Shown piece by piece: positions 1 to 64,000 of a stretch of DNA of 64,000 nucleotides. The position numbers and the translations under genes were made by a program. The stretch lies in NCBI GenBank assembly GCA_004010835.2, contig CP030868.2, positions 1,860,001 through 1,924,000 of the forward strand. The letters run 5' to 3'. Origin of the DNA: Oenococcus sp. UCMA 16435. Lineage in GTDB: Bacteria; Bacillota; Bacilli; Lactobacillales; Lactobacillaceae. The stretch's first letter is position 1. Each line of letters opens with the position of its first letter. Under the pieces are notes generated by a model that was not told the origin of the DNA, made no database searches, and saw nothing but the letters and a program-made list of their open reading frames with translations.

Positions 1-80
1 CTTGTTCATACATTTATTTTAGGTTAAAGTATTCGATATTAAAAATATCTATTTTCTTGCCGGTCGGTCTTTGATTACTG

Positions 81-109
81 TTGACGGTTCGCCGGGGATG
101 TTATACACT
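81..109 (+). promoter_or_regulatory. rpsL operon promoter
   Basis: A perfect-start -35 TTGACG (81-86) is followed after 17 nt by TACACT (104-109); TATACA at 102-107 is the alternative -10. Transcription would begin near 116, giving an rpsL leader of about 125 nt. The leader holds several short inverted repeats (for example CCTG/CAGG around 175-193) but no U-tract terminator that I can see. Bases 1-80 hold nothing I can call. Confidence 0.6.
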
Positions 110-244
110 ATTTACGTGCTTTCTTGCGCTTTTGTGCGGTTAAAAGCATTTTTTAAAGTCCAATTTGGGACACGCCTGGTACTGTGGACAGGTCATAAAA
201 AAAGCAAGAGAAACCCAGTATTATCAATTATTTAGGAGAAATAT

Positions 245-658
245 ATGCCAACTATTAACCAATTAGTTCGCAAGCCTCGCAAGCCAAAGACATTCAAGTC
301 TAAGGTTCCAGCTTTGAACTTTGGATATAATTCTATGTCCAGAAAACAAACCAACAATACCGCCCCACAAAAGCGTGGTGTTGCTACCCGTGTCGGAACA
401 ATGACGCCTAAAAAGCCCAATTCGGCTCTTCGTAAGTACGCTCGTGTTCGTCTTTCAAACCAGTACGAAGTTACTGCTTATATTCCAGGAATTGGTCATA
501 ATCTTCAGGAACATTCTGTTGTTTTGATCCGTGGTGGACGTGTCAAGGATCTTCCTGGTGTTCGTTACCATATCATTCGTGGTGCCCTTGATACTGCCGG
601 AGTTGAAGGCCGTATGAATGGACGATCAAAATACGGCGCAAAGCGGCCAAAGAAGTAA
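245..658 (+). CDS. rpsL: 30S ribosomal protein S12
   Basis: This is small-subunit protein S12, which lines the decoding centre. The 137-aa product has the conserved [11 protein letters not shown] loop and the [12 protein letters not shown] loop, where streptomycin-resistance changes occur in other bacteria. The lysine in TPKKPNS is the wild-type, sensitive form. It is about 12 residues longer than the E. coli protein because of the basic insert near residues 20-40 common in Firmicutes. AGGAGA at 234-239 supports the ATG. It is the first gene of the S12-S7-EF-G operon, 12 bp before rpsG. Confidence 0.98.
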
Positions 659-670
659 AGGAGTAGACCA

Positions 671-1141
671 ATGCCTAGAAAAGCTTATACAAAGCAACAA
701 GAAGTGTTGCCAGACCCAATTTATAATTCAAAACTTGTTAGTCGTTTAATCAACAAGTTAATGCTTGATGGAAAACGTGGAACCGCTTCATCTATCCTCT
801 ACAAAGCTTTCGATCGTATTCAGTCCGAGACTGGTAATGATCCGGTGGAAGTATTTCAACAAGCAATGGAAAATGTTATGCCTGTCCTTGAAGTTAAGGC
901 TCGCCGTGTTGGAGGCTCGAACTATCAGGTTCCTATCGAGGTTCGTCCCGAGCGTCGGACGACTTTAGGCCTTCGCTGGATTGTTCAATATGCGCGTTTG
1001 CGTTCTGAACGGACAATGGAAGAGCGTCTTTCAAAAGAAATCATGGATGCAGCCAACGGCACCGGAGCTTCAGTGAAGAAACGCGACGATACTCACAAAA
1101 TGGCCGAGGCTAACCGTGCCTTTGCCCATTATCGTTGGTGA
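671..1141 (+). CDS. rpsG: 30S ribosomal protein S7
   Basis: S7 nucleates assembly of the 30S head and contacts E-site tRNA. The 156-aa protein has the expected N-terminal MPRK(A)xxKQQ start, the central [24 protein letters not shown] block and the C-terminal [24 protein letters not shown] end. The AAGGAG Shine-Dalgarno overlaps the rpsL stop region, which fits translational coupling. fusA follows after 16 bp. Confidence 0.98.
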
Positions 1142-1157
1142 TTAAGAAGGAGATTAT

Positions 1158-3266
1158 ATGGATACTCGTGAATTCCCTCTAGAGAGGACCCGCAATATTG
1201 GAATTATGGCTCATATCGATGCCGGTAAGACGACAACGACTGAACGTATTCTTTATTACACGGGAAAAATTCATAAAATTGGTGAAACCCATGATGGTGC
1301 TTCGCAAATGGATTTCATGGATCAGGAAAAAGAACGTGGAATTACTATCCAATCAGCTGCAACCACTGCTATTTGGCATGGTTTCCACGAGCAATGGAAA
1401 GATACTCCATACCGTGTTAATATCATCGATACCCCTGGCCACGTTGATTTTACGATTGAAGTTGAACGTTCGTTACGTGTTTTGGATGGGGCGATTGCTG
1501 TTTTGGATGGAGCTGCCGGTGTTGAGCCGCAGACTGAAACCGTTTGGCGTCAGGCAACCACTTATGCTGTTCCACGTCTGGTTTTTGTTAACAAGATGGA
1601 CAAACTGGGAGCTGACTTCCAAATGTCGGTTGATTCACTTAAGGAGCGACTCGATGTTAATGCTAAAGCCATTCAATGGCCAATTGGTGCCGAAGATGAT
1701 TTCGCTGGTGTAATCGACTTGATTCAGCGTGAAGCCTGGTATCCTGACGATAAATTGGGAACCGAATGGGAGAAGCGTCCAATCCCTGATGATTTAAAGG
1801 ATTTAGTTGAAGAGAAGCGTGATGAATTAATTGAAGCGGTTGCTGATGTTGATGATCAACTAATGGAAAAGTATCTTGGTGAAGAGAATATTTCCATCGC
1901 TGATTTAAAGGCGGCTATTCGTCGCGCAACGCTTGCTTTGAAATTCTATCCAGTTTTGGCTGGATCAGCCTACAAAGATAAAGGCGTTCAGCTTTTATTG
2001 GATGCGGTTGTCGACTATTTGCCATCGCCACTTGAAGTTCGTCCTTACACTGCAACGGATCCGGATACAGGTAAAGAAGTTGACTTGATGGCTGATGATA
2101 AAAAGCCTTTTGCTGCTTTGGCTTTCAAGATTATGACTGATCCTTATGTTGGTCGTTTGACTTTCTTACGTGTTTATACGGGAACATTGAAATCTGGATC
2201 ATATGTTCAAAATACGACCAAGGATACACGTGAACGTGTTGGTCGTTTATTACAAATGCATGCAATCACGCGTACCGAGATCGATGAAGTCTTTTCCGGT
2301 GATATTGCTGCCGCTATTGGCCTAAAATCAACTTCAACTGGTGACTCTTTGACTTCGGTTGACCATCCGTTAGTTCTTGAATCAATGGAATTCCCTGATC
2401 CGGTTATTCAGATGGCCGTTGAACCAAAGACGAAGGCTGACCAGGAGAAGATGGCTGAAGCTTTGCAAAAGTTGTCTGAAGAAGATCCTTCTTTCCATGC
2501 TGAAACAAACCCAGAAACCGGTCAGACTTTGATTTCCGGAATGGGTGAGTTGCACCTTGATATCATGGTTGATCGTATGCGCCGTGAATTTAATGTCGAT
2601 GTTAATGTTGGTACTCCGCAGGTTGCTTACCGTGAAGCCTTCACTAAGACGGTACAGGCTCAAGGTAAATATATTCGCCAGTCTGGTGGAAAAGGTCAGT
2701 ATGGTGATGTTTGGATTGAGTTCTCGCCTAACGACGAAGGTAAAGGTTTCGAATTCGACAATGCAATCGTTGGTGGTGTTGTGCCTCGTGAGTATATTCC
2801 AGCCGTTGAGCAGGGCCTAAAAGAAGCAATGCAGTCCGGTCCTTTGGCTGGCTATCCATTGGTTGATTTGAAGGCTAAACTCTATGATGGTAGTTATCAT
2901 GAAGTCGATTCTTCTGAAGCAGCTTTCAAGATCGCTGCCTCAATGTCTTTGCGTGCAGCCTCTAAAACAGCTGGTGCCGTTATCCTTGAGCCAATCATGA
3001 AAGTTTCGATTGTTAGTCCAATTGATAATCTTGGCGATGTTATGGGACACGTGTCGGCTCGTCGTGGAATGATTGAAGACCAGGAAACCCATGGAAATAC
3101 TGTTACAGTAACTTCTAAAGTTCCTTTGGCTGAGATGTTTGGTTACACAACGACTTTGCGTTCAGCAACACAGGGGCGTGGAACATTCCAGATGTTCTTC
3201 GATCACTATGAAGCTGTTCCTCGCAATGTCCAAGAAGATATTATTAAGAATTCTGGTAAAGAATAA
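1158..3266 (+). CDS. fusA: Elongation factor G
   Basis: EF-G is the translocation GTPase. The 702-aa product carries G1 AHIDAGKTT near residue 20, the switch I RGITI segment, G3 DTPGHVDF, G4 NKMD and the G5 region, followed by domain II, domain III (SEEDPSF), domain IV ([11 protein letters not shown]) and domain V (MGHVSARRG). Length is normal for the family. AGGAGA lies before the ATG. It is the last gene of the operon and an intrinsic terminator follows at once. Confidence 0.98.
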
Positions 3267-3277
3267 TCAGATAAATA

Positions 3278-3304
3278 AAAGCGGGCTTTAGCTCGCTTTT
3301 TTTG
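3278..3304 (+). terminator. Terminator after fusA
   Basis: The arms AAAGCGGGC and GCTCGCTTT (one G-U pair) close a TTTA loop and run into a T-tract. The 200 bp that follow (3305-3503) hold no gene; only the truB ribosome-binding site (GGGGAG before 3504) is clear there. Confidence 0.85.
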
Positions 3305-3503
3305 TGTCTTAATAGTATCGGCTGGTCGTTAATTTCTTAAGTATAAAATTGTGCCAATAAAATATTTTTTTAAACTACTTGCCTGCTGAAGTAAAATTGT
3401 AATCGTGAGTCGTTGGATTTCTTGGGATATCCTGGTTTTTAAAATATCTGTAATTGTCGATGTTTTAGTCGGTCTCGTTGATAATTTGATAGGGGAGATA
3501 TAA

Positions 3504-4400
3504 ATGTATAACGGAATTGTTTTGGTTGATAAACCAGCAGGATTGACCAGTTTTGATGTGGTTGCTAAATTAAGAAAAGTGTTTCAACAAAAGCAAATCG
3601 GACACACTGGGACTCTAGACCCGTCCGTAACTGGTTTACTTGTAATTGTTCTTGGCAAAGCAACAAAATTAATTGATTATCTTCAGGAAAATCAGAAACA
3701 ATATCGTGGCACTTTGATTCTCGGATTAAAAACCGATACTCAGGATATGGACGGCCAAGTTATTGAGATACGCGCTTTGAAAGAAGCAATTGCCGATATT
3801 AAAAAAAAGACTGCTTTTGATAGTTTTCTTGGAATTTCCGAGCAAATTCCGCCGATGTATTCTGCTGTTAAAGTAGGTGGAAAACATTTATACGAACTGG
3901 CTCGGAAGGGCGAAACTGTCGAAAGAAAAGCTAGAAAAATTGAAGTGACAGAATTTTGTCAGGTAGGCGGATCAAAATTCGATATTAATAAAGGTCAGGA
4001 ATATATTAATTTTGTTGCAACTGTCTCGAAAGGGACTTACATACGAACTTTAATTGAAGATTTTGGTTCAAAATTGGGTCTTCCTGCGACGATGCTGAAA
4101 TTAAGGCGAATTGAAGCTGACAGCTATCACGTTAAAAATGCAAATAATTTAGAGGAAATATTGGCTAGTAAGGAACCGAACCAATTTATTGTTCCAATGG
4201 AGAAGCTCCTGCCAACATTACCAAAATATTCAATTAATAGCGACGATTGGCAACTGGCTAAAAACGGTGGTTGGTTAAAGGGACTGCCAATTTCCGTTTC
4301 ACCGATTAAAATTTTTTACAACAATAGTTTCCAGGCTATTTATGAAAATCATGATGGACTTTATAAGCCAAGAAAGATGTTGATTCATGAAGATAATTAA
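3504..4400 (+). CDS. truB: tRNA pseudouridine(55) synthase
   Basis: TruB isomerises U55 in the T-loop of tRNAs. The 298-aa protein begins with GIVLVDKPAGLTSFDVV and has the catalytic motif GHTGTLDPSVTGLL with its nucleophilic Asp near residue 39, then the KVGGKHLYELARKGE and KGTYIRTLIEDFG motifs of TruB/Cbf5. The gene overlaps ribF by 14 bp. The usual upstream nusA-infB-rbfA genes are absent here. Confidence 0.95.
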   Translation: MYNGIVLVDKPAGLTSFDVVAKLRKVFQQKQIGHTGTLDPSVTGLLVIVLGKATKLIDYLQENQKQYRGTLILGLKTDTQDMDGQVIEIRALKEAIADIKKKTAFDSFLGISEQIPPMYSAVKVGGKHLYELARKGETVERKARKIEVTEFCQVGGSKFDINKGQEYINFVATVSKGTYIRTLIEDFGSKLGLPATMLKLRRIEADSYHVKNANNLEEILASKEPNQFIVPMEKLLPTLPKYSINSDDWQLAKNGGWLKGLPISVSPIKIFYNNSFQAIYENHDGLYKPRKMLIHEDN

Positions 4401-5361
4401 TTTAAAGTTTCCGAACAGATACAGCAACAAAAAAAAAGAATTTGTTTTGGCAATGGGTTACTTTGATGGTCTCCATTTGGGCCATCAAACTGTCATTAAG
4501 CAAGCTAAAAAAATTGCTGACGAACAGCATTTAAAGCTAGCTATTTTAACGTATTCACAGTCACCGACAGGTTTCTATATTAACGATCCAATTTTAAAAG
4601 TTCCGATCCTTCCATTTCGACAAAAAATGCAGATGCTTGATAAAATCGGCGTCGATACAGTTTTTTTGATTGATTATAGTTTAGAGTTCGGTGATCAAAA
4701 CCCAAAGGATTATGTTGACAATTACTTGGCCAAACTTGGTGCTGCGGTTGTTGTTGCCGGTTTTGACCATACTTATGGATCCCTTAAAGAAATAGCGGAC
4801 ATGAAACATCTACCCGGATATGCTGACGGACGTTTTAAAGTTCTAACAATTGGGGGGTGTGCTGATTATTTTGGCAAAATTTCATCAACAAGAATTCGAC
4901 GTCTACTATTTGATGGGAATCTTCAGGCTGTTAACCAATTGCTGGGTTATCAATTTCAGACGGTCGGCTTTGTGGTCCATGGTAATCAAATTGGTCGGAA
5001 GATTGGTTTTCCAACTGCCAATCAAGCTTTAGAGGAAAAACAATTATTACCGAAAAGTGCTGTTTATGCTGTTAAAACAAAAATTGTTACTGGGCCACTT
5101 GCGGGTAAGATTTTTGACGGGATGGCTTCGATTGGCCATAATGAAACTTTTGGCAGCGATAATCCAATAACGATTGAAATTAATTTGTTTGATTTTTCGG
5201 ATGATATTTATGATGAAGAAATTATTGTTTACTGGATCGCGTTCTTAAGAGAACAGATAAAATACGCAAATGCCGAAGAACTAGTTGATCAACTAAAACA
5301 AGACCAAATAGATAGTTTGCACATTTTAAACAAATCGCCAAAAATCGAAAATTATTTTTGA
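4387..5361 (+). CDS. ribF: Bifunctional riboflavin kinase / FAD synthetase
   Basis: RibF phosphorylates riboflavin to FMN and adenylylates FMN to FAD. The N-terminal nucleotidyltransferase domain shows GYFDGLHLGHQTVI near residue 24 and the ISSTRIRRLL motif. The C-terminal riboflavin kinase domain shows GRKIGFPTANQ, the AVYAVKT strand and the EINLFDF segment. Length 324 aa is normal. It starts inside the end of truB, so translation is probably coupled. I see no FMN riboswitch before the pair. Confidence 0.95.
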   Translation: MKIINLKFPNRYSNKKKEFVLAMGYFDGLHLGHQTVIKQAKKIADEQHLKLAILTYSQSPTGFYINDPILKVPILPFRQKMQMLDKIGVDTVFLIDYSLEFGDQNPKDYVDNYLAKLGAAVVVAGFDHTYGSLKEIADMKHLPGYADGRFKVLTIGGCADYFGKISSTRIRRLLFDGNLQAVNQLLGYQFQTVGFVVHGNQIGRKIGFPTANQALEEKQLLPKSAVYAVKTKIVTGPLAGKIFDGMASIGHNETFGSDNPITIEINLFDFSDDIYDEEIIVYWIAFLREQIKYANAEELVDQLKQDQIDSLHILNKSPKIENYF

Positions 5362-5370
5362 TTTTTTGAA

Positions 5371-5901
5371 TTATTGATTAATTATTAATTGATAAGCAAT
5401 CCTGGCGTTGTCTTGATATTCGTTAACGTAAATGATGCCTCGTTTTTGAAATGATAGTTTTTCACCAAGATGCTGCATGGCGTAATTAAGGCGGTGAGTA
5501 TCAAAACGAACCTGATTAAAGTCAAGCCTTTCTGACTCTTTAATTAACAGTTGAAAGAAAATTGTTGCCAGATGGCGGCCAATAAATTGATCGGAAATTG
5601 CGATTCGGTGAATTGTTGTATAGTGCAAATTATTTGCCTGCAGCCAACTTCCATTTTCAATCTTTGCATAACTCGCTTCCGGAACCTGCATTAGAGCAGC
5701 AACTCCGGCAATTTTTTTGTCGACGATTAATAGGTAGGACCAATTTTTATTGATATCTGTTTTGAAGGAATTTTTATTTGGGTATTCTCCTTGCCACTGA
5801 GGAGAACCGGCAGCCTTTAAGCGAGATTTTGCTGCTCGTATAATTTCCATAATTTCAGGAATATCGCTTTCTTTTGCCAATCTAATTGAAATTTTTGTCA
5901 T
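5371..5901 (-). CDS. GNAT-family N-acetyltransferase
   Basis: The 176-aa protein has the GNAT fold pattern: an N-terminal IRLAKESDIPEIMEII strand-helix, the IAGVAALM strand, then a HRIAISDQFIGRHLATIFFQLLIKESE segment matching motif A (acetyl-CoA pyrophosphate loop, here diverged from Q/RxxGxG/A to FIGRHLA). The substrate cannot be read from sequence. It is convergent with ribF (9 bp gap) and divergent from grpE. A TAAAAT -10 (5913-5908) ends 6 nt before the ATG with no Shine-Dalgarno, and its -35 region falls in the CtsR-type box of grpE, so it may be co-regulated with the chaperones. Confidence 0.8.
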   Translation of the reverse strand: MTKISIRLAKESDIPEIMEIIRAAKSRLKAAGSPQWQGEYPNKNSFKTDINKNWSYLLIVDKKIAGVAALMQVPEASYAKIENGSWLQANNLHYTTIHRIAISDQFIGRHLATIFFQLLIKESERLDFNQVRFDTHRLNYAMQHLGEKLSFQKRGIIYVNEYQDNARIAYQLIINQ

Positions 5902-5927
5902 GATTTAATTTTATCTCAAAGAAAATG

Positions 5928-5967
5928 TTTGACCAATCTTGACTATTTGACCAATATTGTTTATTAT
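5928..5967 (+). promoter_or_regulatory. CtsR-type operator with embedded grpE promoter
   Basis: Three heptads occur: TTTGACC (5928-5934), CTTGACT (5938-5944) and TTTGACC (5946-5952). The first two, 3 nt apart, match the reverse complement of the CtsR consensus (RGTCAAA-N3-RGTCAAA) with one mismatch. TTGACT (5939-5944) is also a good -35, 17 nt before a TATTAT -10 (5962-5967). A bound repressor would therefore cover the -35. No CIRCE element (TTAGCACTC-N9-GAGTGCTAA) is present. CtsR binding is inferred from the motif. Confidence 0.75.
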
Positions 5968-5993
5968 TTTCAGGTACGAATTGAGGTGATCTT

Positions 5994-6593
5994 TTGGTAG
6001 AAAAAAAGAAATCGCAAGCAGAAAAAGACAGTCAATCAGCGACTGAAGAAGAAATCGAAAAAGCGGTGAAGGGATCAAAGCGTGATTCAAAGGCGGCAAC
6101 AGATGAAAGTGCCACTTCGTCAGCTTCAGATTCTTCGACTGCTTCAAGCGAGACTGCTCCGGCGGTTGATTATGAGGATAAGTTTTATCGTGCTGAAGCA
6201 GAGATGCAGAATATGCAGCAGCGTTTTAGTAAAGAGCGTGCTAATATTCTTAAGTATGAAGGACAAGGTTTGGCAAAAAGTATTTTGCCGGCACTTGATA
6301 ATTTAGAGCGTGCATTATCTGTTAGTGTTGATGATCCTGCTTCGAAAAAAATTCAGGATGGTATTGAATTAACTTATAAATCCTTGAGTAATGCTTTGAC
6401 AGATAACGGTATTGTTGAAATTGGCAAAGCTGGGGACCAGTTTGATCCAAATCTTCACAATGCAATTCAAAAGACACCGATTGATGATCCTAAAAAACAA
6501 AAAGAAGATACAGTTGCTATTGTTTTGCAAAAGGGTTACCAATTACATGACCGGGTGCTACGTCCGGCAATGGTTAGTGTTTATACAAAATGA
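5994..6593 (+). CDS. grpE: GrpE nucleotide exchange factor
   Basis: GrpE releases ADP from DnaK. The 199-aa product starts at TTG with a strong GAGGTGAT ribosome-binding site at 5983-5990. Residues 1-58 are a charged, Ser/Ala/Thr-rich disordered tail. The conserved part begins with YEDKFYRAEAEMQNMQQRFSKER, continues through the ILPALDNLERAL helix and ends with the beta-domain motif VLQKGYQLHDRVLRPAMVSVY. It is the first gene of grpE-dnaK-dnaJ; no hrcA precedes it. Confidence 0.95.
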   Translation: MVEKKKSQAEKDSQSATEEEIEKAVKGSKRDSKAATDESATSSASDSSTASSETAPAVDYEDKFYRAEAEMQNMQQRFSKERANILKYEGQGLAKSILPALDNLERALSVSVDDPASKKIQDGIELTYKSLSNALTDNGIVEIGKAGDQFDPNLHNAIQKTPIDDPKKQKEDTVAIVLQKGYQLHDRVLRPAMVSVYTK

Positions 6594-6605
6594 GGAGGAC
6601 TTTAA

Positions 6606-8459
6606 ATGTCAAAAATTATTGGTATTGATTTAGGAACTACTAATTCAGCTGTTGCCGTTATGGAAGGCAGTCAGCCAAAAATTATTACAAACCCGGATGG
6701 TGGACGGACTACTCCATCAGTCGTTGCTTTTAAAAACGGTGAAATTCAGGTAGGAGATGTTGCAAAGCGCCAGGCGATTGTTAATCCGGAAACAATTTCA
6801 TCTATCAAGCGTCATATGGGAGAAAGCAGTTACCGTGTTAAGGCAAACGGTAAGGAATATCGCCCTGAAGAAATTTCTGCGATGATCTTGCAATATATTA
6901 AAAAGTATGCGGAAGATTATCTTGGTGAGGCAGTTAAAGATGCCGTTATTACGGTACCGGCTTACTTTAATGATGCACAGCGTCAAGCGACTAAGGATGC
7001 TGGAAAAATCGCCGGTTTGAATGTTCAACGTATTATTAACGAACCAACTGCCGCTGCTTTAGCTTTTGGCTTGGACAAGTTGGACAAAGATCAAAAAATT
7101 CTCGTTTACGATCTTGGAGGGGGAACTTTTGATGTTTCTATCCTGGAATTAGGCGACGGTGTTTTTGAAGTTCTGTCGACTAACGGCGATACTCATCTTG
7201 GTGGTGATGATTTCGATCAAAAAGTAATCGATTGGCTTGTTGAAGACTTCAAAAAAGAGAATGGAGTTGATCTTTCAGCCGACTCTTTGGCTCTTCAGCG
7301 TTTGAAAGACGAGGCAGAAAAAGCTAAAAAGACCTTATCGTCTGCTAATGAAGCACAGATTTTACTTCCATTTATTCATCAGAATTTGAATATTGACAAG
7401 ACCCTAACACGTGCGCAATTCAATCAGTTAACTGCCGATTTGGTTGACCGTGCTAAGGGCCCAGTTCAAAATGCGATGAAAGATGCCGGTTTAAGTTTCT
7501 CTGATATTAATGAGGTTATCTTGAATGGTGGTTCAACTCGTATTCCGGCCGTTCAAGATTCAGTTAAAGAATTAACCGGTAAGGAACCAAACCATTCAAT
7601 TAACCCCGATGAGGCTGTTGCTCTTGGTGCCGCAATTCAAGGTGCTGTTATTACTGGTGATGTCAAGGATGTCGTTTTGCTTGATGTTACTCCTCTGTCA
7701 TTAGGTATTGAGACAATGGGTGGTGTAATGACCAAGTTAATTGACCGCAATACAACCATTCCAACTTCTAAGTCGCAGGTTTTCTCAACTGCTGCTGATA
7801 ACCAACCGGCTGTTGATATTCACGTTTTACAAGGTGAACGTCCGATGGCGGCTGACAACAAGACACTTGGTAATTTTCAATTGACGGATATTCCTGCAGC
7901 GCCACGTGGTGTACCACAAATTGAAGTTAGCTTCGATATTGATCGTAATGGAATTGTTTCAGTTTCTGCTAAGGATAAAGGAACTGGTAAGAGCCAAAAA
8001 ATTACGATTCAAAATCCTGGTAGTCTTTCCAAAGACGAAATCAATAAGATGGTTAAAGATGCCGAATCCAACGAAGAAGCTGATAAGAAAAAGAAAGATG
8101 AAGTCGACTTGCATAACCAAGTTGATCAATTGATTTTCTCCAGCGAAAAGACTTTGTCAGATGTTGGCGACAAGCTTGGCGATTCTGATAAAAAACCAGT
8201 ACAAGACGCTTTGGATGAATTGAAAAAAGCTAAGGATTCAAATAATACCGAGACCTTAAAAGATAAGAAAGATGCTCTTGAAAAGGCTGCTCAAGCATTA
8301 GCTGTAAAACTTTATCAGCAGGCTGGGCCGCAATCGGGTGCTACCGGACAAACCGGGAAGGCTGGACAAACTGGTCCTGATAGCGACGGTAAGACCGGTG
8401 ACGATGGTAAAACTGTTGATGGCGATTTTAAAGAAGTCAATCCAGACGATAAAAAGTAA
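6606..8459 (+). CDS. dnaK: Chaperone DnaK (Hsp70)
   Basis: DnaK is the ATP-driven Hsp70 chaperone. The 617-aa protein has [10 protein letters not shown] at the N-terminus, [17 protein letters not shown], the [12 protein letters not shown] connect motif, the phosphate loop [10 protein letters not shown] and the GGSTRIPAV adenosine motif. The linker [14 protein letters not shown] leads to the substrate-binding domain. The lid ends in a Gly/Gln/Thr-rich tail finishing [15 protein letters not shown] lies just before the ATG. It is 12 bp after grpE and 40 bp before dnaJ. Confidence 0.98.
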
Positions 8460-8470
8460 TTAATAAAATT

Positions 8471-8489
8471 GTTGGGTGAAATTCCCAAC
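8471..8489 (+). other. Stem-loop between dnaK and dnaJ
   Basis: GTTGGG and CCCAAC form a perfect 6-bp stem around a 7-nt loop in the only intergenic gap of the chaperone operon. No T-tract follows, so it is not an intrinsic terminator. Neither the GTG at 8476 nor the ATG at 8500 has a recognisable Shine-Dalgarno. The hairpin may set mRNA stability or dnaJ translation; that role is inference. Confidence 0.5.
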
Positions 8490-8499
8490 CTACATAATT

Positions 8500-9432
8500 A
8501 TGGATAATGAAGAATATTACAAAATTCTTGGTGTGGCTAAAGACGCCAGTCAGGATGAAATAAAACATGCTTATCGGAAGATGTCAAAGAAATATCATCC
8601 GGATCTCAATCATCAACCGGGAGCTGAAGATAAGTACAAGCAAGTCCAAGAGGCCTATGATACTTTAGGTGATTCGCAAAAACGAGCAGCTTATGACAAG
8701 TATGGTAAAGCTGGTGCGAACGCTAACAACGGTCAAGGTGGTTTTGGTGGTGGTTTCCAACAGAGTGGATTTAATTTTAATGGTCAGGATTTTGGTGATT
8801 TTAGTGATATTTTCAGCCAGATGTTTGGTGGCTCCTTTAATCCGAACGGACCAAGAAAAGGCCGTGATCTGCAATATCGGATCAATTTAACTTTTGAAGA
8901 AGCTGTTTTTGGAAAAGAAACTGAGATTAAATATGTCCGCCAGGAAACCGGTGGAAATTCTAAAGAGCATAGCGTAAAAGTTACGATTCCAGCTGGAGTT
9001 GAAACCGGTCAACAGATGCGTTTGGCTGGACAAGGAGAAGCCGGAACACATGGTGGACCTTACGGAGATTTGTATGTAGAATTCGTTGTTGGCAATTCTA
9101 AAGATGGTTTTAAACGCCAAGGAGCAAACATTTATCTTGAGGAACCAATTAGCTTTGTTCAGGCAGCTCTTGGCGATAAAATTAATGTTAAAACTGTTCA
9201 TGGCGATGTTGAATTGACAATCCCGGCCGGAACCCAGACGGATACAGAATTTAGACTACGGGGCAAGGGCGCTCCATACGTTAATTCTTCACGGGTTGGT
9301 GATGAATATGTCAAAGTTGTTGTTCAAGTACCAAAAAGATTAAACGAAAAGGAAAGAAAAGCATTGAAAACATATGCTGATCTTCGTGGAGAAAATGTTA
9401 CTCCACAAAAAAGAAAGGGACTGTTTGGCTAG
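8500..9432 (+). CDS. dnaJ: DnaJ co-chaperone lacking the zinc-finger domain
   Basis: This is an Hsp40 partner of DnaK. I chose the ATG at 8500 because the family starts with a short D/E-x-YYxILGV; an in-frame GTG at 8476 is the alternative. The 310-aa product has a J domain (1-66, HPD at 33-35), a Gly/Phe-rich linker (about 75-118) and both C-terminal beta-barrel domains ([22 protein letters not shown], then the [14 protein letters not shown] repeat). The four CxxCxGxG motifs expected between about residues 146 and 157 are missing and I see no cysteine in the protein. The gene is otherwise the normal operon dnaJ. Confidence 0.9.
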
Positions 9433-9449
9433 CAAATGGTCTTTTTATT

Positions 9450-9755
9450 ATGAAAAAAAATGCGTATAAAGTCCAATTATTCTACGGTTTTCCGGTTGAA
9501 CAAGATGATAATGGAAATTATTTCTGTTCTAACGATCGAGTGAAATTGAGTATTTGGCGAACTGGGAAACATTCAAGCGGACATTTCCAACAAATCGGCC
9601 AGTTGTTTTTGACGGAAAACAATTTGATTGTAGTCATATTAAAGGTTAAGGACCTGAATTTTAATAAACGTCACAGTTATACACCATTAGCAAGATTTTT
9701 GAATAAAAAAATAGACGATTCGGAACTGAATCGTCTAAAAAAATTATTGGTGTGA
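9450..9755 (+). CDS. Small protein of unknown function
   Basis: I do not recognise this 101-aa basic protein. It has no membrane segment or signal peptide. It looks like a compact beta-rich domain (YKVQLFYGFPVEQ, VKLSIWRTGKH, LIVVILKVKDL) ending in a Lys-rich helix. It begins 18 bp after dnaJ, so it may be read through from the chaperone operon, but its Shine-Dalgarno is weak. Its last 12 bases overlap the convergent peptidase gene, and its 3' coding end contains that gene's terminator hairpin. Confidence 0.55.
   Translation: MKKNAYKVQLFYGFPVEQDDNGNYFCSNDRVKLSIWRTGKHSSGHFQQIGQLFLTENNLIVVILKVKDLNFNKRHSYTPLARFLNKKIDDSELNRLKKLLV
9704..9737 (-). terminator. Terminator of the S9 peptidase gene, inside the convergent gene
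   Basis: A perfect 10-bp stem (TAGACGATTC at 9712-9721 with GAATCGTCTA at 9728-9737) is followed on the minus strand by seven Ts (complement of the A-run 9705-9711). It lies wholly within the 3' coding part of the 9450-9755 gene. A second A-run on the right makes it a poor terminator for the plus strand. Confidence 0.8.
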
Positions 9756-11699
9756 ATCAATCCATTCTTGAATATCGAATAATCTTTTAATACGAAGGCT
9801 TGGCAGGCCATCTCGAGAAATTCCATGAAAGCTTTGTGGATAACGGATAAACTTGGTCTCATTGCCATTTTGTTTGAGAGCAGTGTAGAATTGCTCGGAT
9901 TGTTCAATTGGGCAACGCATATCCCATTCACCATGCTGTATTAAAAGCGGAGTTTTAACATTTTTGGCGTAGGCCAGCGGTGATCTTTTCCAATATTCCA
10001 CCAAGCCTTGGTCATCGTATAAGTCGAGACCTAATTCTGATTTATTAAAATACCAGCCAATATCGGAAGTACCCCACATTGAGATCCAGTTAATTACCGA
10101 ACGCTGAGTGATTGCAGCTTTGAATCGATTAGTATGGCCGACAGCCCAACTAGTCATAAAACCGCCATAAGAACCTCCGGCGATATATTGTCGTGTTCTA
10201 TCAAGTTCTGGAAAGTGGTCGAGAGCATAGTCCAAGCCTGAAAGTACGTCACTGTAATCTTTTTCTCCATAGTGGCCAATTACTGCTGTTTCAAATTCTT
10301 GGCCATAGGTTGTCGAACCACGAGGATTAACAAAAACAACAGCATATCCATGACTGGCGTGAACTTGAAATTCATGAAAGAAGCTTTCACCGTAAGCTGC
10401 ATGCGGGCCACCATGGACATACAAAAGAACCGGGACGTTTCTTGGATCTTTTGGATTAATAGCTTGCATATACCAGCCATCGTGGTTCCAACCGTCTTCG
10501 GTTTGAAAATTAAAATGTTCAACATGGGCATATTCATGTGCTGCTTCAAATTTAACATTTGGATTATAAAGTTCGAAACGGCCGTTATTTTTGAGATCTA
10601 ATTTAACTATTTCGTTGGCTTTGTTTTGTGCAGAGACAGAAAAAGCTATTTGCGCGTTGGGCAACAGGGAAAAATCATATATCTGATTCGTTTCATTGTA
10701 GACAATTCTAAATTGTGTTCCCGATCCGGTAAAAGCCTGCGAATGTCCGTGATAACCAGCTGTGAAGAAATAGTTTGCATTATCAAGCCAGGCGAGTACA
10801 CGACCAGAAGTCTGTTGCTCAAAATCTGCTGCTAGATGACAGTCAATATCGAAATTGGCATGGCGGGTAAGATTTGTCATTTTTTTATTTTCGATAGTGT
10901 AAAGGTATAATTCTTGTTTTGTATTGTTAACAAGGTGCTCATCATTGCCAACTAAAAGAATTTTTGTAATGTCCGGTGAAAATTTTGCATCGTAAAATTG
11001 ACCAGCTGTTTCCGATTCAGTAACAAAAGTTAACTTTTTATTTGCTAGATCATAGGCATAAATACCTTCGCCAAAATCTAAATCATTTTTCGGTTGATTT
11101 TTTTCCGAAAAAAGTAATTCCCGATTGTTGCTGGAAACATCCAAAAGACTGATCGGGTTGTCTTTTTCAAAAATCTGGTTGGCAGCTTGATTTTCAACAT
11201 CAAATTTAAACGTCCGATAAATGGCTTTTTCATCGAACCAGCCAACACCGTCTAAGCGATTAATCAAACGATTAATTTCTCTCGTTTTCGGGAATTCGCT
11301 GGTCTTGAATTTATTTTCGAGATCAGATTTTTTTGTTTGATAAAACAGAATAGACCCATCGTGACTGGCAAACAAATCGATTACATCGGTTTTTTCAAAA
11401 GTTAATTGTGTTGGAATTCCTCCGTGAAAGTTTATCGAAAATAATTGATTTTTTTTAGTTATTTCATCATGGGCTGTAAAATAAAGATTTTCCTGAACGA
11501 TTACCAAATTTGAATTAATTCCTTTGCCATTAGCCCAAGTCTGTATAACTCCTCTATCATCAACTGATTTAATTTCAGTCTGATAGCTGTTTCTTTTTTC
11601 ATCGACGGAATTCTCCACAAAAAAAATTTTTCCATCAGCATAAGCCAATTGCGAGGTAGATTTTAATTTAAATAGATCATTAGCTGTAATACCTGTCAT
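9744..11699 (-). CDS. S9 family prolyl oligopeptidase-like serine peptidase
   Basis: This is a cytoplasmic acyl-aminoacyl/dipeptidyl peptidase-like enzyme of family S9C. I start it at 11699 (MTGITANDLF), where GGGAGA sits 6 nt upstream; this gives 651 aa. The N-terminal half is a beta-propeller with repeated strand blocks. The C-terminal alpha/beta hydrolase has the nucleophile GGSYGGFMTSW near residue 510, the acid in QHGEWDMRCPIEQ and the histidine in PQSFHGISRDG. It probably trims peptides for amino acid supply; exact specificity is unknown. Confidence 0.9.
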   Translation of the reverse strand: MTGITANDLFKLKSTSQLAYADGKIFFVENSVDEKRNSYQTEIKSVDDRGVIQTWANGKGINSNLVIVQENLYFTAHDEITKKNQLFSINFHGGIPTQLTFEKTDVIDLFASHDGSILFYQTKKSDLENKFKTSEFPKTREINRLINRLDGVGWFDEKAIYRTFKFDVENQAANQIFEKDNPISLLDVSSNNRELLFSEKNQPKNDLDFGEGIYAYDLANKKLTFVTESETAGQFYDAKFSPDITKILLVGNDEHLVNNTKQELYLYTIENKKMTNLTRHANFDIDCHLAADFEQQTSGRVLAWLDNANYFFTAGYHGHSQAFTGSGTQFRIVYNETNQIYDFSLLPNAQIAFSVSAQNKANEIVKLDLKNNGRFELYNPNVKFEAAHEYAHVEHFNFQTEDGWNHDGWYMQAINPKDPRNVPVLLYVHGGPHAAYGESFFHEFQVHASHGYAVVFVNPRGSTTYGQEFETAVIGHYGEKDYSDVLSGLDYALDHFPELDRTRQYIAGGSYGGFMTSWAVGHTNRFKAAITQRSVINWISMWGTSDIGWYFNKSELGLDLYDDQGLVEYWKRSPLAYAKNVKTPLLIQHGEWDMRCPIEQSEQFYTALKQNGNETKFIRYPQSFHGISRDGLPSLRIKRLFDIQEWIDSHQ

Positions 11700-11786
11700 A
11701 TCTTCTCCCATTTTTCTTTTAATTCTAGCGTTTTCGTAATGCAATTGTTTATCTCAATCATTAAAATTAAGTTAGGAGGCGCTCGT

Positions 11787-12017
11787 ATGCAAGAAAAGAA
11801 AATGCGATGGAGAACCATTTTATTAATTGGTAACTGCCAGGCGTTAATTGACCATTTGAGAAATACCGTCAGAGAATATTACTTTGCAATTCTTTGGAGA
11901 CCCTTTAATGGACGAGCTAATCAATTAAGTTTGTTAAAAAATACGAACCAGGGATTATTCGGTTCGAAAGTTCTTTTTGAATCGTTGGATGCCTGGGTTT
12001 ATGAAAATAAAATTTGA
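11787..12017 (+). CDS. Unknown small basic protein
   Basis: The product is 76 aa, starting at an ATG with an excellent TTAGGAGG site 8 nt upstream. It contains KKMRWRTILLIGNCQALIDHLRNTVREYYFAILWRPFNGR and resembles nothing I know; no membrane helix is clear. Its stop lies inside the next frame (+1 relative), so the two could be a coupled pair or the two parts of a frameshifted gene. I lean to a coupled pair because each has a self-contained composition. Confidence 0.5.
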   Translation: MQEKKMRWRTILLIGNCQALIDHLRNTVREYYFAILWRPFNGRANQLSLLKNTNQGLFGSKVLFESLDAWVYENKI

Positions 12018-12465
12018 GCAATTGGAGCTGGATTTAGCGATGGATGAAGAAAAAATAATACAAAAAGAAAAGGATGCTGGGATACCGGTTGTTGGTATTT
12101 TAAAACGCAAAAGCAGAAAACCAGCGATTGAGGCCAAGAAAAAAATAGCTGATCAGACAAACAAAAAATCCTCTGAAAACAGCATAGTTGACGAAACTGA
12201 TCATTATCGCAATGGGCAAATTAAGTTTCAGGATTTTGGTGGGGTTCGAACGATTTATTTTATGGGTGGAAATATAAAAGCCCGTGGTCCTTTTGATGGC
12301 AAAAATATGCAGGGAGAATGGCAATTCTTTAAAAATACGACTCGTTTATGGCAAATTGGTCATTACAGAGATGGACTAAAGGACGGTAAATGGATGCGTT
12401 TTACCGATGAGGGCATTATTGAAAAAACCCAGAATTTTAAGGATGATGAGCTTCTTAAGGATTGA
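12001..12465 (+). CDS. MORN/YwqK-like repeat protein
   Basis: The 154-aa product (ATG 12001; in-frame alternatives TTG 11977, ATG 11989, ATG 12040) has a Lys-rich N-terminal half. The C-terminal half has MORN-like units: DHYRNGQIKFQDFGG, GGNIKARGPFDGKNMQGEWQFFKN and GHYRDGLKDGKWMRFTDEG. Such repeats occur in YwqK-type proteins of unclear, sometimes antitoxin-like, role. It overlaps the preceding small gene by 17 bp and lacks its own Shine-Dalgarno, which suggests translational coupling. About 75 bp without a terminator separate it from guaD. Confidence 0.6.
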   Translation: MKIKFEQLELDLAMDEEKIIQKEKDAGIPVVGILKRKSRKPAIEAKKKIADQTNKKSSENSIVDETDHYRNGQIKFQDFGGVRTIYFMGGNIKARGPFDGKNMQGEWQFFKNTTRLWQIGHYRDGLKDGKWMRFTDEGIIEKTQNFKDDELLKD

Positions 12466-12505
12466 TATTTGAATTATTTAAAAGGATTAGCTGTTGTCGT
12501 ACTGA

Positions 12506-12534
12506 TTAACGATTGTGAAAATCATTGTTAGAAT
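12506..12534 (+). promoter_or_regulatory. guaD promoter, leaderless configuration
   Basis: TTAACG (12506-12511), a 17-nt spacer and TAGAAT (12529-12534) place the transcription start at or next to the ATG at 12541. No Shine-Dalgarno lies upstream. Confidence 0.5.
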
Positions 12535-12540
12535 TGAATT

Positions 12541-13014
12541 ATGACTGATTCAGTGTATATGAAACTTGCGGTCGAACAAGCCGATGAAAATATTGTTTTA
12601 AAAGAAGGCGGTCCTTTTGGGGCTGTTATTGTTCGCGATCAGGAAATTATTTGCGCGGCTCACAATAGGGTTTTAGTTGATCTTGATCCAACCGCTCATG
12701 CGGAAATCATTGCAATTAGAAAGGCTTGCAAAGTTTTAGCTACTCGTGACTTGTCAAACTGTACCTTGTATACGAGCTGTTATCCTTGCCCGATGTGTCT
12801 ATCAGCGGTTATTTGGTCTAACATTAAAGAAGTTCGTTATGGTAATAGTCCAAAAGAAGCCGATAAAATTGGTTTTCGAGATAATTTTATTTATAAATTT
12901 ATTCAAGAGGGTTCTAAAGATCAGCACGTTTTAAAGATTAAACAAATCGATCACGATCAAAGCATTCAAACTTTTAAAAATTACGTGGAGGATTCCACGC
13001 ATGAAATTTATTAA
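12541..13014 (+). CDS. guaD: Guanine deaminase-type nucleoside deaminase
   Basis: The 157-aa enzyme belongs to the cytidine/deoxycytidylate deaminase superfamily. It has the zinc site HAE (in DPTAHAEIIAIRKACK) and PCPMC (in TSCYPCPMCLSAVIW), plus the GGPFGAVIV start and the GFRDNFIYKF region typical of Bacillus subtilis GuaD, which turns guanine into xanthine. The FRDNFIYKFI tail separates it from the tRNA deaminase TadA. Its start looks leaderless. It overlaps the next gene by 14 bp. Confidence 0.85.
   Translation: MTDSVYMKLAVEQADENIVLKEGGPFGAVIVRDQEIICAAHNRVLVDLDPTAHAEIIAIRKACKVLATRDLSNCTLYTSCYPCPMCLSAVIWSNIKEVRYGNSPKEADKIGFRDNFIYKFIQEGSKDQHVLKIKQIDHDQSIQTFKNYVEDSTHEIY
12984..12999 (+). 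promoter_or_regulatory. RBS-sequestering hairpin before the DUF4230-like gene
   Basis: CGTGGA (12984-12989) and TCCACG (12994-12999) form a perfect stem with a GGAT loop. The GGAGGA ribosome-binding site (12987-12992) is inside it, one nucleotide before the ATG at 13001. Ribosomes finishing guaD would open it, so translation of the second gene should depend on the first (inference). Confidence 0.6.
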
Positions 13015-13657
13015 AAATATTAAAGCGGTTGCCATTGCAATATTGTTTTTATTAATTGCTGTTGTCGCCGGATATTTTATCGGAAAATCGTATGGATCCT
13101 TTTTTTCTTCATCAACAAAGCGCAATTATGGTCCGACAGTTATTAAACGGATTAAAAGCTCGGATAAATTAGAGATTTTAACTGTTACGAATTATAAAAT
13201 TACAACAATTAGTCATCCTGATAAAGTTTTTGGCGTTACTATTAACGGTTTGATTTCAGGTTCTTCAATGAAAATTTTTGCTCCGAGCAAGACTAGTATC
13301 GACCTGAATTTAAGTTCGCTGGACACAAAAAAATCCAATCTAAACAGCAAAGGCACTTTAAAACTATTTTTTTCAAAGCCTTTAGAATATGACACGAAAT
13401 TAAATTTAAAAAAACTCGAAATTTTAAGTTCTAATGAAGGCATTGTCACTTCGATTATTAATAAATTCGGCGATCAAGCGAAGGTTCTGACGAAACAAAA
13501 TTCTGAGTATCAACGGATTGAAGATCGGATCAATCTTTCTGTTAAAAATGATGCAAAAGTTAAGTCACGAGCAGTTAAAAGTGCCGAGGTCGACCTCCGC
13601 AGTTTATTTAAGATTAATTTTGATAAGGTAAAACATGTCAAGATTGCTTTTGAATAA
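13001..13657 (+). CDS. Membrane-anchored DUF4230-like protein
   Basis: The 218-aa protein has one N-terminal membrane helix (about residues 9-30, AVAIAILFLLIAVVAGYFIG). An extracellular beta-rich domain follows with the pattern VIKRIKSSDKLEILTVTNYKITTI, which resembles the DUF4230 family. The family assignment is by pattern and is not secure; no function is known. Translation is probably coupled to guaD. Confidence 0.6.
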   Translation: MKFIKNIKAVAIAILFLLIAVVAGYFIGKSYGSFFSSSTKRNYGPTVIKRIKSSDKLEILTVTNYKITTISHPDKVFGVTINGLISGSSMKIFAPSKTSIDLNLSSLDTKKSNLNSKGTLKLFFSKPLEYDTKLNLKKLEILSSNEGIVTSIINKFGDQAKVLTKQNSEYQRIEDRINLSVKNDAKVKSRAVKSAEVDLRSLFKINFDKVKHVKIAFE

Positions 13658-13755
13658 TTTTCAAGGCTAATCTAATCAATTTGATCGCTATAAAAGTCAG
13701 GCAGACTTAATTTTTCTGTAACAGCTTTTGGTCAGGAAATCGAGAAAATAAATTT

Positions 13756-15402
13756 ATGAATTTTTTTGTTAATTCAAATATGCAGAAGAACAAATCTGGG
13801 ATTGAGCATGCTGAATTAAAAAGAGCCGCTCTGTTTCGCGATCATCAAGAGGCTTTTAAAATTGTTTTAAGAGACTGGTCGCAGACATTGCATAAGGATA
13901 TTAAAGATTCAGGATTAGTGGATGACGAAGTGATCAATATGTTTGATTATTTCCAAGGCACGGAAAAAGTAGCGGAAAAAAATGTTCGGGCAAAAGATAT
14001 TGATTTTGGGGTTGCAGTTGATTTATACGAAGATGATCCCAAAAATAATCGCGTGTTGGCATGGCAGATAATCAAGAAAAATGATGGCGAGAGTCAACGC
14101 CGTTTACTTGGCAGAATTAATTATTTTTCTTTTGCCAAGGACTATATTTCCAGTACGGAAATGTTTGATGCTTTTGGTAATTTATATGCGGTAAATTATT
14201 ACGATATTCGTGGTTTCATTTCTTTGACTCAATGGTATACGCCTGATAATAAAATTGGTACCGAGTCTTGGCAGACATTGGACAGACGTTCTGTACTGGA
14301 GTCTTTTAATAAGTTTGATGCCAAAGGAGAATATAAAAAATCCGGTTGGCGCTTATTGGATAAAAATGGCTCAATTTATACTTTTCAGACAATCGAAGAA
14401 TTGACAAAACATTTTTTTGATTCGATTAATTTTGACTATTCTAGTCAAGAAAAAGGGAATATTTTTATCCTTGACCGTACCCATCTCGGTGATTGGGCCC
14501 TGCGCGATTTAAAAGAACCGGCATATACAGTTATCCACCTACATAATTCTCAAGCCGGTAATGCCGAAGATGAAATGCATTCCATTTTGAATAATCACTA
14601 TGAATATTCGCTTTGGAATGCGAACGATTATGATGCGATTATTAGTGCAACCAGCAAGCAAAGCACCGATGTTGCCAAACGTTTTAAACCGCAAGCACAG
14701 CTTTTTACGATTCCGGTTGGCGTAATTCCATCAGAACATTTTAAAGAGAAACATGTGATGATGGCTGATCGTTTTACCCACAAAATTGTTGCGCTGGCAA
14801 GAATTGCTCCTGAAAAACGTCTTAATGATTTAGTTAAAGCGGTTGGAATCGCCAGAAAAGAAGTTCCTGATATAACATTGGATCTTTATGGTTATCGAGA
14901 TAATAGCGATAATTTTAAAGCCTATCAAGACATTAAAACTGCGGTTGGGGAGTATCAACTCGTTGGTGCCGTTAAGGTACACGGTTATACGACTAATGTT
15001 GCCAAGATTGAAAAAAAGGCACAAATTTTTGCTGTAACTTCAATTATGGAAGGTTTTAATTTAGCTATGATGGAAGCCTTAAGCGAAGGAGATGTCGGTT
15101 TAACCTATGATGTCAATTACGGTCCAAACGAATTAGTTGTCGATGGAGAAAATGGTTATATTGTTCCAAATGGTAATTATCAAGCACTAGCCGAAAAAAT
15201 TATTTTTCTTTTTAAACATCCGGATGAACTGCAAAAAAAGTCAGATCGAGCATATGAACTTTCTAAACGATATTCTGAAGCAAAAGTTTGGCAGGATTGG
15301 GAGGAATTGTTGAATGATGCCCAAGCTAAATGGCCTGACAAGATTTCTCATTATAAATCCCCACTGCTTTTTGGCTTAGCCGAAAATGGAGGAAAATTAT
15401 GA
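13756..15402 (+). CDS. GT4 glycosyltransferase, TagE/GtfA-like
   Basis: The 548-aa protein matches poly(glycerol-phosphate) alpha-glucosyltransferase (TagE/TarM) and adhesin glycosyltransferase (GtfA) proteins. It has an N-terminal beta-rich extension (VINMFDYFQGTEKV, YYDIRGFISLTQWYTPD) and then a GT-B fold with RIAPEKRLNDLVKAV and the E-x7-E motif in SIMEGFNLAMMEALSEGDVGLTYDVNYGPNELV. It would transfer glucose or GlcNAc to wall teichoic acid or a Ser-rich surface protein. It shares ATGA with the next gene, a related enzyme. Confidence 0.85.
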   Translation: MNFFVNSNMQKNKSGIEHAELKRAALFRDHQEAFKIVLRDWSQTLHKDIKDSGLVDDEVINMFDYFQGTEKVAEKNVRAKDIDFGVAVDLYEDDPKNNRVLAWQIIKKNDGESQRRLLGRINYFSFAKDYISSTEMFDAFGNLYAVNYYDIRGFISLTQWYTPDNKIGTESWQTLDRRSVLESFNKFDAKGEYKKSGWRLLDKNGSIYTFQTIEELTKHFFDSINFDYSSQEKGNIFILDRTHLGDWALRDLKEPAYTVIHLHNSQAGNAEDEMHSILNNHYEYSLWNANDYDAIISATSKQSTDVAKRFKPQAQLFTIPVGVIPSEHFKEKHVMMADRFTHKIVALARIAPEKRLNDLVKAVGIARKEVPDITLDLYGYRDNSDNFKAYQDIKTAVGEYQLVGAVKVHGYTTNVAKIEKKAQIFAVTSIMEGFNLAMMEALSEGDVGLTYDVNYGPNELVVDGENGYIVPNGNYQALAEKIIFLFKHPDELQKKSDRAYELSKRYSEAKVWQDWEELLNDAQAKWPDKISHYKSPLLFGLAENGGKL

Positions 15403-16919
15403 TTTTTTATTTCACTTCGGAAAATATTTTTAGTTTTAATTCCGGCACAGAATTTTCCCAAGCAAAAAGAACGAAACTTTTTAATCTGGAAAACCAATCG
15501 GCATTTTATGTTGCCCGCAATTACAATCCAAATTTTCATCAGGTTGCTTGGCAGATGGAACTTTCAGATGATCAGGTCATAAATATGTATGACTATTTTC
15601 AAGAGGCTACTAATGTTACTAGAAAAAAAATAAACGTACGTTTTGCATCCTTTATTTCTAAACGCGATTATCATCTTGATAGTGTTAATCCAAATTATTC
15701 CTTAATTAAATATCATGGCCAAACAAGTGCCAAAGTAAATATTGCACCGCTAACGGTTGGCTTGGTTGGCAATGTTGAATATTACGATTCTTTTGGCAAT
15801 ACGGAAGCAATTGATTATTGGGACTGGCGTGGTTTTAAATCTTCGACACAGTATTTTCACCCGAATGGTCAACCGGGAGCACAGAGATTTTTTAGTCCCG
15901 AAGGTAAGCTTGTAATGGAAATTGTCAGGATGAATATTAGCGGAAAGTTATTTCCAACGATGTATAAACTTTTCGATTATAAGGGAAAAGATTGGCGATT
16001 CGATTCTGAAAATGAATTATTTATTTTTTTCATGAATGAATTGATTTCTCAAAGACCAGGAATTATCATTAATGACCGACCGAGTATGATGGACGTGGTT
16101 GCCAGAATTAGTGGAGAGACCAAAAAATTTCAATATCTGCATGATGTTCATACGATTGACTCCGGAAATCCTATAAAAGGAGAGATTATGACCAGTTTAA
16201 AACCGCTCTTTACTACTTATTCATCTGCCTATAACGGCATAATTGTTGCTACAAGCGAACAGCGAAATGATTTGAAAAAACGTTATCCACGGATAAACAT
16301 TTACCAGGCCCCTGATACTTACATTGATCAAGAGCAACTGGAAAAGCCACAAAAAAGTTATTCTTTGCGCGTTTCTCATAAACTGCTTTATTTTGGTCGC
16401 TTGTCCGAGGAAAAACATCCTGAGCAGACGATTAGGGCTTTTAGCGTTATTAAGCAGACTGTGCCTGATGCAACGCTCGAATTTCGCGGTTATCCAAGCT
16501 CGTCTGCTTTTATGACTAGTTTAAAAAAACAAGTCGTGGATGCCGGCTTAAAAGAGTCAGTCACTTTTTGTAATTATGTAACCGGAGATCAGCGCAATCG
16601 TGTTCTTGACCAAGCCGAGCTTGTTATTCAAACTTCTACTGGAGAAGGTTTTAGTATGTCGGTTCTCGAAGCGATGAGCCATGGCCTTCCAGCGGTTGTC
16701 TATGATGCCAATTACGGGCCAAGAAGCTTTGTTCGAGATTCTTTTAATGGCTATCTTATTGAGAATGGTAATTTTGTTGGTTTGGCTGATAACGTTATTA
16801 AAATTTTTCAAAATAATTCTCTTTGGCAAAAATTATCTTTCGGTGCTTATCAAACTGCCAGAGCATTTGATGCCAAAAACGTTTGGAGTGTTTGGCAAAA
16901 AAGCGGTATTTTTGATTAA
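15399..16919 (+). CDS. GT4 glycosyltransferase, TagE/GtfB-like partner
   Basis: The 506-aa protein is a diverged paralogue of the preceding gene. It shares the VINMYDYFQEATNV and YWDWRGFKSSTQYFHPNG blocks of the N-terminal extension. The GT-B domain has YFGRLSEEKHPEQTIRAF and the E-x7-E motif in TGEGFSMSVLEAMSHGLPAVVYDANYGP. An ATGA overlap points to coupled expression. Paired enzymes of this class often act as a hetero-complex in which one subunit is catalytic; here both E-x7-E motifs are intact. Confidence 0.83.
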   Translation: MIFYFTSENIFSFNSGTEFSQAKRTKLFNLENQSAFYVARNYNPNFHQVAWQMELSDDQVINMYDYFQEATNVTRKKINVRFASFISKRDYHLDSVNPNYSLIKYHGQTSAKVNIAPLTVGLVGNVEYYDSFGNTEAIDYWDWRGFKSSTQYFHPNGQPGAQRFFSPEGKLVMEIVRMNISGKLFPTMYKLFDYKGKDWRFDSENELFIFFMNELISQRPGIIINDRPSMMDVVARISGETKKFQYLHDVHTIDSGNPIKGEIMTSLKPLFTTYSSAYNGIIVATSEQRNDLKKRYPRINIYQAPDTYIDQEQLEKPQKSYSLRVSHKLLYFGRLSEEKHPEQTIRAFSVIKQTVPDATLEFRGYPSSSAFMTSLKKQVVDAGLKESVTFCNYVTGDQRNRVLDQAELVIQTSTGEGFSMSVLEAMSHGLPAVVYDANYGPRSFVRDSFNGYLIENGNFVGLADNVIKIFQNNSLWQKLSFGAYQTARAFDAKNVWSVWQKSGIFD

Positions 16920-17047
16920 AAATTATGAAAATTTTACTTAGTTATTTGCTATTAAAAGTTTCATTATAAAATTGAATTTCAAAAAAAATTCAAAGTCAAG
17001 CTGTTTTTAATGTTTCTTTTTTCTTGATCACTTTTGAGCAAGCTGGT

Positions 17048-17076
17048 TTGATTAATGGGTGCGCTTCCACTAAAAT
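17048..17076 (+). promoter_or_regulatory. Promoter of the aldehyde dehydrogenase gene
   Basis: TTGATT (17048-17053), 17 nt, TAAAAT (17071-17076). The leader is about 50 nt and ends with GGTGAGGAG before the ATG. I see nothing else in the gap 16920-17047 apart from A/T tracts. Confidence 0.65.
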
Positions 17077-17130
17077 GAAGGTTATCTAAAGGTTATCGAT
17101 CAATTTTTTCAGATGGTGAGGAGAAATTAA

Positions 17131-18543
17131 ATGGCGTACCAAACAATTAATCCATATACGAATGAAACGATCAAAACATATGACTTTTCAACTCAAGCTG
17201 ATATTGAAAAAACTTTGTCATTAGGGCATGGGCTTTATAAAAAATGGCGTAACGGACCAGTTGACGAACGTGCAAAAGAATTACACAAAATCGCTGATTT
17301 GTTTAGAAAACACGAAGATGACTTGGCTAAAGCAGCCGTTAATGATATGGGCAAGTTAATCGGTGAAGCCAAAGGAGAGGTTGAACTTTGTGCACTGATT
17401 GCTGATTATTATGCAGAGCATGGTGCTGAGTTGCTACAGCCAACACCAATTAGGACACGTGCGACAGGCGTAGCACAAATTGAGAAGCATGCAACGGGTG
17501 TTATTCTTGCTGTTGAACCGTGGAACTTTCCATATTATCAAGCGATGCGTGTTTTTGCACCGAACTTTATCGTTGGCAATCCGATGGTATTGAAGGGACC
17601 ATCGAATACGCCTGGGTCTTCAGACGCCTTTGGCAAAATCGTTGCCGAGGCTGGAGCGCCAGCAGGCAGTTTCACAAATCTATTTATTAGTTATGACCAA
17701 GTCGGAACTATTGTTGCTGATCCACGTGTGCAGGGTATTGCCTTAACCGGATCTGAGCGTGGTGGCAAAGCCGTTGCTAGGGCAGCTGGCGAGAACCTTA
17801 AGAAAAACACAATGGAATTAGGTGGCATGGATGCTTTTGTTGTCTTAGACGATGCCGACATTGATCAGGTTGCCGATATCGCATGGCGGGCACGTTTGTA
17901 TAATGCTGGTCAGGTCTGCACTTCTTCCAAGCGCTTTATTGTTGCTGATAATCTGTATGACAAATTCTTAGTAACATTGAAGGAACATTTTGCTGCAGTT
18001 AAGCCTGGAGACCCAATGGATCCTGCAACTACTTTGGCACCAATGAATTCTAAGCGGGCTAAAGGCAAATTACAGGACCAGATTGATCGTGCTATCAAGG
18101 CTGGTGCAAAAGTCTATTACGGTAATGAAAAGATTGATCTGCCAGGTCAGTTCTTACAGCCAACGATTTTGACAGATATCAGTAAAGACAATCCGGCTTA
18201 TTCTGAAGAAATGTTTGGTCCGGTTGCACAAGTTTATAAAGTTTCTAGTGAACAAGAAGCAATTGATTTGGCTAACGATTCCGACTTTGGTCTAGGCGGT
18301 ATTCTCTTCTCTGGTGATGCCAAACGTGGTGCACGTGCTGCTTCCAAAATTGAGACAGGTGCTATGTTTGTCAACAACTTCATGACCTCCTTACCAGAAC
18401 AATCATTTGGTGGCGTGAAGAAATCCGGTTATGGTCGTGAATTGAGTCAACTTGGTCTGATGGCCTTTGTTAACGAGGAACTGGTCGTTACGGCGCAAAA
18501 GCCAGATCTCAGTCATCCAGCTGGTGGTTTGATTGCTCTTTAA
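17131..18543 (+). CDS. NAD(P)-dependent aldehyde dehydrogenase (succinate-semialdehyde dehydrogenase-like)
   Basis: The 470-aa protein is a member of the ALDH superfamily closest to GabD/Sad types. Key segments are GVILAVEPWNFPYYQ, the nucleotide-binding GSERGGKA, the general base in ELGGMDAFVVLDDAD, the catalytic Cys in NAGQVCTSSKRFIV and the EEMFGPVAQVY motif. It would oxidise a small aldehyde to an acid; the substrate is not readable, and the gabT partner is absent. It has its own promoter and terminator, and its codon use looks like that of a well expressed gene. Confidence 0.88.
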   Translation: MAYQTINPYTNETIKTYDFSTQADIEKTLSLGHGLYKKWRNGPVDERAKELHKIADLFRKHEDDLAKAAVNDMGKLIGEAKGEVELCALIADYYAEHGAELLQPTPIRTRATGVAQIEKHATGVILAVEPWNFPYYQAMRVFAPNFIVGNPMVLKGPSNTPGSSDAFGKIVAEAGAPAGSFTNLFISYDQVGTIVADPRVQGIALTGSERGGKAVARAAGENLKKNTMELGGMDAFVVLDDADIDQVADIAWRARLYNAGQVCTSSKRFIVADNLYDKFLVTLKEHFAAVKPGDPMDPATTLAPMNSKRAKGKLQDQIDRAIKAGAKVYYGNEKIDLPGQFLQPTILTDISKDNPAYSEEMFGPVAQVYKVSSEQEAIDLANDSDFGLGGILFSGDAKRGARAASKIETGAMFVNNFMTSLPEQSFGGVKKSGYGRELSQLGLMAFVNEELVVTAQKPDLSHPAGGLIAL

Positions 18544-18544
18544 C

Positions 18545-18611
18545 AAAAAAACGGATTAACCGTGGCTTTCACAAAATAACTTTTAAAGGCGGACGAGTAA
18601 TCCGTTTTTTT
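18545..18611. terminator. Terminator, probably bidirectional
   Basis: ACGGATTA (18551-18558) pairs with TAATCCGT (18598-18605), extended by flanking A and T runs, around a long loop of about 39 nt with small internal repeats. Poly-T follows on the plus strand and the A-run serves the minus strand, so it can end both the dehydrogenase and the MarR operon. Confidence 0.7.
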
Positions 18612-18617
18612 ATTGTC

Positions 18618-18953
18618 TTAATGCAGGCTTTGTGCTAGCCAATAACCAAAGTAAGTCCAGGACAATAAACCGTGCCAAATCGTCATCCAGACATCTTGAT
18701 GGCTGACAAACCAGGTAATTCCAACACTAAGCATTACTCCTAAACCGTAAAAGCTTTCCCCATGATCAATTACGATGTTGTGGTGCCAATGTCCATGATG
18801 ATAAGGCTTGCCATCAATGATCACATGCTGGGGATGCTTTTTTGCCCAATTCCTAAATTTGATATCAATTCGATGACCGATTTTGTCGTCTAAATCATCA
18901 TCGATATCATCGCTAAAATCATCTTCAAAATCTCCGTCTTCCATTTTTGCCAT
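18618..18953 (-). CDS. Small acidic membrane protein of unknown function
   Basis: The 111-aa product starts MAKMEDGDF, with GGGAGA upstream. Residues 5-24 are almost all Asp/Glu, the middle is His-rich (HHGHWHHNIVIDHG), and the last 40 residues form one or two membrane helices (FYGLGVMLSVGITWFV, WHGLLSWTYFGYWLA). The His/Asp content could bind a metal, but that is speculation. It is 20 bp after the marR-type gene in the same operon and so is its likely regulatory target. Confidence 0.6.
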   Translation of the reverse strand: MAKMEDGDFEDDFSDDIDDDLDDKIGHRIDIKFRNWAKKHPQHVIIDGKPYHHGHWHHNIVIDHGESFYGLGVMLSVGITWFVSHQDVWMTIWHGLLSWTYFGYWLAQSLH

Positions 18954-18973
18954 AATTATTCTCCCAGAAAAAA

Positions 18974-19498
18974 TTAAATATTTATATGAATATCTCCATC
19001 GTCGAATCTGAAGTGACGACCAATTGAATCATTAACCATTTTGCTGATATAGTCGCCAAAATCGACATCGTTAAGATTTTTAGAAACTGTTTTCAACAGT
19101 CTTAGCAGTGTATCTTTTTCTTCTTCTGATAATCCAGCAAAAATTTCTTCGCTTAGATCATCGGCTTCGTCTTTTTTATTTTGCAGGAAAGCATGACCCT
19201 TTTTTGTTAATTTGATCAAGGTGATTCTTTTATCAACTTCGTCTGCGGTTCTTTCAACCAGTTTGTTTTCTTCCAACTTGTCTACGAGACCAGTGACGGA
19301 ACTTGGTCGAACATCGAGAATTTCGGCAATTTCGCCAACTGATAGGCCATCATATTTATCTAATAAATGCATTAAGCGGGCTTGGCCTCGGTGATGGCTT
19401 CGTTGTCCTTGGTGGCGGGGGCCGACCATCAAATAGAAGTTGGGATTCTTTGCCAGACCACCAATTGTCTTCATTAATTCATTTGTTACTTCCGACAT
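18974..19498 (-). CDS. MarR-family transcriptional regulator
   Basis: The 174-aa protein starts MSEVTNEL, where AAAGGAAA is upstream. It contains a winged helix: LSVGEIAEILDVRPSSVTGLVDKLEENKLVERTADEVDKRITLIKLTKKG. A Gly/His/Arg-rich insert (VGPRHQGQRSHHRGQARLMHLL) precedes it and a Asp/Ile-rich tail (RHFRFDDGDIHINI) follows. It probably represses its own operon with the downstream membrane protein. Confidence 0.85.
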   Translation of the reverse strand: MSEVTNELMKTIGGLAKNPNFYLMVGPRHQGQRSHHRGQARLMHLLDKYDGLSVGEIAEILDVRPSSVTGLVDKLEENKLVERTADEVDKRITLIKLTKKGHAFLQNKKDEADDLSEEIFAGLSEEEKDTLLRLLKTVSKNLNDVDFGDYISKMVNDSIGRHFRFDDGDIHINI

Positions 19499-19529
19499 AA
19501 TTTTTCCTTTCTTTTCTTTATTTTCATTA

Positions 19530-19559
19530 ACAATAGGATATTGTTTAGTAAATGTCAAT
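19530..19559 (-). promoter_or_regulatory. marR promoter with imperfect palindromic operator
   Basis: On the minus strand TTGACA (19558-19553), 17 nt and TATTGT (19535-19530) form a good promoter. Overlapping its -35 and spacer is the near-palindrome ATTGTTTAGTAAATGTCAAT (19540-19559), with TTTA/TAAA and ATTG/CAAT arms. It is a plausible MarR autoregulatory site (inference). Confidence 0.55.
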
Positions 19560-19583
19560 AAAAACTAACTATTACTTAAAATA

Positions 19584-19609
19584 AAACCATTTCATAATTG
19601 AAATGGTTT
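19584..19609 (-). terminator. ilvE terminator
   Basis: AAACCATTTCA and TGAAATGGTTT form a perfect 11-bp stem with a TAAT loop, 10 bp after the ilvE stop. On the minus strand it leads into a T-rich stretch. Confidence 0.75.
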
Positions 19610-19618
19610 ATAAAATAT

Positions 19619-20653
19619 TTATTTTAATGGAACATCAACTTGCCAGCCATCTGGTCCTTTTTGATCACCATCTTGAATCCCGCTTAAGCGGTCGTATAGT
19701 TTTTGTGTGTAAGGACCAACTTCGGTTTCACTGTAGAAAACATGTTTATTTCTATTATGAGTAATTGAACCGACGGGAGAAATTACAGCTGCAGTTCCCA
19801 TTGCTCCGGCTTCGGAAAACTGATCCAAATCATAAATGCTAATGGACGTTTCTTCCGGTTCCATTCCAAAACTATCGGCAATTTGCAATAATGATTTTTT
19901 TGTAATTGATGGAAGAATTGAAGGTGACTTCGGTGTTTTAAACTTGCCATCCTTGGTGATCCCAAAAAAGTTTGCTCCGCCAAGTTCTTCAATGTTTTCA
20001 TGCAAACGCGGATCCAAGTAAACTACATCGGAGTAACCATTTTTATGGGCAAGCGAACCTGGTAGCAAACTCGCGGCATAGTTTCCGGAAACCTTTGATT
20101 GCCCGGTTCCACCATGGGCGGCACGATCGTAAGGGCTTGTTACGTATTCCGTTGGTTTCATGCCGCCTTTATAATATGGTCCAACTGGCGTAACCAAAAT
20201 ATGAAATTGAAATTTATCAGCCGGGTGAACACCGATTACTTCTCCGCTACCGATGATAAAGGGCCGAATATATAAAGTGGCTCCGGAGCCATATGGGGGA
20301 ACGAAATCTTGATTGGCTTTGACGACCATTTTAACTGCTTGCACAAAACGGTCTTCCGGAAAAGGAACCATCAACAAGCGCGTTGCTGAATTGTGCAAGC
20401 GCTTGGCATTCATATCTGGACGGAATAAATTGACTCCTCCGTCTTTTCGACGATAAGCTTTTAAACCTTCAAAAGCTTCCTGCCCATAATGAAGCACGTT
20501 AGCCGCTTCAGACATCTTTATCGTTGAATCGTTTGTCAACTTTCCTTCATCCCATTTTCCATCTCTGTACTCAGCATGAAAGCTATATGGCAAATCATAA
20601 TAATTAAAGCCTAAATTTGGCCAATCAAAATCTTCCGCTTTTGCTTTTTTCAT
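19619..20653 (-). CDS. ilvE: Branched-chain amino acid aminotransferase
   Basis: IlvE is a PLP class IV transaminase that interconverts Leu/Ile/Val with their 2-oxo acids using glutamate/2-oxoglutarate. The 344-aa protein has HYGQEAFEGLKAYRRKDG, LYIRPFIIGSG, the PLP lysine in GTGQSKVSGNYAASL, the ELGGANFFGI stretch and FSEAGAMGTAAVISPVGSI. AAAGGAG lies before the ATG. It is 37 bp downstream of the PfoR/EIIC-like gene with no terminator between, so both are under the upstream BCAA attenuator. Confidence 0.95.
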   Translation of the reverse strand: MKKAKAEDFDWPNLGFNYYDLPYSFHAEYRDGKWDEGKLTNDSTIKMSEAANVLHYGQEAFEGLKAYRRKDGGVNLFRPDMNAKRLHNSATRLLMVPFPEDRFVQAVKMVVKANQDFVPPYGSGATLYIRPFIIGSGEVIGVHPADKFQFHILVTPVGPYYKGGMKPTEYVTSPYDRAAHGGTGQSKVSGNYAASLLPGSLAHKNGYSDVVYLDPRLHENIEELGGANFFGITKDGKFKTPKSPSILPSITKKSLLQIADSFGMEPEETSISIYDLDQFSEAGAMGTAAVISPVGSITHNRNKHVFYSETEVGPYTQKLYDRLSGIQDGDQKGPDGWQVDVPLK

Positions 20654-20690
20654 TTTTTATTCTCCTTTGTAATCATTATTAAACTCTTTG

Positions 20691-21962
20691 TTAAACGACA
20701 TCCAAATGTAAATCGTTTTTCTTTGTTTTACCAGTGCTTTTTAGGAATTTGTACCAAACCCAGGAAATTATAACAGGGCCAACTAGGCCAAATATCAGCA
20801 TTGTGGCAAGACCTGACCACCCGTTTGAAAAACCGGAATTTGTTGGCATTGAAAGAATGTTAAGTGGTGCCGTAAATGAAGAAAAACCAAGACCGCCAAG
20901 AGTTGCTGGAACCTTAAATCCACCGACTGTCACGGCCAGCGACGCCATTAACATGGCGGAAATCATTGGACCGATAGCTGTTAAAGGCGATTTGATAATA
21001 TTTGGAAATTGAACTTTTGGTGTTATTAATCCTTGAGCTATATTAGCTCCAGGATCATTTTGATTAAAACTCATTGCTGTATAACCGGAAAACGCCGCAC
21101 AACAGCCGATTAATGCCGCACCAGCCGAGATTGGATCAAGATTGACCGCAACTGCCAGAGCTGCTGATGAAGCTGGTGTCATCAAGAACCAGAACCAGGC
21201 AAACGAGACAACCATTGCGCCAAGGACCGGATTGACTTTCATTGTATTCGCAAGATTTTCCGAAACCCAATTTAAGAATGGTGTTGTTACTGATGCTGCT
21301 GCCAGACCGATCAATGAACCGACCAACGTTGCACAAAAGGGAACAATGAACATATCCAAAGGTGTTTTTCCGGTCATCCACATGCCAATCAAAGCAGCTG
21401 CCAATCCAGCGATTACTGCTGAGACCGGTTGACCAACAGTTACAATTGTTGCTCCGGTTAACTGTGGCGCAACCCAGCCGGTAGCTGTTTTTGTTGCTTT
21501 TATTGTCGCTTCAGTGAAATAAATTGAATTAGCACCGACAGTTGCAGCGATCATTGCTGAAAAAGTTGTCAAAGTGGTTGAACGTAATTGAATTGCTATC
21601 CCGGCCCCAATCGCCGGAGCTAACAAATGTTGTCCAAGAATTCCGACCATTTGCAATGGTACCCAGTGGAGTAAATTGCCAGCCGTATTCAAAAGAATTG
21701 AAATCCCAAGAATAACCAAAACAGCATTCGAAATTCCTTGGCTAACTGTATAAACCCAATCGGAAATCTTCATTTTCTTTTCTGGTCGTGTCAATGGGCC
21801 AGATCCTGGTCTCAATTCTTCGGTTTGAGGCCGGTCATTTTTAAATTTAGCCGCTGCGGAAACGGCTGCTGTATATGCGGCACTGCGTTGTTCGGCTGTC
21901 ATAGAAGCTGGATCTTTATCGAATAGATTTTGTTCAGTTTCCGGGTGCTTCTTTGCTGTCAT
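20691..21962 (-). CDS. PfoR/PTS_EIIC_2-like polytopic membrane protein; candidate BCAA-linked transporter
   Basis: The 423-aa protein has a hydrophilic N-terminus (about 65 residues) and then about ten membrane segments rich in Gly/Ala/Ser. The pattern (SDWVYTVSQGISNAVLVILGI, GQHLLAPAIGAGIAIQL, MSFNQNDPGANIAQGLITPKVQFPNIIKSP) fits the PTS_EIIC_2/PfoR family, annotated variously as a EIIC-like or a toxin-regulator protein. There are no PTS IIA/IIB domains. It has a perfect AGGAGG. Its position behind a BCAA-type attenuator and in front of ilvE suggests transport of branched-chain amino or keto acids (inference). Confidence 0.8.
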   Translation of the reverse strand: MTAKKHPETEQNLFDKDPASMTAEQRSAAYTAAVSAAAKFKNDRPQTEELRPGSGPLTRPEKKMKISDWVYTVSQGISNAVLVILGISILLNTAGNLLHWVPLQMVGILGQHLLAPAIGAGIAIQLRSTTLTTFSAMIAATVGANSIYFTEATIKATKTATGWVAPQLTGATIVTVGQPVSAVIAGLAAALIGMWMTGKTPLDMFIVPFCATLVGSLIGLAAASVTTPFLNWVSENLANTMKVNPVLGAMVVSFAWFWFLMTPASSAALAVAVNLDPISAGAALIGCCAAFSGYTAMSFNQNDPGANIAQGLITPKVQFPNIIKSPLTAIGPMISAMLMASLAVTVGGFKVPATLGGLGFSSFTAPLNILSMPTNSGFSNGWSGLATMLIFGLVGPVIISWVWYKFLKSTGKTKKNDLHLDVV

Positions 21963-21974
21963 CTTTCCTCCTTA

Positions 21975-22019
21975 AAATAAAAACCTGTTTCAGTTAGTTC
22001 AACTAACTGAAACAGGTTT
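21975..22019 (-). terminator. Attenuator terminator upstream of the PfoR-like/ilvE operon
   Basis: Two perfect 19-nt arms (21981-21999 and 22001-22019) around a single central base form a very stable hairpin. On the minus strand it is followed by a TTTTTATTTT-type tract and then at once by AGGAGG of the gene. A strong intrinsic terminator inside the 5' leader is the hallmark of transcription attenuation. Confidence 0.9.
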
Positions 22020-22077
22020 AAAAATTTTCAACCATGTCAGCCAGCTATCTTTCGACGGCTGACAAAATGATCAGTCG

Positions 22078-22155
22078 TCATTGCGTAATTAGCAACACGA
22101 TGCTGATCAAAATAATTGATTCACTCATATTCATTTGTTGACAATTATTTAACAT
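22078..22155 (-). CDS. BCAA-rich leader peptide
   Basis: This is a 25-codon ORF about 16 nt into the leader. Residues 8-25 read MNMSESIILISIVLLITQ: nine of the ten residues 14-23 are Ile, Leu or Val (5 Ile, 3 Leu, 1 Val). A weak GAGAG site precedes the first ATG (22155); ATGs at 22134 and 22128 are in the same frame. The stop falls inside the pause hairpin. It is too short for most gene finders. Ribosome stalling at these codons would report low charged tRNA-Ile/Leu/Val. Confidence 0.75.
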   Translation of the reverse strand: MLNNCQQMNMSESIILISIVLLITQ

Positions 22156-22177
22156 GTACTCTCTTGAGTTGTAATTT

Positions 22178-22206
22178 AGATTACTCGGCAAAATTTGGAT
22201 TGTCAA
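22178..22206 (-). promoter_or_regulatory. Promoter of the attenuated PfoR-like/ilvE operon
   Basis: On the minus strand TTGACA (22206-22201), 17 nt, TAATCT (22183-22178). The start is expected near 22171. Confidence 0.8.
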
Positions 22207-22233
22207 GCGTTTTTAATTTTGTAATACAAATGT

Positions 22234-22270
22234 AATTTTACATTTTTTATAAAATAAAAAATGTAAAATT
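22234..22270. repeat. 37-bp A/T palindrome in a divergent intergenic region
   Basis: Perfect 17-nt arms (22234-22250 and 22254-22270) flank a 3-nt centre. An overlapping palindrome ATGTAA-TT-TTACAT lies at 22230-22243. TGTAA half-sites recur at least three times between 22220 and 22270. It sits between the attenuated operon's promoter and the small membrane protein gene. It could be a dimeric repressor operator; no regulator can be named. Confidence 0.6.
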
Positions 22271-22292
22271 AATAGGACAGGAGGGATAAAAA

Positions 22293-22508
22293 GTGTCTCT
22301 TATATTATTTATAATTTTGCTAATTATTGCAGTAACTTTTGGCATAATTTCTTTTGGGATTGGAATTGCTTTATTGCCGGTTCTTTTGATTATTTTGGCA
22401 ATCGGGCTTTTTTTCTTATTGGTAAATCTTATTTGGCATGGAATTCAAATAATTATTCTTTTTATGGTCGCACTAGCTATTTATGATTGGATCAAAAAAA
22501 GAAATTAA
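22293..22508 (+). CDS. Small hydrophobic membrane protein
   Basis: The 71-aa product starts at GTG with GGAGGG upstream. It is almost entirely membrane: two to three helices (residues 1-20, 22-42, 45-65) and a WIKKRN tail that should stay in the cytoplasm. Size and layout recall LiaI/PspG-type stress membrane proteins, but I cannot assign it. It overlaps the convergent phosphatase gene by 4 bp. Confidence 0.6.
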   Translation: MSLILFIILLIIAVTFGIISFGIGIALLPVLLIILAIGLFFLLVNLIWHGIQIIILFMVALAIYDWIKKRN

Positions 22509-23170
22509 TTTACTTCTTTATCATCGAAACTGACGAAATGGTATTGTTTGTCTTCGTAAATCAATTTTGAAACAGAACCGTTTTTTGGACGTGCATGAAG
22601 ACTAATTTTATTGTTTCCATAACGATCTGCTAATGATAAAAGTGTATTACCATGAGAAATCAATAATACTTTAGATTCATTCTTGATATCTGGATCATCC
22701 AATAATTTTGCAAATCCTTCATCGAGACGTGCCCAATATTCATCGTCATTTTCTGCGTCGTGCCAAGGATCGGCTGCTTTTAAAAAATCTTTTGTTGAAG
22801 CTACTCCGTAATCGTCAACGATTTCGGAGTAGCTTTTTAATCCATAGGGAGCACCAGCATTCAACCAGGCAACGTCCATATTTGATCCTTCGTAGGACCC
22901 GTAAAACTCTTCTCTGAAATTTGCGATACTGGTTAATTTCGGTTGAAAATCTGTTGTATTTTCATCGAGAATAATTTCTGCAGTTTGCATAGCTCTAGTT
23001 GTATCAGATGAGTAAGCTGCATCAAAACGAATATCACTGAGTTTTTTGCCAACTTTTTGAGCATCGGAAAGACCATTTTCAGTTAAAGGAGAATTGCTCC
23101 AACCCTGCAGCTTGTTATAGCGATTGAAATATGTTTGTCCATGACGAACGAGATAAAATGTAACTTTCAT
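22505..23170 (-). CDS. Histidine phosphatase family protein
   Basis: This 221-aa phosphoglycerate mutase-like phosphatase starts MKVTFYLVRHGQT, with GAGG 6 nt upstream of ATG 23170 (an in-frame GTG at 23176 overlaps that site). It has the catalytic RHG motif, the ENGLSDAQ segment, the SSDTTRAMQTAEIIL motif and the second His in LLISHGNTLLSLA. The substrate is unknown; such genes are often mis-annotated as phosphoglycerate mutase. Confidence 0.88.
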   Translation of the reverse strand: MKVTFYLVRHGQTYFNRYNKLQGWSNSPLTENGLSDAQKVGKKLSDIRFDAAYSSDTTRAMQTAEIILDENTTDFQPKLTSIANFREEFYGSYEGSNMDVAWLNAGAPYGLKSYSEIVDDYGVASTKDFLKAADPWHDAENDDEYWARLDEGFAKLLDDPDIKNESKVLLISHGNTLLSLADRYGNNKISLHARPKNGSVSKLIYEDKQYHFVSFDDKEVN

Positions 23171-23198
23171 AAGCACCTCTACTATTATTTTAGTTTGT

Positions 23199-23204
23199 TA
23201 AAAT
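23199..23204 (+). promoter_or_regulatory. Extended -10 of the esterase gene, leaderless configuration
   Basis: TGT-TAAAAT (TG at 23196-23197) ends 6 nt before the ATG at 23211. There is no Shine-Dalgarno and no clear -35. Confidence 0.5.
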
Positions 23205-23210
23205 GACCGT

Positions 23211-23972
23211 ATGGCAAAGATTTTTGATATTGAATACGGAAATGATGAAAAGCAAAAATTAGATCTCTATTTACAAGATTCGGTTGCACCACTGATTTTT
23301 TATACACATGGTGGTGGCTGGTGGCAAGGTGATAAAGCCAAGGATACCAAAATTTTTGATAGTTTATTTTCAGCTGGTTTTTCAGTTGCCTCGGTGAACT
23401 ACCGCTTAGCTGATAAAAATAATCCTTATCCGGCACAATTGGACGATTGCCGAGCTGCTTTAACTTTTTTGCAGAAAAGTAATTATAAATTCGAGAAAGA
23501 TAAAATCGCCTTATTGGGTGCTTCTTCAGGTGCCAACATTAGTGTTTCTCTTTCGATAGAAACCGGTTATCCAACTGTTTCTTGGTCGGGACAATTTGAT
23601 TTTAAGGGATTCTTAAAAACCCATACTGCAATTACTGGCCGAAAGGCTGCTGATAATCCGGATCCCGATAAAGGAAGCCGTCAGCAATCTTATTATAAGT
23701 GGCTTTTAGAAAAACTTTTCAATGGAGATCTTTCTAGAGTTGGCGAGGCTACTTTGCAACATAAGATTACTCCGAAAACTGGTTCCATTTTATTGATTAA
23801 TTCAGCCGCGGAATTAGCACCAATTATGGAAGTTTACAAAATGCAGGAAGCCTATATTGAAAATGGTGTTGAAGTTGATACGATAATTTTTCCAGGCGAT
23901 AGACACGCACTAGGTTATGTTGATGATGCTCTTAAACCAACCGTTGATTTTTTAAAAATTCATTTGCAGTAA
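23211..23972 (+). CDS. Alpha/beta hydrolase, HSL-type esterase
   Basis: The 253-aa protein has the oxyanion-hole motif THGGGWWQGDK of the hormone-sensitive lipase family, SVNYRLAD, the nucleophile elbow GASSGANIS, an acidic residue in the INSAAELAPI region and the catalytic His in PGDRHALGY. It is likely a cytoplasmic carboxylesterase on small esters; esterases of this class can affect aroma in wine bacteria, but the substrate is not known here. Confidence 0.85.
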   Translation: MAKIFDIEYGNDEKQKLDLYLQDSVAPLIFYTHGGGWWQGDKAKDTKIFDSLFSAGFSVASVNYRLADKNNPYPAQLDDCRAALTFLQKSNYKFEKDKIALLGASSGANISVSLSIETGYPTVSWSGQFDFKGFLKTHTAITGRKAADNPDPDKGSRQQSYYKWLLEKLFNGDLSRVGEATLQHKITPKTGSILLINSAAELAPIMEVYKMQEAYIENGVEVDTIIFPGDRHALGYVDDALKPTVDFLKIHLQ

Positions 23973-24023
23973 TTTATTAAAGTAAAATTTATTTGCTTTG
24001 TTAATTTGGTATAAAGAAAAAAT

Positions 24024-24353
24024 ATGAACGAAGAAAAAATTCCGGAAACAATTGAAGACGTTAAAGAACGTGTTGTTTTAATGAAATCGCGCGGTTTTTT
24101 GATTAGCGAGGAACAAGTTATAAGTCAGGCGATTAAAGATGGATTGCAGGCAATCGTTAATGACTTGATGGATGGAGAATACTTCACTGTCCAGCTAATT
24201 AATTCCAAAACATTCGTAATTCTTGGGATTAGTGGTGAAGCCGAGGGCAAGATAACTGCCCAGGGAAATAGTTTCAATAGCGATTTTAAAAAAAATTCGG
24301 ACAGACTCTGGGATTATTTTTGGGATCAGGCTGAGAAAATTGTTGGTAGATAA
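24024..24353 (+). CDS. Hypothetical protein
   Basis: The 109-aa acidic soluble protein (MNEEKIPETIEDVKERVVLMKSRGFLISEEQV...) has no family I recognise; it looks alpha-beta with a C-terminal amphipathic helix (RLWDYFWDQAEKIVG). The extended -10 TGG-TATAAA (24007-24015) ends 8 nt before the ATG with no real Shine-Dalgarno. A strong terminator follows immediately, so it is a single-gene unit. Confidence 0.6.
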   Translation: MNEEKIPETIEDVKERVVLMKSRGFLISEEQVISQAIKDGLQAIVNDLMDGEYFTVQLINSKTFVILGISGEAEGKITAQGNSFNSDFKKNSDRLWDYFWDQAEKIVGR

Positions 24354-24380
24354 AAAAGAGATGTTAAAACATCTCTTTTT
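24353..24380. terminator. Bidirectional terminator
   Basis: AAAAAGAGATGT and ACATCTCTTTTT form a 12-bp stem with a TAAA loop. It serves the hypothetical gene on the plus strand and the oxidoreductase gene on the minus strand. Confidence 0.85.
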
Positions 24381-25293
24381 AAAATTCGAGGATTAATTTT
24401 CCTAGCGGGTGACCATTTTCAAATTCTCTATGCATACTCCGCAAATTTTTTAAACTGAATTGCGATATTTTTGCAATTTTAATTACTGTGAATCCTTGGC
24501 TCATGTCTTTTAACAATTCAGCCAGACAATTACCCGAATTTAAATAAAATGCTTCTGTATCAAAAACGGATTTTTTTGCTTTGTCGGTTAAACCGACAGT
24601 TGAACGAAGTTTACCGTTATCTTTTAAAAGTTTCAACGATTTTTCCTGTGTTGTTCCACCAACTGTGTCGAGAATTGCGTCTAATTTTTTGTCTATGTCG
24701 GTGAAATCGTCTTTTTGATAATCGAAAGCGACGATTGACGGGTTGAAACCGTTTAAAAACGCTTTTCCCTTTGTGTTAGCGGTAGCGTAAATTGTGCCAG
24801 CGCCAACTTTTTCGGCCGCCTGAATTGCTGCAAAACCGACCGCTCCGGAACCACCATGGATTAAAATTGATTGACCTTTTTTTAATTTAATTTCCTTGAC
24901 GACCGCTTGATATCCGGTTTGGTATCCTAAAGCCACACCGGCTGCCTGCACAAAAGTCAGATTATCAGGAATCAAGGCAAGCTGCTTTTCTAATACTAAA
25001 ACCTGTTCGGCATAACTTCTGAGGTGCGTACTAGCAACAACCCGGTCGCCAACAGCGTATTTAGTAACTTCAGAACCTATTTCTTGAACGATTCCGGCAA
25101 CGCTCGAACCGAGAATTGTTGGAAACTTGTCACTCCCTCCATAAAAACCGCTTCTGTATTTTACGTCATAAGGATCAATTGATGTAGCAAAGTTTTTAAC
25201 GAGAACTTGGTTGGGTTTTGGATCAGCTAGTTTCTTTTCGGTTTCATAAAAAACATCTACATCACCAAATTCGTTTATTTCAATTGCTTTCAT
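24379..25293 (-). CDS. Zinc-independent quinone oxidoreductase-like MDR protein
   Basis: The 304-aa protein (MKAIEINEFGDVDVFYE; CTAGGAGG before ATG 25293) is a medium-chain reductase of the NADPH:quinone oxidoreductase group. It has the N-terminal GroES-like fold (FATSIDPYDVKYRSGFYG, GSSVAGIVQEIG), then a Rossmann domain with IHGGSGAVGFAAIQAAEKVGA. There are no zinc ligands. A TATAAT (25344-25339, minus strand) is its likely -10. The substrate is unknown. Confidence 0.87.
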   Translation of the reverse strand: MKAIEINEFGDVDVFYETEKKLADPKPNQVLVKNFATSIDPYDVKYRSGFYGGSDKFPTILGSSVAGIVQEIGSEVTKYAVGDRVVASTHLRSYAEQVLVLEKQLALIPDNLTFVQAAGVALGYQTGYQAVVKEIKLKKGQSILIHGGSGAVGFAAIQAAEKVGAGTIYATANTKGKAFLNGFNPSIVAFDYQKDDFTDIDKKLDAILDTVGGTTQEKSLKLLKDNGKLRSTVGLTDKAKKSVFDTEAFYLNSGNCLAELLKDMSQGFTVIKIAKISQFSLKNLRSMHREFENGHPLGKLILEF

Positions 25294-25449
25294 CGGAATA
25301 CCTCCTAGGCTGCTTTGAATATAACTATTTCTACCCACATTATAATGGAGAGAACTGAAAAATAAGGGATGTACCCATCTAAATTTAAATTTGCCAATTA
25401 TTAATTTTTAGATCAAATAGTGATAATTCGGTCTGAAAGATTTTTGTCT

Positions 25450-25455
25450 TACAAT
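25450..25455 (+). promoter_or_regulatory. tgt -10 element, leaderless configuration
   Basis: TACAAT ends 7 nt before the ATG at 25463. No Shine-Dalgarno lies in the preceding 25 nt and no convincing -35 is seen. Confidence 0.45.
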
Positions 25456-25462
25456 TATATCT

Positions 25463-26608
25463 ATGATTAAAGACCCTGTAACATACGAATTACTTCATGT
25501 TGATAAGCATACTGGCGCTAGGCGTGGTGTGATTCACACACCACATGGTGATTGGCAGACGCCGATGTTTATGCCGGTTGGAACCCAAGCGACTGTCAAG
25601 TCGCTTCAACCACGTGAACTAAAAGAAATTGGCTCTCAATTTATTTTAGGTAATACTTATCATTTATGGATCCGTCCCGGTGACGATTTGATTGCCAAAG
25701 CCGGTGGTCTTCATAAATTCATGGATTGGGACCAGGCTATTTTGACTGATTCCGGTGGTTTCCAAGTTTTTAGTTTAGCTGATTCTCGTTCAATCACCGA
25801 AAAAGGCGTTACCTTTAAAAACAATATTGATGGTTCGACGATGTTTCTTTCTCCAGAGGTTGCTATGCAAATTCAAAACAATCTCGGAGCCGATATCATT
25901 ATGCAACTCGATGAAGCAGTTCCTTATTTTGAAACATACGAGTACGTAAAAAAATCAACCGAACGTTCGGCCAGGTGGGCTCAAAGAGCCTTGACAGCCC
26001 ACAAATGTTCTGATCAGCAGGCTCTTTTTGGGATTGTTCAAGGGGCCGGTTTTAGAAAATTGAGAGAAAATTCCGCTAAAGATTTAGCTTCGTTGGATCT
26101 GCCGGGATATGCTATTGGCGGATTGTCAGTTGGCGAATCGAAAATTGAAATGAATCGTGTTTTGGATTTTACAACTCAGTGGCTGCCGGAAAATAAACCA
26201 CGCTATTTAATGGGCGTTGGTGCCCCGGACTCTTTATTCGATTCGGTAATTCGTGGAATTGACATGTTTGATTGCGTATTGCCGACACGTATTGCGCGAA
26301 AGGGAAGTTTAATGACCAGATTTGGTCGTATAGTTATTACTAATCATAAATATAAAGACGATTTTAGTCAGCTAGACGAAAATCTTGATGATTATGCTTC
26401 TACGCATTTTACCAAAGCATATTTGCACCATTTATTTAATACAAATGAATTATTAGCTTATAATTTGGCTTCGATGCATAATCTGCGTTATCTTTTAAAA
26501 TTAATGGAAGATATGCGGACGGCAATTGAAAATGATCAGTTGTTGGATCTTAAAGAGAAAATACTCGAGGAATATGGCTATAATAAACCGAATGCTCGTC
26601 TTTTTTAA
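25463..26608 (+). CDS. tgt: Queuine tRNA-ribosyltransferase
   Basis: Tgt exchanges guanine-34 in GU(N) anticodon tRNAs for preQ1/queuine. The 381-aa protein has [26 protein letters not shown] (catalytic Asp), [27 protein letters not shown] and the [12 protein letters not shown] region. The C-terminal zinc site normally reads CxCxxC...H. Here the segment is [30 protein letters not shown], so the three Cys are missing while the final His region is kept. yajC follows, a common arrangement. Confidence 0.93.
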
Positions 26609-26643
26609 GTCAGCTTTGATAGAATTAAATTTCGGAGGATTCT

Positions 26644-27012
26644 ATGTTCAATAATTTGTTTATAGCGGCTGCTAAATCAGGCTTGTCTTCTTGGCTGCCG
26701 ATGATTTTAATTTATGCAGTGCTGATTGGAGGAATGTTTTGGTGGTCGTCAAGGCGCCGTAAACAAGCGACTGAACAGCAGCAAAAAATGCATTCCGGCT
26801 TAGTCAAAGGTGCACAAGTCGTTACAATTGGTGGTTTACACGGTATTGTTGATTCGATCGATAGCGAGAAAAAAATCGTTACTCTTGATGTTGAAGGTGT
26901 CTACCTGCCTTTTGATCAACGGGCGATTGCTAAAATTATCGGCCCGGTTGATGATACTAAAGAAACTAAAATTACCGGTAGCGAAAACAAAAATAAAAAA
27001 GAAAATAAATAA
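26644..27012 (+). CDS. yajC: Preprotein translocase subunit YajC
   Basis: The 122-aa protein has one membrane helix (LPMILIYAVLIGGMFWWSS), then RRRKQATEQQQKMHSGLVKGAQVVTIGGLHGIVDSID and a Lys-rich tail, as in YajC, the small Sec accessory. It has a GGAGG site and a TAGAAT -10 just upstream (with TGA extension), a short leader. secDF is not in the window. A weak hairpin with a T-tract follows at 27013-27035. Confidence 0.92.
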   Translation: MFNNLFIAAAKSGLSSWLPMILIYAVLIGGMFWWSSRRRKQATEQQQKMHSGLVKGAQVVTIGGLHGIVDSIDSEKKIVTLDVEGVYLPFDQRAIAKIIGPVDDTKETKITGSENKNKKENK

Positions 27013-27052
27013 GGCAGCTATTTTTTGGCTGTTTTTATTTTAGGAGCTGAAG

Positions 27053-27745
27053 ATGAAAATTACTTATTTTGGTCAAAGTGCTTTTCAGATTAAGACCGGT
27101 AAGACAACAATTTTGATTGACCCGTTTTTAACAGGCAATAAACACACAAATATTGATCCGTCTAGTTTAGATTCGGAATATATCTTATTGACGCATGCCC
27201 ATCAGGACCACACTGGTGATACCTTTGATATTGCCAGAAAAACTGGTGCAACGATCATTACACAAACAGATTATGCTCAGTATATTAATAATATTTTGCC
27301 GGAAGCCAAGGGATGCCATGCTGAAGGAATTAATTTCGGTGGAACTTTTAGTGCAGAAGATTTTTCTGTAAAACTTTTCCCGGCTTGGCACACTGATGCA
27401 AGAATGGTTGGGAATGCCTTGATTCCACTTGGGGTTGCCGCTGGAATGGCTTTGACGATTGAAGACAAATTAATTTATGATACTGGAGATACCTGCTTGT
27501 TTTCCGATCTAAAATTAGTTGCCAGAAAGCGTCCCGTTGACTTAGCTTTAATTTGTATTGGCGGGCATTTCACGATGGATGCTGATGATGCACTTGTTGC
27601 TGCTGATTTTCTCCAGGCTAAACATGTGATTCCAACTCACTACAATACCTTTCCAGCTATTAAAGCTGATCCTCAGAAGTTTGTCAAAGAATTACCAACA
27701 GGGGTTGGAATGCTCCCTGACTTTGATAAAGAATTTGATTTTTAA
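27053..27745 (+). CDS. UPF0173 metal-dependent hydrolase
   Basis: The 230-aa metallo-beta-lactamase-fold protein starts MKITYFGQSAFQI and has LLTHAHQDHTGD (metal ligands), FPAWHTDA, DTGDTCLF and IPTHYNTFPAI. It matches the YtkL/UPF0173 family, whose substrate is unknown. GGAG precedes the ATG. nrnA follows after 18 bp. Confidence 0.9.
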   Translation: MKITYFGQSAFQIKTGKTTILIDPFLTGNKHTNIDPSSLDSEYILLTHAHQDHTGDTFDIARKTGATIITQTDYAQYINNILPEAKGCHAEGINFGGTFSAEDFSVKLFPAWHTDARMVGNALIPLGVAAGMALTIEDKLIYDTGDTCLFSDLKLVARKRPVDLALICIGGHFTMDADDALVAADFLQAKHVIPTHYNTFPAIKADPQKFVKELPTGVGMLPDFDKEFDF

Positions 27746-27763
27746 TTCAGCTAGACTAAAGAC

Positions 27764-28726
27764 ATGGACATTCAATATCAGATTTTAAGACAAATTGAAA
27801 AATATCAAACGATTATCATTCACCGACATCAACGGCCGGATCCAGATGCCATTGGTTCGCAATTAGGTTTAAAAACCGGACTTCAAGCCGCTTTTCCAGA
27901 AAAAAATGTTTATGCAGTCGGAAAAGAGATTACTGGTTTGGCTTGGGTTGGATCAATGGATGTTATTCCCGATTCAACTTATGAAAATGCGCTTGTAATT
28001 GTAATCGATACAGCTAACCTTGCTCGTATCGATGACGACAGATATAAAAAAGGCGACAAATTGATCAAAATTGATCATCACCCAAATGATGAACCTTATG
28101 GCGATTTGATGTGGGTTGAACCAGGCCGGTCTTCTTGCTCGGAAATGGTTACTTTCTTTTTGGATGATAATATACCTCTCTTATTGACTAATGAAGCTGC
28201 TCGTAATCTCTATATCGGAATCGTTGGGGATACTGGACGCTTTATGTATGCTTCAACACCGGAGACTTTTATTGCAGTCAGCAAGCTATATCATTTCTCG
28301 ATTAATTATGAAACGATTAATCGAGAAATGTCCTCGATCAGTCTTGTCCAAGCTCGTTTTTCCGGCAAAGTATACGATGAAATGAAAGTTGAAGATCACG
28401 TTGGCTGGATAACACTTACAAAGGACGAAATCGAAGCTGGGCATTTAGGAAACGAAGGAACGAATTTTGTTGTTGGCATGTTTGGTTCAATTAAAGAGGT
28501 TCTTGTTTGGGCGAACTTTATTGAAAATGATGACGGAAGTTTTAGAGTCCGTTTACGTTCAAAAGGACCTAACGTCAATGAAATTGCCAAACTTCATGAT
28601 GGTGGCGGTCATGATATGGCCAGTGGTGCCAAAGCTCAGGACCAAACGGAAATCGATCAGATTATTAATGAACTCAAAAAATCTGCAAGTGTCTTTTCAA
28701 ATAAAATGGAAAAATCTGTAAAGTGA
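27764..28726 (+). CDS. nrnA: Bifunctional oligoribonuclease / pAp phosphatase
   Basis: NrnA degrades short RNA oligos and 3'-phosphoadenosine 5'-phosphate. The 320-aa protein has HRHQRPDPDAIGS (DHH motif I), VIDTANLARID, the signature IKIDHHPND, and the DHHA1 domain with GGGHDMASGAKA. The Shine-Dalgarno is weak; a TAGACT at 27752-27757 lies 6 nt before the start. The gap to the next gene (28727-28876) holds no feature I can name. Confidence 0.92.
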   Translation: MDIQYQILRQIEKYQTIIIHRHQRPDPDAIGSQLGLKTGLQAAFPEKNVYAVGKEITGLAWVGSMDVIPDSTYENALVIVIDTANLARIDDDRYKKGDKLIKIDHHPNDEPYGDLMWVEPGRSSCSEMVTFFLDDNIPLLLTNEAARNLYIGIVGDTGRFMYASTPETFIAVSKLYHFSINYETINREMSSISLVQARFSGKVYDEMKVEDHVGWITLTKDEIEAGHLGNEGTNFVVGMFGSIKEVLVWANFIENDDGSFRVRLRSKGPNVNEIAKLHDGGGHDMASGAKAQDQTEIDQIINELKKSASVFSNKMEKSVK

Positions 28727-28876
28727 ATTCGTATTTGAAGACTGCATACTTTCTGATAAAAAATGTTTTTCCGTCAAACTGTTAAACTGTCTAAAGAGCA
28801 TTGCAAACTTTTTTACGAAATATCTTGTTAAAAAGAGTAGTGAATTAATTTTCTAGTTCACTGGATATATAAATAA

Positions 28877-30241
28877 ATGACTAATCAATTCGGACAATTT
28901 AATTTAAAAACGGAGATCGTTAAGGCAATTGATGGAATTGCATTTAGCAAACCGACAAAAGTTCAAAAGCGTTTAATCCCGCCGATTCTTGCTGGTCGTG
29001 ACGTTGTTGGACAGTCGCAGACTGGATCTGGGAAGACTCATGCTTTTTTGCTGCCAATTTTTAATGCCTTGGATCCCTCACTTCATGAGACGCAGGCGGT
29101 GATTACTTCTCCATCTCGTGAACTGGCTGAACAACTTTATCAAGCCTTCCGTGATTTTCAAAAATCTTTATCGGCGGTTGATGAAAGTTTTGCTGATTTG
29201 AGAATAGCCGACTATATCGGTGGGACCGATCGGAACAAACAGATTCGGCAGCTGGAGAGGAATCAACCTCAGATTGCAATAGGAACTCCCGGACGCTTAA
29301 AAGATTTTCTCAGCAAAAATTTTCTATTGGTTAACCAAAATAAGTTTTTTGTTGTCGATGAAGCTGACATGGCTTTGGACATGGGTTTCTTAGAAGATGT
29401 CGATACTATTGCCAGTGCGATGTCGGACGATTTGCAAATGCTGGTTTTTTCAGCTACGATTCCTGATAAGTTAACACCATTTTTAAAAAGATACATGAAA
29501 AATCCTTTGATTGAAGAAATTCCTGTTTCAACAGTTGTTGCCGATACAATTGATAATTATCTGCTGGCAACGAAATCCAAAGACAAAAACGAAGTTATTT
29601 TTGATTTACTAACCAGAAAAGAAAGTTATTTGACACTTGTTTTTGCCAACACAAAAGAGCGTGTGCACGAACTGGCTCGTTTTCTTGATTCTCAAGGTCT
29701 AAAAGTTGCTGAAGTTCACGGTGGAATCGAACCAAGAGAACGTCGACGAACTATGAAAAGAATTAAAAATCAAGAATTTCAATATGTGGTTGCAACTGAT
29801 TTAGCGGCTCGGGGTCTTGATATTCAAGGCGTTTCGGAAGTTATTAACGATGATATTCCAACGGATTTGGAATTTTTCATTCATCGTGTTGGTCGAACAG
29901 GCCGAAATGGTTTGTCGGGAACTGCGATCACGCTTTATGGACCGGATGAGGAAGATAAAGTTGAACAGCTGGAAAGACTGGGAATCAATTTTCAGGCAAA
30001 GCAATTAAAGGATCATCAATTGATTGATGTTAAAGATCGCAATCGTCGAGCACATCGCCGGGCTTCACAAAAACAGCTTGATCCAGAATTAGTTGGTTTG
30101 GTTAAGAAGAAAAAAGCTCATGTCAAACCTGGTTATCGTCGCCAGATTAAAGGAGCGATTCGTTTTAAACAAATGAAAGAAAACAAAATTAGCCAAAGAA
30201 CTGCTTCTAGAGCAGCTAGAAAAGCTAAAAGAAGTAAATAA
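28877..30241 (+). CDS. cshB: DEAD-box RNA helicase (CshB-like)
   Basis: The 454-aa protein has the Q motif region (FSKPTKVQKRLIPPIL), Walker A SQTGSGKT, TSPSRELAEQ, GTPGRL, VVDEADMALDMGF (DEAD), SAT, and in domain 2 ATDLAARGLD and HRVGRTGRNG. The C-terminal tail is strongly basic (RRQIKGAIRFKQMKENKISQ...KRSK), as in CshB/YqfR, which acts in ribosome assembly and cold growth. The CshB assignment is by overall size and tail. Confidence 0.9.
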   Translation: MTNQFGQFNLKTEIVKAIDGIAFSKPTKVQKRLIPPILAGRDVVGQSQTGSGKTHAFLLPIFNALDPSLHETQAVITSPSRELAEQLYQAFRDFQKSLSAVDESFADLRIADYIGGTDRNKQIRQLERNQPQIAIGTPGRLKDFLSKNFLLVNQNKFFVVDEADMALDMGFLEDVDTIASAMSDDLQMLVFSATIPDKLTPFLKRYMKNPLIEEIPVSTVVADTIDNYLLATKSKDKNEVIFDLLTRKESYLTLVFANTKERVHELARFLDSQGLKVAEVHGGIEPRERRRTMKRIKNQEFQYVVATDLAARGLDIQGVSEVINDDIPTDLEFFIHRVGRTGRNGLSGTAITLYGPDEEDKVEQLERLGINFQAKQLKDHQLIDVKDRNRRAHRRASQKQLDPELVGLVKKKKAHVKPGYRRQIKGAIRFKQMKENKISQRTASRAARKAKRSK

Positions 30242-30244
30242 TAA

Positions 30245-30276
30245 AAGAGACCCCGGTTTAATAACCGGGGTCTCTT
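30245..30276. terminator. Bidirectional terminator
   Basis: AAGAGACCCCGGTT and AACCGGGGTCTCTT form a perfect 14-bp stem with a TAAT loop between convergent cshB and rpsT. It serves both strands. Confidence 0.9.
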
Positions 30277-30296
30277 AATTTATCTAATATTCACGT

Positions 30297-30563
30297 TCAC
30301 TTACTAGTTGCTGTCTTGAGCAATTTGTAAAGACGTGCTTTATCACGCGCAGCTTTATTCTTCTTGATCAAGCTTTTAGTTTCAGCTTTATCAATTGCTG
30401 CACTGGTTTTGCTGAATAATTCTTGTAAATTATCAGCACCTGTTGCTGCAGCTTTTTCAAAGTTTTTAACAGCAGTACGATATGCACTAATTTGTGGAGC
30501 GCGTACAGCACGTTCAGCTTTGTTTAAGCGTTCGCGTTGAATTGAAGATTCAATAATTGGCAT
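30297..30563 (-). CDS. rpsT: 30S ribosomal protein S20
   Basis: The 88-aa Ala/Lys-rich protein has the three-helix S20 pattern: SSIQRERLNKAERAVRAPQISAYRTAVKNFEKA ... KTSAAIDKAETKSLIKKNKAARDKARLYKLL. A GGAGG lies before the ATG. It is 21 bp downstream of rpsO in the same transcript. Confidence 0.95.
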   Translation of the reverse strand: MPIIESSIQRERLNKAERAVRAPQISAYRTAVKNFEKAAATGADNLQELFSKTSAAIDKAETKSLIKKNKAARDKARLYKLLKTATSK

Positions 30564-30584
30564 TTTTTCCTCCTAAATAAAATA

Positions 30585-30854
30585 TTAACGACGAAGTCCT
30601 AGCTTCGAAATAAGTGTCCGATAACGAGCAACATCAATGTCACGCAAATAACGTAATAAATTACGACGGTGACCGATTTTCTTCATCAGTCCGCGCTGTG
30701 AAGAAAAGTCGTGTTTATTTTCGCTCATATGGTTATTTAATTCGTTAATATCAGCGGTCAAAACAGCCACTTGAACTTCTACGGAACCAGTGTCGCCACT
30801 GTGGCGAGCGTATTCTTTAATAATCTGATTCTTTGCTTCTTGAGTTAAAGCCAT
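30585..30854 (-). CDS. rpsO: 30S ribosomal protein S15
   Basis: The 89-aa protein has the hallmark [13 protein letters not shown] and [29 protein letters not shown] motifs (here [12 protein letters not shown]) that bind 16S rRNA helices 20-22. It has a perfect GAGGAGG site. Its roughly 95-nt leader contains CTGTA/TACAG and other short stems and could include an S15 autoregulatory structure, but I cannot show it. Confidence 0.96.
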
Positions 30855-30951
30855 GATTTACCTCCTCAAAATTTCCAATTACCGAGCAATTCGTAAAAGG
30901 TAGGTTCGCGAATAGCTAAGTAAAGGGATAACTGTAAAATACAGCTCTTAT

Positions 30952-31002
30952 ATTGTACCAAACTAGGAGACGTTTTACATAATCAAGAAACTCTTGTAGA
31001 AT
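30952..31002. promoter_or_regulatory. Divergent promoters for rpsO and the RNase J gene
   Basis: Minus strand: extended -10 TGG-TACAAT (30957-30952) for rpsO. Plus strand: TTTACA (30974-30979), 17 nt, TAGAAT (30997-31002) for the RNase J gene. The -35 regions overlap, so the two promoters may compete. The 75-nt RNase J leader contains a TGGAC/GTCCA stem at about 31023-31044. Confidence 0.6.
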
Positions 31003-31084
31003 AATAGACAACGAAACTCTCTTGGACTAACGTTCGCGCGTCCAGAAAACAGATTCGCAATTAAACATTGAGGTTATAAATAAT

Positions 31085-32983
31085 ATGGTAAAAACTGCTT
31101 TATCGATCATTCCCTTTGGCGGTGTTCGCGAAAACGGAAAAAATATGTATGCCGTTACTGTGAATGATGAAATTTATATATTGGATGCTGGATTAAAGTA
31201 TCCAGAAACAGATCTTTTAGGAGTCGACGTCGTCGTTCCTGATTTTAATTATTTGGTTGATCATGCTGACCAGGTTGTTGGAGTCTTTTTGACTCATGGA
31301 CATGCCGATGCAATTGGTGCACTCCCATATTTGCTTGAAGCGCTGCGCGTACCGGTTTTTGGAACTGAATTTACGCTTGCTTTGGCAAAACAGCAAGTCT
31401 CTCGTCGACCGTCTTTGAGCGATTTTGACGATTACAATGTCATTACGCCTGATTCTATTGTTGAATTTGGCAAAACCAAGGTATCATTTTTTAGTACAAC
31501 ACATTCAATTCCTGAATCGGTTGGAATTGTTTTGGAAACAGAATATGGACAAATTGTTTATACTGGTGACTTTAAGTTTGATAATACGGCTAAAGGACCT
31601 TATAAAACCGACTATTCCCGTTTGACTCGAATTGGTCAGCGAGGTGTTTTGGCTTTGTTGGCTGACGTTAATGGTGTTGAAACGCCTGGAGAATCCGTCA
31701 GCGAGTCGGCTATTGATGAATTCGTTTTCCAGACATTTAGAGAAAATGCAGATCGCAGAATTATTGTTGCTACAGTTGCTTCCAATGTGCAAAGAATTCA
31801 AGAAGTTATTAATTCGGCATATCAGACTGGACGTAAAATTGCCATTTCCGGTAATGATTTAGAGCAGGTTGTTAAGACTGCTTTGGATTCAAAGCGCTTA
31901 AATCTGCCAACCAGTTACAATAAATTGTTTACAAATATTAAAAATTTGAAGTCGGTTGAGCCTAACAAACTGGTCATTCTTGAAACTGGCAAAATGGGCG
32001 AACCGATTCGCGATTTGCAAAGAATGGCTAAGGGGGACGATCGTTACGTCAGCTTTAATGAAAATGATTTAATTTTTGTCGCTACTACGCCTTCAATTTC
32101 TAGTGAATCAATTATGGCTAAAACCCGTGATCTGATTTTCCGCCGTGGTGCAAATGTTGTTTCAATTAAAGATAATCTGCGTTCTTCGGGACATGCTAGC
32201 CAAAATGATTTACAGTTTATGCTGAATTTCATTAAACCGGATTACTTTTTCCCGGTTTCTGGAGAATACCGGGTTTTCTCTGTTGCTGATTTTCTTGCTC
32301 AAGAAGTCGGAATTAAAAAAGATCACATTTTCTTGTCTATGAAAGGTGACCAATACAAGTTTGAACCTGAAAATAAAAAGTTCGTTCTTGAAGATTCATT
32401 CGAAGTGGATGATACGATGATTGATGGTTCGGGCAATACCGATGTTGGAAATATTGTTCTTCGAGATCGTAAGATGCTTTCTGAAGATGGAGTTGTAATT
32501 GCTGCAGCAACGATTGATCGCAAGAAGAAAAAAGTTGTCGCTGCTCCGAGAATTACAACACGTGGCTTTATTTTCGTGAAGACCAATCGTGAATTAATCC
32601 ATGAATCAGCTAAAGTGATGGTTGATCAGATTGAACTTTACTTGGATAATACTGATGATTTTGATTGGAATGACCTAAAGTCTGGTGTTAAGGACGCAAT
32701 GTCCAAGTTCTTTTATGAACAAACCAAACGTCGCCCGGTTGTTATGCCGGTTGTTATGGAGGTTAATCAGAATCGCCGACCAAACAGCAAAAAAAAGACT
32801 GAAAACAATCAGAAAAAAGAAGTTGCTGAAGAACAAGGGAAGACAACTCGTAACAACCAGAATCGCCGACCAAGGCAACGTGTTAAATCGACACCTCGTT
32901 CGATTCGACCAAAAAAAGAAACGATTGAGAAAATTAATGCTAAACTAGCTGAAAAGCAACAAAATGTTGAGGAGAATGTCTGA
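31085..32983 (+). CDS. rnjB: Ribonuclease J, J2-like
   Basis: The 632-aa protein is a metallo-beta-lactamase/beta-CASP nuclease. It has the HGHADAIGALPYLL motif at 71-84, TTHSIPESVG, YTGDFKFDNT, SSGHASQNDL and SGEYR, then the C-terminal RNase J domain. The usual HxHxDH is HGHADA here, with the third metal His replaced by Ala, which is a feature of RNase J2 rather than J1. The C-terminus adds a basic, Asn/Lys/Arg-rich tail from about residue 560. J2 usually pairs with J1 in mRNA decay. Confidence 0.88.
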   Translation: MVKTALSIIPFGGVRENGKNMYAVTVNDEIYILDAGLKYPETDLLGVDVVVPDFNYLVDHADQVVGVFLTHGHADAIGALPYLLEALRVPVFGTEFTLALAKQQVSRRPSLSDFDDYNVITPDSIVEFGKTKVSFFSTTHSIPESVGIVLETEYGQIVYTGDFKFDNTAKGPYKTDYSRLTRIGQRGVLALLADVNGVETPGESVSESAIDEFVFQTFRENADRRIIVATVASNVQRIQEVINSAYQTGRKIAISGNDLEQVVKTALDSKRLNLPTSYNKLFTNIKNLKSVEPNKLVILETGKMGEPIRDLQRMAKGDDRYVSFNENDLIFVATTPSISSESIMAKTRDLIFRRGANVVSIKDNLRSSGHASQNDLQFMLNFIKPDYFFPVSGEYRVFSVADFLAQEVGIKKDHIFLSMKGDQYKFEPENKKFVLEDSFEVDDTMIDGSGNTDVGNIVLRDRKMLSEDGVVIAAATIDRKKKKVVAAPRITTRGFIFVKTNRELIHESAKVMVDQIELYLDNTDDFDWNDLKSGVKDAMSKFFYEQTKRRPVVMPVVMEVNQNRRPNSKKKTENNQKKEVAEEQGKTTRNNQNRRPRQRVKSTPRSIRPKKETIEKINAKLAEKQQNVEENV

Positions 32984-33935
32984 AAATTCACAACAATTAA
33001 CTTTTGATGAATTAGTAAAGCAGGGACACTTGGAAGTTGACCATAATAATTTTCATCAAGCTGCTTCTTACTTTGAAATGGCCTACGATAAAAAGCAGGA
33101 ATTGGATTTAAATCGCATTCTTGTTGGTACTTTATATGAGGACCAACAATTTAGTCTGGCAAATGTTTATCTTGAAGATTTTCTTGATGATTATCTAAAT
33201 ACGGAAGAGCTCTTTAAATTAGCAATTAATGTTTTGTTAAAGAACCAGAATTTTATTTATGCTCGGGAAATGGCTAATTTTTCTGATCCTCGTTGGCAAA
33301 GTTGGGCGATTGATGAAATTTCCAACCAAGAGGCAAGTGTTCGTTCACAAATGTCAGCTACGCAAAAGACACTGATGCAGTCTTTTTATCATTTGTCTGA
33401 TGGAAATTTTGCCAAACAGCGTAGCCGTTTTGAAAATTCATTTAAATTACCTTTACATGAGTGGTGGAGCGGCACAAAGTTTTTACTCTTGGATCCTTAT
33501 ATAAATCCATTGATTCGTTCTAGTTTGATTGAAACAGCTCAGAAACTGCAAATTGATGAAAAAGTTGATTTTTATTGGATCGATAAGAAAATTTATCAAG
33601 TTAATCCTTCTAAATTAAAGCCTCTTTTGCAGGTTGATGAATATATCAAATTGAAAAAGATGTTGGATGATGAACTCGGTGCCGATGATCCAATGGCTGG
33701 TGAAATGTTGACGGCTAATTTAAGAATGCAGACCAGTATACTGTATCCGAAAATTTCCAGCGGAATTTTTGAATTTAGCAATTGGATTGATGAAATGATT
33801 AATCAATATCAAGGTGCTGATAAAATTTCAAGAATATCTGATAAGCAAAGAAAGATTTTCGAACAAATCGAAAAGTTGATTGATGAGATTGTTAAAAGTG
33901 AGCACGAACAGGAAAAGCGTGCTTCCAATAATTAA
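32976..33935 (+). CDS. TPR-like protein of unknown function
   Basis: The 319-aa soluble protein has TPR-like helices in its first 110 residues (GHLEVDHNNFHQAASYFEMAYDKKQELDLNRILVGTLYEDQQFSLANVYLEDFL). A helical C-terminal half follows, with KLKPLLQVDEYIKLKKMLDDEL and a coiled-coil end. I chose ATG 32976; a TTG at 32964 is in frame. It overlaps the RNase J stop by 8 bp, so it is translated in the same unit. Such genes commonly follow RNase J in lactobacilli; the function is unknown. Confidence 0.75.
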   Translation: MSENSQQLTFDELVKQGHLEVDHNNFHQAASYFEMAYDKKQELDLNRILVGTLYEDQQFSLANVYLEDFLDDYLNTEELFKLAINVLLKNQNFIYAREMANFSDPRWQSWAIDEISNQEASVRSQMSATQKTLMQSFYHLSDGNFAKQRSRFENSFKLPLHEWWSGTKFLLLDPYINPLIRSSLIETAQKLQIDEKVDFYWIDKKIYQVNPSKLKPLLQVDEYIKLKKMLDDELGADDPMAGEMLTANLRMQTSILYPKISSGIFEFSNWIDEMINQYQGADKISRISDKQRKIFEQIEKLIDEIVKSEHEQEKRASNN

Positions 33936-33938
33936 TTA

Positions 33939-34060
33939 TGTTACAATACTAGGGTTGAATTAAGTAGGGGTTCCCGCCTCTCGCCGCATGTGAAAGACCA
34001 TGTTGGCTTATTATTCTTTTGAGGCGGGTTTGCATGTTTGCATGACTCGCTTTTTCTAAC
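33939..34060 (+). ncRNA. infC promoter and L20-type leader (attenuator)
   Basis: An extended -10 TGT-TACAAT (33939-33947) starts a leader of about 130 nt. CCCGCCTC (33973-33980) pairs perfectly with GAGGCGGG (34021-34028). The same GCGGGT (34024-34029) can instead pair with ACTCGC (34045-34050) just before TTTTT, forming a terminator. These exclusive structures match the L20 leader logic known upstream of Bacillus infC-rpmI-rplT, where L20 promotes termination. Confidence 0.75.
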
Positions 34061-34081
34061 CAAAAATGGAGGATTTTTCTT

Positions 34082-34681
34082 ATAGCAAGACCACAGCAAA
34101 GGCCCAAGCGCCAAATTGATTTAGTCAATGAAAATATTCACTTTCATGAAGTGATGTTAATTGATAATGGATCAAAAAAGGTTATGAGCACGCGCGATGC
34201 TCAAAGAATCGCTGATCAAAGAAATCTAGACCTCGTTATTGTTCAAGCAAAGGCTCAACCGCCAGTTGCCAGAATTATGGATTGGGGCAAGGTTAAATTT
34301 GAGCAGCAGAAGAAAATTCGCGAAAATAAAAAGAAACAGGTTATTGTTCAAACTAAAGAGGTTCGTCTAAGCCCTGTTATTGGCGAAGGAGATTTTGAGA
34401 CGCGAAAGAAAGCAGCTACCAAGTTTTTAGTTGCTGGAAATAAAGTTAAATTAAATTTACGTTTTCGTGGTCGAATGATGACACACCAAGATGTTGGTCG
34501 CCAGGTGCTGATGAATATGGCAAAACAGCTTGGTGATTTGGCAAATATTGATCAAATGCCACAACTTTTGGGCCGTCAAATGTCCTTATTGCTTTCGCCT
34601 AAGCCGGAAGTCATTAAGAAAGCTCAATCCGAAAAGAAGAACAAGTTAAAGGAGAATACAGATGCCAAAGATGAAGACTAA
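34082..34681 (+). CDS. infC: Translation initiation factor IF-3, non-canonical ATA start
   Basis: IF-3 checks start-codon pairing and prevents 50S joining. The first ATG in frame (34154) would cut off the conserved [16 protein letters not shown] opening. The frame extends upstream to an ATA at 34082, which has GGAGG at 34068-34072, 9 nt away. Non-AUG starts are known for infC and allow autocontrol by IF-3 discrimination. The product is 199 aa, with the N-domain, a Lys-rich linker (KIRENKKKQ) and the C-domain ([27 protein letters not shown]). It overlaps rpmI by 20 bp. Confidence 0.9.
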
Positions 34682-34859
34682 TCGCGCGTCAGCAAAGCGT
34701 TTTAAGAAAACTGCTTCAGGCGGGTTTAAGGCTGGACAAGCATTTACTTCGCACCGTTTTCATGGAAAGACGAAGAAACAGCGCCGCCAATTACGTGGTA
34801 CTGCCATGATGAACAAAGTCAATGTTAAGCGTTATGCAAAGATATTGAGTAATCTATAA
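34662..34859 (+). CDS. rpmI: 50S ribosomal protein L35
   Basis: The 65-aa basic protein [21 protein letters not shown] with [11 protein letters not shown] and a C-terminal VKRYAKIL is a standard L35. AAGGAG lies before the ATG, inside the infC 3' end. rplT follows after 22 bp. Confidence 0.96.
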
Positions 34860-34881
34860 TTTTTGGTCAAGGAGATAAGTT

Positions 34882-35472
34882 ATGCGAGTTAAAGGAACTA
34901 ACGTTACACGTATTCGTCGTAAGAAAATGATCAAGTTGGCCAAAGGCTATCGTGGTCAGCGACACATTAATTTTAAAGTTGCCAAGCAACAAGTTTGGAA
35001 GTCATATCTTTATGCTTATCGGGATCGCAAGAATGTTAAGCGAGACTACCGCAAGCTATGGATTGCTCGTATAAATGCTGCGAGTCGCATGAATGGTATT
35101 TCATATTCTCAGTTAATGCATGGACTTAAAATTGCCGGCGTAGATTTGAATAGAAAGATGTTGGCAGAATTGGCAGTATCAGATTTTGCAACTTTTTCGA
35201 AACTTGCTGAGACTGCAAAAAAGCAGGTTGCTGCTCCAGTTCGTAAAGCCGCAACTTTAGATACCGATATTAAAGTTGAGCGAATTGAAAAGGGCGAAGC
35301 TAAACCGACTGTTTTGGAACCTGGAAAGAGTGTTAAGGCTGAAGATGTTGCTGTTGCGGAAAAACCAACTGCAGCTTCGACGGTTGCTGAAATTAAAGCA
35401 TATCTTGATTCTGAAAAGATTAAATATCTTTCTAGTGCTAAGAAAGCAGATCTTTTAGCTTTGATTAAGTAA
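34882..35472 (+). CDS. rplT: 50S ribosomal protein L20 with C-terminal HeH-like extension
   Basis: Residues 1-116 are a complete L20 ([49 protein letters not shown]). L20 is a primary 23S rRNA assembly protein and the feedback repressor of this operon in Bacillus. L20 normally ends near residue 118; this one has 196 aa. The extra part is an Ala/Lys/Glu-rich linker (117-163) and then [31 protein letters not shown] (166-196), which resembles the HeH/SAP-like helix-extended-helix nucleic-acid-binding motif. No stop or frame break separates them. Confidence 0.9.
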
Positions 35473-35497
35473 AAATAATGCTTTACATAAGCAAATT

Positions 35498-35533
35498 AAA
35501 AACTCCAGTTTGTAAAAGAACTGGAGTTTTTTT
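35498..35533 (+). terminator. Terminator of infC-rpmI-rplT
   Basis: AAAAACTCCAGTT and AACTGGAGTTTTT (13 bp) surround an 8-nt loop, followed by further Ts. The A-run also makes it usable for prsA on the minus strand. Confidence 0.88.
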
Positions 35534-35554
35534 AATGATCAAATGAAATTGATT

Positions 35555-36586
35555 TTATTTCTTAGAACTTGATGAGCTGCTGGAACTTGAAGACGAACTC
35601 TTCGAAGAACTAGAACTACTTTTGCTTGATGACGATTTACTTGATGAGCTGCTGGAACTTGAAGTAGATGTTGAAGTTTCACTACTTGTACTTGTAGAGA
35701 CGATATATTGGTCAATTGCATTCTTTAACTCTGGGTATTGCGATGTCTTTACTTGAACATCATTCTTGTTCATAACTTTACCAATGATTTTCTGAACCTT
35801 GGTTGAGTTACTGGAGCTGTTGATCCATTTATTAATAATTGAATCGGCCAAAACATCTCGATAAGCGCCGATTGATTGTTTTTTGGTCTTCGAGTTCAAC
35901 TTAACAATAATGTACTCAGAATTTACGCTAATTGCTTTTTCACCATAGGCGCCGGTTTTTAAGTCCTTAGCCGCAGCGATTATTTTTGATGAAACAACTG
36001 GTGAAGTAGAATCAAAGCTTGGAATTTTACCACCATCGGCAGCGGTTGTTGTATCAGATGAATATTGTTTTGCTTGAGAAGCAAAGCTTTTACCAGCTTT
36101 TAGATTCTTGAGTACTGTATCAGCTTTTGACGAACTGCTAACAGTAATAATTGAGACGCTCATCTTTGGCGTGTAACTTTTATAGGCTTTTTTTAATTGG
36201 GCTTCCGTGACTTTATGATAGTTTTTAACAGCCTGGACTAAGAGCAGTTCTGTACGAATTTGTTTTTTATAAGCCTTTGCAGTAGTTTCTTCTTCGGACA
36301 GGTAACTGGACCAAGTACTTCCGTACTGTGCTTTTTCTTGAATGTATTCGTTATTGACAGTATTTGAAGAGACAGAACTCCCATAAAGTCTTTCTAATGA
36401 ATCATTCATAACCATACTGACAAACAATTGTTCACCAGCTGAGGTTTTTGTAACCGATGACATATATTTTGCTTCAGTAATCGCACCGGCCTTTGACGTA
36501 ACCAAAACCTTTGATGTATTTAAGGCAAGGTAGGCAGAACCCGCCAAAAACAATAGCACGATTGCTGTCCAAACGAATTTACGCAT
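35555..36586 (-). CDS. prsA: PrsA-like parvulin foldase with poly-Ser tail and no lipobox
   Basis: PrsA folds exported proteins outside the membrane by prolyl isomerisation. The 343-aa protein has an N-terminal hydrophobic segment (WTAIVLLFLAGSAYLAL) and a central parvulin domain (about 130-240: MSVSIITVSSSSKADTVLKNLKAGKSFASQAKQYSSD ... GGKIPSFDS). Unlike classic PrsA it has no L-x-G-C lipobox; there is no Cys, so it should be held by an uncleaved helix. The last 45 residues are almost pure Ser with scattered Lys/Thr/Glu. It neighbours hit and ecsAB, as in Bacillus. Confidence 0.88.
   Translation of the reverse strand: MRKFVWTAIVLLFLAGSAYLALNTSKVLVTSKAGAITEAKYMSSVTKTSAGEQLFVSMVMNDSLERLYGSSVSSNTVNNEYIQEKAQYGSTWSSYLSEEETTAKAYKKQIRTELLLVQAVKNYHKVTEAQLKKAYKSYTPKMSVSIITVSSSSKADTVLKNLKAGKSFASQAKQYSSDTTTAADGGKIPSFDSTSPVVSSKIIAAAKDLKTGAYGEKAISVNSEYIIVKLNSKTKKQSIGAYRDVLADSIINKWINSSSNSTKVQKIIGKVMNKNDVQVKTSQYPELKNAIDQYIVSTSTSSETSTSTSSSSSSSSKSSSSKSSSSSSKSSSSSSSSSSSSKK
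35567..35664 (-). repeat. Direct repeats encoding the PrsA poly-Ser tail
   Basis: An exact 26-bp repeat occurs at 35567-35592 and 35639-35664, 72 bp (24 codons) apart and in frame, within Ser-coding degenerate repeats. Recombination between the copies would change tail length without breaking the frame. Confidence 0.8.
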
Positions 36587-36644
36587 ATTTCCTCCGTGAA
36601 TTTATAACCCTTTAATTCTAACGGAAGTTAGGATCTAACTCAAA

Positions 36645-36923
36645 TCATTTTTTATGAAAGGGGTATTTAACTGTTGATAGTTCATTTTCTAATGACTGAA
36701 TATCTTTATCTAATTTTGTTTTGGATTTATCTATTTCTTTCTTGCTTCTTTGAAAATGCTCTGAAAGTTCGGATAAATTTTTTTCTTGATTTGGTTGGCT
36801 GATAATTAATTCTTTGATTGCAGAAAAAGTTTTTTTAAGAACGTTTCCTTCGTTTTTTAAATAATAAAATATTTTATCGGTTTCTTTTTGAAAAAAGTTA
36901 TCAGTTTTTTCGGATTCTGCCAT
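36645..36923 (-). CDS. Small coiled-coil protein
   Basis: The 92-aa charged protein consists of two predicted helices. The second (LSELSEHFQRSKKEIDKSKTKLDKDIQSLENEL) is a likely coiled coil. There is no membrane segment. Its ATG shares a base with the stop of hit (TAATG), so it is translationally coupled. It resembles the small YtxH/DUF-type proteins found next to hit in lactobacilli, but I cannot name a family. Confidence 0.65.
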   Translation of the reverse strand: MAESEKTDNFFQKETDKIFYYLKNEGNVLKKTFSAIKELIISQPNQEKNLSELSEHFQRSKKEIDKSKTKLDKDIQSLENELSTVKYPFHKK

Positions 36924-37342
36924 TAGAATTGCTCACGAATTGATTTGGCAATTGCCTTATATCTTTTTTCATCATATTGATTTGAATGATCGACGGCACC
37001 GGGAAGATGCAAACCATCATTTTCATATCGAGGAATAATGTGCCAATGAGAATGGGGAACTGATTGGCCAGCAGCGACACCGTTGTTTGAGAGAATATTT
37101 ATTCCAAGAATTTTCGGGTTGGAGGCTTTGACTGCCCGTGCGATGATTGGGAGTTTTGTTAAAATTTTTTTCGCTAATTCATCATCGTAGGCAAAAATGT
37201 CTTTAACATCTACCTTTGGCACAACTAAAGTATGTCCGGGCGTAGCCTGAGATATGTCTAAAAAAGCAAAAACATCGTCATCTTCATAAACTTTGTAACT
37301 AGGTATTTCACCCTGAATTATTTTATCGAATATGTCTTCCAT
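36923..37342 (-). CDS. hit: HIT-family hydrolase
   Basis: The 139-aa protein has the histidine triad SHWHIIPRY (in VPHSHWHIIPRY) and the FDKIIQGEIPSYKVYEDD start of Hit/HinT nucleotidyl hydrolases. It lies divergent from ecsA, as in Bacillus and lactobacilli. A perfect TATAAT on the minus strand (37354-37349) ends 6 nt before the ATG, so its mRNA is probably leaderless. Confidence 0.92.
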   Translation of the reverse strand: MEDIFDKIIQGEIPSYKVYEDDDVFAFLDISQATPGHTLVVPKVDVKDIFAYDDELAKKILTKLPIIARAVKASNPKILGINILSNNGVAAGQSVPHSHWHIIPRYENDGLHLPGAVDHSNQYDEKRYKAIAKSIREQF

Positions 37343-37348
37343 GCCTAC

Positions 37349-37369
37349 ATTATATCGGTCTGCTAAAAT
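37349..37369. promoter_or_regulatory. Back-to-back hit and ecsA -10 elements
   Basis: Minus strand TATAAT (37354-37349) for hit; plus strand TGC-TAAAAT (37361-37369) for ecsA. The gap between the two start codons is only 40 bp, so the RNA polymerase footprints must overlap and the genes compete for initiation. Confidence 0.6.
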
Positions 37370-37382
37370 TTAATCGATAACT

Positions 37383-38117
37383 ATGACACTAAAGATTTCA
37401 CATTTGACCGGTGGATATGGTCAAACAAATACAATTAAAGATCTAAATTTTACCGTTGAAGCAGGGACCGTTACTGCTCTAATTGGTTTAAACGGCTCAG
37501 GGAAGACAACCACGATTAACCATGTAATCGGATTAATGCAGCCAAAAAATGGCTCGATTTCTTTTAATGGGCAGGATAGCAGAAAAGATTCGTTTAATTA
37601 TCAGCACAATTTGGCCTATATACCCGAATTGCCAATAATATATGAAGATTTAACTTTATGGGAACATATCCAGACAACAATTGCCGCTTACCATCTCGAT
37701 TCAAAACGAGTTTCAGAGGAAACGACAAAATTATTAGAAATTTTTCGTTTGAAAGACAAACTTACTTGGTTCCCAATTGATTTTTCTAAGGGGATGCGCC
37801 AAAAAGTCATGATTGTATTGGCATTATTAACCAATGCTCCGCTTTTAGTAGTTGATGAACCCTTTATTGGGTTGGATCCTTTGGCTGTTTCCGATTTGAT
37901 TAATCTACTAAATGAGAAAAAGGCTGCTGGGACGACTATTTTAATGAGTACCCATTTAATCGAAGGAGCTGAAAAATTTGTTGATCAGTTTTTATTGATT
38001 GATCGTGGTCAAATACGTGCTAGAGGAAAAATGAACGATATTTTTAAGGCTTTTCCACAACAAAAAACAATCAATGAAATATATTTACAGTTAGCAAGGG
38101 AGGCCGCTAATGGATAA
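37383..38117 (+). CDS. ecsA: ABC transporter ATPase EcsA
   Basis: The 244-aa ATPase has Walker A GLNGSGKTT, the typical Ecs stretch AYIPELPIIYEDLTLWEHI, signature SKGMRQK (in place of LSGGQ), Walker B LLVVDEPFIGLD and STH. EcsAB affects secretion, peptide export and intramembrane proteolysis in Bacillus. The mRNA 5' end would be about 7 nt long with no Shine-Dalgarno. It overlaps ecsB by 8 bp; ecsC is absent. Confidence 0.92.
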   Translation: MTLKISHLTGGYGQTNTIKDLNFTVEAGTVTALIGLNGSGKTTTINHVIGLMQPKNGSISFNGQDSRKDSFNYQHNLAYIPELPIIYEDLTLWEHIQTTIAAYHLDSKRVSEETTKLLEIFRLKDKLTWFPIDFSKGMRQKVMIVLALLTNAPLLVVDEPFIGLDPLAVSDLINLLNEKKAAGTTILMSTHLIEGAEKFVDQFLLIDRGQIRARGKMNDIFKAFPQQKTINEIYLQLAREAANG

Positions 38118-39168
38118 AATCTTTAATCGTCGACGCGATCTGTCTTTTCAAAGAAATTTTCGTTATTTGAGTCGGGCTTTTAATGATCAATTTATCGGTT
38201 TTCTTTTCATTGCAGTCGCTTTATTAGGATATGAATATTTGCATAATTTGAATAATATTCATGGCAATTGGATGACTATTTTGCTTGTATTGTTCGCGAG
38301 TGTTTCCTTTCTATTTTTTGGCGATTTGGTGACTTATCTACAAAATGCCGATCAAGTATTTTTAATTGCCGATTTGCCAGATTTGAAAAGATATTTAAAG
38401 AAAAGTTTTTTTAAGTCTTTAATTTTAGGTATATTAATTCAATTTTTTTTAAATTTATTATTAATACCAATTTTACTTAAAATATTAGGTCTTATCATTT
38501 CTTTAATTTATTTATTCTTTTTCTTATTGACTAAAACTTTTTTAATTGGTTTAAAATACAGAAAAATCGTTAAAGACAATCGGATTGACTGGAGTTATGG
38601 AATTAATTTAGAAGTAAAAAGGGTGAATCGAATTAATGTTTTCTTAAATTTTTTTACTGATGTTAAGGAATTAAAGCATGATAATCGACCAACGAAAATT
38701 TGGAATTGGCTAATAAAATGTCTGCCATCATTTAATCAAAGCTATCACTGGATTCTTTTTACTCGTTATTTTTTTAGAAGTCGACAGTTTATGTCGACAA
38801 TTCTTTTGACTAGTTTTTTTGGAATGGTTTTAGCTTTTTTTCTGCCCTCACTTTCTGCTGCTACAATCAGCGGACTTTTTATAGTCTTCGCCCTTTCGTA
38901 TCAAATGAAACCGATTTTTTCTCATTATTCGAATCATAAAATGGCTCAAGTATATCAACAGGATAGTAAAAAAAAGTTGGCCGATTTTCAGTTATTGGCA
39001 ATTAAAGTTTTCGCGCCAATTGTTTTTCTGTTATTGATTTCACTATTGGCAAGCCATAAAACAGTTATTGTTTTGATTAGTTTTCTGTTAATAATTTCCT
39101 TTACTTGGTTAATCATCCGATGGTATTTGCCACGTTTGGTAGGATTTAAATATGAGATTAAGAAGTAA
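38110..39168 (+). CDS. ecsB: ABC transporter permease EcsB
   Basis: The 352-aa polytopic membrane protein has about six to eight helices. It starts with RRRDLSFQRNFRYLSRAFNDQF and has the cytoplasmic segment VFLIADLPDLKRYLKKSF. Position and pattern match EcsB. It overlaps ecsA at the start and trmB at the end (17 bp), so all three genes form a tight operon. Confidence 0.88.
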   Translation: MDKIFNRRRDLSFQRNFRYLSRAFNDQFIGFLFIAVALLGYEYLHNLNNIHGNWMTILLVLFASVSFLFFGDLVTYLQNADQVFLIADLPDLKRYLKKSFFKSLILGILIQFFLNLLLIPILLKILGLIISLIYLFFFLLTKTFLIGLKYRKIVKDNRIDWSYGINLEVKRVNRINVFLNFFTDVKELKHDNRPTKIWNWLIKCLPSFNQSYHWILFTRYFFRSRQFMSTILLTSFFGMVLAFFLPSLSAATISGLFIVFALSYQMKPIFSHYSNHKMAQVYQQDSKKKLADFQLLAIKVFAPIVFLLLISLLASHKTVIVLISFLLIISFTWLIIRWYLPRLVGFKYEIKK

Positions 39169-39817
39169 GAAATGGGCTGTTCCTTTTATCAATGAACATC
39201 CGAAACTGGTCATAAATAGTCAACAAGCCGAACAACTAAAAGGCAACTGGTCTTCTAGGTTTGGAAACAGTCATCCAGTCTATTTGGAAATCGGATCCGG
39301 CAAAGGACAATTTATTTTGGATAATGCCTTAAAATATCCAGAAAAGAATTTCATCGGTTTGGAACTTCAGCCAACTGCTGTTGCGATAGCTGGAAAAAAA
39401 GCTTTCGAACAAGGTCGTCAATTGACGAATTTAAAACTTATTTTGGGAGACGGGGCCGATGTGAGCAACTATTTTGCCGAAAACGAAATCGGCAAAATTT
39501 TCCTAAACCATAGTGACCCCTGGCCAAAAGCAAAACACGAAAAAAGGCGTTTAACGGCTGCAAATTTTTTAAGGTCTTATTCAGCGATTTTGGTTTCCAA
39601 CGGAACCTTGGAATTAAAAACTGATAACCTTGGTCTCTTTGAGTATTCTCTTTCAAGTTTTAAAAAATTTGGTCTTTCCTGGTCCGATAACCAAATCAGC
39701 TATGATCTTCACCATGAACTAAAAAAAAATCCCGCAAATATCGAAACGGAATACGAAAAGAAATTTGCGGAAATGAATCAACCTGAATATTGGATTAGAA
39801 TTAATTTTTCATTTTAA
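39152..39817 (+). CDS. trmB: tRNA (guanine-N7-)-methyltransferase
   Basis: TrmB methylates G46 of tRNA. The 221-aa protein has the SAM motif LEIGSGKGQF, NFIGLELQPTAV and the catalytic region LNHSDPWPKAKHEKRRLT; His replaces the common Phe in NFSDPWPK. The end IRINFSF is shorter than many homologues but complete. An AGGA site lies in ecsB. It overlaps the convergent PepSY gene by 4 bp. Confidence 0.94.
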   Translation: MRLRSKKWAVPFINEHPKLVINSQQAEQLKGNWSSRFGNSHPVYLEIGSGKGQFILDNALKYPEKNFIGLELQPTAVAIAGKKAFEQGRQLTNLKLILGDGADVSNYFAENEIGKIFLNHSDPWPKAKHEKRRLTAANFLRSYSAILVSNGTLELKTDNLGLFEYSLSSFKKFGLSWSDNQISYDLHHELKKNPANIETEYEKKFAEMNQPEYWIRINFSF

Positions 39818-40134
39818 TCAACAACTTCAACTTTAAAAAGTTCGCCAGTATCAGCATCGGCAATAAAGTCGATGCTTTTTGTTTCTCCCTGATCGCTGGT
39901 TATATTTGCGCCTCCGTTGTAAACGGTTTTTGTTCCATAGTGCTCCCCACTGATTCTTTCACCATTTATCCAGGCGTTTGACACAGTTCCCTGTTCAGAA
40001 AGAGTTTTTTTGACAGTTTCGAGAATCTGATCTGCGTTGTTTTCTTTGATTTTTTTGGCAATAAAAATTGAAATCCCACTGCCAATCAAAAAACCGGCTG
40101 TTGCAGCGATTAAGTTCTTGTGTTTTTTATTCAT
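39814..40134 (-). CDS. Membrane-anchored PepSY-like protein
   Basis: The 106-aa protein starts MNKKHKNLIAATAGFLIGSGISIFIA, a basic N-terminus plus one membrane helix. A PepSY-type domain follows: VKKTLSEQGTVSNAWINGERISGEHYGTKTVYNGG ... DFIADADTGELFKVEVVD. PepSY proteins often inhibit or regulate peptidases at the cell surface. The start at 40134 is supported by TATAAT (40147-40142) ending 7 nt before it; an upstream extension of the frame would run into the divergent gene. Confidence 0.75.
   Translation of the reverse strand: MNKKHKNLIAATAGFLIGSGISIFIAKKIKENNADQILETVKKTLSEQGTVSNAWINGERISGEHYGTKTVYNGGANITSDQGETKSIDFIADADTGELFKVEVVD
39853..39880 (+). terminator. trmB terminator inside the convergent gene
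   Basis: AGCATCG (39853-39859) and CGATGCT (39870-39876) with a 10-nt loop and a T5 tract lie 36 bp downstream of the trmB stop, within the coding region of the PepSY-like gene on the other strand. Confidence 0.65.
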
Positions 40135-40141
40135 GCAAATA

Positions 40142-40166
40142 ATTATATGGTTTTTTGTTTTAAGAT
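40142..40166. promoter_or_regulatory. Minimal divergent promoter region pepSY/ytpR
   Basis: The two start codons are separated by only 38 bp. Minus strand TATAAT (40147-40142) and plus strand TAAGAT (40161-40166) each end 6-7 nt before their ATG, and neither gene has a Shine-Dalgarno. Confidence 0.55.
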
Positions 40167-40172
40167 AGAAAT

Positions 40173-40784
40173 ATGCTTGTTGCCGATTATAATTCAGACA
40201 CATTAATAACTTTTTTAGCTCCCGAGGAGCCGGATTCATCTTTTGAAACAAAAAAACGAATTACTCGTATTTATAAAAATGGTCAAACGCTTGCTTATCA
40301 CTTTACTGGCATAGCCCCTTTGGGTAAAGGGCCAGTTAAATTAACAACAAAAAAAATTAAAGAATTGAATGAACTTCTTCTTTGCACTGAATTCAAACCG
40401 GAATTGGTTTATGATCCAGCGGCAAAATTCGTGATTGGTTATGTTGACTCATTTGTTGAGCACCCCGATTCGGATCATATGCATGTTGTCCAGGTTAAAA
40501 TTTCTCCCAACAAGAGTGTCCAGATTGTTTCAGGAAGTCCGAATCTTCGTCGGGGAATTAAAACGGTCGTTTGTTTACCCGGGGCAATCATGCCTTCCGG
40601 AAAGATTATTTGGCCGGGTAAGCTTCGTGGAGTCGACTCATATGGGATGATGGCTGCTCCAAAGGAACTTGGCTTGAAAAACGCACCGGATCGTCCAGGA
40701 ATGATTATTTTACCCGATAGCTTTGGTGAAGTTGGCGAAGCTTTTGATTTTATAAAAGGGAATGAATTGGAGTTTAATAATTAA
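40173..40784 (+). CDS. ytpR: YtpR-family tRNA-binding domain protein
   Basis: The 203-aa protein has an N-terminal DUF4479-like part ([19 protein letters not shown]) and a C-terminal EMAP/tRNA-binding OB fold: [55 protein letters not shown] and [11 protein letters not shown]. The fold is shared with the N-terminus of PheT. Its role is unclear. It is 2 bp upstream of murC and probably co-transcribed. Confidence 0.9.
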
Positions 40785-40786
40785 AT

Positions 40787-42094
40787 ATGGCAAATTATTA
40801 TTTCATTGGAATTAAAGGCACTGGAATGGCCAGTTTGGCTTTGATTCTGCATGACCAAGGGAACAAAGTTCTCGGGTCTGATATTGATAAAGAAACGTTT
40901 ACACAGTTTCCACTAATTAAAGCCGGCATTCAGATCACTAATTTTGATCCGAATTTAATTCAGAGTAGTTATGTCGTTGTTAAGGGCAATGCTTTTTCGG
41001 ATGACCATCCTCAAGTTTTAGCGGCGAAGAAAGTCGGTGCTAAAGTTTTAACTTATCCTCAGGCGGTCGAAGAAGTTATTCGTAGACACTTTTCGATTGC
41101 TATTTCCGGAGCACATGGAAAAACCAGCACAACCAGTTTGCTTGCGCATATTTTGTCGAATTGCGAATCAACGAGTTACCTAATTGGGGACGGGGTTGGA
41201 AAAGGCGTTTTCGCTTCGAAATACTTTGTTGTCGAAGCCGATGAATATGATCGCCATTTTCAGCCATTTACTCCTGACATTGCCATAATCACGAACATTG
41301 ATTGGGATCATCCTGATTATTATAAAAGCCTCGATGATGTTAAAAGTGCTTTCTCTGAATTTGCTGACCATGTTAAAAAAATTATTTTTGCTTATGGCGA
41401 AGATCCGGAGATCAAAAAATTAAGTCCAAGAACTGCTAAGGTCCTTTCTTATGGCTTTGAAAAATCCGATTATTTTTATGCAAACAATATCGATAAAAGA
41501 ACTGAAGGAAGTTATTTTTCGCTTGTAAAAGATGGCCAAAAACTAGGGGATTTTTTTGCCACTATTGAAGGAAACCATGGAATTTTAGATACTACCGCCG
41601 CTATTGCTGTGGCTGACTATCTTGGCTTGTCGGTTGATCAGATCCAAAAGGGACTTTTGACTTATCAAGGTGCTAAACGCCGTTTTAATATCAGTCAAGC
41701 AGGGGATTTAACAATTATTGACGATTACGCTCATCACCCAACTGAAATTAAAGCGACGATTGATGCTGCCAGACAAAAATTTCCCAACAAACGTTTAGTT
41801 GCTGTTTTCCAGCCACATACTTATACACGGGTCAAAGCTTTTAAGGATGAGTATGTTGATGTTTTGAAATCAGCAGATAAAGTTTATATCACGCCGATTT
41901 TTGGATCTTTAAGAGAAAAAGCCGGTAATGCCAAAAGCGAAGATATTTTAAATAAATTGCCAAATGCTGGGACGATTATTACGGAGTCCAATGCTTATGA
42001 AAAGTTGAGCGTTGAACATGGTTCGGTACTGATTTTTATGGGAGCAGGCGATATTGAAAAGTACGAAGATGCTCTTAAAAGAGGATTGAAATAA
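40787..42094 (+). CDS. murC: UDP-N-acetylmuramate--L-alanine ligase
   Basis: MurC adds L-Ala to UDP-MurNAc in peptidoglycan precursor synthesis. The 435-aa enzyme has the N-terminal [14 protein letters not shown] motif, the ATP loop [35 protein letters not shown] and the C-terminal [14 protein letters not shown] and FQPHTYTR motifs. It follows ytpR closely and ends with its own terminator. Confidence 0.96.
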
Positions 42095-42104
42095 AATAGA
42101 AATT

Positions 42105-42133
42105 AAAAGGTCAATAATAGTCAGACCCTTTTT
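42105..42133 (+). terminator. murC terminator
   Basis: AAAAGGTC pairs with GACCCTTTT (one bulged C) followed by Ts. Confidence 0.6.
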
Positions 42134-42142
42134 ATGATATCC

Positions 42143-42151
42143 TGCTATAAT
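42143..42151 (+). promoter_or_regulatory. Extended -10 of the BI-1 family gene
   Basis: TGC-TATAAT (42143-42151) is a consensus extended -10, followed by a full AAAGGAGGT ribosome-binding site 5 nt before the ATG. In contrast to its neighbours this gene has a normal short leader. Confidence 0.65.
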
Positions 42152-42170
42152 ATTCAGAAAGGAGGTTAGA

Positions 42171-42893
42171 ATGCAAAATTATTCTGATAATCGCATCATA
42201 AAAGATGTCACTGATTCAACTAAAGAATCAGGATTAGCAGCATTCTTCCAACGGACATACGCCTACATGGGAGTTGCGTTATTAATTACTTTTGGATTGG
42301 CTTATGCTTTGGCTTATCCATTCTATGCCGAGTTTGCTCGTTTTTATTCGAGTAACGGCGCATTGACTTGGATTGTTTTGGCAATCGCCCAACTGGCTGT
42401 GGTCTTTTTAATTGGTCGCAATGCTTTGAAAAATCCAGCGTTGGCTTTTGGGGGCTTGCTTGCTTTTGCAATTGTTGAAGGTATTTTCTTTGGCGCAATT
42501 TTTGCAATGTATAATTTACAGTCAATTGTTTCTGCTTTTCTGATGGCTTCGGTTGATTTTGGTGCAATGGCTCTATATGGATTCTTTACTAAGAAGAACC
42601 TTGCGAGGCTTGCCCCGATTCTCTTCGGAGCAATGATTGCGTTAATGGTTGGTCTTGTGATTAGCATATTTGTTCCCGGATTTAGTTTTGTCATGTCTGT
42701 TTTGGGAGTTGTTATCTTTAGTGTTTATGCTGCTTATGATAATAACCGCTTAAAGCAAATGTATTTCGAGCTTCAGGGACAAGGCAATGAGACAATCAAT
42801 GGCTTAGCCATCTCGGGTGCGCTTAGTTTGTATCTTGACTTTGTTAACTTGTTCTTGTATTTGCTTAGAATTTTCGGAAATCAAAGAAATTGA
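42171..42893 (+). CDS. Bax inhibitor-1 family membrane protein
   Basis: The 240-aa protein has seven membrane helices and the BI-1/YbhL/YccA pattern: FFQRTYAYMGVALLITFGLAYAL at the start, GALTWIVLAIAQLAVVFLIG, VIFSVYAAYDNNRLKQMY, and a C-terminal SLYLDFVNLFLYLLRIFG. Family members form pH-sensitive calcium leak channels. Its role here is unknown. The terminator follows 21 bp after its stop. Confidence 0.88.
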   Translation: MQNYSDNRIIKDVTDSTKESGLAAFFQRTYAYMGVALLITFGLAYALAYPFYAEFARFYSSNGALTWIVLAIAQLAVVFLIGRNALKNPALAFGGLLAFAIVEGIFFGAIFAMYNLQSIVSAFLMASVDFGAMALYGFFTKKNLARLAPILFGAMIALMVGLVISIFVPGFSFVMSVLGVVIFSVYAAYDNNRLKQMYFELQGQGNETINGLAISGALSLYLDFVNLFLYLLRIFGNQRN

Positions 42894-42898
42894 TTTCT

Positions 42899-42946
42899 TT
42901 ATCATTAAATCTTTAATTCCGCTATACTTAATAGCGGAATTTTTTT
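42899..42946 (+). terminator. Terminator that also carries the prfC promoter
   Basis: AATTCCGCTAT (42915-42925) and ATAGCGGAATT (42931-42941) form an 11-bp stem with a T-tract that runs straight into the prfC ATG at 42947. TATACT (42923-42928), in the stem-loop, is a strong -10, with TTATCA (42899-42904) as a weak -35 at 18 nt. One element would end the BI-1 mRNA and start the prfC mRNA. Confidence 0.7.
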
Positions 42947-44461
42947 ATGACAAATTTTAAAGAAGAATATAAAAAACGTGTCACTTTTGCGATCATTTCG
43001 CACCCTGATGCTGGAAAAACGACTTTAACCGAGCAGCTTTTATTACACGGTGGCGTGATTAGACGAGCCGGGACAGTTAAAGGCCGAGGGTCTAACAAAA
43101 TGGCTTCCTCGGATTGGATGGCAATTGAGCAGCAGAGAGGTATTTCCGTCACTTCCTCTGTTTTGCAGTTTAATTATGCTGGCAGGAGGATTAATATCCT
43201 TGATACCCCGGGGCATGAGGATTTTTCTGAAGATACTTATCGGACTTTAATGGCTGTTGATTCTGCGGTAATGGTAATTGATTCTGCAAAAGGAATCGAG
43301 CCTCAAACAAGAAAACTATTTGAAATAGTTTCCAAACGGCATATTCCGATTTTTACCTTTTTTAATAAATTGGATCGTGATGGTCGCCAGGCACTTGATC
43401 TGGTCGATGAATTGGAAAAAACGCTCGGTATCCAAGCTTATGCGATGAATTGGCCGATTGGTTCGGGCCAGGTTTTGCAGGGCATTTATGATTTACAACG
43501 AAATAAATTTATTAAATATAACAATGTGAAAAATCTTGATCAATCTGTTTATGACGAATCAATGGAGGAGATTGAACTTTTAAAAGATGCTGGTAATGTT
43601 TTGGACGAGAATAAAGTTCTTCAGGGTGCCCAGACACCGGTTTTCTTTGGATCGGCTTTGAGTAATTTTGGCGTTGAACAGTTTTTAACCGAGTATTTAA
43701 AATATGCCCCTTCGCCTTCGGAAAAAGCTACAATTGATCACAAAGAGATTCAACCGGATAATGATCAATTTACGGGATTCGTTTTCAAAATTCAGGCAAA
43801 TATGAATCCTAATCATCGTGATCGGATTGCCTTTGTCAGGATTGTCTCTGGAGAATTTCAAAAGGGGATGGAAGTTAACCTTGCTAGAAATGGCAAAAAA
43901 TTGAAGCTCAGTAACGTTACCCAGTTCTTGGCTGATGAGCGTGAAAATATTGAAACCGCTGTTCCTGGGGACATTATCGGCCTTTATGATACAGGAAATT
44001 TTCAAATTGGTGATTCAATCTATACTGGCAAACAAAAAGTTGAATTTGAGCCATTACCGACATTCACACCGGAATTATTCAACCGGGTAATCGCTAAAGA
44101 TGTTATGAAACAAAAATCATATCATAAGGGTATCAAGCAGCTTGTTCAAGAAGGGACTGTGCAATTATTTGAGTCGTGGCATGGGCAGGAATATATTCTT
44201 GGAGCAGTTGGCCAGCTTCAATTTGAAGTATTCCAATTCAGAATGGCTAATGAATATAATTCTCAGGTTATTTTCGAGCCACTTGGTAAAAAGATTGCTC
44301 GTTGGATTAAAGCGGATGAATTGGATGAGAAAATGAATACGTCTCGTTCAATCCTAATGAAGGATCAACAAGGTAATCCGGTTATATTATTTGAAAATCG
44401 TTTTGCTCTTAATTGGTTTGTCGACAAGTACCCTGACGTTGACTTGGAGTCTAAACTTTAG
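42947..44461 (+). CDS. prfC: Peptide chain release factor 3
   Basis: RF3 is the GTPase that recycles RF1/RF2. The 504-aa protein has [16 protein letters not shown], the RF3 signature [43 protein letters not shown] and the C-terminal LEVFQFRM-like block ([14 protein letters not shown]). It has no proper Shine-Dalgarno and a 5' UTR of only about 12 nt if the embedded -10 is used. Confidence 0.94.
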
Positions 44462-44465
44462 TAAT

Positions 44466-44494
44466 TTGTCACATCTTTAAAATTTTGTTAAAAT
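44466..44494 (+). promoter_or_regulatory. Strong promoter of the H1-like gene
   Basis: TTGTCA (44466-44471), 17 nt, TAAAAT (44489-44494), with a TG extension (44486-44487). AAGGAGAG precedes the ATG. The set is one of the best promoters in the window, so high expression is likely. Confidence 0.75.
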
Positions 44495-44519
44495 TTGTCT
44501 CGTTAAGTAAGGAGAGAAA

Positions 44520-45113
44520 ATGCCAGAAAAGAAATCAGCAACTGCTAGTCGAACTACAAAAAAGACGACTGCTGCTGCTAAAAAGGCCGCTGAAAAAGCA
44601 GCCGATACTACTAAAAAGACTGTTAAAAAAACTTCAGCCAGTGCTAAAAAAAATGCTGAAAAAGCTGAAAAAAGTGTCAGTGCAGCTAAAAAAACTGTGA
44701 AAAAGGCCGTTCCTTCGGCTAAATCAAGCGTTAAAAAGGCTACTTCTACGGCAAAAAAAACTGCCAAGACTGCAAAAAATTCTGCTAAAAAAACAACCGG
44801 TAAAACAGTCTCTGGAGTTAAAGCCGCAGCTAAAAAAACAACTGCCAAAGCAGCTGACAAGGGCAAGTCAGTAGCTAAAGGTACTAAAGAAACACCTGCC
44901 AAAGGTAAAAAAATAGTTCGGAAATCTGCTAAAAAAACTGTTGCAGCTGTAAAGCCAGTTGTTAAGAAAACGCAGGATACGGCAAAACAAGTTGCTGATA
45001 AAAGCAAAGAGAATATGGATGATGTTTCAAAACAGACTGCTAAAACAACACAACAGGCTGTCGAAGAAACAAAATCCTGGTTTGTAAAATTATTAGATAT
45101 TTTCCGTAAATAA
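44520..45113 (+). CDS. Histone H1-like Lys/Ala/Thr-rich protein
   Basis: The 197-aa protein is composed of degenerate KKT/AAKK/KKA units from residue 3 to about 165 (for example TKKTTAAAKKAAEKAADTTKK, SVKKATSTAKKTAKTAKNSAKK). It resembles the C-terminal tail of histone H1 and bacterial H1-like proteins (AlgP, BpH1). It should be unfolded and bind DNA or RNA, or anionic lipid. The last 12 residues, SWFVKLLDIFRK, form an amphipathic end that could touch membrane. Low-complexity composition makes homology calls weak. Confidence 0.7.
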   Translation: MPEKKSATASRTTKKTTAAAKKAAEKAADTTKKTVKKTSASAKKNAEKAEKSVSAAKKTVKKAVPSAKSSVKKATSTAKKTAKTAKNSAKKTTGKTVSGVKAAAKKTTAKAADKGKSVAKGTKETPAKGKKIVRKSAKKTVAAVKPVVKKTQDTAKQVADKSKENMDDVSKQTAKTTQQAVEETKSWFVKLLDIFRK

Positions 45114-45135
45114 AGTTAAACATGACATCGACTAT

Positions 45136-46719
45136 TTGTTTTTATCGAGTGAATCAATTTTGACAAAACTAACTCGAGAATTAGAAAAAGTTCTCTCAAC
45201 CGATGTGAACTCAAGTATTTTGGTTGATACGATAAATGATTATTCATATACCAAAGCCGAAATTTTGCAAAAAATCAACCAATTTCAAGAGCAACTGCAA
45301 AAGCTGCAGCTCAGACAACCGGGTATCATTCTAACGGCTTCTGGAAATTCGGTTGATTTTGTTGCCCGTTTTTTAACAGAAATATTAAGTGGATTAACAA
45401 TGTATGCCGTTAATCCTAATTTAAAAATTGAGGAATTAGCAGGACTTGCCAAACAAAATCAGTTGTCGGCTATAATTTTAAATCGTAATTATGAAGACCA
45501 ATTTGACAAGTTTTCTAAATTGTCGGGAATAGATTTTGGTGAAGCTTTAGAGCTGTCAAATGGTGATATTATTCATCGAGTTGTGCATCAGCAGACAATT
45601 GAGCATCACTTTGTTTTCCCTGATAAAAACAAGCCTGAAGAGCAATATGCGAGTTTGCTGTACACTTCCGGCACAACCGGAAAGCCTAAAGCAGTTGGAA
45701 TTAATCACGAACAGGTTTTTGCTGCCGCTAAAAATGTAATTCAGTCCCAAGAATTATCATTATCTGATATTGGATATCAGGTTTTGCCTTTGTTTCATGT
45801 TAATGGTCAAATTATTGCTTTGATTTCTCAAATTTTAGCTGGTGGTAAGTTAGTAATTCCAGAAAAATTTTCAGCATCGAAATTTTGGCCGCAGATAGAA
45901 AAGTATCATATTACCTGGGCTTCGGCGGCGCCGGCAATTATAGGTATTCTAAACAAGACAAAAAATAATGCTAAAAATTATTTGAGTTTACCAGAAAAAC
46001 AGAAAAGTTTTCGTTTTTTGCGTTCAGCAAGTGCACCTCTTTCTAAGAAAGCGGCTGATTCATTTCAAAAGAATTTTGGAATTTTGTTGGTTGAATCTTA
46101 TGGAATGACTGAGGCTGCTGGGCAAATTTCCGTTAATCCTCAGCAGAAAAATAGGCAAAAACTTGGCTCTGTCGGGCTTCCAACGGTTGAGAAATTAACA
46201 ATTCGCGATTCTAATTCCCATCAAGAGAAAAAGATTGGCGAAATTGGCGAAATTTCTTTGTCCGGTCCAAGTGTTATTAAAAATTACTTGTGGTCCGAAA
46301 ACAAAGCTGATTTTGTTGATGGCTGGTTTTATACCGGTGATTTGGGTTATTTGGACAGAGATGGTTATTTGTTTATTGTCGGTAGAAAAAAAGAGATTAT
46401 AAATCGTTCCGGCGATAAACTCAGTCCGACAATGATTGAAGAGCCCTTTCGAAAATTAAGTGAACTCGATGATTTAGTTGCTCTCGGTATTCCAGACGAA
46501 ATATATGGCGAAGTTCCAGCTTTGGTTGTTCAAACATCAATTACCAATCTAAAAAAACTAAAATCTGATTTAGAGGATATTTCCAAAAATAGTTTGTCAC
46601 CGATCGAACGGCCGGTAAAGTTTTTTATCAGTAAAAAACTGATAAAAAATGCGATGAACAAGGTCCAAAGAAAAAAGATTCAAAAGCAAATTTCCACTGG
46701 CATATTAAAGCAATTATAA
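45136..46719 (+). CDS. AMP-dependent acyl-CoA synthetase/ligase
   Basis: The 527-aa adenylate-forming enzyme has the P-loop YTSGTTGKPKAVG, the LPLFHVNGQI segment, SASAPLSKKAADSF, YGMTEAAGQISVNP, FYTGDLGYLDRDGYLFIVGRKKEIINRSGDKLSP, and the C-terminal lysine in NAMNKVQRKKI. It resembles fatty acid/oxalate-type CoA ligases; the substrate is unknown. The start is uncertain: TTG 45136 (used here) or TTG 45160. A 13-codon ORF begun by ATG 45122 ends on the second TTG as TTGA. Confidence 0.85.
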   Translation: MFLSSESILTKLTRELEKVLSTDVNSSILVDTINDYSYTKAEILQKINQFQEQLQKLQLRQPGIILTASGNSVDFVARFLTEILSGLTMYAVNPNLKIEELAGLAKQNQLSAIILNRNYEDQFDKFSKLSGIDFGEALELSNGDIIHRVVHQQTIEHHFVFPDKNKPEEQYASLLYTSGTTGKPKAVGINHEQVFAAAKNVIQSQELSLSDIGYQVLPLFHVNGQIIALISQILAGGKLVIPEKFSASKFWPQIEKYHITWASAAPAIIGILNKTKNNAKNYLSLPEKQKSFRFLRSASAPLSKKAADSFQKNFGILLVESYGMTEAAGQISVNPQQKNRQKLGSVGLPTVEKLTIRDSNSHQEKKIGEIGEISLSGPSVIKNYLWSENKADFVDGWFYTGDLGYLDRDGYLFIVGRKKEIINRSGDKLSPTMIEEPFRKLSELDDLVALGIPDEIYGEVPALVVQTSITNLKKLKSDLEDISKNSLSPIERPVKFFISKKLIKNAMNKVQRKKIQKQISTGILKQL

Positions 46720-46720
46720 T

Positions 46721-47197
46721 TTATTTGTGTTTATCCATTTCCTGATTCAAAAGTTCATCGACATGAAGATTTCCGATTGTGTTTTTATGTCCTTTCACCC
46801 AATGAAAAATTAAGTAAGGTTTTAATTCTAAATACATCGGATAAAGGGTCTGCCACATTGCAAGATTTGGCCGCTCTTTTTTTGTCTTCATCCATTTATC
46901 CAACCATCCCTTTTCCATAGGATCCAAAACGTAGTGTGAATCGCTGATTAATTCAATTTTTTGGCCTTTTAATTCTTTTGTATTGGTGATTTTTCTAAAA
47001 GCTGAACCGACTGCCATTAATTCCATTGCATTATTTGTTGCTCCAAACTTAAACCCCGAGGAAACCAACTGTGTTTTTTCGTTCTCGATAATATACGCCC
47101 ATGCTGATAAATCATGTTCGTGTACATGTTGGCCAAGCTTGTTTCCGGTATTACGATTCCCACCATCCGTATAAACTCTAATTAGTGAATCATTCAT
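46721..47197 (-). CDS. rnhA: RNase HI-family ribonuclease
   Basis: The 158-aa protein has the RNase H active-site set: Asp in RVYTDGGNRNTG, Glu in NNAMELMAVGSAF, Asp in ELISDSHYVLD, and the final Asp in LHVDELLNQEMD. It would cut RNA in RNA-DNA hybrids. No N-terminal hybrid-binding domain is present. It is convergent with the CoA ligase (1 bp gap). Confidence 0.9.
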   Translation of the reverse strand: MNDSLIRVYTDGGNRNTGNKLGQHVHEHDLSAWAYIIENEKTQLVSSGFKFGATNNAMELMAVGSAFRKITNTKELKGQKIELISDSHYVLDPMEKGWLDKWMKTKKERPNLAMWQTLYPMYLELKPYLIFHWVKGHKNTIGNLHVDELLNQEMDKHK

Positions 47198-47215
47198 ATT
47201 TTTATCTTGCCACAG

Positions 47216-47244
47216 TTTTCAAGGATAATTTGTATTGATAGAAT
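47216..47244 (+). promoter_or_regulatory. ftsW promoter, leaderless configuration
   Basis: TTTTCA (47216-47221), 17 nt, and TGA-TAGAAT (-10 at 47239-47244) end 6 nt before the GTG start at 47251. There is no Shine-Dalgarno. Confidence 0.55.
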
Positions 47245-47250
47245 AAACAG

Positions 47251-48492
47251 GTGAGCAAAATACTCAAACAATTGGATTGGTTCATTATTGGACCTTTTTT
47301 ATTTTTAAGTCTGATTGGCGTGTTGATGGTTTTTTCATCTTCAGCTGACTACTCGGAGGGAGCCTTTAGTTTCTTGATTCGTCAGTCAATCTTTGCCGTG
47401 ATTGGTGTTGCGACAGTTCTTATTTTTTATTTTTTTGTCAAAATTAACTGGCTTGCTTCACCCAAATGGACTTCTCTGGCGATGTTGATCACTTTTGGCT
47501 TATTATTGTTTGCTCGCTTTATTGCTCCTGCTACCGCTGGAACTGGTGCGCATGGATGGATTAACCTGCCAATGTTTAATATTCAGCCGGCTGAAATTTT
47601 TAAGATTGTTATTATTCTCTACTTAGCTTCTTTGTCATCTCATCGTTTGGACAAGTATCAAAGAAAATCTAAGAAGCTTCGTTCTGGCAGTTCTGTTAAT
47701 CAAAAAACAGTTGAAAAAGTACAAACGATTTTTGGTTATACACGTTTTCAAGTTATCTTTGTTTTATTGAATTTGATGATTGTTATTTTAATGCCTGACC
47801 TAGGGAATGCTTTAATTGCACTTTTTTTGATTGCTGTGATTATTTTTTCTTCCGGATTAAATCCCAAGTATCTTTTTTTCTCAATTGCCTTAATTTTGAT
47901 TATTTATATTTTTTTACCAGCGATTATCAAGCAAATTCCGGAAAGCTTTTTGTCCAGTCATTATCAAGCCCGTCGTTTATTGATATTTTTAGATCCTTGG
48001 CCGTATGCAAAGAATCAATCCTTGCAGTTGGTTAATTCTTTTTATGCAATTGCTCACGGAGGATTATTTGGAGTTGGTTTAGGAAATTCTATTGAAAAAA
48101 TGGGCTATCTTCCGGAAGCCAATACGGATTTTATTATGGCCGTTTTTGTTGAAGAACTTGGATCAGTCACGTTATTTATTGTTCTTGGGATCTTATTGCT
48201 TATGATTGGAAGAATGTTTTATATTGCATTTCATATCAGGAATAATTTTGGACGTTTAGTTCTTTATGGCATTGCCAGTTATTTCTTCATCCAAGCTTTG
48301 GTAAATTTAGGCGGAATCATTGGCGTTCTTCCATTGACAGGTGTGACTTTTCCTTTTATCTCATATGGTGGATCATCATTTTTGATTAGTTCAATATCGG
48401 TCGGAATTGCCTGTGTGGTTTCACGGACTTATAGCGAACAGATAAACGGAAGAAAACGTCGACAAAAGCCAAGAATGAGGGTACAAAAATGA
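47251..48492 (+). CDS. ftsW: FtsW/RodA-type peptidoglycan polymerase (SEDS)
   Basis: The 413-aa polytopic protein starts at GTG. It has the SEDS pattern: LIGVLMVFSSSADYSEG, GAHGWINLPMFNIQPAEIFKI, MPDLGNALIALFLI, the loop YQARRLLIFLDPWPYAKNQSLQLVNSFYAIAHGGLFGVGLGNSIEK (catalytic loop area), LPEANTDFIMAVFVEELG and TGVTFPFISYGGSS. Its partner would be a class B PBP. It overlaps rsmD by 4 bp. The FtsW rather than RodA call rests on gene order. Confidence 0.9.
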   Translation: MSKILKQLDWFIIGPFLFLSLIGVLMVFSSSADYSEGAFSFLIRQSIFAVIGVATVLIFYFFVKINWLASPKWTSLAMLITFGLLLFARFIAPATAGTGAHGWINLPMFNIQPAEIFKIVIILYLASLSSHRLDKYQRKSKKLRSGSSVNQKTVEKVQTIFGYTRFQVIFVLLNLMIVILMPDLGNALIALFLIAVIIFSSGLNPKYLFFSIALILIIYIFLPAIIKQIPESFLSSHYQARRLLIFLDPWPYAKNQSLQLVNSFYAIAHGGLFGVGLGNSIEKMGYLPEANTDFIMAVFVEELGSVTLFIVLGILLLMIGRMFYIAFHIRNNFGRLVLYGIASYFFIQALVNLGGIIGVLPLTGVTFPFISYGGSSFLISSISVGIACVVSRTYSEQINGRKRRQKPRMRVQK

Positions 48493-49049
48493 GAGTTATC
48501 GCTGGAAAAAATCATGGTCTGCGTTTAAAAATGGTTCCTTCGAAATTGACTAGGCCAACCACTGAAAAAGTTAAAGAGGCGCTTTTTTCTATTATCGCTC
48601 CCTATAACAAGTCTGGGATTGTTTTGGATTTATATGCAGGTTCCGGTTCTTTGGGAATTGAAGCTGTTTCCAGAGGCTATCGGAGGGCTTATTTAGTTGA
48701 TCACGCCAGGCCTGCAATTGAGGTAATCAAAAATAACGTCATTGCAACAAAAAATCCGGAAAATTTTGAAATAATCAAGGCACCGGCCAGCCAGGCAATT
48801 AAACAATTTTTTGATGACAAAATCCAATTTAATTTAATAATTTTTGATCCGCCTTATGCAAAACAACATATAGCTAAAGATATTTCTAATTTAACGGAAT
48901 ATAATTTATTAGCAGAGCACGCCTTAATTGTTGCTGAGACGGACCGATCTGGTTTTAATTCTCTAAATAGTAATCTGCCTAGCGGATATACTGTTTTGTC
49001 GAAGAAAGATTATGGAATTACCCATTTAACGGTAATGGAAAGGGATTAA
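48489..49049 (+). CDS. rsmD: 16S rRNA (guanine(966)-N2)-methyltransferase
   Basis: The 186-aa protein begins MRVIAGKNHGLRLK and has RPTTEKVKEALFSII, the SAM motif VLDLYAGSGSLGIEA and the catalytic IFDPPYAK. It overlaps ftsW (ATGA) and is 2 bp before coaD, the widespread rsmD-coaD pair. Confidence 0.95.
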   Translation: MRVIAGKNHGLRLKMVPSKLTRPTTEKVKEALFSIIAPYNKSGIVLDLYAGSGSLGIEAVSRGYRRAYLVDHARPAIEVIKNNVIATKNPENFEIIKAPASQAIKQFFDDKIQFNLIIFDPPYAKQHIAKDISNLTEYNLLAEHALIVAETDRSGFNSLNSNLPSGYTVLSKKDYGITHLTVMERD

Positions 49050-49051
49050 AC

Positions 49052-49525
49052 ATGGTAAAAGCTGTTTTTCCGGGATCTTTTGATCCCTTAACCTTTGGTC
49101 ATTTGGATGTCATTGGCCGTTCAGCGCTTCTTTTCGATGAAGTGATTGTGGCTGTTGGCATTAATACGAGCAAAACAGCAATGTTTACGACTGAAGAAAA
49201 AATAACTTTAATTTCCAACAACACTAAAGATTTGAAGAATGTTTCCGTATTGCCAATGCCTGGCCTGACCTTTAAGTTCGTTACGTCAATCGGAGCAGAT
49301 GTAATTGTTCGTGGAATCAGAAATGTTAGAGATTACGAGTATGAACGCGATATTGCGGAAATTAATCATCGTCTTGGAAATGTTGATACAGTTTTGTTAC
49401 CATCGAAGGCTGTTTATCAAGATATTTCTTCATCTAACTTAAAAGAAGTCGCAAAATTCGGGGCTGATATTAGTCATTTTGTGCCCGAAAACGTTCTAAA
49501 ACTGATAAAGTTAAAACTTAAATGA
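49052..49525 (+). CDS. coaD: Phosphopantetheine adenylyltransferase
   Basis: CoaD makes dephospho-CoA from ATP and 4'-phosphopantetheine. The 157-aa protein has AVFPGSFDPLTFGHLDVI, GVDVIVRGIRN-type (GADVIVRGIRNVRDYEYE) and the SSSNLKEVA(K)FG motif. It overlaps the next gene by 4 bp. Confidence 0.96.
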   Translation: MVKAVFPGSFDPLTFGHLDVIGRSALLFDEVIVAVGINTSKTAMFTTEEKITLISNNTKDLKNVSVLPMPGLTFKFVTSIGADVIVRGIRNVRDYEYERDIAEINHRLGNVDTVLLPSKAVYQDISSSNLKEVAKFGADISHFVPENVLKLIKLKLK

Positions 49526-50616
49526 AAAAGAAAACACTTGTCACAATTATTTCTAGTTTTACCGCTTTTATGGTAATGGTCATTGGCGTATCTTTTTACT
49601 TACTTTTGCCGATGAATGCTTATGTGGAGACCCCTGGTGAAGCAGATAATATAAAACAATTTATGACTGTTGCCGGAAAACGAGATCAAACAAAAGGATC
49701 TCTTCGACTTGTTTCAGTATATTTATCCCAGGCAAATCATCTGGATTGGTTGATCAGCAAATTTAACGGTGCGTATTCGATTGAACCTAAAACAGAAGTT
49801 CAGGGAAATGTTTCGAATAGCGTTTATGAGGCAATAAGTAAATATCAAATGAAAGAGGCGATTTTGTCAGCTGAAGAAGTTGCTTTTAAAGCTGCTGGAA
49901 TGGCTGATAAAGTGAAATCCAAATACCAAGGGATCTATGTTGCCAGTATTACGAAAAAATCGCATTTTGCCAAGAAAATTAAAGTTGGCGATACAATCAC
50001 GAAAGTTAACGGAAACCACTTTAATAATGCTGCTGGATATCAAAAGTATTTAGCTGATATGCCGGTTGGCGAAAAGGTTACTTTGACCATTCTACGAAAT
50101 AATAAAACAATTAAAATTTCTGGTAAGACAATCCATTTAGCTAATACGAAAGATAAAGAATACCCGAAGGGGAGAAGCGGGATTGGAATTGGCCTAGTTG
50201 ATGATGTTGAAGTTACTACTGATCCAAAGGTTAAGGTCAATGTTGGCCAGATTTCCGGACCTTCAGGTGGGCTCATGTTTACTCTTCAACTATATTCTCA
50301 GTTATCCGGCGATGATATCAAAAAAGGGCGTAATATTTCTGGAACGGGAACAATCGATGATCAAGGAAAAGTTGGTGAAATTGGCGGTATTGATAAAAAA
50401 ATAATTGCTGCAAAAGAAGCCGGCTCAACGGTTTTCTTCGCTCCTTATGTAAAACCGACTAAAGAAAATCTTAAATTAGATGATGGTGAGACTAATTGGC
50501 AGGCGGCGGTTAAAGCACAAAAAGAGTATGCACCGAAAATGAAACTTGTTCCGATCCGTAATTTCCAGGATGCTCTTAATTATTTAAAATATGGAAAAAT
50601 TATTAAAACGAAGTAA
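49522..50616 (+). CDS. PDZ-domain Lon-like serine protease (YlbL/SepM family)
   Basis: The 364-aa protein has one N-terminal membrane helix, then a PDZ domain (GIYVASITKKSHFAKKIKVGDTITKVNGN) and a C-terminal S16/Lon-like domain. The catalytic Ser is in ISGPSGGLMFTLQLY and the Lys in GGIDKKIIAAKEAGS. SepM processes the competence peptide in streptococci; here it sits one terminator upstream of the comG operon. Four-gene operon ftsW-rsmD-coaD-ylbL. Confidence 0.9.
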   Translation: MKKKTLVTIISSFTAFMVMVIGVSFYLLLPMNAYVETPGEADNIKQFMTVAGKRDQTKGSLRLVSVYLSQANHLDWLISKFNGAYSIEPKTEVQGNVSNSVYEAISKYQMKEAILSAEEVAFKAAGMADKVKSKYQGIYVASITKKSHFAKKIKVGDTITKVNGNHFNNAAGYQKYLADMPVGEKVTLTILRNNKTIKISGKTIHLANTKDKEYPKGRSGIGIGLVDDVEVTTDPKVKVNVGQISGPSGGLMFTLQLYSQLSGDDIKKGRNISGTGTIDDQGKVGEIGGIDKKIIAAKEAGSTVFFAPYVKPTKENLKLDDGETNWQAAVKAQKEYAPKMKLVPIRNFQDALNYLKYGKIIKTK

Positions 50617-50621
50617 TTTAT

Positions 50622-50647
50622 AAAAAAAGCCATTTTTGGCTTTTTTA
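50622..50647 (+). terminator. Terminator between ylbL and comGA
   Basis: AAAAAAGCCA and TGGCTTTTTT form a 10-bp stem with a T-rich loop and tail. It isolates the comG operon, which must have its own promoter. Confidence 0.8.
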
Positions 50648-50662
50648 TTTTTGGCAAAAAAA

Positions 50663-50670
50663 TACGTATT
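50663..50670 (+). promoter_or_regulatory. Candidate competence-sigma box before comGA
   Basis: TACGTATT matches six of eight positions of the streptococcal cin-box TACGAATA (ComX promoters). It follows a T/A-rich tract and lies 18 nt before the comGA ATG; no SigA -35/-10 pair is visible between the terminator and the gene. TAGGAG is the ribosome-binding site. The assignment is inference. Confidence 0.35.
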
Positions 50671-50688
50671 AATTAATAGGAGCCAAAA

Positions 50689-51663
50689 ATGCAAAGTTAT
50701 TTTAAGTCAATTTTAAAAGAAGCCGTTAGCTCGAATTCAACCGATATTTATCTTTTACCAGAGAATGAATATTATCAGATTAAATTCCATAATGGCCGCC
50801 GACCCAGGAGCTTTCGAATAGTCAGCCAATTAGTCGCAGAAAAATTATTCAGTTTCCTTAAATTTCGAGCACAAATGAATATTACGGAAAATCGACGTCC
50901 CCAAATGGGTTCAATGGATTGGTCTCTTGACAAACAAAATTTGTCTCTAAGGATTTCTACCGTTGGCGATTTTAAAAACCAGGAAACAATGGTAATCAGA
51001 ATTCTTTATGATCGCGAAATCCACAATCTTATTTGGCTTAAAAAGGAACAGTTTTTTCATTTAAAACAGATAATTCCTTCACAGGGATTAGTTGTCGTTG
51101 CTGGACCGACCGGTTCTGGAAAGACAAGTACGATTCATGAACTATTACGTGAATATACAGGCGAAAAACTCGTTCTCACGATTGAAGATCCTGTTGAAAT
51201 AAAAAATGCAAAGTTTATTCAACTGCAGATAAATCAGCATGCTTCAATGTCTTATCTTGATCTGATCAAGGTTGCTCTACGCCACCATCCCGACATTTTA
51301 TTAATCGGTGAAATTCGTGATGCGCAGACTGCCCAAGCGACGATTCAAGCTGCTTTGAGTGGCCATTTGGTTTTTTCAACGATTCATGCCAATTCTGCAA
51401 ATACTGTCAGCAATCGTTTATTGGAGCTTGGCGTCGACAAATCTTTATTAAAAGATGTTTTAAAATTAGCTATCTATCAGCGCCTTTTACAACAAGCTGA
51501 TGGTTCGCTTGCAGCAGTTGCTGATTGGAAAGAGGAGCAGCAGATTTTTGACCAATCAGCAAAGAATTTTGGATCTTCCTGGAAGGAAACATTGGATGGG
51601 GCTTTTAAAAGCAAAAGAATATCTTCGAAAGTATACGAAGAATACAAAAAAATTGCCGCGTAG
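50689..51663 (+). CDS. comGA: Competence ATPase ComGA
   Basis: ComGA is the secretion-type ATPase that builds the transformation pilus. The 324-aa protein has Walker A GPTGSGKT (139-146), the Asp box TIEDPVEI, Walker B HHPDILLIGEIRDAQTA and the His box LSGHLVFSTIHANSA. The zinc-binding tetra-Cys motif of some GspE proteins is absent. It overlaps comGB by 68 bp. Confidence 0.94.
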   Translation: MQSYFKSILKEAVSSNSTDIYLLPENEYYQIKFHNGRRPRSFRIVSQLVAEKLFSFLKFRAQMNITENRRPQMGSMDWSLDKQNLSLRISTVGDFKNQETMVIRILYDREIHNLIWLKKEQFFHLKQIIPSQGLVVVAGPTGSGKTSTIHELLREYTGEKLVLTIEDPVEIKNAKFIQLQINQHASMSYLDLIKVALRHHPDILLIGEIRDAQTAQATIQAALSGHLVFSTIHANSANTVSNRLLELGVDKSLLKDVLKLAIYQRLLQQADGSLAAVADWKEEQQIFDQSAKNFGSSWKETLDGAFKSKRISSKVYEEYKKIAA

Positions 51664-52639
51664 GCAGCAGGTTAAGTTTTTAAGCCTTCTTGGACAATTA
51701 ATTCAGTCAGGTTATTCGATTAATCAAGCAACAAAATTTATTCAACAAATTTCACATGATAACGTTTGGATTAAAGATCTCAATCTTGATCTGGCTAAAG
51801 GAAAGAATTTTGCTTTAGCAATAAAACCTTATCTGAATAGTTCCTTAAACTTTCAGATTGGTATGGCTAATCGCTATGGAAACCTGGAGAAAATTTTGCT
51901 TCAACTCGCGGATTTTTCGGAGAAGTGTTTAAAACAAGAAAATAAAATTAAACAAATTCTCAGATATCCGATCGTCCTTGTTATTTTATTAATCGGAATC
52001 GCGATTGCCGTCAAGATTTTTTTACTACCAATTTTATCAAGCTGGTCCGATCAACAACCGATTGATCCGGTTGACGAATACTTTTGGCCTAAGGTATTTG
52101 GAATTATGTTGTTGATTCTGCTCTTCTTTTTTTATCGCTGGAAGTCCTTTAAAAAGATAAGCAAGTTGAGACAATTGGCTTTCTATACAAAAATCCCGTT
52201 ATTTGGAAAAACTTTAAATCATTTAATAAATTATCAATTTTCTTTGCAACTATCGATGCTAACTGCCTCTGGCCTGCAGATTTCACAAATTGCAAAAGAT
52301 ATCACTAAAAATCACGGTCGTTCAATTGAATCCGATTTTGCCGCAAAACTAGTCGAAATGCTTGAGAGCGGTCAAAGTTTTTCTGATTATTTCCATGAAT
52401 TAAGTTTCCTTGATCCTACAATTAATATTTATTTTCAACAAGGAGCTGACAAGGAACTCTTGAATCGAAATCTTCAAATTTATTCAAAAATAAGTTACGA
52501 AAAATTTTTAACCAGCGTCGACCACTTAATTGGTTTAATTCAGCCTTTGAGTTTCGTAATCGTTGGTATGGGAATAGTTTTACTTTATTTATCAATGCTG
52601 ATGCCGATGTATCAGACCCTGGGAGGGCTTAATCAATGA
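51596..52639 (+). CDS. comGB: Competence membrane protein ComGB
   Basis: ComGB is the polytopic GspF-type platform of the pilus. I start at ATG 51596 (GGAAGG 8 nt upstream), inside comGA, giving 347 aa. Two GspF repeats are seen: LSLLGQLIQSGYSINQATKFI and LSMLTASGLQISQIAKDI. Membrane helices lie near residues 120-145, 165-185 and the C-terminus (IVGMGIVLLYLSMLMPMY). The frame is intact. Confidence 0.9.
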   Translation: MGLLKAKEYLRKYTKNTKKLPRRQQVKFLSLLGQLIQSGYSINQATKFIQQISHDNVWIKDLNLDLAKGKNFALAIKPYLNSSLNFQIGMANRYGNLEKILLQLADFSEKCLKQENKIKQILRYPIVLVILLIGIAIAVKIFLLPILSSWSDQQPIDPVDEYFWPKVFGIMLLILLFFFYRWKSFKKISKLRQLAFYTKIPLFGKTLNHLINYQFSLQLSMLTASGLQISQIAKDITKNHGRSIESDFAAKLVEMLESGQSFSDYFHELSFLDPTINIYFQQGADKELLNRNLQIYSKISYEKFLTSVDHLIGLIQPLSFVIVGMGIVLLYLSMLMPMYQTLGGLNQ

Positions 52640-52965
52640 AAAAAATAAAAAATCGTTTGAAACAGTTAAAAAGAAGGAAACAGTCTTTTACGTTAATCGA
52701 AATGGCAATTGTTTTATTTATCATTAGCCTTTTAATGCTTTTAATTTTGCCGAATTTGAATAGTCAGCGTAAAAAAGCTGAAAATACACAAGCTGAAGCA
52801 ATGGTTTCGGTAGTTCAGACACAGGTGGATTTATATGAAAATGATAATGACGATGAAAATGTGTCATATTCTGATCTTTTGTCAAAGAAATATCTAACTG
52901 AGAAACAGATTAAAAAAGCACAAGAATTTGGAATCAAAATTAATGGCAGTAATGTGTCGAAATAA
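52636..52965 (+). CDS. comGC: Major pseudopilin ComGC
   Basis: The 109-aa prepilin has the cleavage motif KQSFTLIEM and the hydrophobic stalk AIVLFIISLLMLLILPNL. The mature part has the typical LYENDN and YLTEKQIKKAQEFGIKI. ATGA overlaps comGB. Confidence 0.93.
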   Translation: MKKIKNRLKQLKRRKQSFTLIEMAIVLFIISLLMLLILPNLNSQRKKAENTQAEAMVSVVQTQVDLYENDNDDENVSYSDLLSKKYLTEKQIKKAQEFGIKINGSNVSK

Positions 52966-53368
52966 GTCGTTTACATTATTAGAATCTGTGATTGTATTAT
53001 TACTTGTTTGTTCTATATGTTTCTTGGCGGTTCGATTCCCACATAAATCGAAAGCACAAATCGAAAAGAATTTTTTAAATAATTATCAATCTTTTTTTAA
53101 TCAGGCACAATTAAGTGCTCAAAAAGACAATCATGATTTAAAATTCTTTTTTTTCAAAAGAAAAATTGAATTTGTCGATCAAAAAGGCAACCAACATCTT
53201 TTAAATATTCCCAAAGAATTCATTGGTCCAAATGAGGAGATCATAATCAAGGCCAACGGTTATGTTGCCCCTACAAAAATTAAATTTGTTGATCTTCAAG
53301 GAAAAAAGAGATTCACACTGATTTATTCTTTAGGGTTTGGTAATTACCGGGTGGAGAAATATGAATAG
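52943..53368 (+). CDS. comGD: Pseudopilin ComGD
   Basis: The prepilin motif NKSFTLLESVIVLLLVCSICFLAV lies near the start, followed by FKRKIEFVDQKGNQ and GFGNYRVEKYE. Start candidates are ATG 52943 (used), ATG 52952 and TTG 52928; none has a clear Shine-Dalgarno, and the overlap with comGC suggests coupling. Confidence 0.85.
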   Translation: MAVMCRNKSFTLLESVIVLLLVCSICFLAVRFPHKSKAQIEKNFLNNYQSFFNQAQLSAQKDNHDLKFFFFKRKIEFVDQKGNQHLLNIPKEFIGPNEEIIIKANGYVAPTKIKFVDLQGKKRFTLIYSLGFGNYRVEKYE

Positions 53369-53543
53369 ACAATCATCATTTGTTCTAACGGAAGCTTTGA
53401 TCGCTTTATCGATATCAATGCTGGCAATTTGCTTTTTATGCGATTTACAAAATAAACAAGTTCAACAGATAACGAGTTTAAAAAATACAATCCAAGATCA
53501 ACGAGCAAAATTAGAGAAAAAATACTATTTTGAAAAAAAATAG
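53361..53543 (+). CDS. comGE: Pseudopilin-like ComGE
   Basis: The 60-aa protein MNRQSSFVLTEALIALSISMLAICFLCDLQ has the type IV pilin-like start; GGAG precedes ATG 53361. The remainder is a short coiled coil (QNKQVQQITSLKNTIQDQRAKLEKK). It is smaller than most ComGE proteins. Confidence 0.8.
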   Translation: MNRQSSFVLTEALIALSISMLAICFLCDLQNKQVQQITSLKNTIQDQRAKLEKKYYFEKK

Positions 53544-53970
53544 ACAAAAATCTTTTACAATTCTTGAGACGATTATTTCTTTAGGGATTTTCGCCCTAAT
53601 CATTTTAATAATTCAATTTGCAATTCAATATATAAAAAATGAAAAACAAACGACAAATATAATTAATTTTCAGCGAATGTTGCTTCAGCTGGAAGACCCA
53701 AGCCGATCATATCACTGGTCGCAAACGAAGGAAGGAAAAATTTATTTGCTTACAAGCGAAAAAAATAATCAACGGGTTAATTTCAGATTAAAAAATCATG
53801 TCTTTCAATTAACAACCAGCGACGGAGGCACAATGCCGATAATTTCACAGATAGAAAACTTTAAACTTAGTTTGGTTCATGAAAGAATTTGTTTGTCCTT
53901 ACATTTTGATACTGGAGAACACTATGAAAGCAATCTTTTACTGGAAAAATACAAGCACGAGGAAAAATAG
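53530..53970 (+). CDS. comGF: Pseudopilin ComGF
   Basis: The 146-aa protein starts at TTG (MKKNRQKSFTILETIISLGIFALIILII). It has the ComGF pattern FQRMLLQLEDPSRSYHWSQTKEGKIYL and QRVNFRLKNHVFQLTTSDGG. It overlaps comGE and comGG. Confidence 0.85.
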   Translation: MKKNRQKSFTILETIISLGIFALIILIIQFAIQYIKNEKQTTNIINFQRMLLQLEDPSRSYHWSQTKEGKIYLLTSEKNNQRVNFRLKNHVFQLTTSDGGTMPIISQIENFKLSLVHERICLSLHFDTGEHYESNLLLEKYKHEEK

Positions 53971-54130
53971 TTATATATTTTTAACAACGATTATATTAAT
54001 TTGTCTTTTTACTGGAACGTCCTTGAGCTTATCTATGATTCACGCTAATCAAATTGCTTCTTTGCAAAACATTAACCATTATTATGAAAAGAAAATCAAT
54101 TCGCTTGTTGAAGAAGATGAAAATCCCTAA
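53924..54130 (+). CDS. comGG: ComGG-like protein
   Basis: The 68-aa product starts at ATG 53924 (GGAG upstream). It has a short basic head, one hydrophobic helix (SYIFLTTIILICLFTGTSLSL) and a short charged tail. It lacks a canonical prepilin site, as is common for ComGG, and its place identifies it. Confidence 0.7.
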   Translation: MKAIFYWKNTSTRKNSYIFLTTIILICLFTGTSLSLSMIHANQIASLQNINHYYEKKINSLVEEDENP

Positions 54131-54139
54131 GATGAAAGT

Positions 54140-54931
54140 ATGAAGGTTGAAAATTTAGTTAAAACAGTAAAAATTCTTAATAAAAACATTTCAAACGATT
54201 TTGACGATCCAAATTCGATTGCTCAGGCAGCTGAGAAAATTAACCTGAAAGATTTTACTCGATCTGAGCTAGTTAATGGATTCAATCTTTTTTTTGCACA
54301 GCGTTTTGAGAACCGATTACAAGTTTTTAATCGAATAACTCCACCGGTGATTGGCGACTTAATGGCATTAGTAACACAAAAACTTGGATTGGAGGAGAAA
54401 GGAATCTTTGATCCCGAAATTGTTTTCCCTGATCTTATTTTTCAGTTTGCGAGCCATTTTGATCAATCAGTCTATGGCAAAGCTGCGGATCCCATTGTTG
54501 ATGCCAGTCTAAAAAAACTCGCAAATATTTATGGCTTTAACTTTCATTCTAGGAATAGTCGAAAAATTGTTGTTAGCAGAATTTTAGGAATCGATTTTGT
54601 TTCCGAAATAAATCATCTATTTAAAGAAAGCAATTTAAAAGCGGGCGAATCGACAATTTTATTGGTTAATAATTCTGATCTTCAATCTGCTTCTTTTTCT
54701 GAAATACTGAAGAACAATAAGAACATGGCATTGCTAGCAATTATTAGATTGCCGGCGAGCCTTTTTAAACATTCAGAAATGAGTTCTAGTCTTCTAATTT
54801 TGCGTCGAAAAGTGGATAATGAAAAAGTAACGGCTCAGGTCCTGCTTGCTCAAATTCCTGAGCTTTCAAATAAAGAAGATTTTTCCAAATTTGTTTCTCA
54901 ACTTGAAACCTGGAAAAAAGAAAATTCGTGA
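54140..54931 (+). CDS. YtxK-like methyltransferase homologue without catalytic motifs
   Basis: Between comG and ackA most Bacilli have a class I SAM methyltransferase (YtxK) of about 330 aa. This 263-aa protein keeps its N-terminal helical part (NLFFAQRFENRLQVFNRITPPVIGDLMALVTQKL) and C-terminal IIRLPASLFKHSEMSSSLLILRRK. At the SAM motif it reads DPEIVFPDLI (91-100) instead of DPAxGTGNLL, and the NPPY-type catalytic motif is gone. The frame is fully open. It is probably a pseudoenzyme. ackA starts 6 bp after. Confidence 0.75.
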   Translation: MKVENLVKTVKILNKNISNDFDDPNSIAQAAEKINLKDFTRSELVNGFNLFFAQRFENRLQVFNRITPPVIGDLMALVTQKLGLEEKGIFDPEIVFPDLIFQFASHFDQSVYGKAADPIVDASLKKLANIYGFNFHSRNSRKIVVSRILGIDFVSEINHLFKESNLKAGESTILLVNNSDLQSASFSEILKNNKNMALLAIIRLPASLFKHSEMSSSLLILRRKVDNEKVTAQVLLAQIPELSNKEDFSKFVSQLETWKKENS

Positions 54932-54937
54932 GGTAAT

Positions 54938-56131
54938 ATGACAAAAATTTTATCGGTAAACGCCGGCTCGTCTTCATTAAAGTTTAAACTGCTCAACATG
55001 CCCGAGGAGAGCGTTATCGCCGAGGGGCTAATTGAAAGAATTGGAGGCAGTCTGGATCAAGACGATAATGTCACAATCAAGTTTAATGGTGAAAAACATA
55101 AAAGTCGTCAGGCCTTTAAAAGTCATGAAGATGCTATTAATTTAATGCTTGCCCAATTTAAAGAGTTTGGGATTGTTAACGACTTCAATGAAATTAAAGG
55201 AATTGGTCACCGTGTTGTTGCGGGAGGCGAATGGTTCAATAAATCTGTATTGATTAATGATGAAGTGCTAAATAAAATTGAGCGCCTGGCTGCTTACGCT
55301 CCACTCCATAATCCCGCTAATGCCATGGGCATTAGGGCTTTTTCTAAAATCATTCCTGATGCAACCGAAGTTGCGGTATTTGATACAGCTTTTCATCAAA
55401 CAATGCCAAAAGAGAATTATTTGTATGCAATTCCTTATGAGTACTATACGAAATATGGTGTTCGTAGATACGGAGCCCACGGGACTTCTCACAAATATGT
55501 CTCTGAACAGGCTGCTAAAATAATTGGCAAACCCTTAAAAGAACTTAAATTGATTACTTTGCATTTGGGAGCCGGCGCGTCTGTAACTGCTATTAAAAAT
55601 GGACGCTCGTTTGATACTTCTATGGGTTTTTCGCCCTTGGCTGGATTGATTATGGCGACTCGTTCCGGGGATGTTGATGTCTCACTGATTAATTACGTTA
55701 AAGAAAAAGAAGATCTTTCCGATCAAGATATGCTTGACGTTCTCAATCAAAAATCTGGATTATTAGGCATATCAACAATTTCCAGCGATATGCGCGACTT
55801 GCTGGATGTTTACGATACTAATGACCATGCCAAGTTGGCCATAGATATGTTCGTTGGCCGTGTCGTTGATTATATTGGCCAGTATTATTTTGAATTAAAA
55901 GGAGTCGATGCGCTTGTTTTCACGGCTGGAATTGGAGAGAATTCTGTCCCGATCAGAAAAATGATTATTGATCGTTTATCGTTCTTGGGCATTCAACTTG
56001 ATGAGAATGCGAATAATAAGCACGGAGTTGAAACTAAGATTACAACCGATGATTCTAAAATGGCCGCGTTTGTAATACCGACCAACGAAGAATTGGAAAT
56101 CGCCCGCGATGTACAAAATTTAATGAAGTAA
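54938..56131 (+). CDS. ackA: Acetate kinase
   Basis: AckA converts acetyl phosphate and ADP to acetate and ATP, the energy-yielding branch of heterolactic metabolism. The 397-aa protein has VNAGSSSLKFKL, GHRVVAGG, VFDTAFHQTMP, RRYGAHGTSHKYV, LHLGAGASVTAI and FTAGIGENSVPIR. GAGG precedes the ATG. It follows the comG-ytxK set as in other Firmicutes and ends with a terminator. Confidence 0.97.
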   Translation: MTKILSVNAGSSSLKFKLLNMPEESVIAEGLIERIGGSLDQDDNVTIKFNGEKHKSRQAFKSHEDAINLMLAQFKEFGIVNDFNEIKGIGHRVVAGGEWFNKSVLINDEVLNKIERLAAYAPLHNPANAMGIRAFSKIIPDATEVAVFDTAFHQTMPKENYLYAIPYEYYTKYGVRRYGAHGTSHKYVSEQAAKIIGKPLKELKLITLHLGAGASVTAIKNGRSFDTSMGFSPLAGLIMATRSGDVDVSLINYVKEKEDLSDQDMLDVLNQKSGLLGISTISSDMRDLLDVYDTNDHAKLAIDMFVGRVVDYIGQYYFELKGVDALVFTAGIGENSVPIRKMIIDRLSFLGIQLDENANNKHGVETKITTDDSKMAAFVIPTNEELEIARDVQNLMK

Positions 56132-56138
56132 TTATTCT

Positions 56139-56162
56139 ACCGCCAAACAGGCGGTTTTTCTT
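56139..56162 (+). terminator. ackA terminator
   Basis: ACCGCC and GGCGGT close a 5-nt loop and lead into a T-rich tract. Confidence 0.8.
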
Positions 56163-56210
56163 TTCCTTTGAAAAATAAATAAAGATAGTGATTTTTTTTA
56201 CAATAATTGC

Positions 56211-56272
56211 TTGACATTCAAATTGTGAAGTTTTAGATTAATATTGTTAATAAGTTCACAATTAAAATGTGA
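56211..56272 (+). promoter_or_regulatory. adhE promoter with Rex-like half-sites
   Basis: TTGACA (56211-56216), 17 nt, TAGATT (56234-56239). AATTGTGAA (56221-56229) and TTCACAATT (56255-56263) are perfect inverted arms like Rex operator halves (TTGTGAA-N4-TTCACAA) but 25 nt apart, bracketing the -10 and start. A third half-site, TGTGA (56268-56272), forms TCACA-N7-TGTGA with the second. Confidence 0.6.
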
Positions 56273-56292
56273 CTTGTTACAAAGGAGAACTT

Positions 56293-58989
56293 ATGGCAGT
56301 CGAAACGAAGAAGATTACTAAAAAGCCGCTGGCTTCCGAAGAACTTGAAAATGAAAAGGATACAGCGAAAAAATACATCGGAGAATTGGTTGATAAATCA
56401 AGACAAGCTTTATTGGAATTCTCGCTATACAGTCAGACGCAAGTAGATAAGATTGTAGCAGCAATGGCTTTAGCTGGTTCTGAGCATTCATTGGAGTTAG
56501 CACATTTTGCTCGAAATGAAACTGGTCGGGGGGTTGTCGAAGACAAAGATACAAAAAATCGTTTTGCGTCGGAGTCTGTTTACAATACAATTAAAAGTGA
56601 TAAAACGGTCGGTGTGATCAACGAGGACCCAGTTACTGGGAAAGTTCAGTTAGCCGCACCGCTTGGAATTTTAGCTGGGATTGTTCCGACAACAAACCCA
56701 ACGTCTACAACGATTTTTAAATCATTGTTAACTGCTAAGACACGTAATACGATTATTTTTGCTTTTCACCCACAAGCGCAGAAATCATCTGTTGCTGCTG
56801 CAAAAATTGTTTATCAAGCCGCTAGAAAAGCGGGCGCACCGGAAAATTTTATTCAGTGGATTGAAACGCCTTCATTGGAAAATACCACAGCTTTAATGCG
56901 AAATCCTGAAATCGCTTCAATTTTGGCTACTGGCGGCCCTTCGATGGTCCATGCCGCATTGACATCAGGAAACCCTTCAATGGGTGTTGGAGCGGGAAAT
57001 GGCGCTGTCTTTGTCGATCATACAGCTCGTGTCCGCCGAGCAGTTGAAGATTTGTTATTATCAAAGCGTTTTGATAATGGAATGATTTGTGCCACGGAGA
57101 ATTCTGCAGTTGTCGAAGCTTCAGTTTATGACGAATTTATGAAATTAATGCAGGAAAAGGGCGCTTATCTCGTCCCAAAAAACGATTACAAAAAAATTGC
57201 TGATTTTGTTTTTAATGAAAAACACGGTGTTAATGGTCCGGTTGCCGGGATGAGTGGTCGGTGGATTGCTGAGCATGCCAAAATTAATCTACCCGAAGGT
57301 AAGGATGTACTCCTGTTTGAACTCGACAAAAATGATATTGGCGAAAAGCTTTCCTCTGAAAAACTCAGTCCTCTGCTTTCTGTTTATAAAGTTGCTGATC
57401 GTAAGGAGGCAATTAAAGTTGTTCAAAGGCTTTTGAATTATCAGGGTGCTGGTCATAATGCCGCTATTCAGATTGGGGCTCAAAATGATCCATTTGTCAA
57501 AGAATATGCTGATGCGGTTTCTGTTTCACGAATTCTTGTCAATCAGCCTGACTCAATTGGTGGAGTAGGTGATATTTATACGGATGCTTTGCGGCCAAGT
57601 ATGACGCTCGGTACAGGATCATGGGGGAAGAATTCATTGTCACATAACTTATCTACTTACGATTTGCTAAATATTAAAACGGTTGCTCGTCGTCGCAATC
57701 GTCCACAGTGGGTTCGCCTTCCAAAAGAAATTTATTACGAGAAAAACGCGATTACTTTCCTTCAGGAATTACCAAATGTTGATCGTGCTTTCATTATTAC
57801 CGATAATTCATTAGTAAAGTATGGTTTCGTTGATCGTATTTTAGAACAATTTGAATTGCGTAATGATCAAGTGAAGACCAGTATATATAGTTCTGTTCAG
57901 CCTGATCCTTATTTGAGTCAAGCGGTTGAAACTGCTAAACAAATGCAGGAATTTCAGCCTGATACGGTCATTGCTTTGGGTGGTGGATCTCCCTTGGATG
58001 TTGCCAAAATATCGCGATTCCTATATGAATATTCGCAAGAACCTGGTCATGCTGGATTTTTGGACAATGTTGATGATATAAAAGAATTGTTCAAGGGACT
58101 GCAACAGAAATTCATGGATATTCGTAAACGAATCGTTAAGTTTGAACATCAGAATCTTACTCAACTGGTTGCTATTCCAACGACTTCCGGAACCGGTTCG
58201 GAAGTTACGCCATTTTCAGTTATCACAGACGATGAAACTCATGTTAAATATCCTTTGGCTGATTATGAATTAACGCCACAAGTTGCAATCGTTGATCCTG
58301 AATTGGTCATGACTGTACCAAAGCGGACACTGGCTTGGTCTGGGTTGGATGCATTATCGCATTCGCTTGAATCTTATGTATCGGTTATGAGCTCTGAATT
58401 CACGCGTCCTTGGGCTTTACAGGCAATCAAACTAATTTTTGAGAACATTGTCGATTCATACAATTACGATTCAAAGAATCCGACTAATCGTGGTGCCGAA
58501 GCTCGTGAAAAAATGCATTATGCAGCAACTTTGGCCGGCATGTCGTTTGGTAACGCCTTCTTGGGTATGAATCATTCACTGGCCCACAAAACTGGTGGCG
58601 AGTTTGGCCTTCCCCATGGTTTGGCAATTAGTATTGCAATGCCGCATGTAATTCGGTTTAATGCGGTTACCGGAAACGTTAAACGTACTCCTTTTCCTCG
58701 CTATGAAGTTTATACAGCACAAAAGGATTATGCCGATATTGCTCGTCATCTCGGCCTGGCTGGCAAGAGCGATGCTGAATTAGTTGAAAAACTTATTACT
58801 AAGATTAAGGAACTAACCGATGCACTTAATGTCAATATCACTTTGAGTGGCAACGGCGTTGACAAAAAAAGTTTTTATCAGTCGCTAGATCAATTAGTTG
58901 ATCTTGTTTATGATGACCAGTGCACACCTGGAAATCCACGCCAACCGAGTTTGGCCGAAATTAGACAATTATTAATTGACCAATTTTAA
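56293..58989 (+). CDS. adhE: Bifunctional acetaldehyde-CoA/alcohol dehydrogenase
   Basis: AdhE reduces acetyl-CoA to acetaldehyde and ethanol with two NADH, the NAD+-recycling branch of heterolactic fermentation. I start at ATG 56293 (MAVETKKI; AAAGGAG upstream), giving 898 aa. The N-terminal half is an acylating ALDH (catalytic Cys in NGMICATENSAV). The C-terminal half is an iron-dependent ADH (ALGGGSPLDVAK, TSGTGSEVTPF, metal ligands in HSLAHKTGGEFGLPHGLA). AdhE assembles into spirosomes in other species. It lies next to ackA, the competing branch. Confidence 0.97.
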   Translation: MAVETKKITKKPLASEELENEKDTAKKYIGELVDKSRQALLEFSLYSQTQVDKIVAAMALAGSEHSLELAHFARNETGRGVVEDKDTKNRFASESVYNTIKSDKTVGVINEDPVTGKVQLAAPLGILAGIVPTTNPTSTTIFKSLLTAKTRNTIIFAFHPQAQKSSVAAAKIVYQAARKAGAPENFIQWIETPSLENTTALMRNPEIASILATGGPSMVHAALTSGNPSMGVGAGNGAVFVDHTARVRRAVEDLLLSKRFDNGMICATENSAVVEASVYDEFMKLMQEKGAYLVPKNDYKKIADFVFNEKHGVNGPVAGMSGRWIAEHAKINLPEGKDVLLFELDKNDIGEKLSSEKLSPLLSVYKVADRKEAIKVVQRLLNYQGAGHNAAIQIGAQNDPFVKEYADAVSVSRILVNQPDSIGGVGDIYTDALRPSMTLGTGSWGKNSLSHNLSTYDLLNIKTVARRRNRPQWVRLPKEIYYEKNAITFLQELPNVDRAFIITDNSLVKYGFVDRILEQFELRNDQVKTSIYSSVQPDPYLSQAVETAKQMQEFQPDTVIALGGGSPLDVAKISRFLYEYSQEPGHAGFLDNVDDIKELFKGLQQKFMDIRKRIVKFEHQNLTQLVAIPTTSGTGSEVTPFSVITDDETHVKYPLADYELTPQVAIVDPELVMTVPKRTLAWSGLDALSHSLESYVSVMSSEFTRPWALQAIKLIFENIVDSYNYDSKNPTNRGAEAREKMHYAATLAGMSFGNAFLGMNHSLAHKTGGEFGLPHGLAISIAMPHVIRFNAVTGNVKRTPFPRYEVYTAQKDYADIARHLGLAGKSDAELVEKLITKIKELTDALNVNITLSGNGVDKKSFYQSLDQLVDLVYDDQCTPGNPRQPSLAEIRQLLIDQF

Positions 58990-58992
58990 GTT

Positions 58993-59026
58993 AAAAGGGG
59001 ATCTCAACGATTGGGATCTCCTTTTA
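58993..59026 (+). terminator. adhE terminator
   Basis: AAAAGGGGATCTCAA pairs with TTGGGATCTCCTTTT (two G-U pairs) with a CGA loop and a T-rich tail. Confidence 0.85.
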
Positions 59027-59060
59027 ATTTGCTTTAAAAAACTAGTAAAATTGAATTGCC

Positions 59061-59936
59061 ATGCAAAAAAAATCAAAAAGAACACGTACGAGAAGAAAAA
59101 ATACAAGAAGTAAAAATCAAAAAAGCAAAAAACTCAGAAGAATCATTATTATATTAATCGTTTTGTTTCTGCTTATTATTTTTGGAACAAATTTTTATAA
59201 TAAGATGCAGGAAAAGGAACTGCAGGAAGAATATTCTGCAATTGATTCACAGGATAAGAGTTATCGAGTCGTTGTAATTAAAACTGGGTCATCAGTTCAA
59301 GATATGGCTAAGGATTTAAAAAAAGCAGGTTTGGTGAGAACTGAACTTGATTTTTCTAAATACGCGTTAGACAAGGGCGGCAGTGGATTACAGGCCGGTA
59401 CTTATTATCTGCAAAGATCTCAATCAATACCACAAATATATTCTCGCTTAGTCAAGGGTCCGAATACCGATGTTTATCGTCAGCTTTTTATTAAAAAACG
59501 TGTTAAATATGCTAAAGAATTACAAAAGAAATATAATGTTTTGGCTTCAATCGACATTGCTCAAACAATTTTGGAATCCGATTGGGGTACAAGTACTTTA
59601 GCTTCGAAATATAATAATTACTACGGAATTAAAGCTCAGGGAAACCAAAAAAGTATTCAATTAGATACCAAGGAATATGTTAATGGAAAGTGGGTAACTG
59701 AAAAAGACAAGTTTGCTGTTTACAGCAGTTGGCTTGCCAGCATGCTGGCCCACGCCAAATTTATTGCTGAAGGCACCGATGCAAATTCAACTCAATTTAA
59801 AGATGTCCTCTCTGCCGGAGATTATACAGAGGCTGCTAAAGCATTGGTTACAGATGGCTATGCAACCGATCCGGATTACGCGAATAAACTTATTTCATTA
59901 ATTAAAACGTATAAGTTAAATCAATATGATAATTAA
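59061..59936 (+). CDS. YceG/MltG-like N-domain fused to a GH73 glucosaminidase
   Basis: The 291-aa protein has a very basic cytoplasmic head (1-27) and one membrane helix (28-43). A YceG/MltG-type LysM-like subdomain follows (about 68-133: VVVIKTGSSVQDMAKDLKKAG ... LQAGTYYLQRSQSIPQIYSRLVKG), then a GH73 lysozyme-like domain (145-288) with the likely catalytic Glu172 in AQTILESDWGTSTLASKYNNYYGIK. MltG's own lytic transglycosylase domain is absent. In Bacilli mltG is commonly near greA, the neighbour here. A TAAAAT -10 (59046-59051) lies 9 nt before the ATG. Confidence 0.82.
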   Translation: MQKKSKRTRTRRKNTRSKNQKSKKLRRIIIILIVLFLLIIFGTNFYNKMQEKELQEEYSAIDSQDKSYRVVVIKTGSSVQDMAKDLKKAGLVRTELDFSKYALDKGGSGLQAGTYYLQRSQSIPQIYSRLVKGPNTDVYRQLFIKKRVKYAKELQKKYNVLASIDIAQTILESDWGTSTLASKYNNYYGIKAQGNQKSIQLDTKEYVNGKWVTEKDKFAVYSSWLASMLAHAKFIAEGTDANSTQFKDVLSAGDYTEAAKALVTDGYATDPDYANKLISLIKTYKLNQYDN

Positions 59937-59968
59937 AAAACCAGGTTAATTTACCTGGTTTTTTAATT
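59931..59968. terminator. Bidirectional terminator
   Basis: AATTAAAAAACCAGGT and ACCTGGTTTTTTAATT form a perfect 16-bp stem with a TAATTT loop between convergent genes; usable on both strands. Confidence 0.9.
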
Positions 59969-59970
59969 AT

Positions 59971-60459
59971 TTATTTAGCTTTACTTACATGAAGTATTTC
60001 AACAGTCACCGAATTATTTCCAGGAAGTGGAATCTCGACTTTATCACCGGTTTTATGGTCTAAAAGTGCTTTCCCCATTGGCGAGTCATTTGATATTTTT
60101 CCTGATAGAGGATCGGATTCGGCTGAGCCAACGATTGTGTAGGTTTCTTCGTCTCCATCCGGAATTTCTTTAAAGGAAATTGTTTTTCCGAGTGTTACAA
60201 CGTTTCTTGAAGCGTTAGATGCATCAATAACTTGAGAAAATTGGATCATTTGTTGAAGTTGTTTTACTCTTCCTTCAACAAATGCCTGTTCGTCTTTAGC
60301 TGATTGATATTCCGAATTTTCAGATAGATCTCCAAACGAACGCGCTTCTTGTATTCTACTTGTAATTGCTGGACGCTTATTTGTAATAAGATCGTCAAGT
60401 TCTGCTTGAAGTTTAGCAAGACCTTCAGCAGTCATTGGATATGTTTTTTCTTCTGCCAT
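59971..60459 (-). CDS. greA: Transcription elongation factor GreA
   Basis: GreA stimulates RNA cleavage by stalled RNA polymerase. The 162-aa protein ([29 protein letters not shown] upstream) has the coiled-coil domain with [34 protein letters not shown], containing the acidic tip, and a C-terminal domain with [18 protein letters not shown]. An in-frame upstream start at 60480 is less likely. Confidence 0.95.
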
Positions 60460-60520
60460 ATATATCCTGTATCCTTTCAAAATTTACAGCAAAACTAGCA
60501 TAACACGTGTTAATTAACTG

Positions 60521-63187
60521 TCAAGCACTATATTTAGGCGGTTTATTTCTTATTGTTTTTTTCTTATTTTTGAGATACTTAAAAACTTTTTTTCTTTTGT
60601 TTATTTTAATTAACAATACTAACAGCAGGCTTATCAATGTTATTGCTGAAGCAATTCCTAAATAAGGCTCCTGATAATATATTTGAACTTTGTGTTTACC
60701 TTGTTTTATTTTTGCACCAATAAAATAATTGTCGATTGTTTTTACAGGGGTATTTTTTCCATCGATTTTAATTTTCCAACCTGGTGCAACTGGAATTGTC
60801 GTCATCAGAATTTTTTGGTTCTTTTTAACATCTACATAACCTGTAAAACTAGTCTGATTAAATTTTAAGTTTTTGATTCCGGTTTTTTGGATTTTATTGG
60901 CTGATTTGGCAAGTTTTGAATCGTTAATCGAATACAGCTCCAAGTCGTTTAGGAAAAGTTCTGAATAATTTAAATGAATTCCAATTGTTATTTGAAGATT
61001 CTTATCGTGATTAGCTACGTTTAAAGCGACAACATCTTGACGGTTTGAATATTGTGGAATCGTTTCTCCGTTAACGGTAATCCAAGTATCGTTATTTGCA
61101 AACGAGACTGGAAGGGTTAAATAATAAGAGCCATTTGTTTTTGGTTTGAAACTAATGTTGATTACTCCATCTTCATTTGAATCAATTTTTTGAGCTGTTT
61201 GGCCATTAAGACTAATTAGATTTCTTAGATTTTCCGTGCTGTAACTGAAAGCTACGTTAGTTTTAACCAAACTCTTTGTGCCGGTCAATCCTTCCCAAAG
61301 CGAATTTGAAGTAAGAATTGGATTTTCCGGAATGATTTTACTTTTTAACACTTTGCTGGAAGTTGGGAAAATTATCGGCAGGGCATTCTTGTTTTTGATT
61401 GTCATTACTTGATTTCTGCTTTGCAAAAGCTTGTAATTGGTAAGGTCCGGACGATAGGAGTCTGCCATTGCTTTAGGAGAACCAGCTACATCGGATCCAC
61501 CATAGACAGGTGAAATAAAATATTTCATATCAAAAATTGCGTCTGTCAAAACCGTTCCATAAGAGTAGGAAGTATAGTAATCGTTAGCCACTTGTCCAAA
61601 GGCACCAAATAATTCTGGTGTGGTTTTATCAACGGTTGAGGAAAAATGCATACCCCCGTTGTATCCGGTAGCAAAAGCATCTCCCCGGGTTCTGGAAAAT
61701 GTCTGACCAACTCGATAAAAACCTTTTTTTGATAAATTACTCGTTGATTGTCGTAGTGCCTTCACGGTCCTTTGATATTCGCTATTTGTCAAATAACCAA
61801 AGTTGTTTGTCGAAATATATGCATTCAAAGCCGAACTTGTCAAACCGATCAGCAAAAGAAAATACGCCCAAATATCAGGTTTCATATAACTACGAACAAG
61901 ATAAACTAGAAGGGCTGAAACGGAAAGAAAAATAAACAGACGAACCTGTTGATAATTTACAAAATTTACCTGCTTATTGAAAAAAACTGCGACACTGCTA
62001 ATAGCGGCTATTAAAAGCAGGCTTAAGACAAAACTGGTGAAATTTGCATGTTTACTCTTCTCAAGCCCGATCGTTGCCAAAAGGAGAATAAAAAAGCTAA
62101 AAATAAAACTATAGCGGTATGGGTACCAAACCGGATACTGCATCATGTGGAATAAAATATTTAAGGGTTGCCAAACAAAACTCAAACTATATAGAGCAAC
62201 AATTAGTCCACTGATAATTTTTGTTGATAATTTTTCTTGTTTGATCGAAAAGTAAGTAATTAAACCGATAATAATGATAAAAGGCACAAAAATGTTTGCG
62301 AGTCCCGTTTTCATCTGGCTAAAGTTAAATGATCCGGGAATTAATTTCAAAATTGTCAGATAGGGTTTTTGAATGAATCCCCAATCTATGCTTGCAATTG
62401 TGTCTTGGCCTTTTCCTTGCAGAAGCTGAAAAGCAGTCGGAATTAAAACAACCGATGAAATTAAAACCGAAAGCAGCATTGATGCTAAAAATCGAATAAA
62501 GATTAACGATTGGTTTAGAAATTTTGAGTAATATCGGTTAATCTGCCAAATAGCAAACATTGGCAAAAAGATACCAATCATATATGCGATGTAAAAATTA
62601 TCAATAATTGAAAAAGCAAAGATTAGAATAAAGGGCAGGTACTTTTGCTCGTTAATTAAAGTTATTGCGGCATAGATAATTAGCGGCAGCAGGATGATTT
62701 GATCCTGCCAGAGCAGGTTTACCTGGTTGGCGATAAACCAGCCTGATAGAGCGTAAGAACTGGATATAAGCAATCCCATTTCTTTGCCGGCAAAATTCTT
62801 TTTTACAAGCAAATATTGCATAGAAAGTCCGGCAAGCCCAAAACGCAGAACTGTCAGAAGCAAAATGCCACTCGGAAGATTAGCCTGATTGAAGAAAAGC
62901 AAAAATAAATTTAATGGACTGAAAAGGTAATATGACCATTCTGAAAACATTTCACCGCCAAAATTTTTGGCAAAGCTATAAAAAAGTTGATTCGGCTGGT
63001 GCAAAATTGTTTCACGCATGCCGGAAAACATATCCACATATTGCTGGCCCAGGTCAACTGTTAGAATCGAACTATTGCCGAATGGAGCCATTTTTCGATA
63101 ATAAAAGTAAAAGAGCATTATTATTGCTGGCAAGGCAAAACTTAAAAAGTAATGATTTAAAATAATTTTTCGAATTTTTTCAAGCAT
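60521..63187 (-). CDS. YfhO-family membrane glycosyltransferase
   Basis: The 888-aa protein has about 12 N-terminal membrane helices with the YfhO/GT-C pattern (MAPFGNSSILTVDLGQQYVDMFSGMRE, FSEWSYYLFSPLNLFLLFF). A large extracellular region follows (about 470-835: GTKSLVKTNVAFSYSTENL, VAPGWKIKIDGKNTPVKTIDNYFIGAKIKQGKHKVQIYYQEPYLG), then one last helix and a basic tail. YfhO proteins glycosylate lipoteichoic acid in Bacillus and Listeria. It has no clear Shine-Dalgarno and its start is next to the divergent PBP gene. Confidence 0.88.
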   Translation of the reverse strand: MLEKIRKIILNHYFLSFALPAIIMLFYFYYRKMAPFGNSSILTVDLGQQYVDMFSGMRETILHQPNQLFYSFAKNFGGEMFSEWSYYLFSPLNLFLLFFNQANLPSGILLLTVLRFGLAGLSMQYLLVKKNFAGKEMGLLISSSYALSGWFIANQVNLLWQDQIILLPLIIYAAITLINEQKYLPFILIFAFSIIDNFYIAYMIGIFLPMFAIWQINRYYSKFLNQSLIFIRFLASMLLSVLISSVVLIPTAFQLLQGKGQDTIASIDWGFIQKPYLTILKLIPGSFNFSQMKTGLANIFVPFIIIIGLITYFSIKQEKLSTKIISGLIVALYSLSFVWQPLNILFHMMQYPVWYPYRYSFIFSFFILLLATIGLEKSKHANFTSFVLSLLLIAAISSVAVFFNKQVNFVNYQQVRLFIFLSVSALLVYLVRSYMKPDIWAYFLLLIGLTSSALNAYISTNNFGYLTNSEYQRTVKALRQSTSNLSKKGFYRVGQTFSRTRGDAFATGYNGGMHFSSTVDKTTPELFGAFGQVANDYYTSYSYGTVLTDAIFDMKYFISPVYGGSDVAGSPKAMADSYRPDLTNYKLLQSRNQVMTIKNKNALPIIFPTSSKVLKSKIIPENPILTSNSLWEGLTGTKSLVKTNVAFSYSTENLRNLISLNGQTAQKIDSNEDGVINISFKPKTNGSYYLTLPVSFANNDTWITVNGETIPQYSNRQDVVALNVANHDKNLQITIGIHLNYSELFLNDLELYSINDSKLAKSANKIQKTGIKNLKFNQTSFTGYVDVKKNQKILMTTIPVAPGWKIKIDGKNTPVKTIDNYFIGAKIKQGKHKVQIYYQEPYLGIASAITLISLLLVLLIKINKRKKVFKYLKNKKKTIRNKPPKYSA

Positions 63188-63208
63188 TAGCTATAACTTA
63201 TCTTACGA

Positions 63209-63217
63209 TGATACAAT
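63209..63217 (+). promoter_or_regulatory. Extended -10 of the PBP gene
   Basis: TGA-TACAAT (63209-63217), about 30 nt before the GTG start. Only a weak GGACC lies between. Confidence 0.5.
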
Positions 63218-63246
63218 AAAACTGCTACTTATTTGGACCTTAAAAA

Positions 63247-64000
63247 GTGATAAAAAAACCAAAATTAGAAAATTTCAATAAAAAAGATTCTCACCCGGAT
63301 AAAAGTAATAACTCGACTATTCCTGTCCGTTTAAACATTTTGCTTGGTTTAAGCGGCTTTTTGCTGTTACTTTTGATTATAAAATTAGGGATGCTGACAA
63401 TCGTTTCAGGAAAGAGTTACTTGGCAATTGTTAATCAGACTGAAGCGACTGTTGAAACGACAGAAGCCCCCCGGGGAATTATTTATGATTCCACCGGGAA
63501 GGTATTGGCGGGGAATAAGTCGATTCCTTCGATTAGTTTTGAACGTTTGCCGTCAATTTCGAGTACGGGTATTTATAAAAGCGCAACACGTCTTTCAAAG
63601 TATTTAACGATTGATACCAGTTCTTTAACCGAAACACAGGAAATTGATTATTTTTTGGCTAGCTCCAAACACAGCAAACAAATTGCTAGTAAATTAAAAC
63701 TTTCCGGTGTCGCTGTCGGTAAATTAACCAGTACAGGTTTGTATGATCGCGAAATCAAGTATTTGAAAAAAAATAAATTGAAATTAAGTAGTTCGGAAAA
63801 AGTTGCCGCAGTCGTTTACAACAAAATGACTCAAACGACAAGTTTGTCCACTACTATTCTTAAGTCAACCGGTGTAACCACTAAGGAAATTTCTGAAATC
63901 GGCGAACGTCTAAGCGAGTTTCCTGGAATCAGAATTAATCAAGGTTGGATTAGAGACTATCCACAAGGAAGCAGTGCTAAATCCCTGCTTGGATCACTAT
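63247..64000 (+). CDS. Class B penicillin-binding protein, partial (cut by window end)
   Basis: From GTG 63247 the frame stays open to the end of the window (251 codons seen). It encodes a cytoplasmic head (MIKKPKLENFNKKDS), one membrane helix (LNILLGLSGFLLLLLIIKLGML) and the class B PBP motif ATVETTEAPRGIIYDSTGKVLAGN. The start of the dimerisation domain follows, ending RDYPQGSSAKSLLGSL. It is probably a PBP2B-type transpeptidase acting with FtsW or RodA; the catalytic SxxK lies beyond the window. Confidence 0.88.
   Translation, partial: MIKKPKLENFNKKDSHPDKSNNSTIPVRLNILLGLSGFLLLLLIIKLGMLTIVSGKSYLAIVNQTEATVETTEAPRGIIYDSTGKVLAGNKSIPSISFERLPSISSTGIYKSATRLSKYLTIDTSSLTETQEIDYFLASSKHSKQIASKLKLSGVAVGKLTSTGLYDREIKYLKKNKLKLSSSEKVAAVVYNKMTQTTSLSTTILKSTGVTTKEISEIGERLSEFPGIRINQGWIRDYPQGSSAKSLLGSL

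Follow-up and report, generated by a model that had tools for sequence, protein, structure and literature searches.

Results

The permease-ilvE locus and its leader

The region analysed here, which we refer to as the window, is a stretch of 64,000 nucleotides from the genome of Oenococcus sp. UCMA 16435. On its minus strand lies a permease gene, followed in the same direction by ilvE as the next gene and preceded by a leader of several distinct parts. The permease matches its Pfam family at 221.6 bits against a cut-off of 28.9, a match that does not indicate a substrate; it matched no NCBIfam model at E 0.001, and a search of PDB sequences at E 0.01 returned nothing related to it. The features of the locus, all on the minus strand and listed from the promoter side, are the following.

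22178 to 22206, minus strand: candidate promoter TTGACA-17-TAATCT (TTGACA at 22206-22201, TAATCT at 22183-22178), read in the sequence
22159 to 22165, minus strand: weak putative Shine-Dalgarno sequence of the leader ORF, AAGAGAG, from sequence and inference
22078 to 22155, minus strand: leader ORF, 25 codons and TGA, MLNNCQQMNMSESIILISIVLLITQ, conserved in other Oenococcus and, in type, in the permease clade
22087 to 22116, minus strand: putative control codons, residues 14-23 (I I L I S I V L L I), from the ORF translation
22092 to 22109, minus strand: segment 1, inside the control codons (fold; swap test for 1:2, p 0.0002)
22068 to 22084, minus strand: segment 2, around and after the stop codon, partner of 1 or 3 (fold, swap test)
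22053 to 22064, minus strand: segment 3, partner of 2 (ON) or 4 (OFF) (fold, swap test)
22030 to 22045, minus strand: segment 4, predicted antiterminator strand, partner of 3 (OFF) or 5 (ON) (swap test, alignment)
22002 to 22019, minus strand: segment 5, terminator 5′ arm (swap test, alignment, terminator scan)
21981 to 21998, minus strand: segment 6, terminator 3′ arm (terminator scan, paired changes over 27 leaders)
21974 to 21980, minus strand: T-rich terminator tail, running into the Shine-Dalgarno sequence (sequence, terminator scan)
21967 to 21973, minus strand: Shine-Dalgarno sequence of the permease gene, AAGGAGG (sequence)
20691 to 21962, minus strand: permease gene, 423 aa, Pfam PF13303 PTS_EIIC_2 (1.8e-65)
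19619 to 20653, minus strand: ilvE, branched-chain amino acid aminotransferase, 344 aa (TIGR01123, 399 bits, cut-off 250)

The elements that a first-pass annotation had named at this site can be read directly. The promoter hexamers stand as it described them; the −10 box is weak, with TAATCT matching TATAAT at 3 of 6 positions, and the pair is absent from the output of our promoter scan, while other Oenococcus leaders have similar hexamers at identical spacing. Residues 14-23 of the leader ORF do include nine Ile, Leu or Val among ten. Both hairpins that had been pointed out are likewise present, one joining the control codons (22109-22092) to sequence just beyond the stop (22084-22068) and the other a perfect 8-bp hairpin, TGTCAGCC/GGCTGACA, between 22064-22057 and 22042-22035. 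The terminator ending at the Shine-Dalgarno sequence was found at 22019-21981, between the leader ORF and the permease gene, with 18 pairs (19-nt arms with the loop closed) and a tail running into AAGGAGG; the scan returned this one terminator against 0.1 expected from shuffles. Immediately 5′ of the −35 box, at 22212-22271, there are also AT-rich inverted repeats, one of them perfect with 18-nt arms, which are a possible operator or terminator.

The leader as a whole folds at −67.7 kcal/mol, compared to −39.9 (sd 4.0) for shuffled sequences (z −6.9; 0 of 200 shuffles were equally low). The run of branched-chain residues is by itself within chance expectation: when ATG ORFs of 12-40 codons were counted with no Shine-Dalgarno filter, at least nine Ile, Leu or Val in ten residues occurred in 1 of 519 such ORFs in the window, and in 5 ORFs in total across 40 shuffled windows. 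As the run alone is not rare, it is conservation and the pattern of pairing that decide the case.

Conservation across Oenococcus and the permease family

The genus genomes that we searched include those of O. oeni DSM 20252 and O. kitaharae CRBO2176. In five of the seven, those with a close permease homologue, the 25-codon leader ORF is kept without insertions or deletions, and changes within the run stay among Ile, Leu and Val; in the other two (65-68% complete) no close permease homologue was found. Beyond the genus, 131 of 301 family genomes had permease matches at E 1e-30 or better. We scanned the flanks of 110 loci by script (five from Oenococcus, then 25 and 80 picked among the listed permease matches) and built a tree of 116 permease genes, leaving out L004, a near-copy of L003, and predicted products shorter than 330 aa. 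Leader labels on this tree are rule-based except at L060, L116 and six loci labelled ‘IlvLike’, which were assigned by hand, L116 being confirmed as Leu-type; L115_1, L119_0 and L119_1 are labelled ‘none’ on the tree, but the flank scan shows leaders at all three, and at L119_1 the stretch after the leader enters unknown bases.

One clade, with support of 100, has a leader ORF containing Ile together with a terminator at all 38 of its permeases, such that nowhere in it is the terminator kept without the leader ORF. At least six of the ten residues of the run are Ile, Leu or Val in 37 of the 38 leaders, with L044 at five of ten. Considering the last ten residues of 39 leaders, Ile occurs in every one, Val in 31 and Leu in 21; judged from these residues, Ile is the constant putative signal and Val and Leu are variable ones. 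A second clade of 17 paralogues, which occur as tandem copies in five loci, is divided into a branch of 12 with Leu-type leaders (FALLLSLL, VLLLNLLL and others) and a branch of five with Ile-type leaders. The remaining permease clades have a different leader rich in Ile, Leu and Val at six loci (recognised by eye), a single T-box (L060), or, in the flank scan by script and by eye, neither a leader nor a T-box. In several leaderless relatives (L047, L048, L051, L061, L071, L077 and L095), visual inspection showed a promoter with repeated ATTTTAATC/ATTCTAAT-like motifs behind it, which are perhaps operator sites.

Co-variation of five alternative pairings

The six segments allow five pairings, and we evaluated each with an alignment-free swap test in which the duplex energy of cognate segments was compared with that of non-cognate segments (25 leaders less than 88% alike, 5000 permutations). 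All five (1:2, 2:3, 3:4, 4:5 and 5:6) were stronger between cognate segments at p 0.0002, the permutation floor, with values that ignore phylogeny and have four unpredicted pairings as their sole control; these four gave p 0.35 for 2:5, 0.31 for 1:3, 0.15 for 2:4 and 0.88 for 3:5. Terminators were set by reading the sequence at L020, L025, L027, L041, L045, L046, L055, L056, L057 and L062. The script's choice of 3:4 hairpin looks wrong at L055 and L057, of which L055 was kept in the test.

A MAFFT alignment of 27 leaders gave a further view of the same helices. In the terminator, 11 of 12 consensus pairs had changed on both sides. The 4:5 helix was paired in 83.6% of cells, falling to 21-42% when the helix was slid by 1-3 columns; 0 of 500 shuffles reached this level of pairing, and 1 of 500 matched its covariation score. 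Pairs changed on both sides were not unusual for this helix (73 of 500 shuffles reached the same number, and two slid helices equalled or exceeded it), nor were further pair types (148 of 500). RNAalifold recovered the terminator alone from this alignment. In it, 12-23 of the 27 leaders pair at the columns of 2:3 and 13-24 at those of 3:4, partly through loops that are misaligned; as the alignment is poor there, the swap test was used in place of fixed columns for these two helices. Together with the fold of the leader and the retention of its ORF in five Oenococcus genomes, the co-variation of all five pairings supports the original suggestion that the site is a branched-chain amino acid attenuator.

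A proposed six-segment switch

From the computed ORF and its conservation, the five pairings with their co-variation, and the neighbouring genes, we infer that the leader is transcribed and translated and that it switches by ribosome stalling. We are highly confident in reading it as a ribosome-mediated transcription attenuator that has six RNA segments, like that of the his operon, and that would switch on Ile/Leu/Val salvage when charged tRNA is low. An OFF set of hairpins (1:2, 3:4 and the terminator 5:6) would compete with an ON set (2:3 and the antiterminator 4:5). With charged Ile, Val and Leu tRNA plentiful, the ribosome would reach the stop codon and cover segments 1 and 2; 3:4 would then pair, the 5:6 terminator would form, and transcription would stop ahead of the permease gene. 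A ribosome stalled in the Ile, Val and Leu codons would instead cover segment 1 and leave 2:3 to pair, which would free segment 4 to pair with 5, so that no terminator forms and the permease gene and ilvE are transcribed. In an untranslated leader 1:2, 3:4 and 5:6 would all form, and the operon would be off. The first-pass annotation had recognised the terminator of this arrangement but named neither the antiterminator, formed by segment 4 with the terminator 5′ arm, nor the six-segment switch as a whole. It had also taken the 8-bp hairpin for a pause hairpin; this hairpin is best read as 3:4, which would hide the antiterminator strand.

We assessed this scheme by equilibrium folding of the RNA up to the just-made terminator 5′ arm, with a ribosome mask placed over varied stretches. 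In the window leader 4:5 had 12.6 pairs under stalling (mean over stall positions), compared with 6.5 when the ribosome was at the stop codon and 3.8 when the leader was untranslated; 2:3 pairs rose from 0 to 7.5 on stalling. Across 39 leaders the corresponding 4:5 means were 5.6, 3.6 and 2.1. Stalling gained more than one 4:5 pair in 21 of the 39, the window leader among them, and did not in 18. Three of these 18 (L003, L004 and L005) belong to the genus and are among the nearest relatives of the window; in them 4:5 is high even on release (11.0, 11.0 and 10.5 pairs stalled versus 10.2, 10.2 and 9.9 on release). At L019, L020 and L045, 3:4 prevailed at every ribosome position. These equilibrium models support the switch for the window leader and fall short of proof for the whole set.

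Alternative explanations

The terminator could in principle be a constitutive brake placed behind an ORF that encodes a functional small hydrophobic membrane peptide; the C-terminal half of the leader peptide is indeed hydrophobic, and small hydrophobic proteins are common. The composition of the peptide speaks against this, however: the last nine residues of 28 leaders comprise 114 Ile, 43 Val, 26 Leu, 3 Ala and 2 Met, with no Phe, Gly or Trp and the others mostly polar, and the N-terminal parts vary between genera. A plain brake would moreover have no need for co-variation of 2:3 and 4:5, nor for leaders rich in Leu at one paralogue and rich in Ile at another, and we consider this explanation highly improbable. 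The least probable of the alternatives, in our estimation, is that the signal is sensed by a T-box or another riboswitch, binding tRNA or a metabolite, and not by translation of the leader. T-boxes occur widely in the genus, and L060, a permease relative, carries one, but the window has no Rfam family at gathering score, the T-boxes of the 20 loci scanned with Rfam lie 3′ of the permease gene, and a T-box would not need the leader ORF and amino acid run that are conserved here.

It may also be postulated that the main control is exerted at the promoter by a DNA-binding regulator, acting at the inverted repeats at 22212-22271 or encoded by the MarR-type gene at 18974-19558, with the attenuator vestigial. 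The position of the perfect 18-nt repeat directly beside the −35 box, as well as the promoter-proximal motifs seen by eye at several leaderless relatives, would fit such a regulator; the co-variation seen in each of the five pairings speaks for an attenuator that is still under selection, and we regard its being vestigial as very unlikely. The two layers may well act together, by analogy with the ilv-leu operon of Listeria, on which CodY and an attenuator both act (PMC5864092, in part). We therefore retain the ribosome-mediated attenuator as the reading of this leader.

A probable salvage operon downstream of the predicted attenuator

In our scan of 110 loci, ilvE lies directly 3′ of the permease gene at the five Oenococcus loci and at 12 others. 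IlvE is able to aminate branched-chain 2-oxo acids, and the permease may carry either branched-chain amino acids or these 2-oxo acids. The most likely function of the operon is salvage, in which branched-chain amino acids or their 2-oxo acids would be taken up and the latter aminated by IlvE. The first-pass annotation had offered scavenging or catabolism; salvage fits better and catabolism is less likely, as attenuators of this kind respond to a shortage of the amino acid by switching on, and the logic here would activate the operon under starvation.

Related leaders elsewhere in the family

The window attenuator is not isolated, since further leaders rich in Ile, Leu and Val occur in the same genome, where they precede brnQ, ilvD, a gene for an MFS transporter and an ilvB-like gene. 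Both ilvD and ilvC are present in this genome; a search of six further genomes of the genus, of which two are 65-68% complete, found neither. We searched the genus and the 301 family genomes with a covariance model of the leader, R1, and read 42 places outside the known sites (40, plus two in the window’s own genome), selected from longer lists. As R1 includes the leader codons, the Ile codons of its matches are partly built in, but the downstream genes are not; 30 of the places had an Ile-type leader, one a Leu-type leader, three an aromatic-rich leader and eight none (L204, L206, L207, L212 and L215-L218).

The genes behind the 30 Ile-type leaders are brnQ-like in ten cases, of MFS type (metabolite/H+ symporter) in nine and hydratase-like in seven, with one leader each before ilvD, an OppA-like gene, a short PF13303-like ORF and a PTS gene. 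The single Leu-type leader precedes a PF13303 permease. Names were assigned by family scan at L184, L187 (BrnQ), L134, L191, L196 (MFS), L195, L200 and L201, and by visible similarity elsewhere. For BrnQ, L184 scored above the TIGR00796 cut-off and L187 matched PF05525; the hydratase-like genes of L134 and L185 fell below NCBIfam cut-offs with no Pfam match, and at L189 PF13303 was matched below its cut-off. The PTS gene, at L195, has EIIB, EIIC and EIIA domains and follows an Ile-type leader with a terminator. At L194, L205 and L211, aromatic-rich leader ORFs (IYYFAYFWR, NNNFFFKLLAI and NNNFFFNLN) with terminators stand before an apparent APC-type amino acid permease; their codons suggest that these are likely to be Phe/Tyr attenuators.

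Leader peptides and T-boxes

An Rfam scan of the whole window gave no match at gathering score, the T-box model RF00230 included, and in the window and the scanned loci no Rfam model matched these attenuators at that score. T-boxes themselves are numerous in the genus, with 13-17 matches per genome at E 0.001, most of them below gathering score, in the five genomes that are at least 98% complete. Five T-boxes reached gathering score in the 20 loci scanned, all of them 3′ of the permease gene. The T-box at L060:1809-2061 (minus strand) lies directly before a PF13303 permease; it scores 73.6 bits, below gathering score, and its specifier, read by eye, is CUC (Leu).

In the window’s genome a T-box at L134:13098-14219, with a specifier read as AUC (Ile), precedes a 2-oxopent-4-enoate hydratase-like gene that lies near an ilvB/ilvC/ilvA-like cluster. 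This gene is 50% identical to the hydratase-like gene that follows Ile-type leaders in relatives. The same hydratase-like gene is thus placed behind a T-box in one species and an unrelated kind of sensor, the leader peptide, in others, apparently for the same amino acid, which provides independent support for the Ile signal.

Discussion

The scheme proposed here follows that of the his operon attenuator of enteric bacteria, which has six segments, A-F. There too the OFF state is made of three consecutive hairpins (1:2, 3:4 and 5:6), the ON state of 2:3 and 4:5, and the position of the ribosome decides between them; the likeness is one of scheme, as the present case concerns a permease-ilvE operon, Ile, Val and Leu codons, and Lactobacillaceae.

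Leader attenuation of branched-chain amino acid biosynthesis has been predicted in L. lactis, C. glutamicum and streptococci, with experiments in S. aureus and Listeria (PMC6123439, PMC5794164 and PMC5864092, each in part). The rli60 leader of ilv-leu in Listeria monocytogenes is comparable as a Gram-positive branched-chain leader peptide with a terminator and antiterminator, there tested by mutation and with an Ile-auxotrophic E. coli as reporter host, but it is described with four segments and a 13-residue peptide and controls biosynthesis (PMC5864092, in part). The leucine-rich attenuator peptide of ilv-leu in Staphylococcus aureus similarly combines a leader rich in branched-chain residues with a terminator in a Gram-positive organism, but the operon is biosynthetic and the antiterminator proposed for it has the poly-U tail as its partner instead of the terminator 5′ arm (PMC5794164, in part). 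T-box leaders (RF00230) of branched-chain transporters and tRNA ligases also control transporters through tRNA charging; they bind tRNA directly and need no leader ORF, whereas a leader peptide takes their place here (PMC2494555, in part). Closer in one respect are the histidine leader peptides before hisS and hisZ in bacilli, which replace T-boxes in Firmicutes; those concern histidine and tRNA ligase genes, and that text contains neither ‘Leuconostoc’ nor ‘Oenococcus’ (PMC2965389, in part). Among the matches listed from the open-licence literature, none describes attenuation by a leader peptide for PF13303 permeases, or for either Oenococcus or Leuconostoc. Such attenuation is thus an established mechanism; what appears to be new is the present member, the regulon to which it belongs and the clue that it gives to the function of these permeases.

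A broader proposal, which we regard as evenly balanced between right and wrong, has two parts. PF13303 permeases, which are named as sugar PTS or PfoR proteins, would be dedicated permeases for branched-chain amino acids or for their 2-oxo acids (the latter supplied to IlvE), with Ile/Val- and Leu-type paralogues told apart by their leader codons; and Lactobacillaceae would have a salvage regulon of peptide attenuators (before permease-ilvE, brnQ, ilvD, MFS and hydratase-like genes, with aromatic-rich leaders before the APC-type permease) that is exchanged gene by gene with T-boxes. The leader codons, Ile/Val or Leu, would then predict what each PF13303 paralogue serves, a concrete and testable substrate class. 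Our results suggest that lactic acid bacteria control their salvage of amino acids partly through peptide attenuators, and they offer cases in which a T-box and a leader peptide stand before one gene in different species. In O. oeni the pathways for Ile, Leu and Val are incomplete and a model predicts a need for all three (PMC5372704, in part); given this predicted need, attenuator control would matter for the growth of this species in wine.

Two minor observations concern neighbouring material. In the window’s own genome, a longer leader rich in Ile, Leu and Val (MDTSNSYSNVKLLQNVIAIIILAIIIMRVCDLMPGLF) with a terminator-like hairpin lies 5′ of the ilvB-like gene (L134:10650-11060, minus strand); on visual comparison it is similar to those of L083, L085, L099, L101 and L106, with which it would form a second leader class. 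The permease of O. oeni DSM 20252 (L015:3001-4380) contains a tandem repeat, in frame and about 22 residues long (LDMFIVPFCATLVGSLVGLAAA), that is missing from the window copy.
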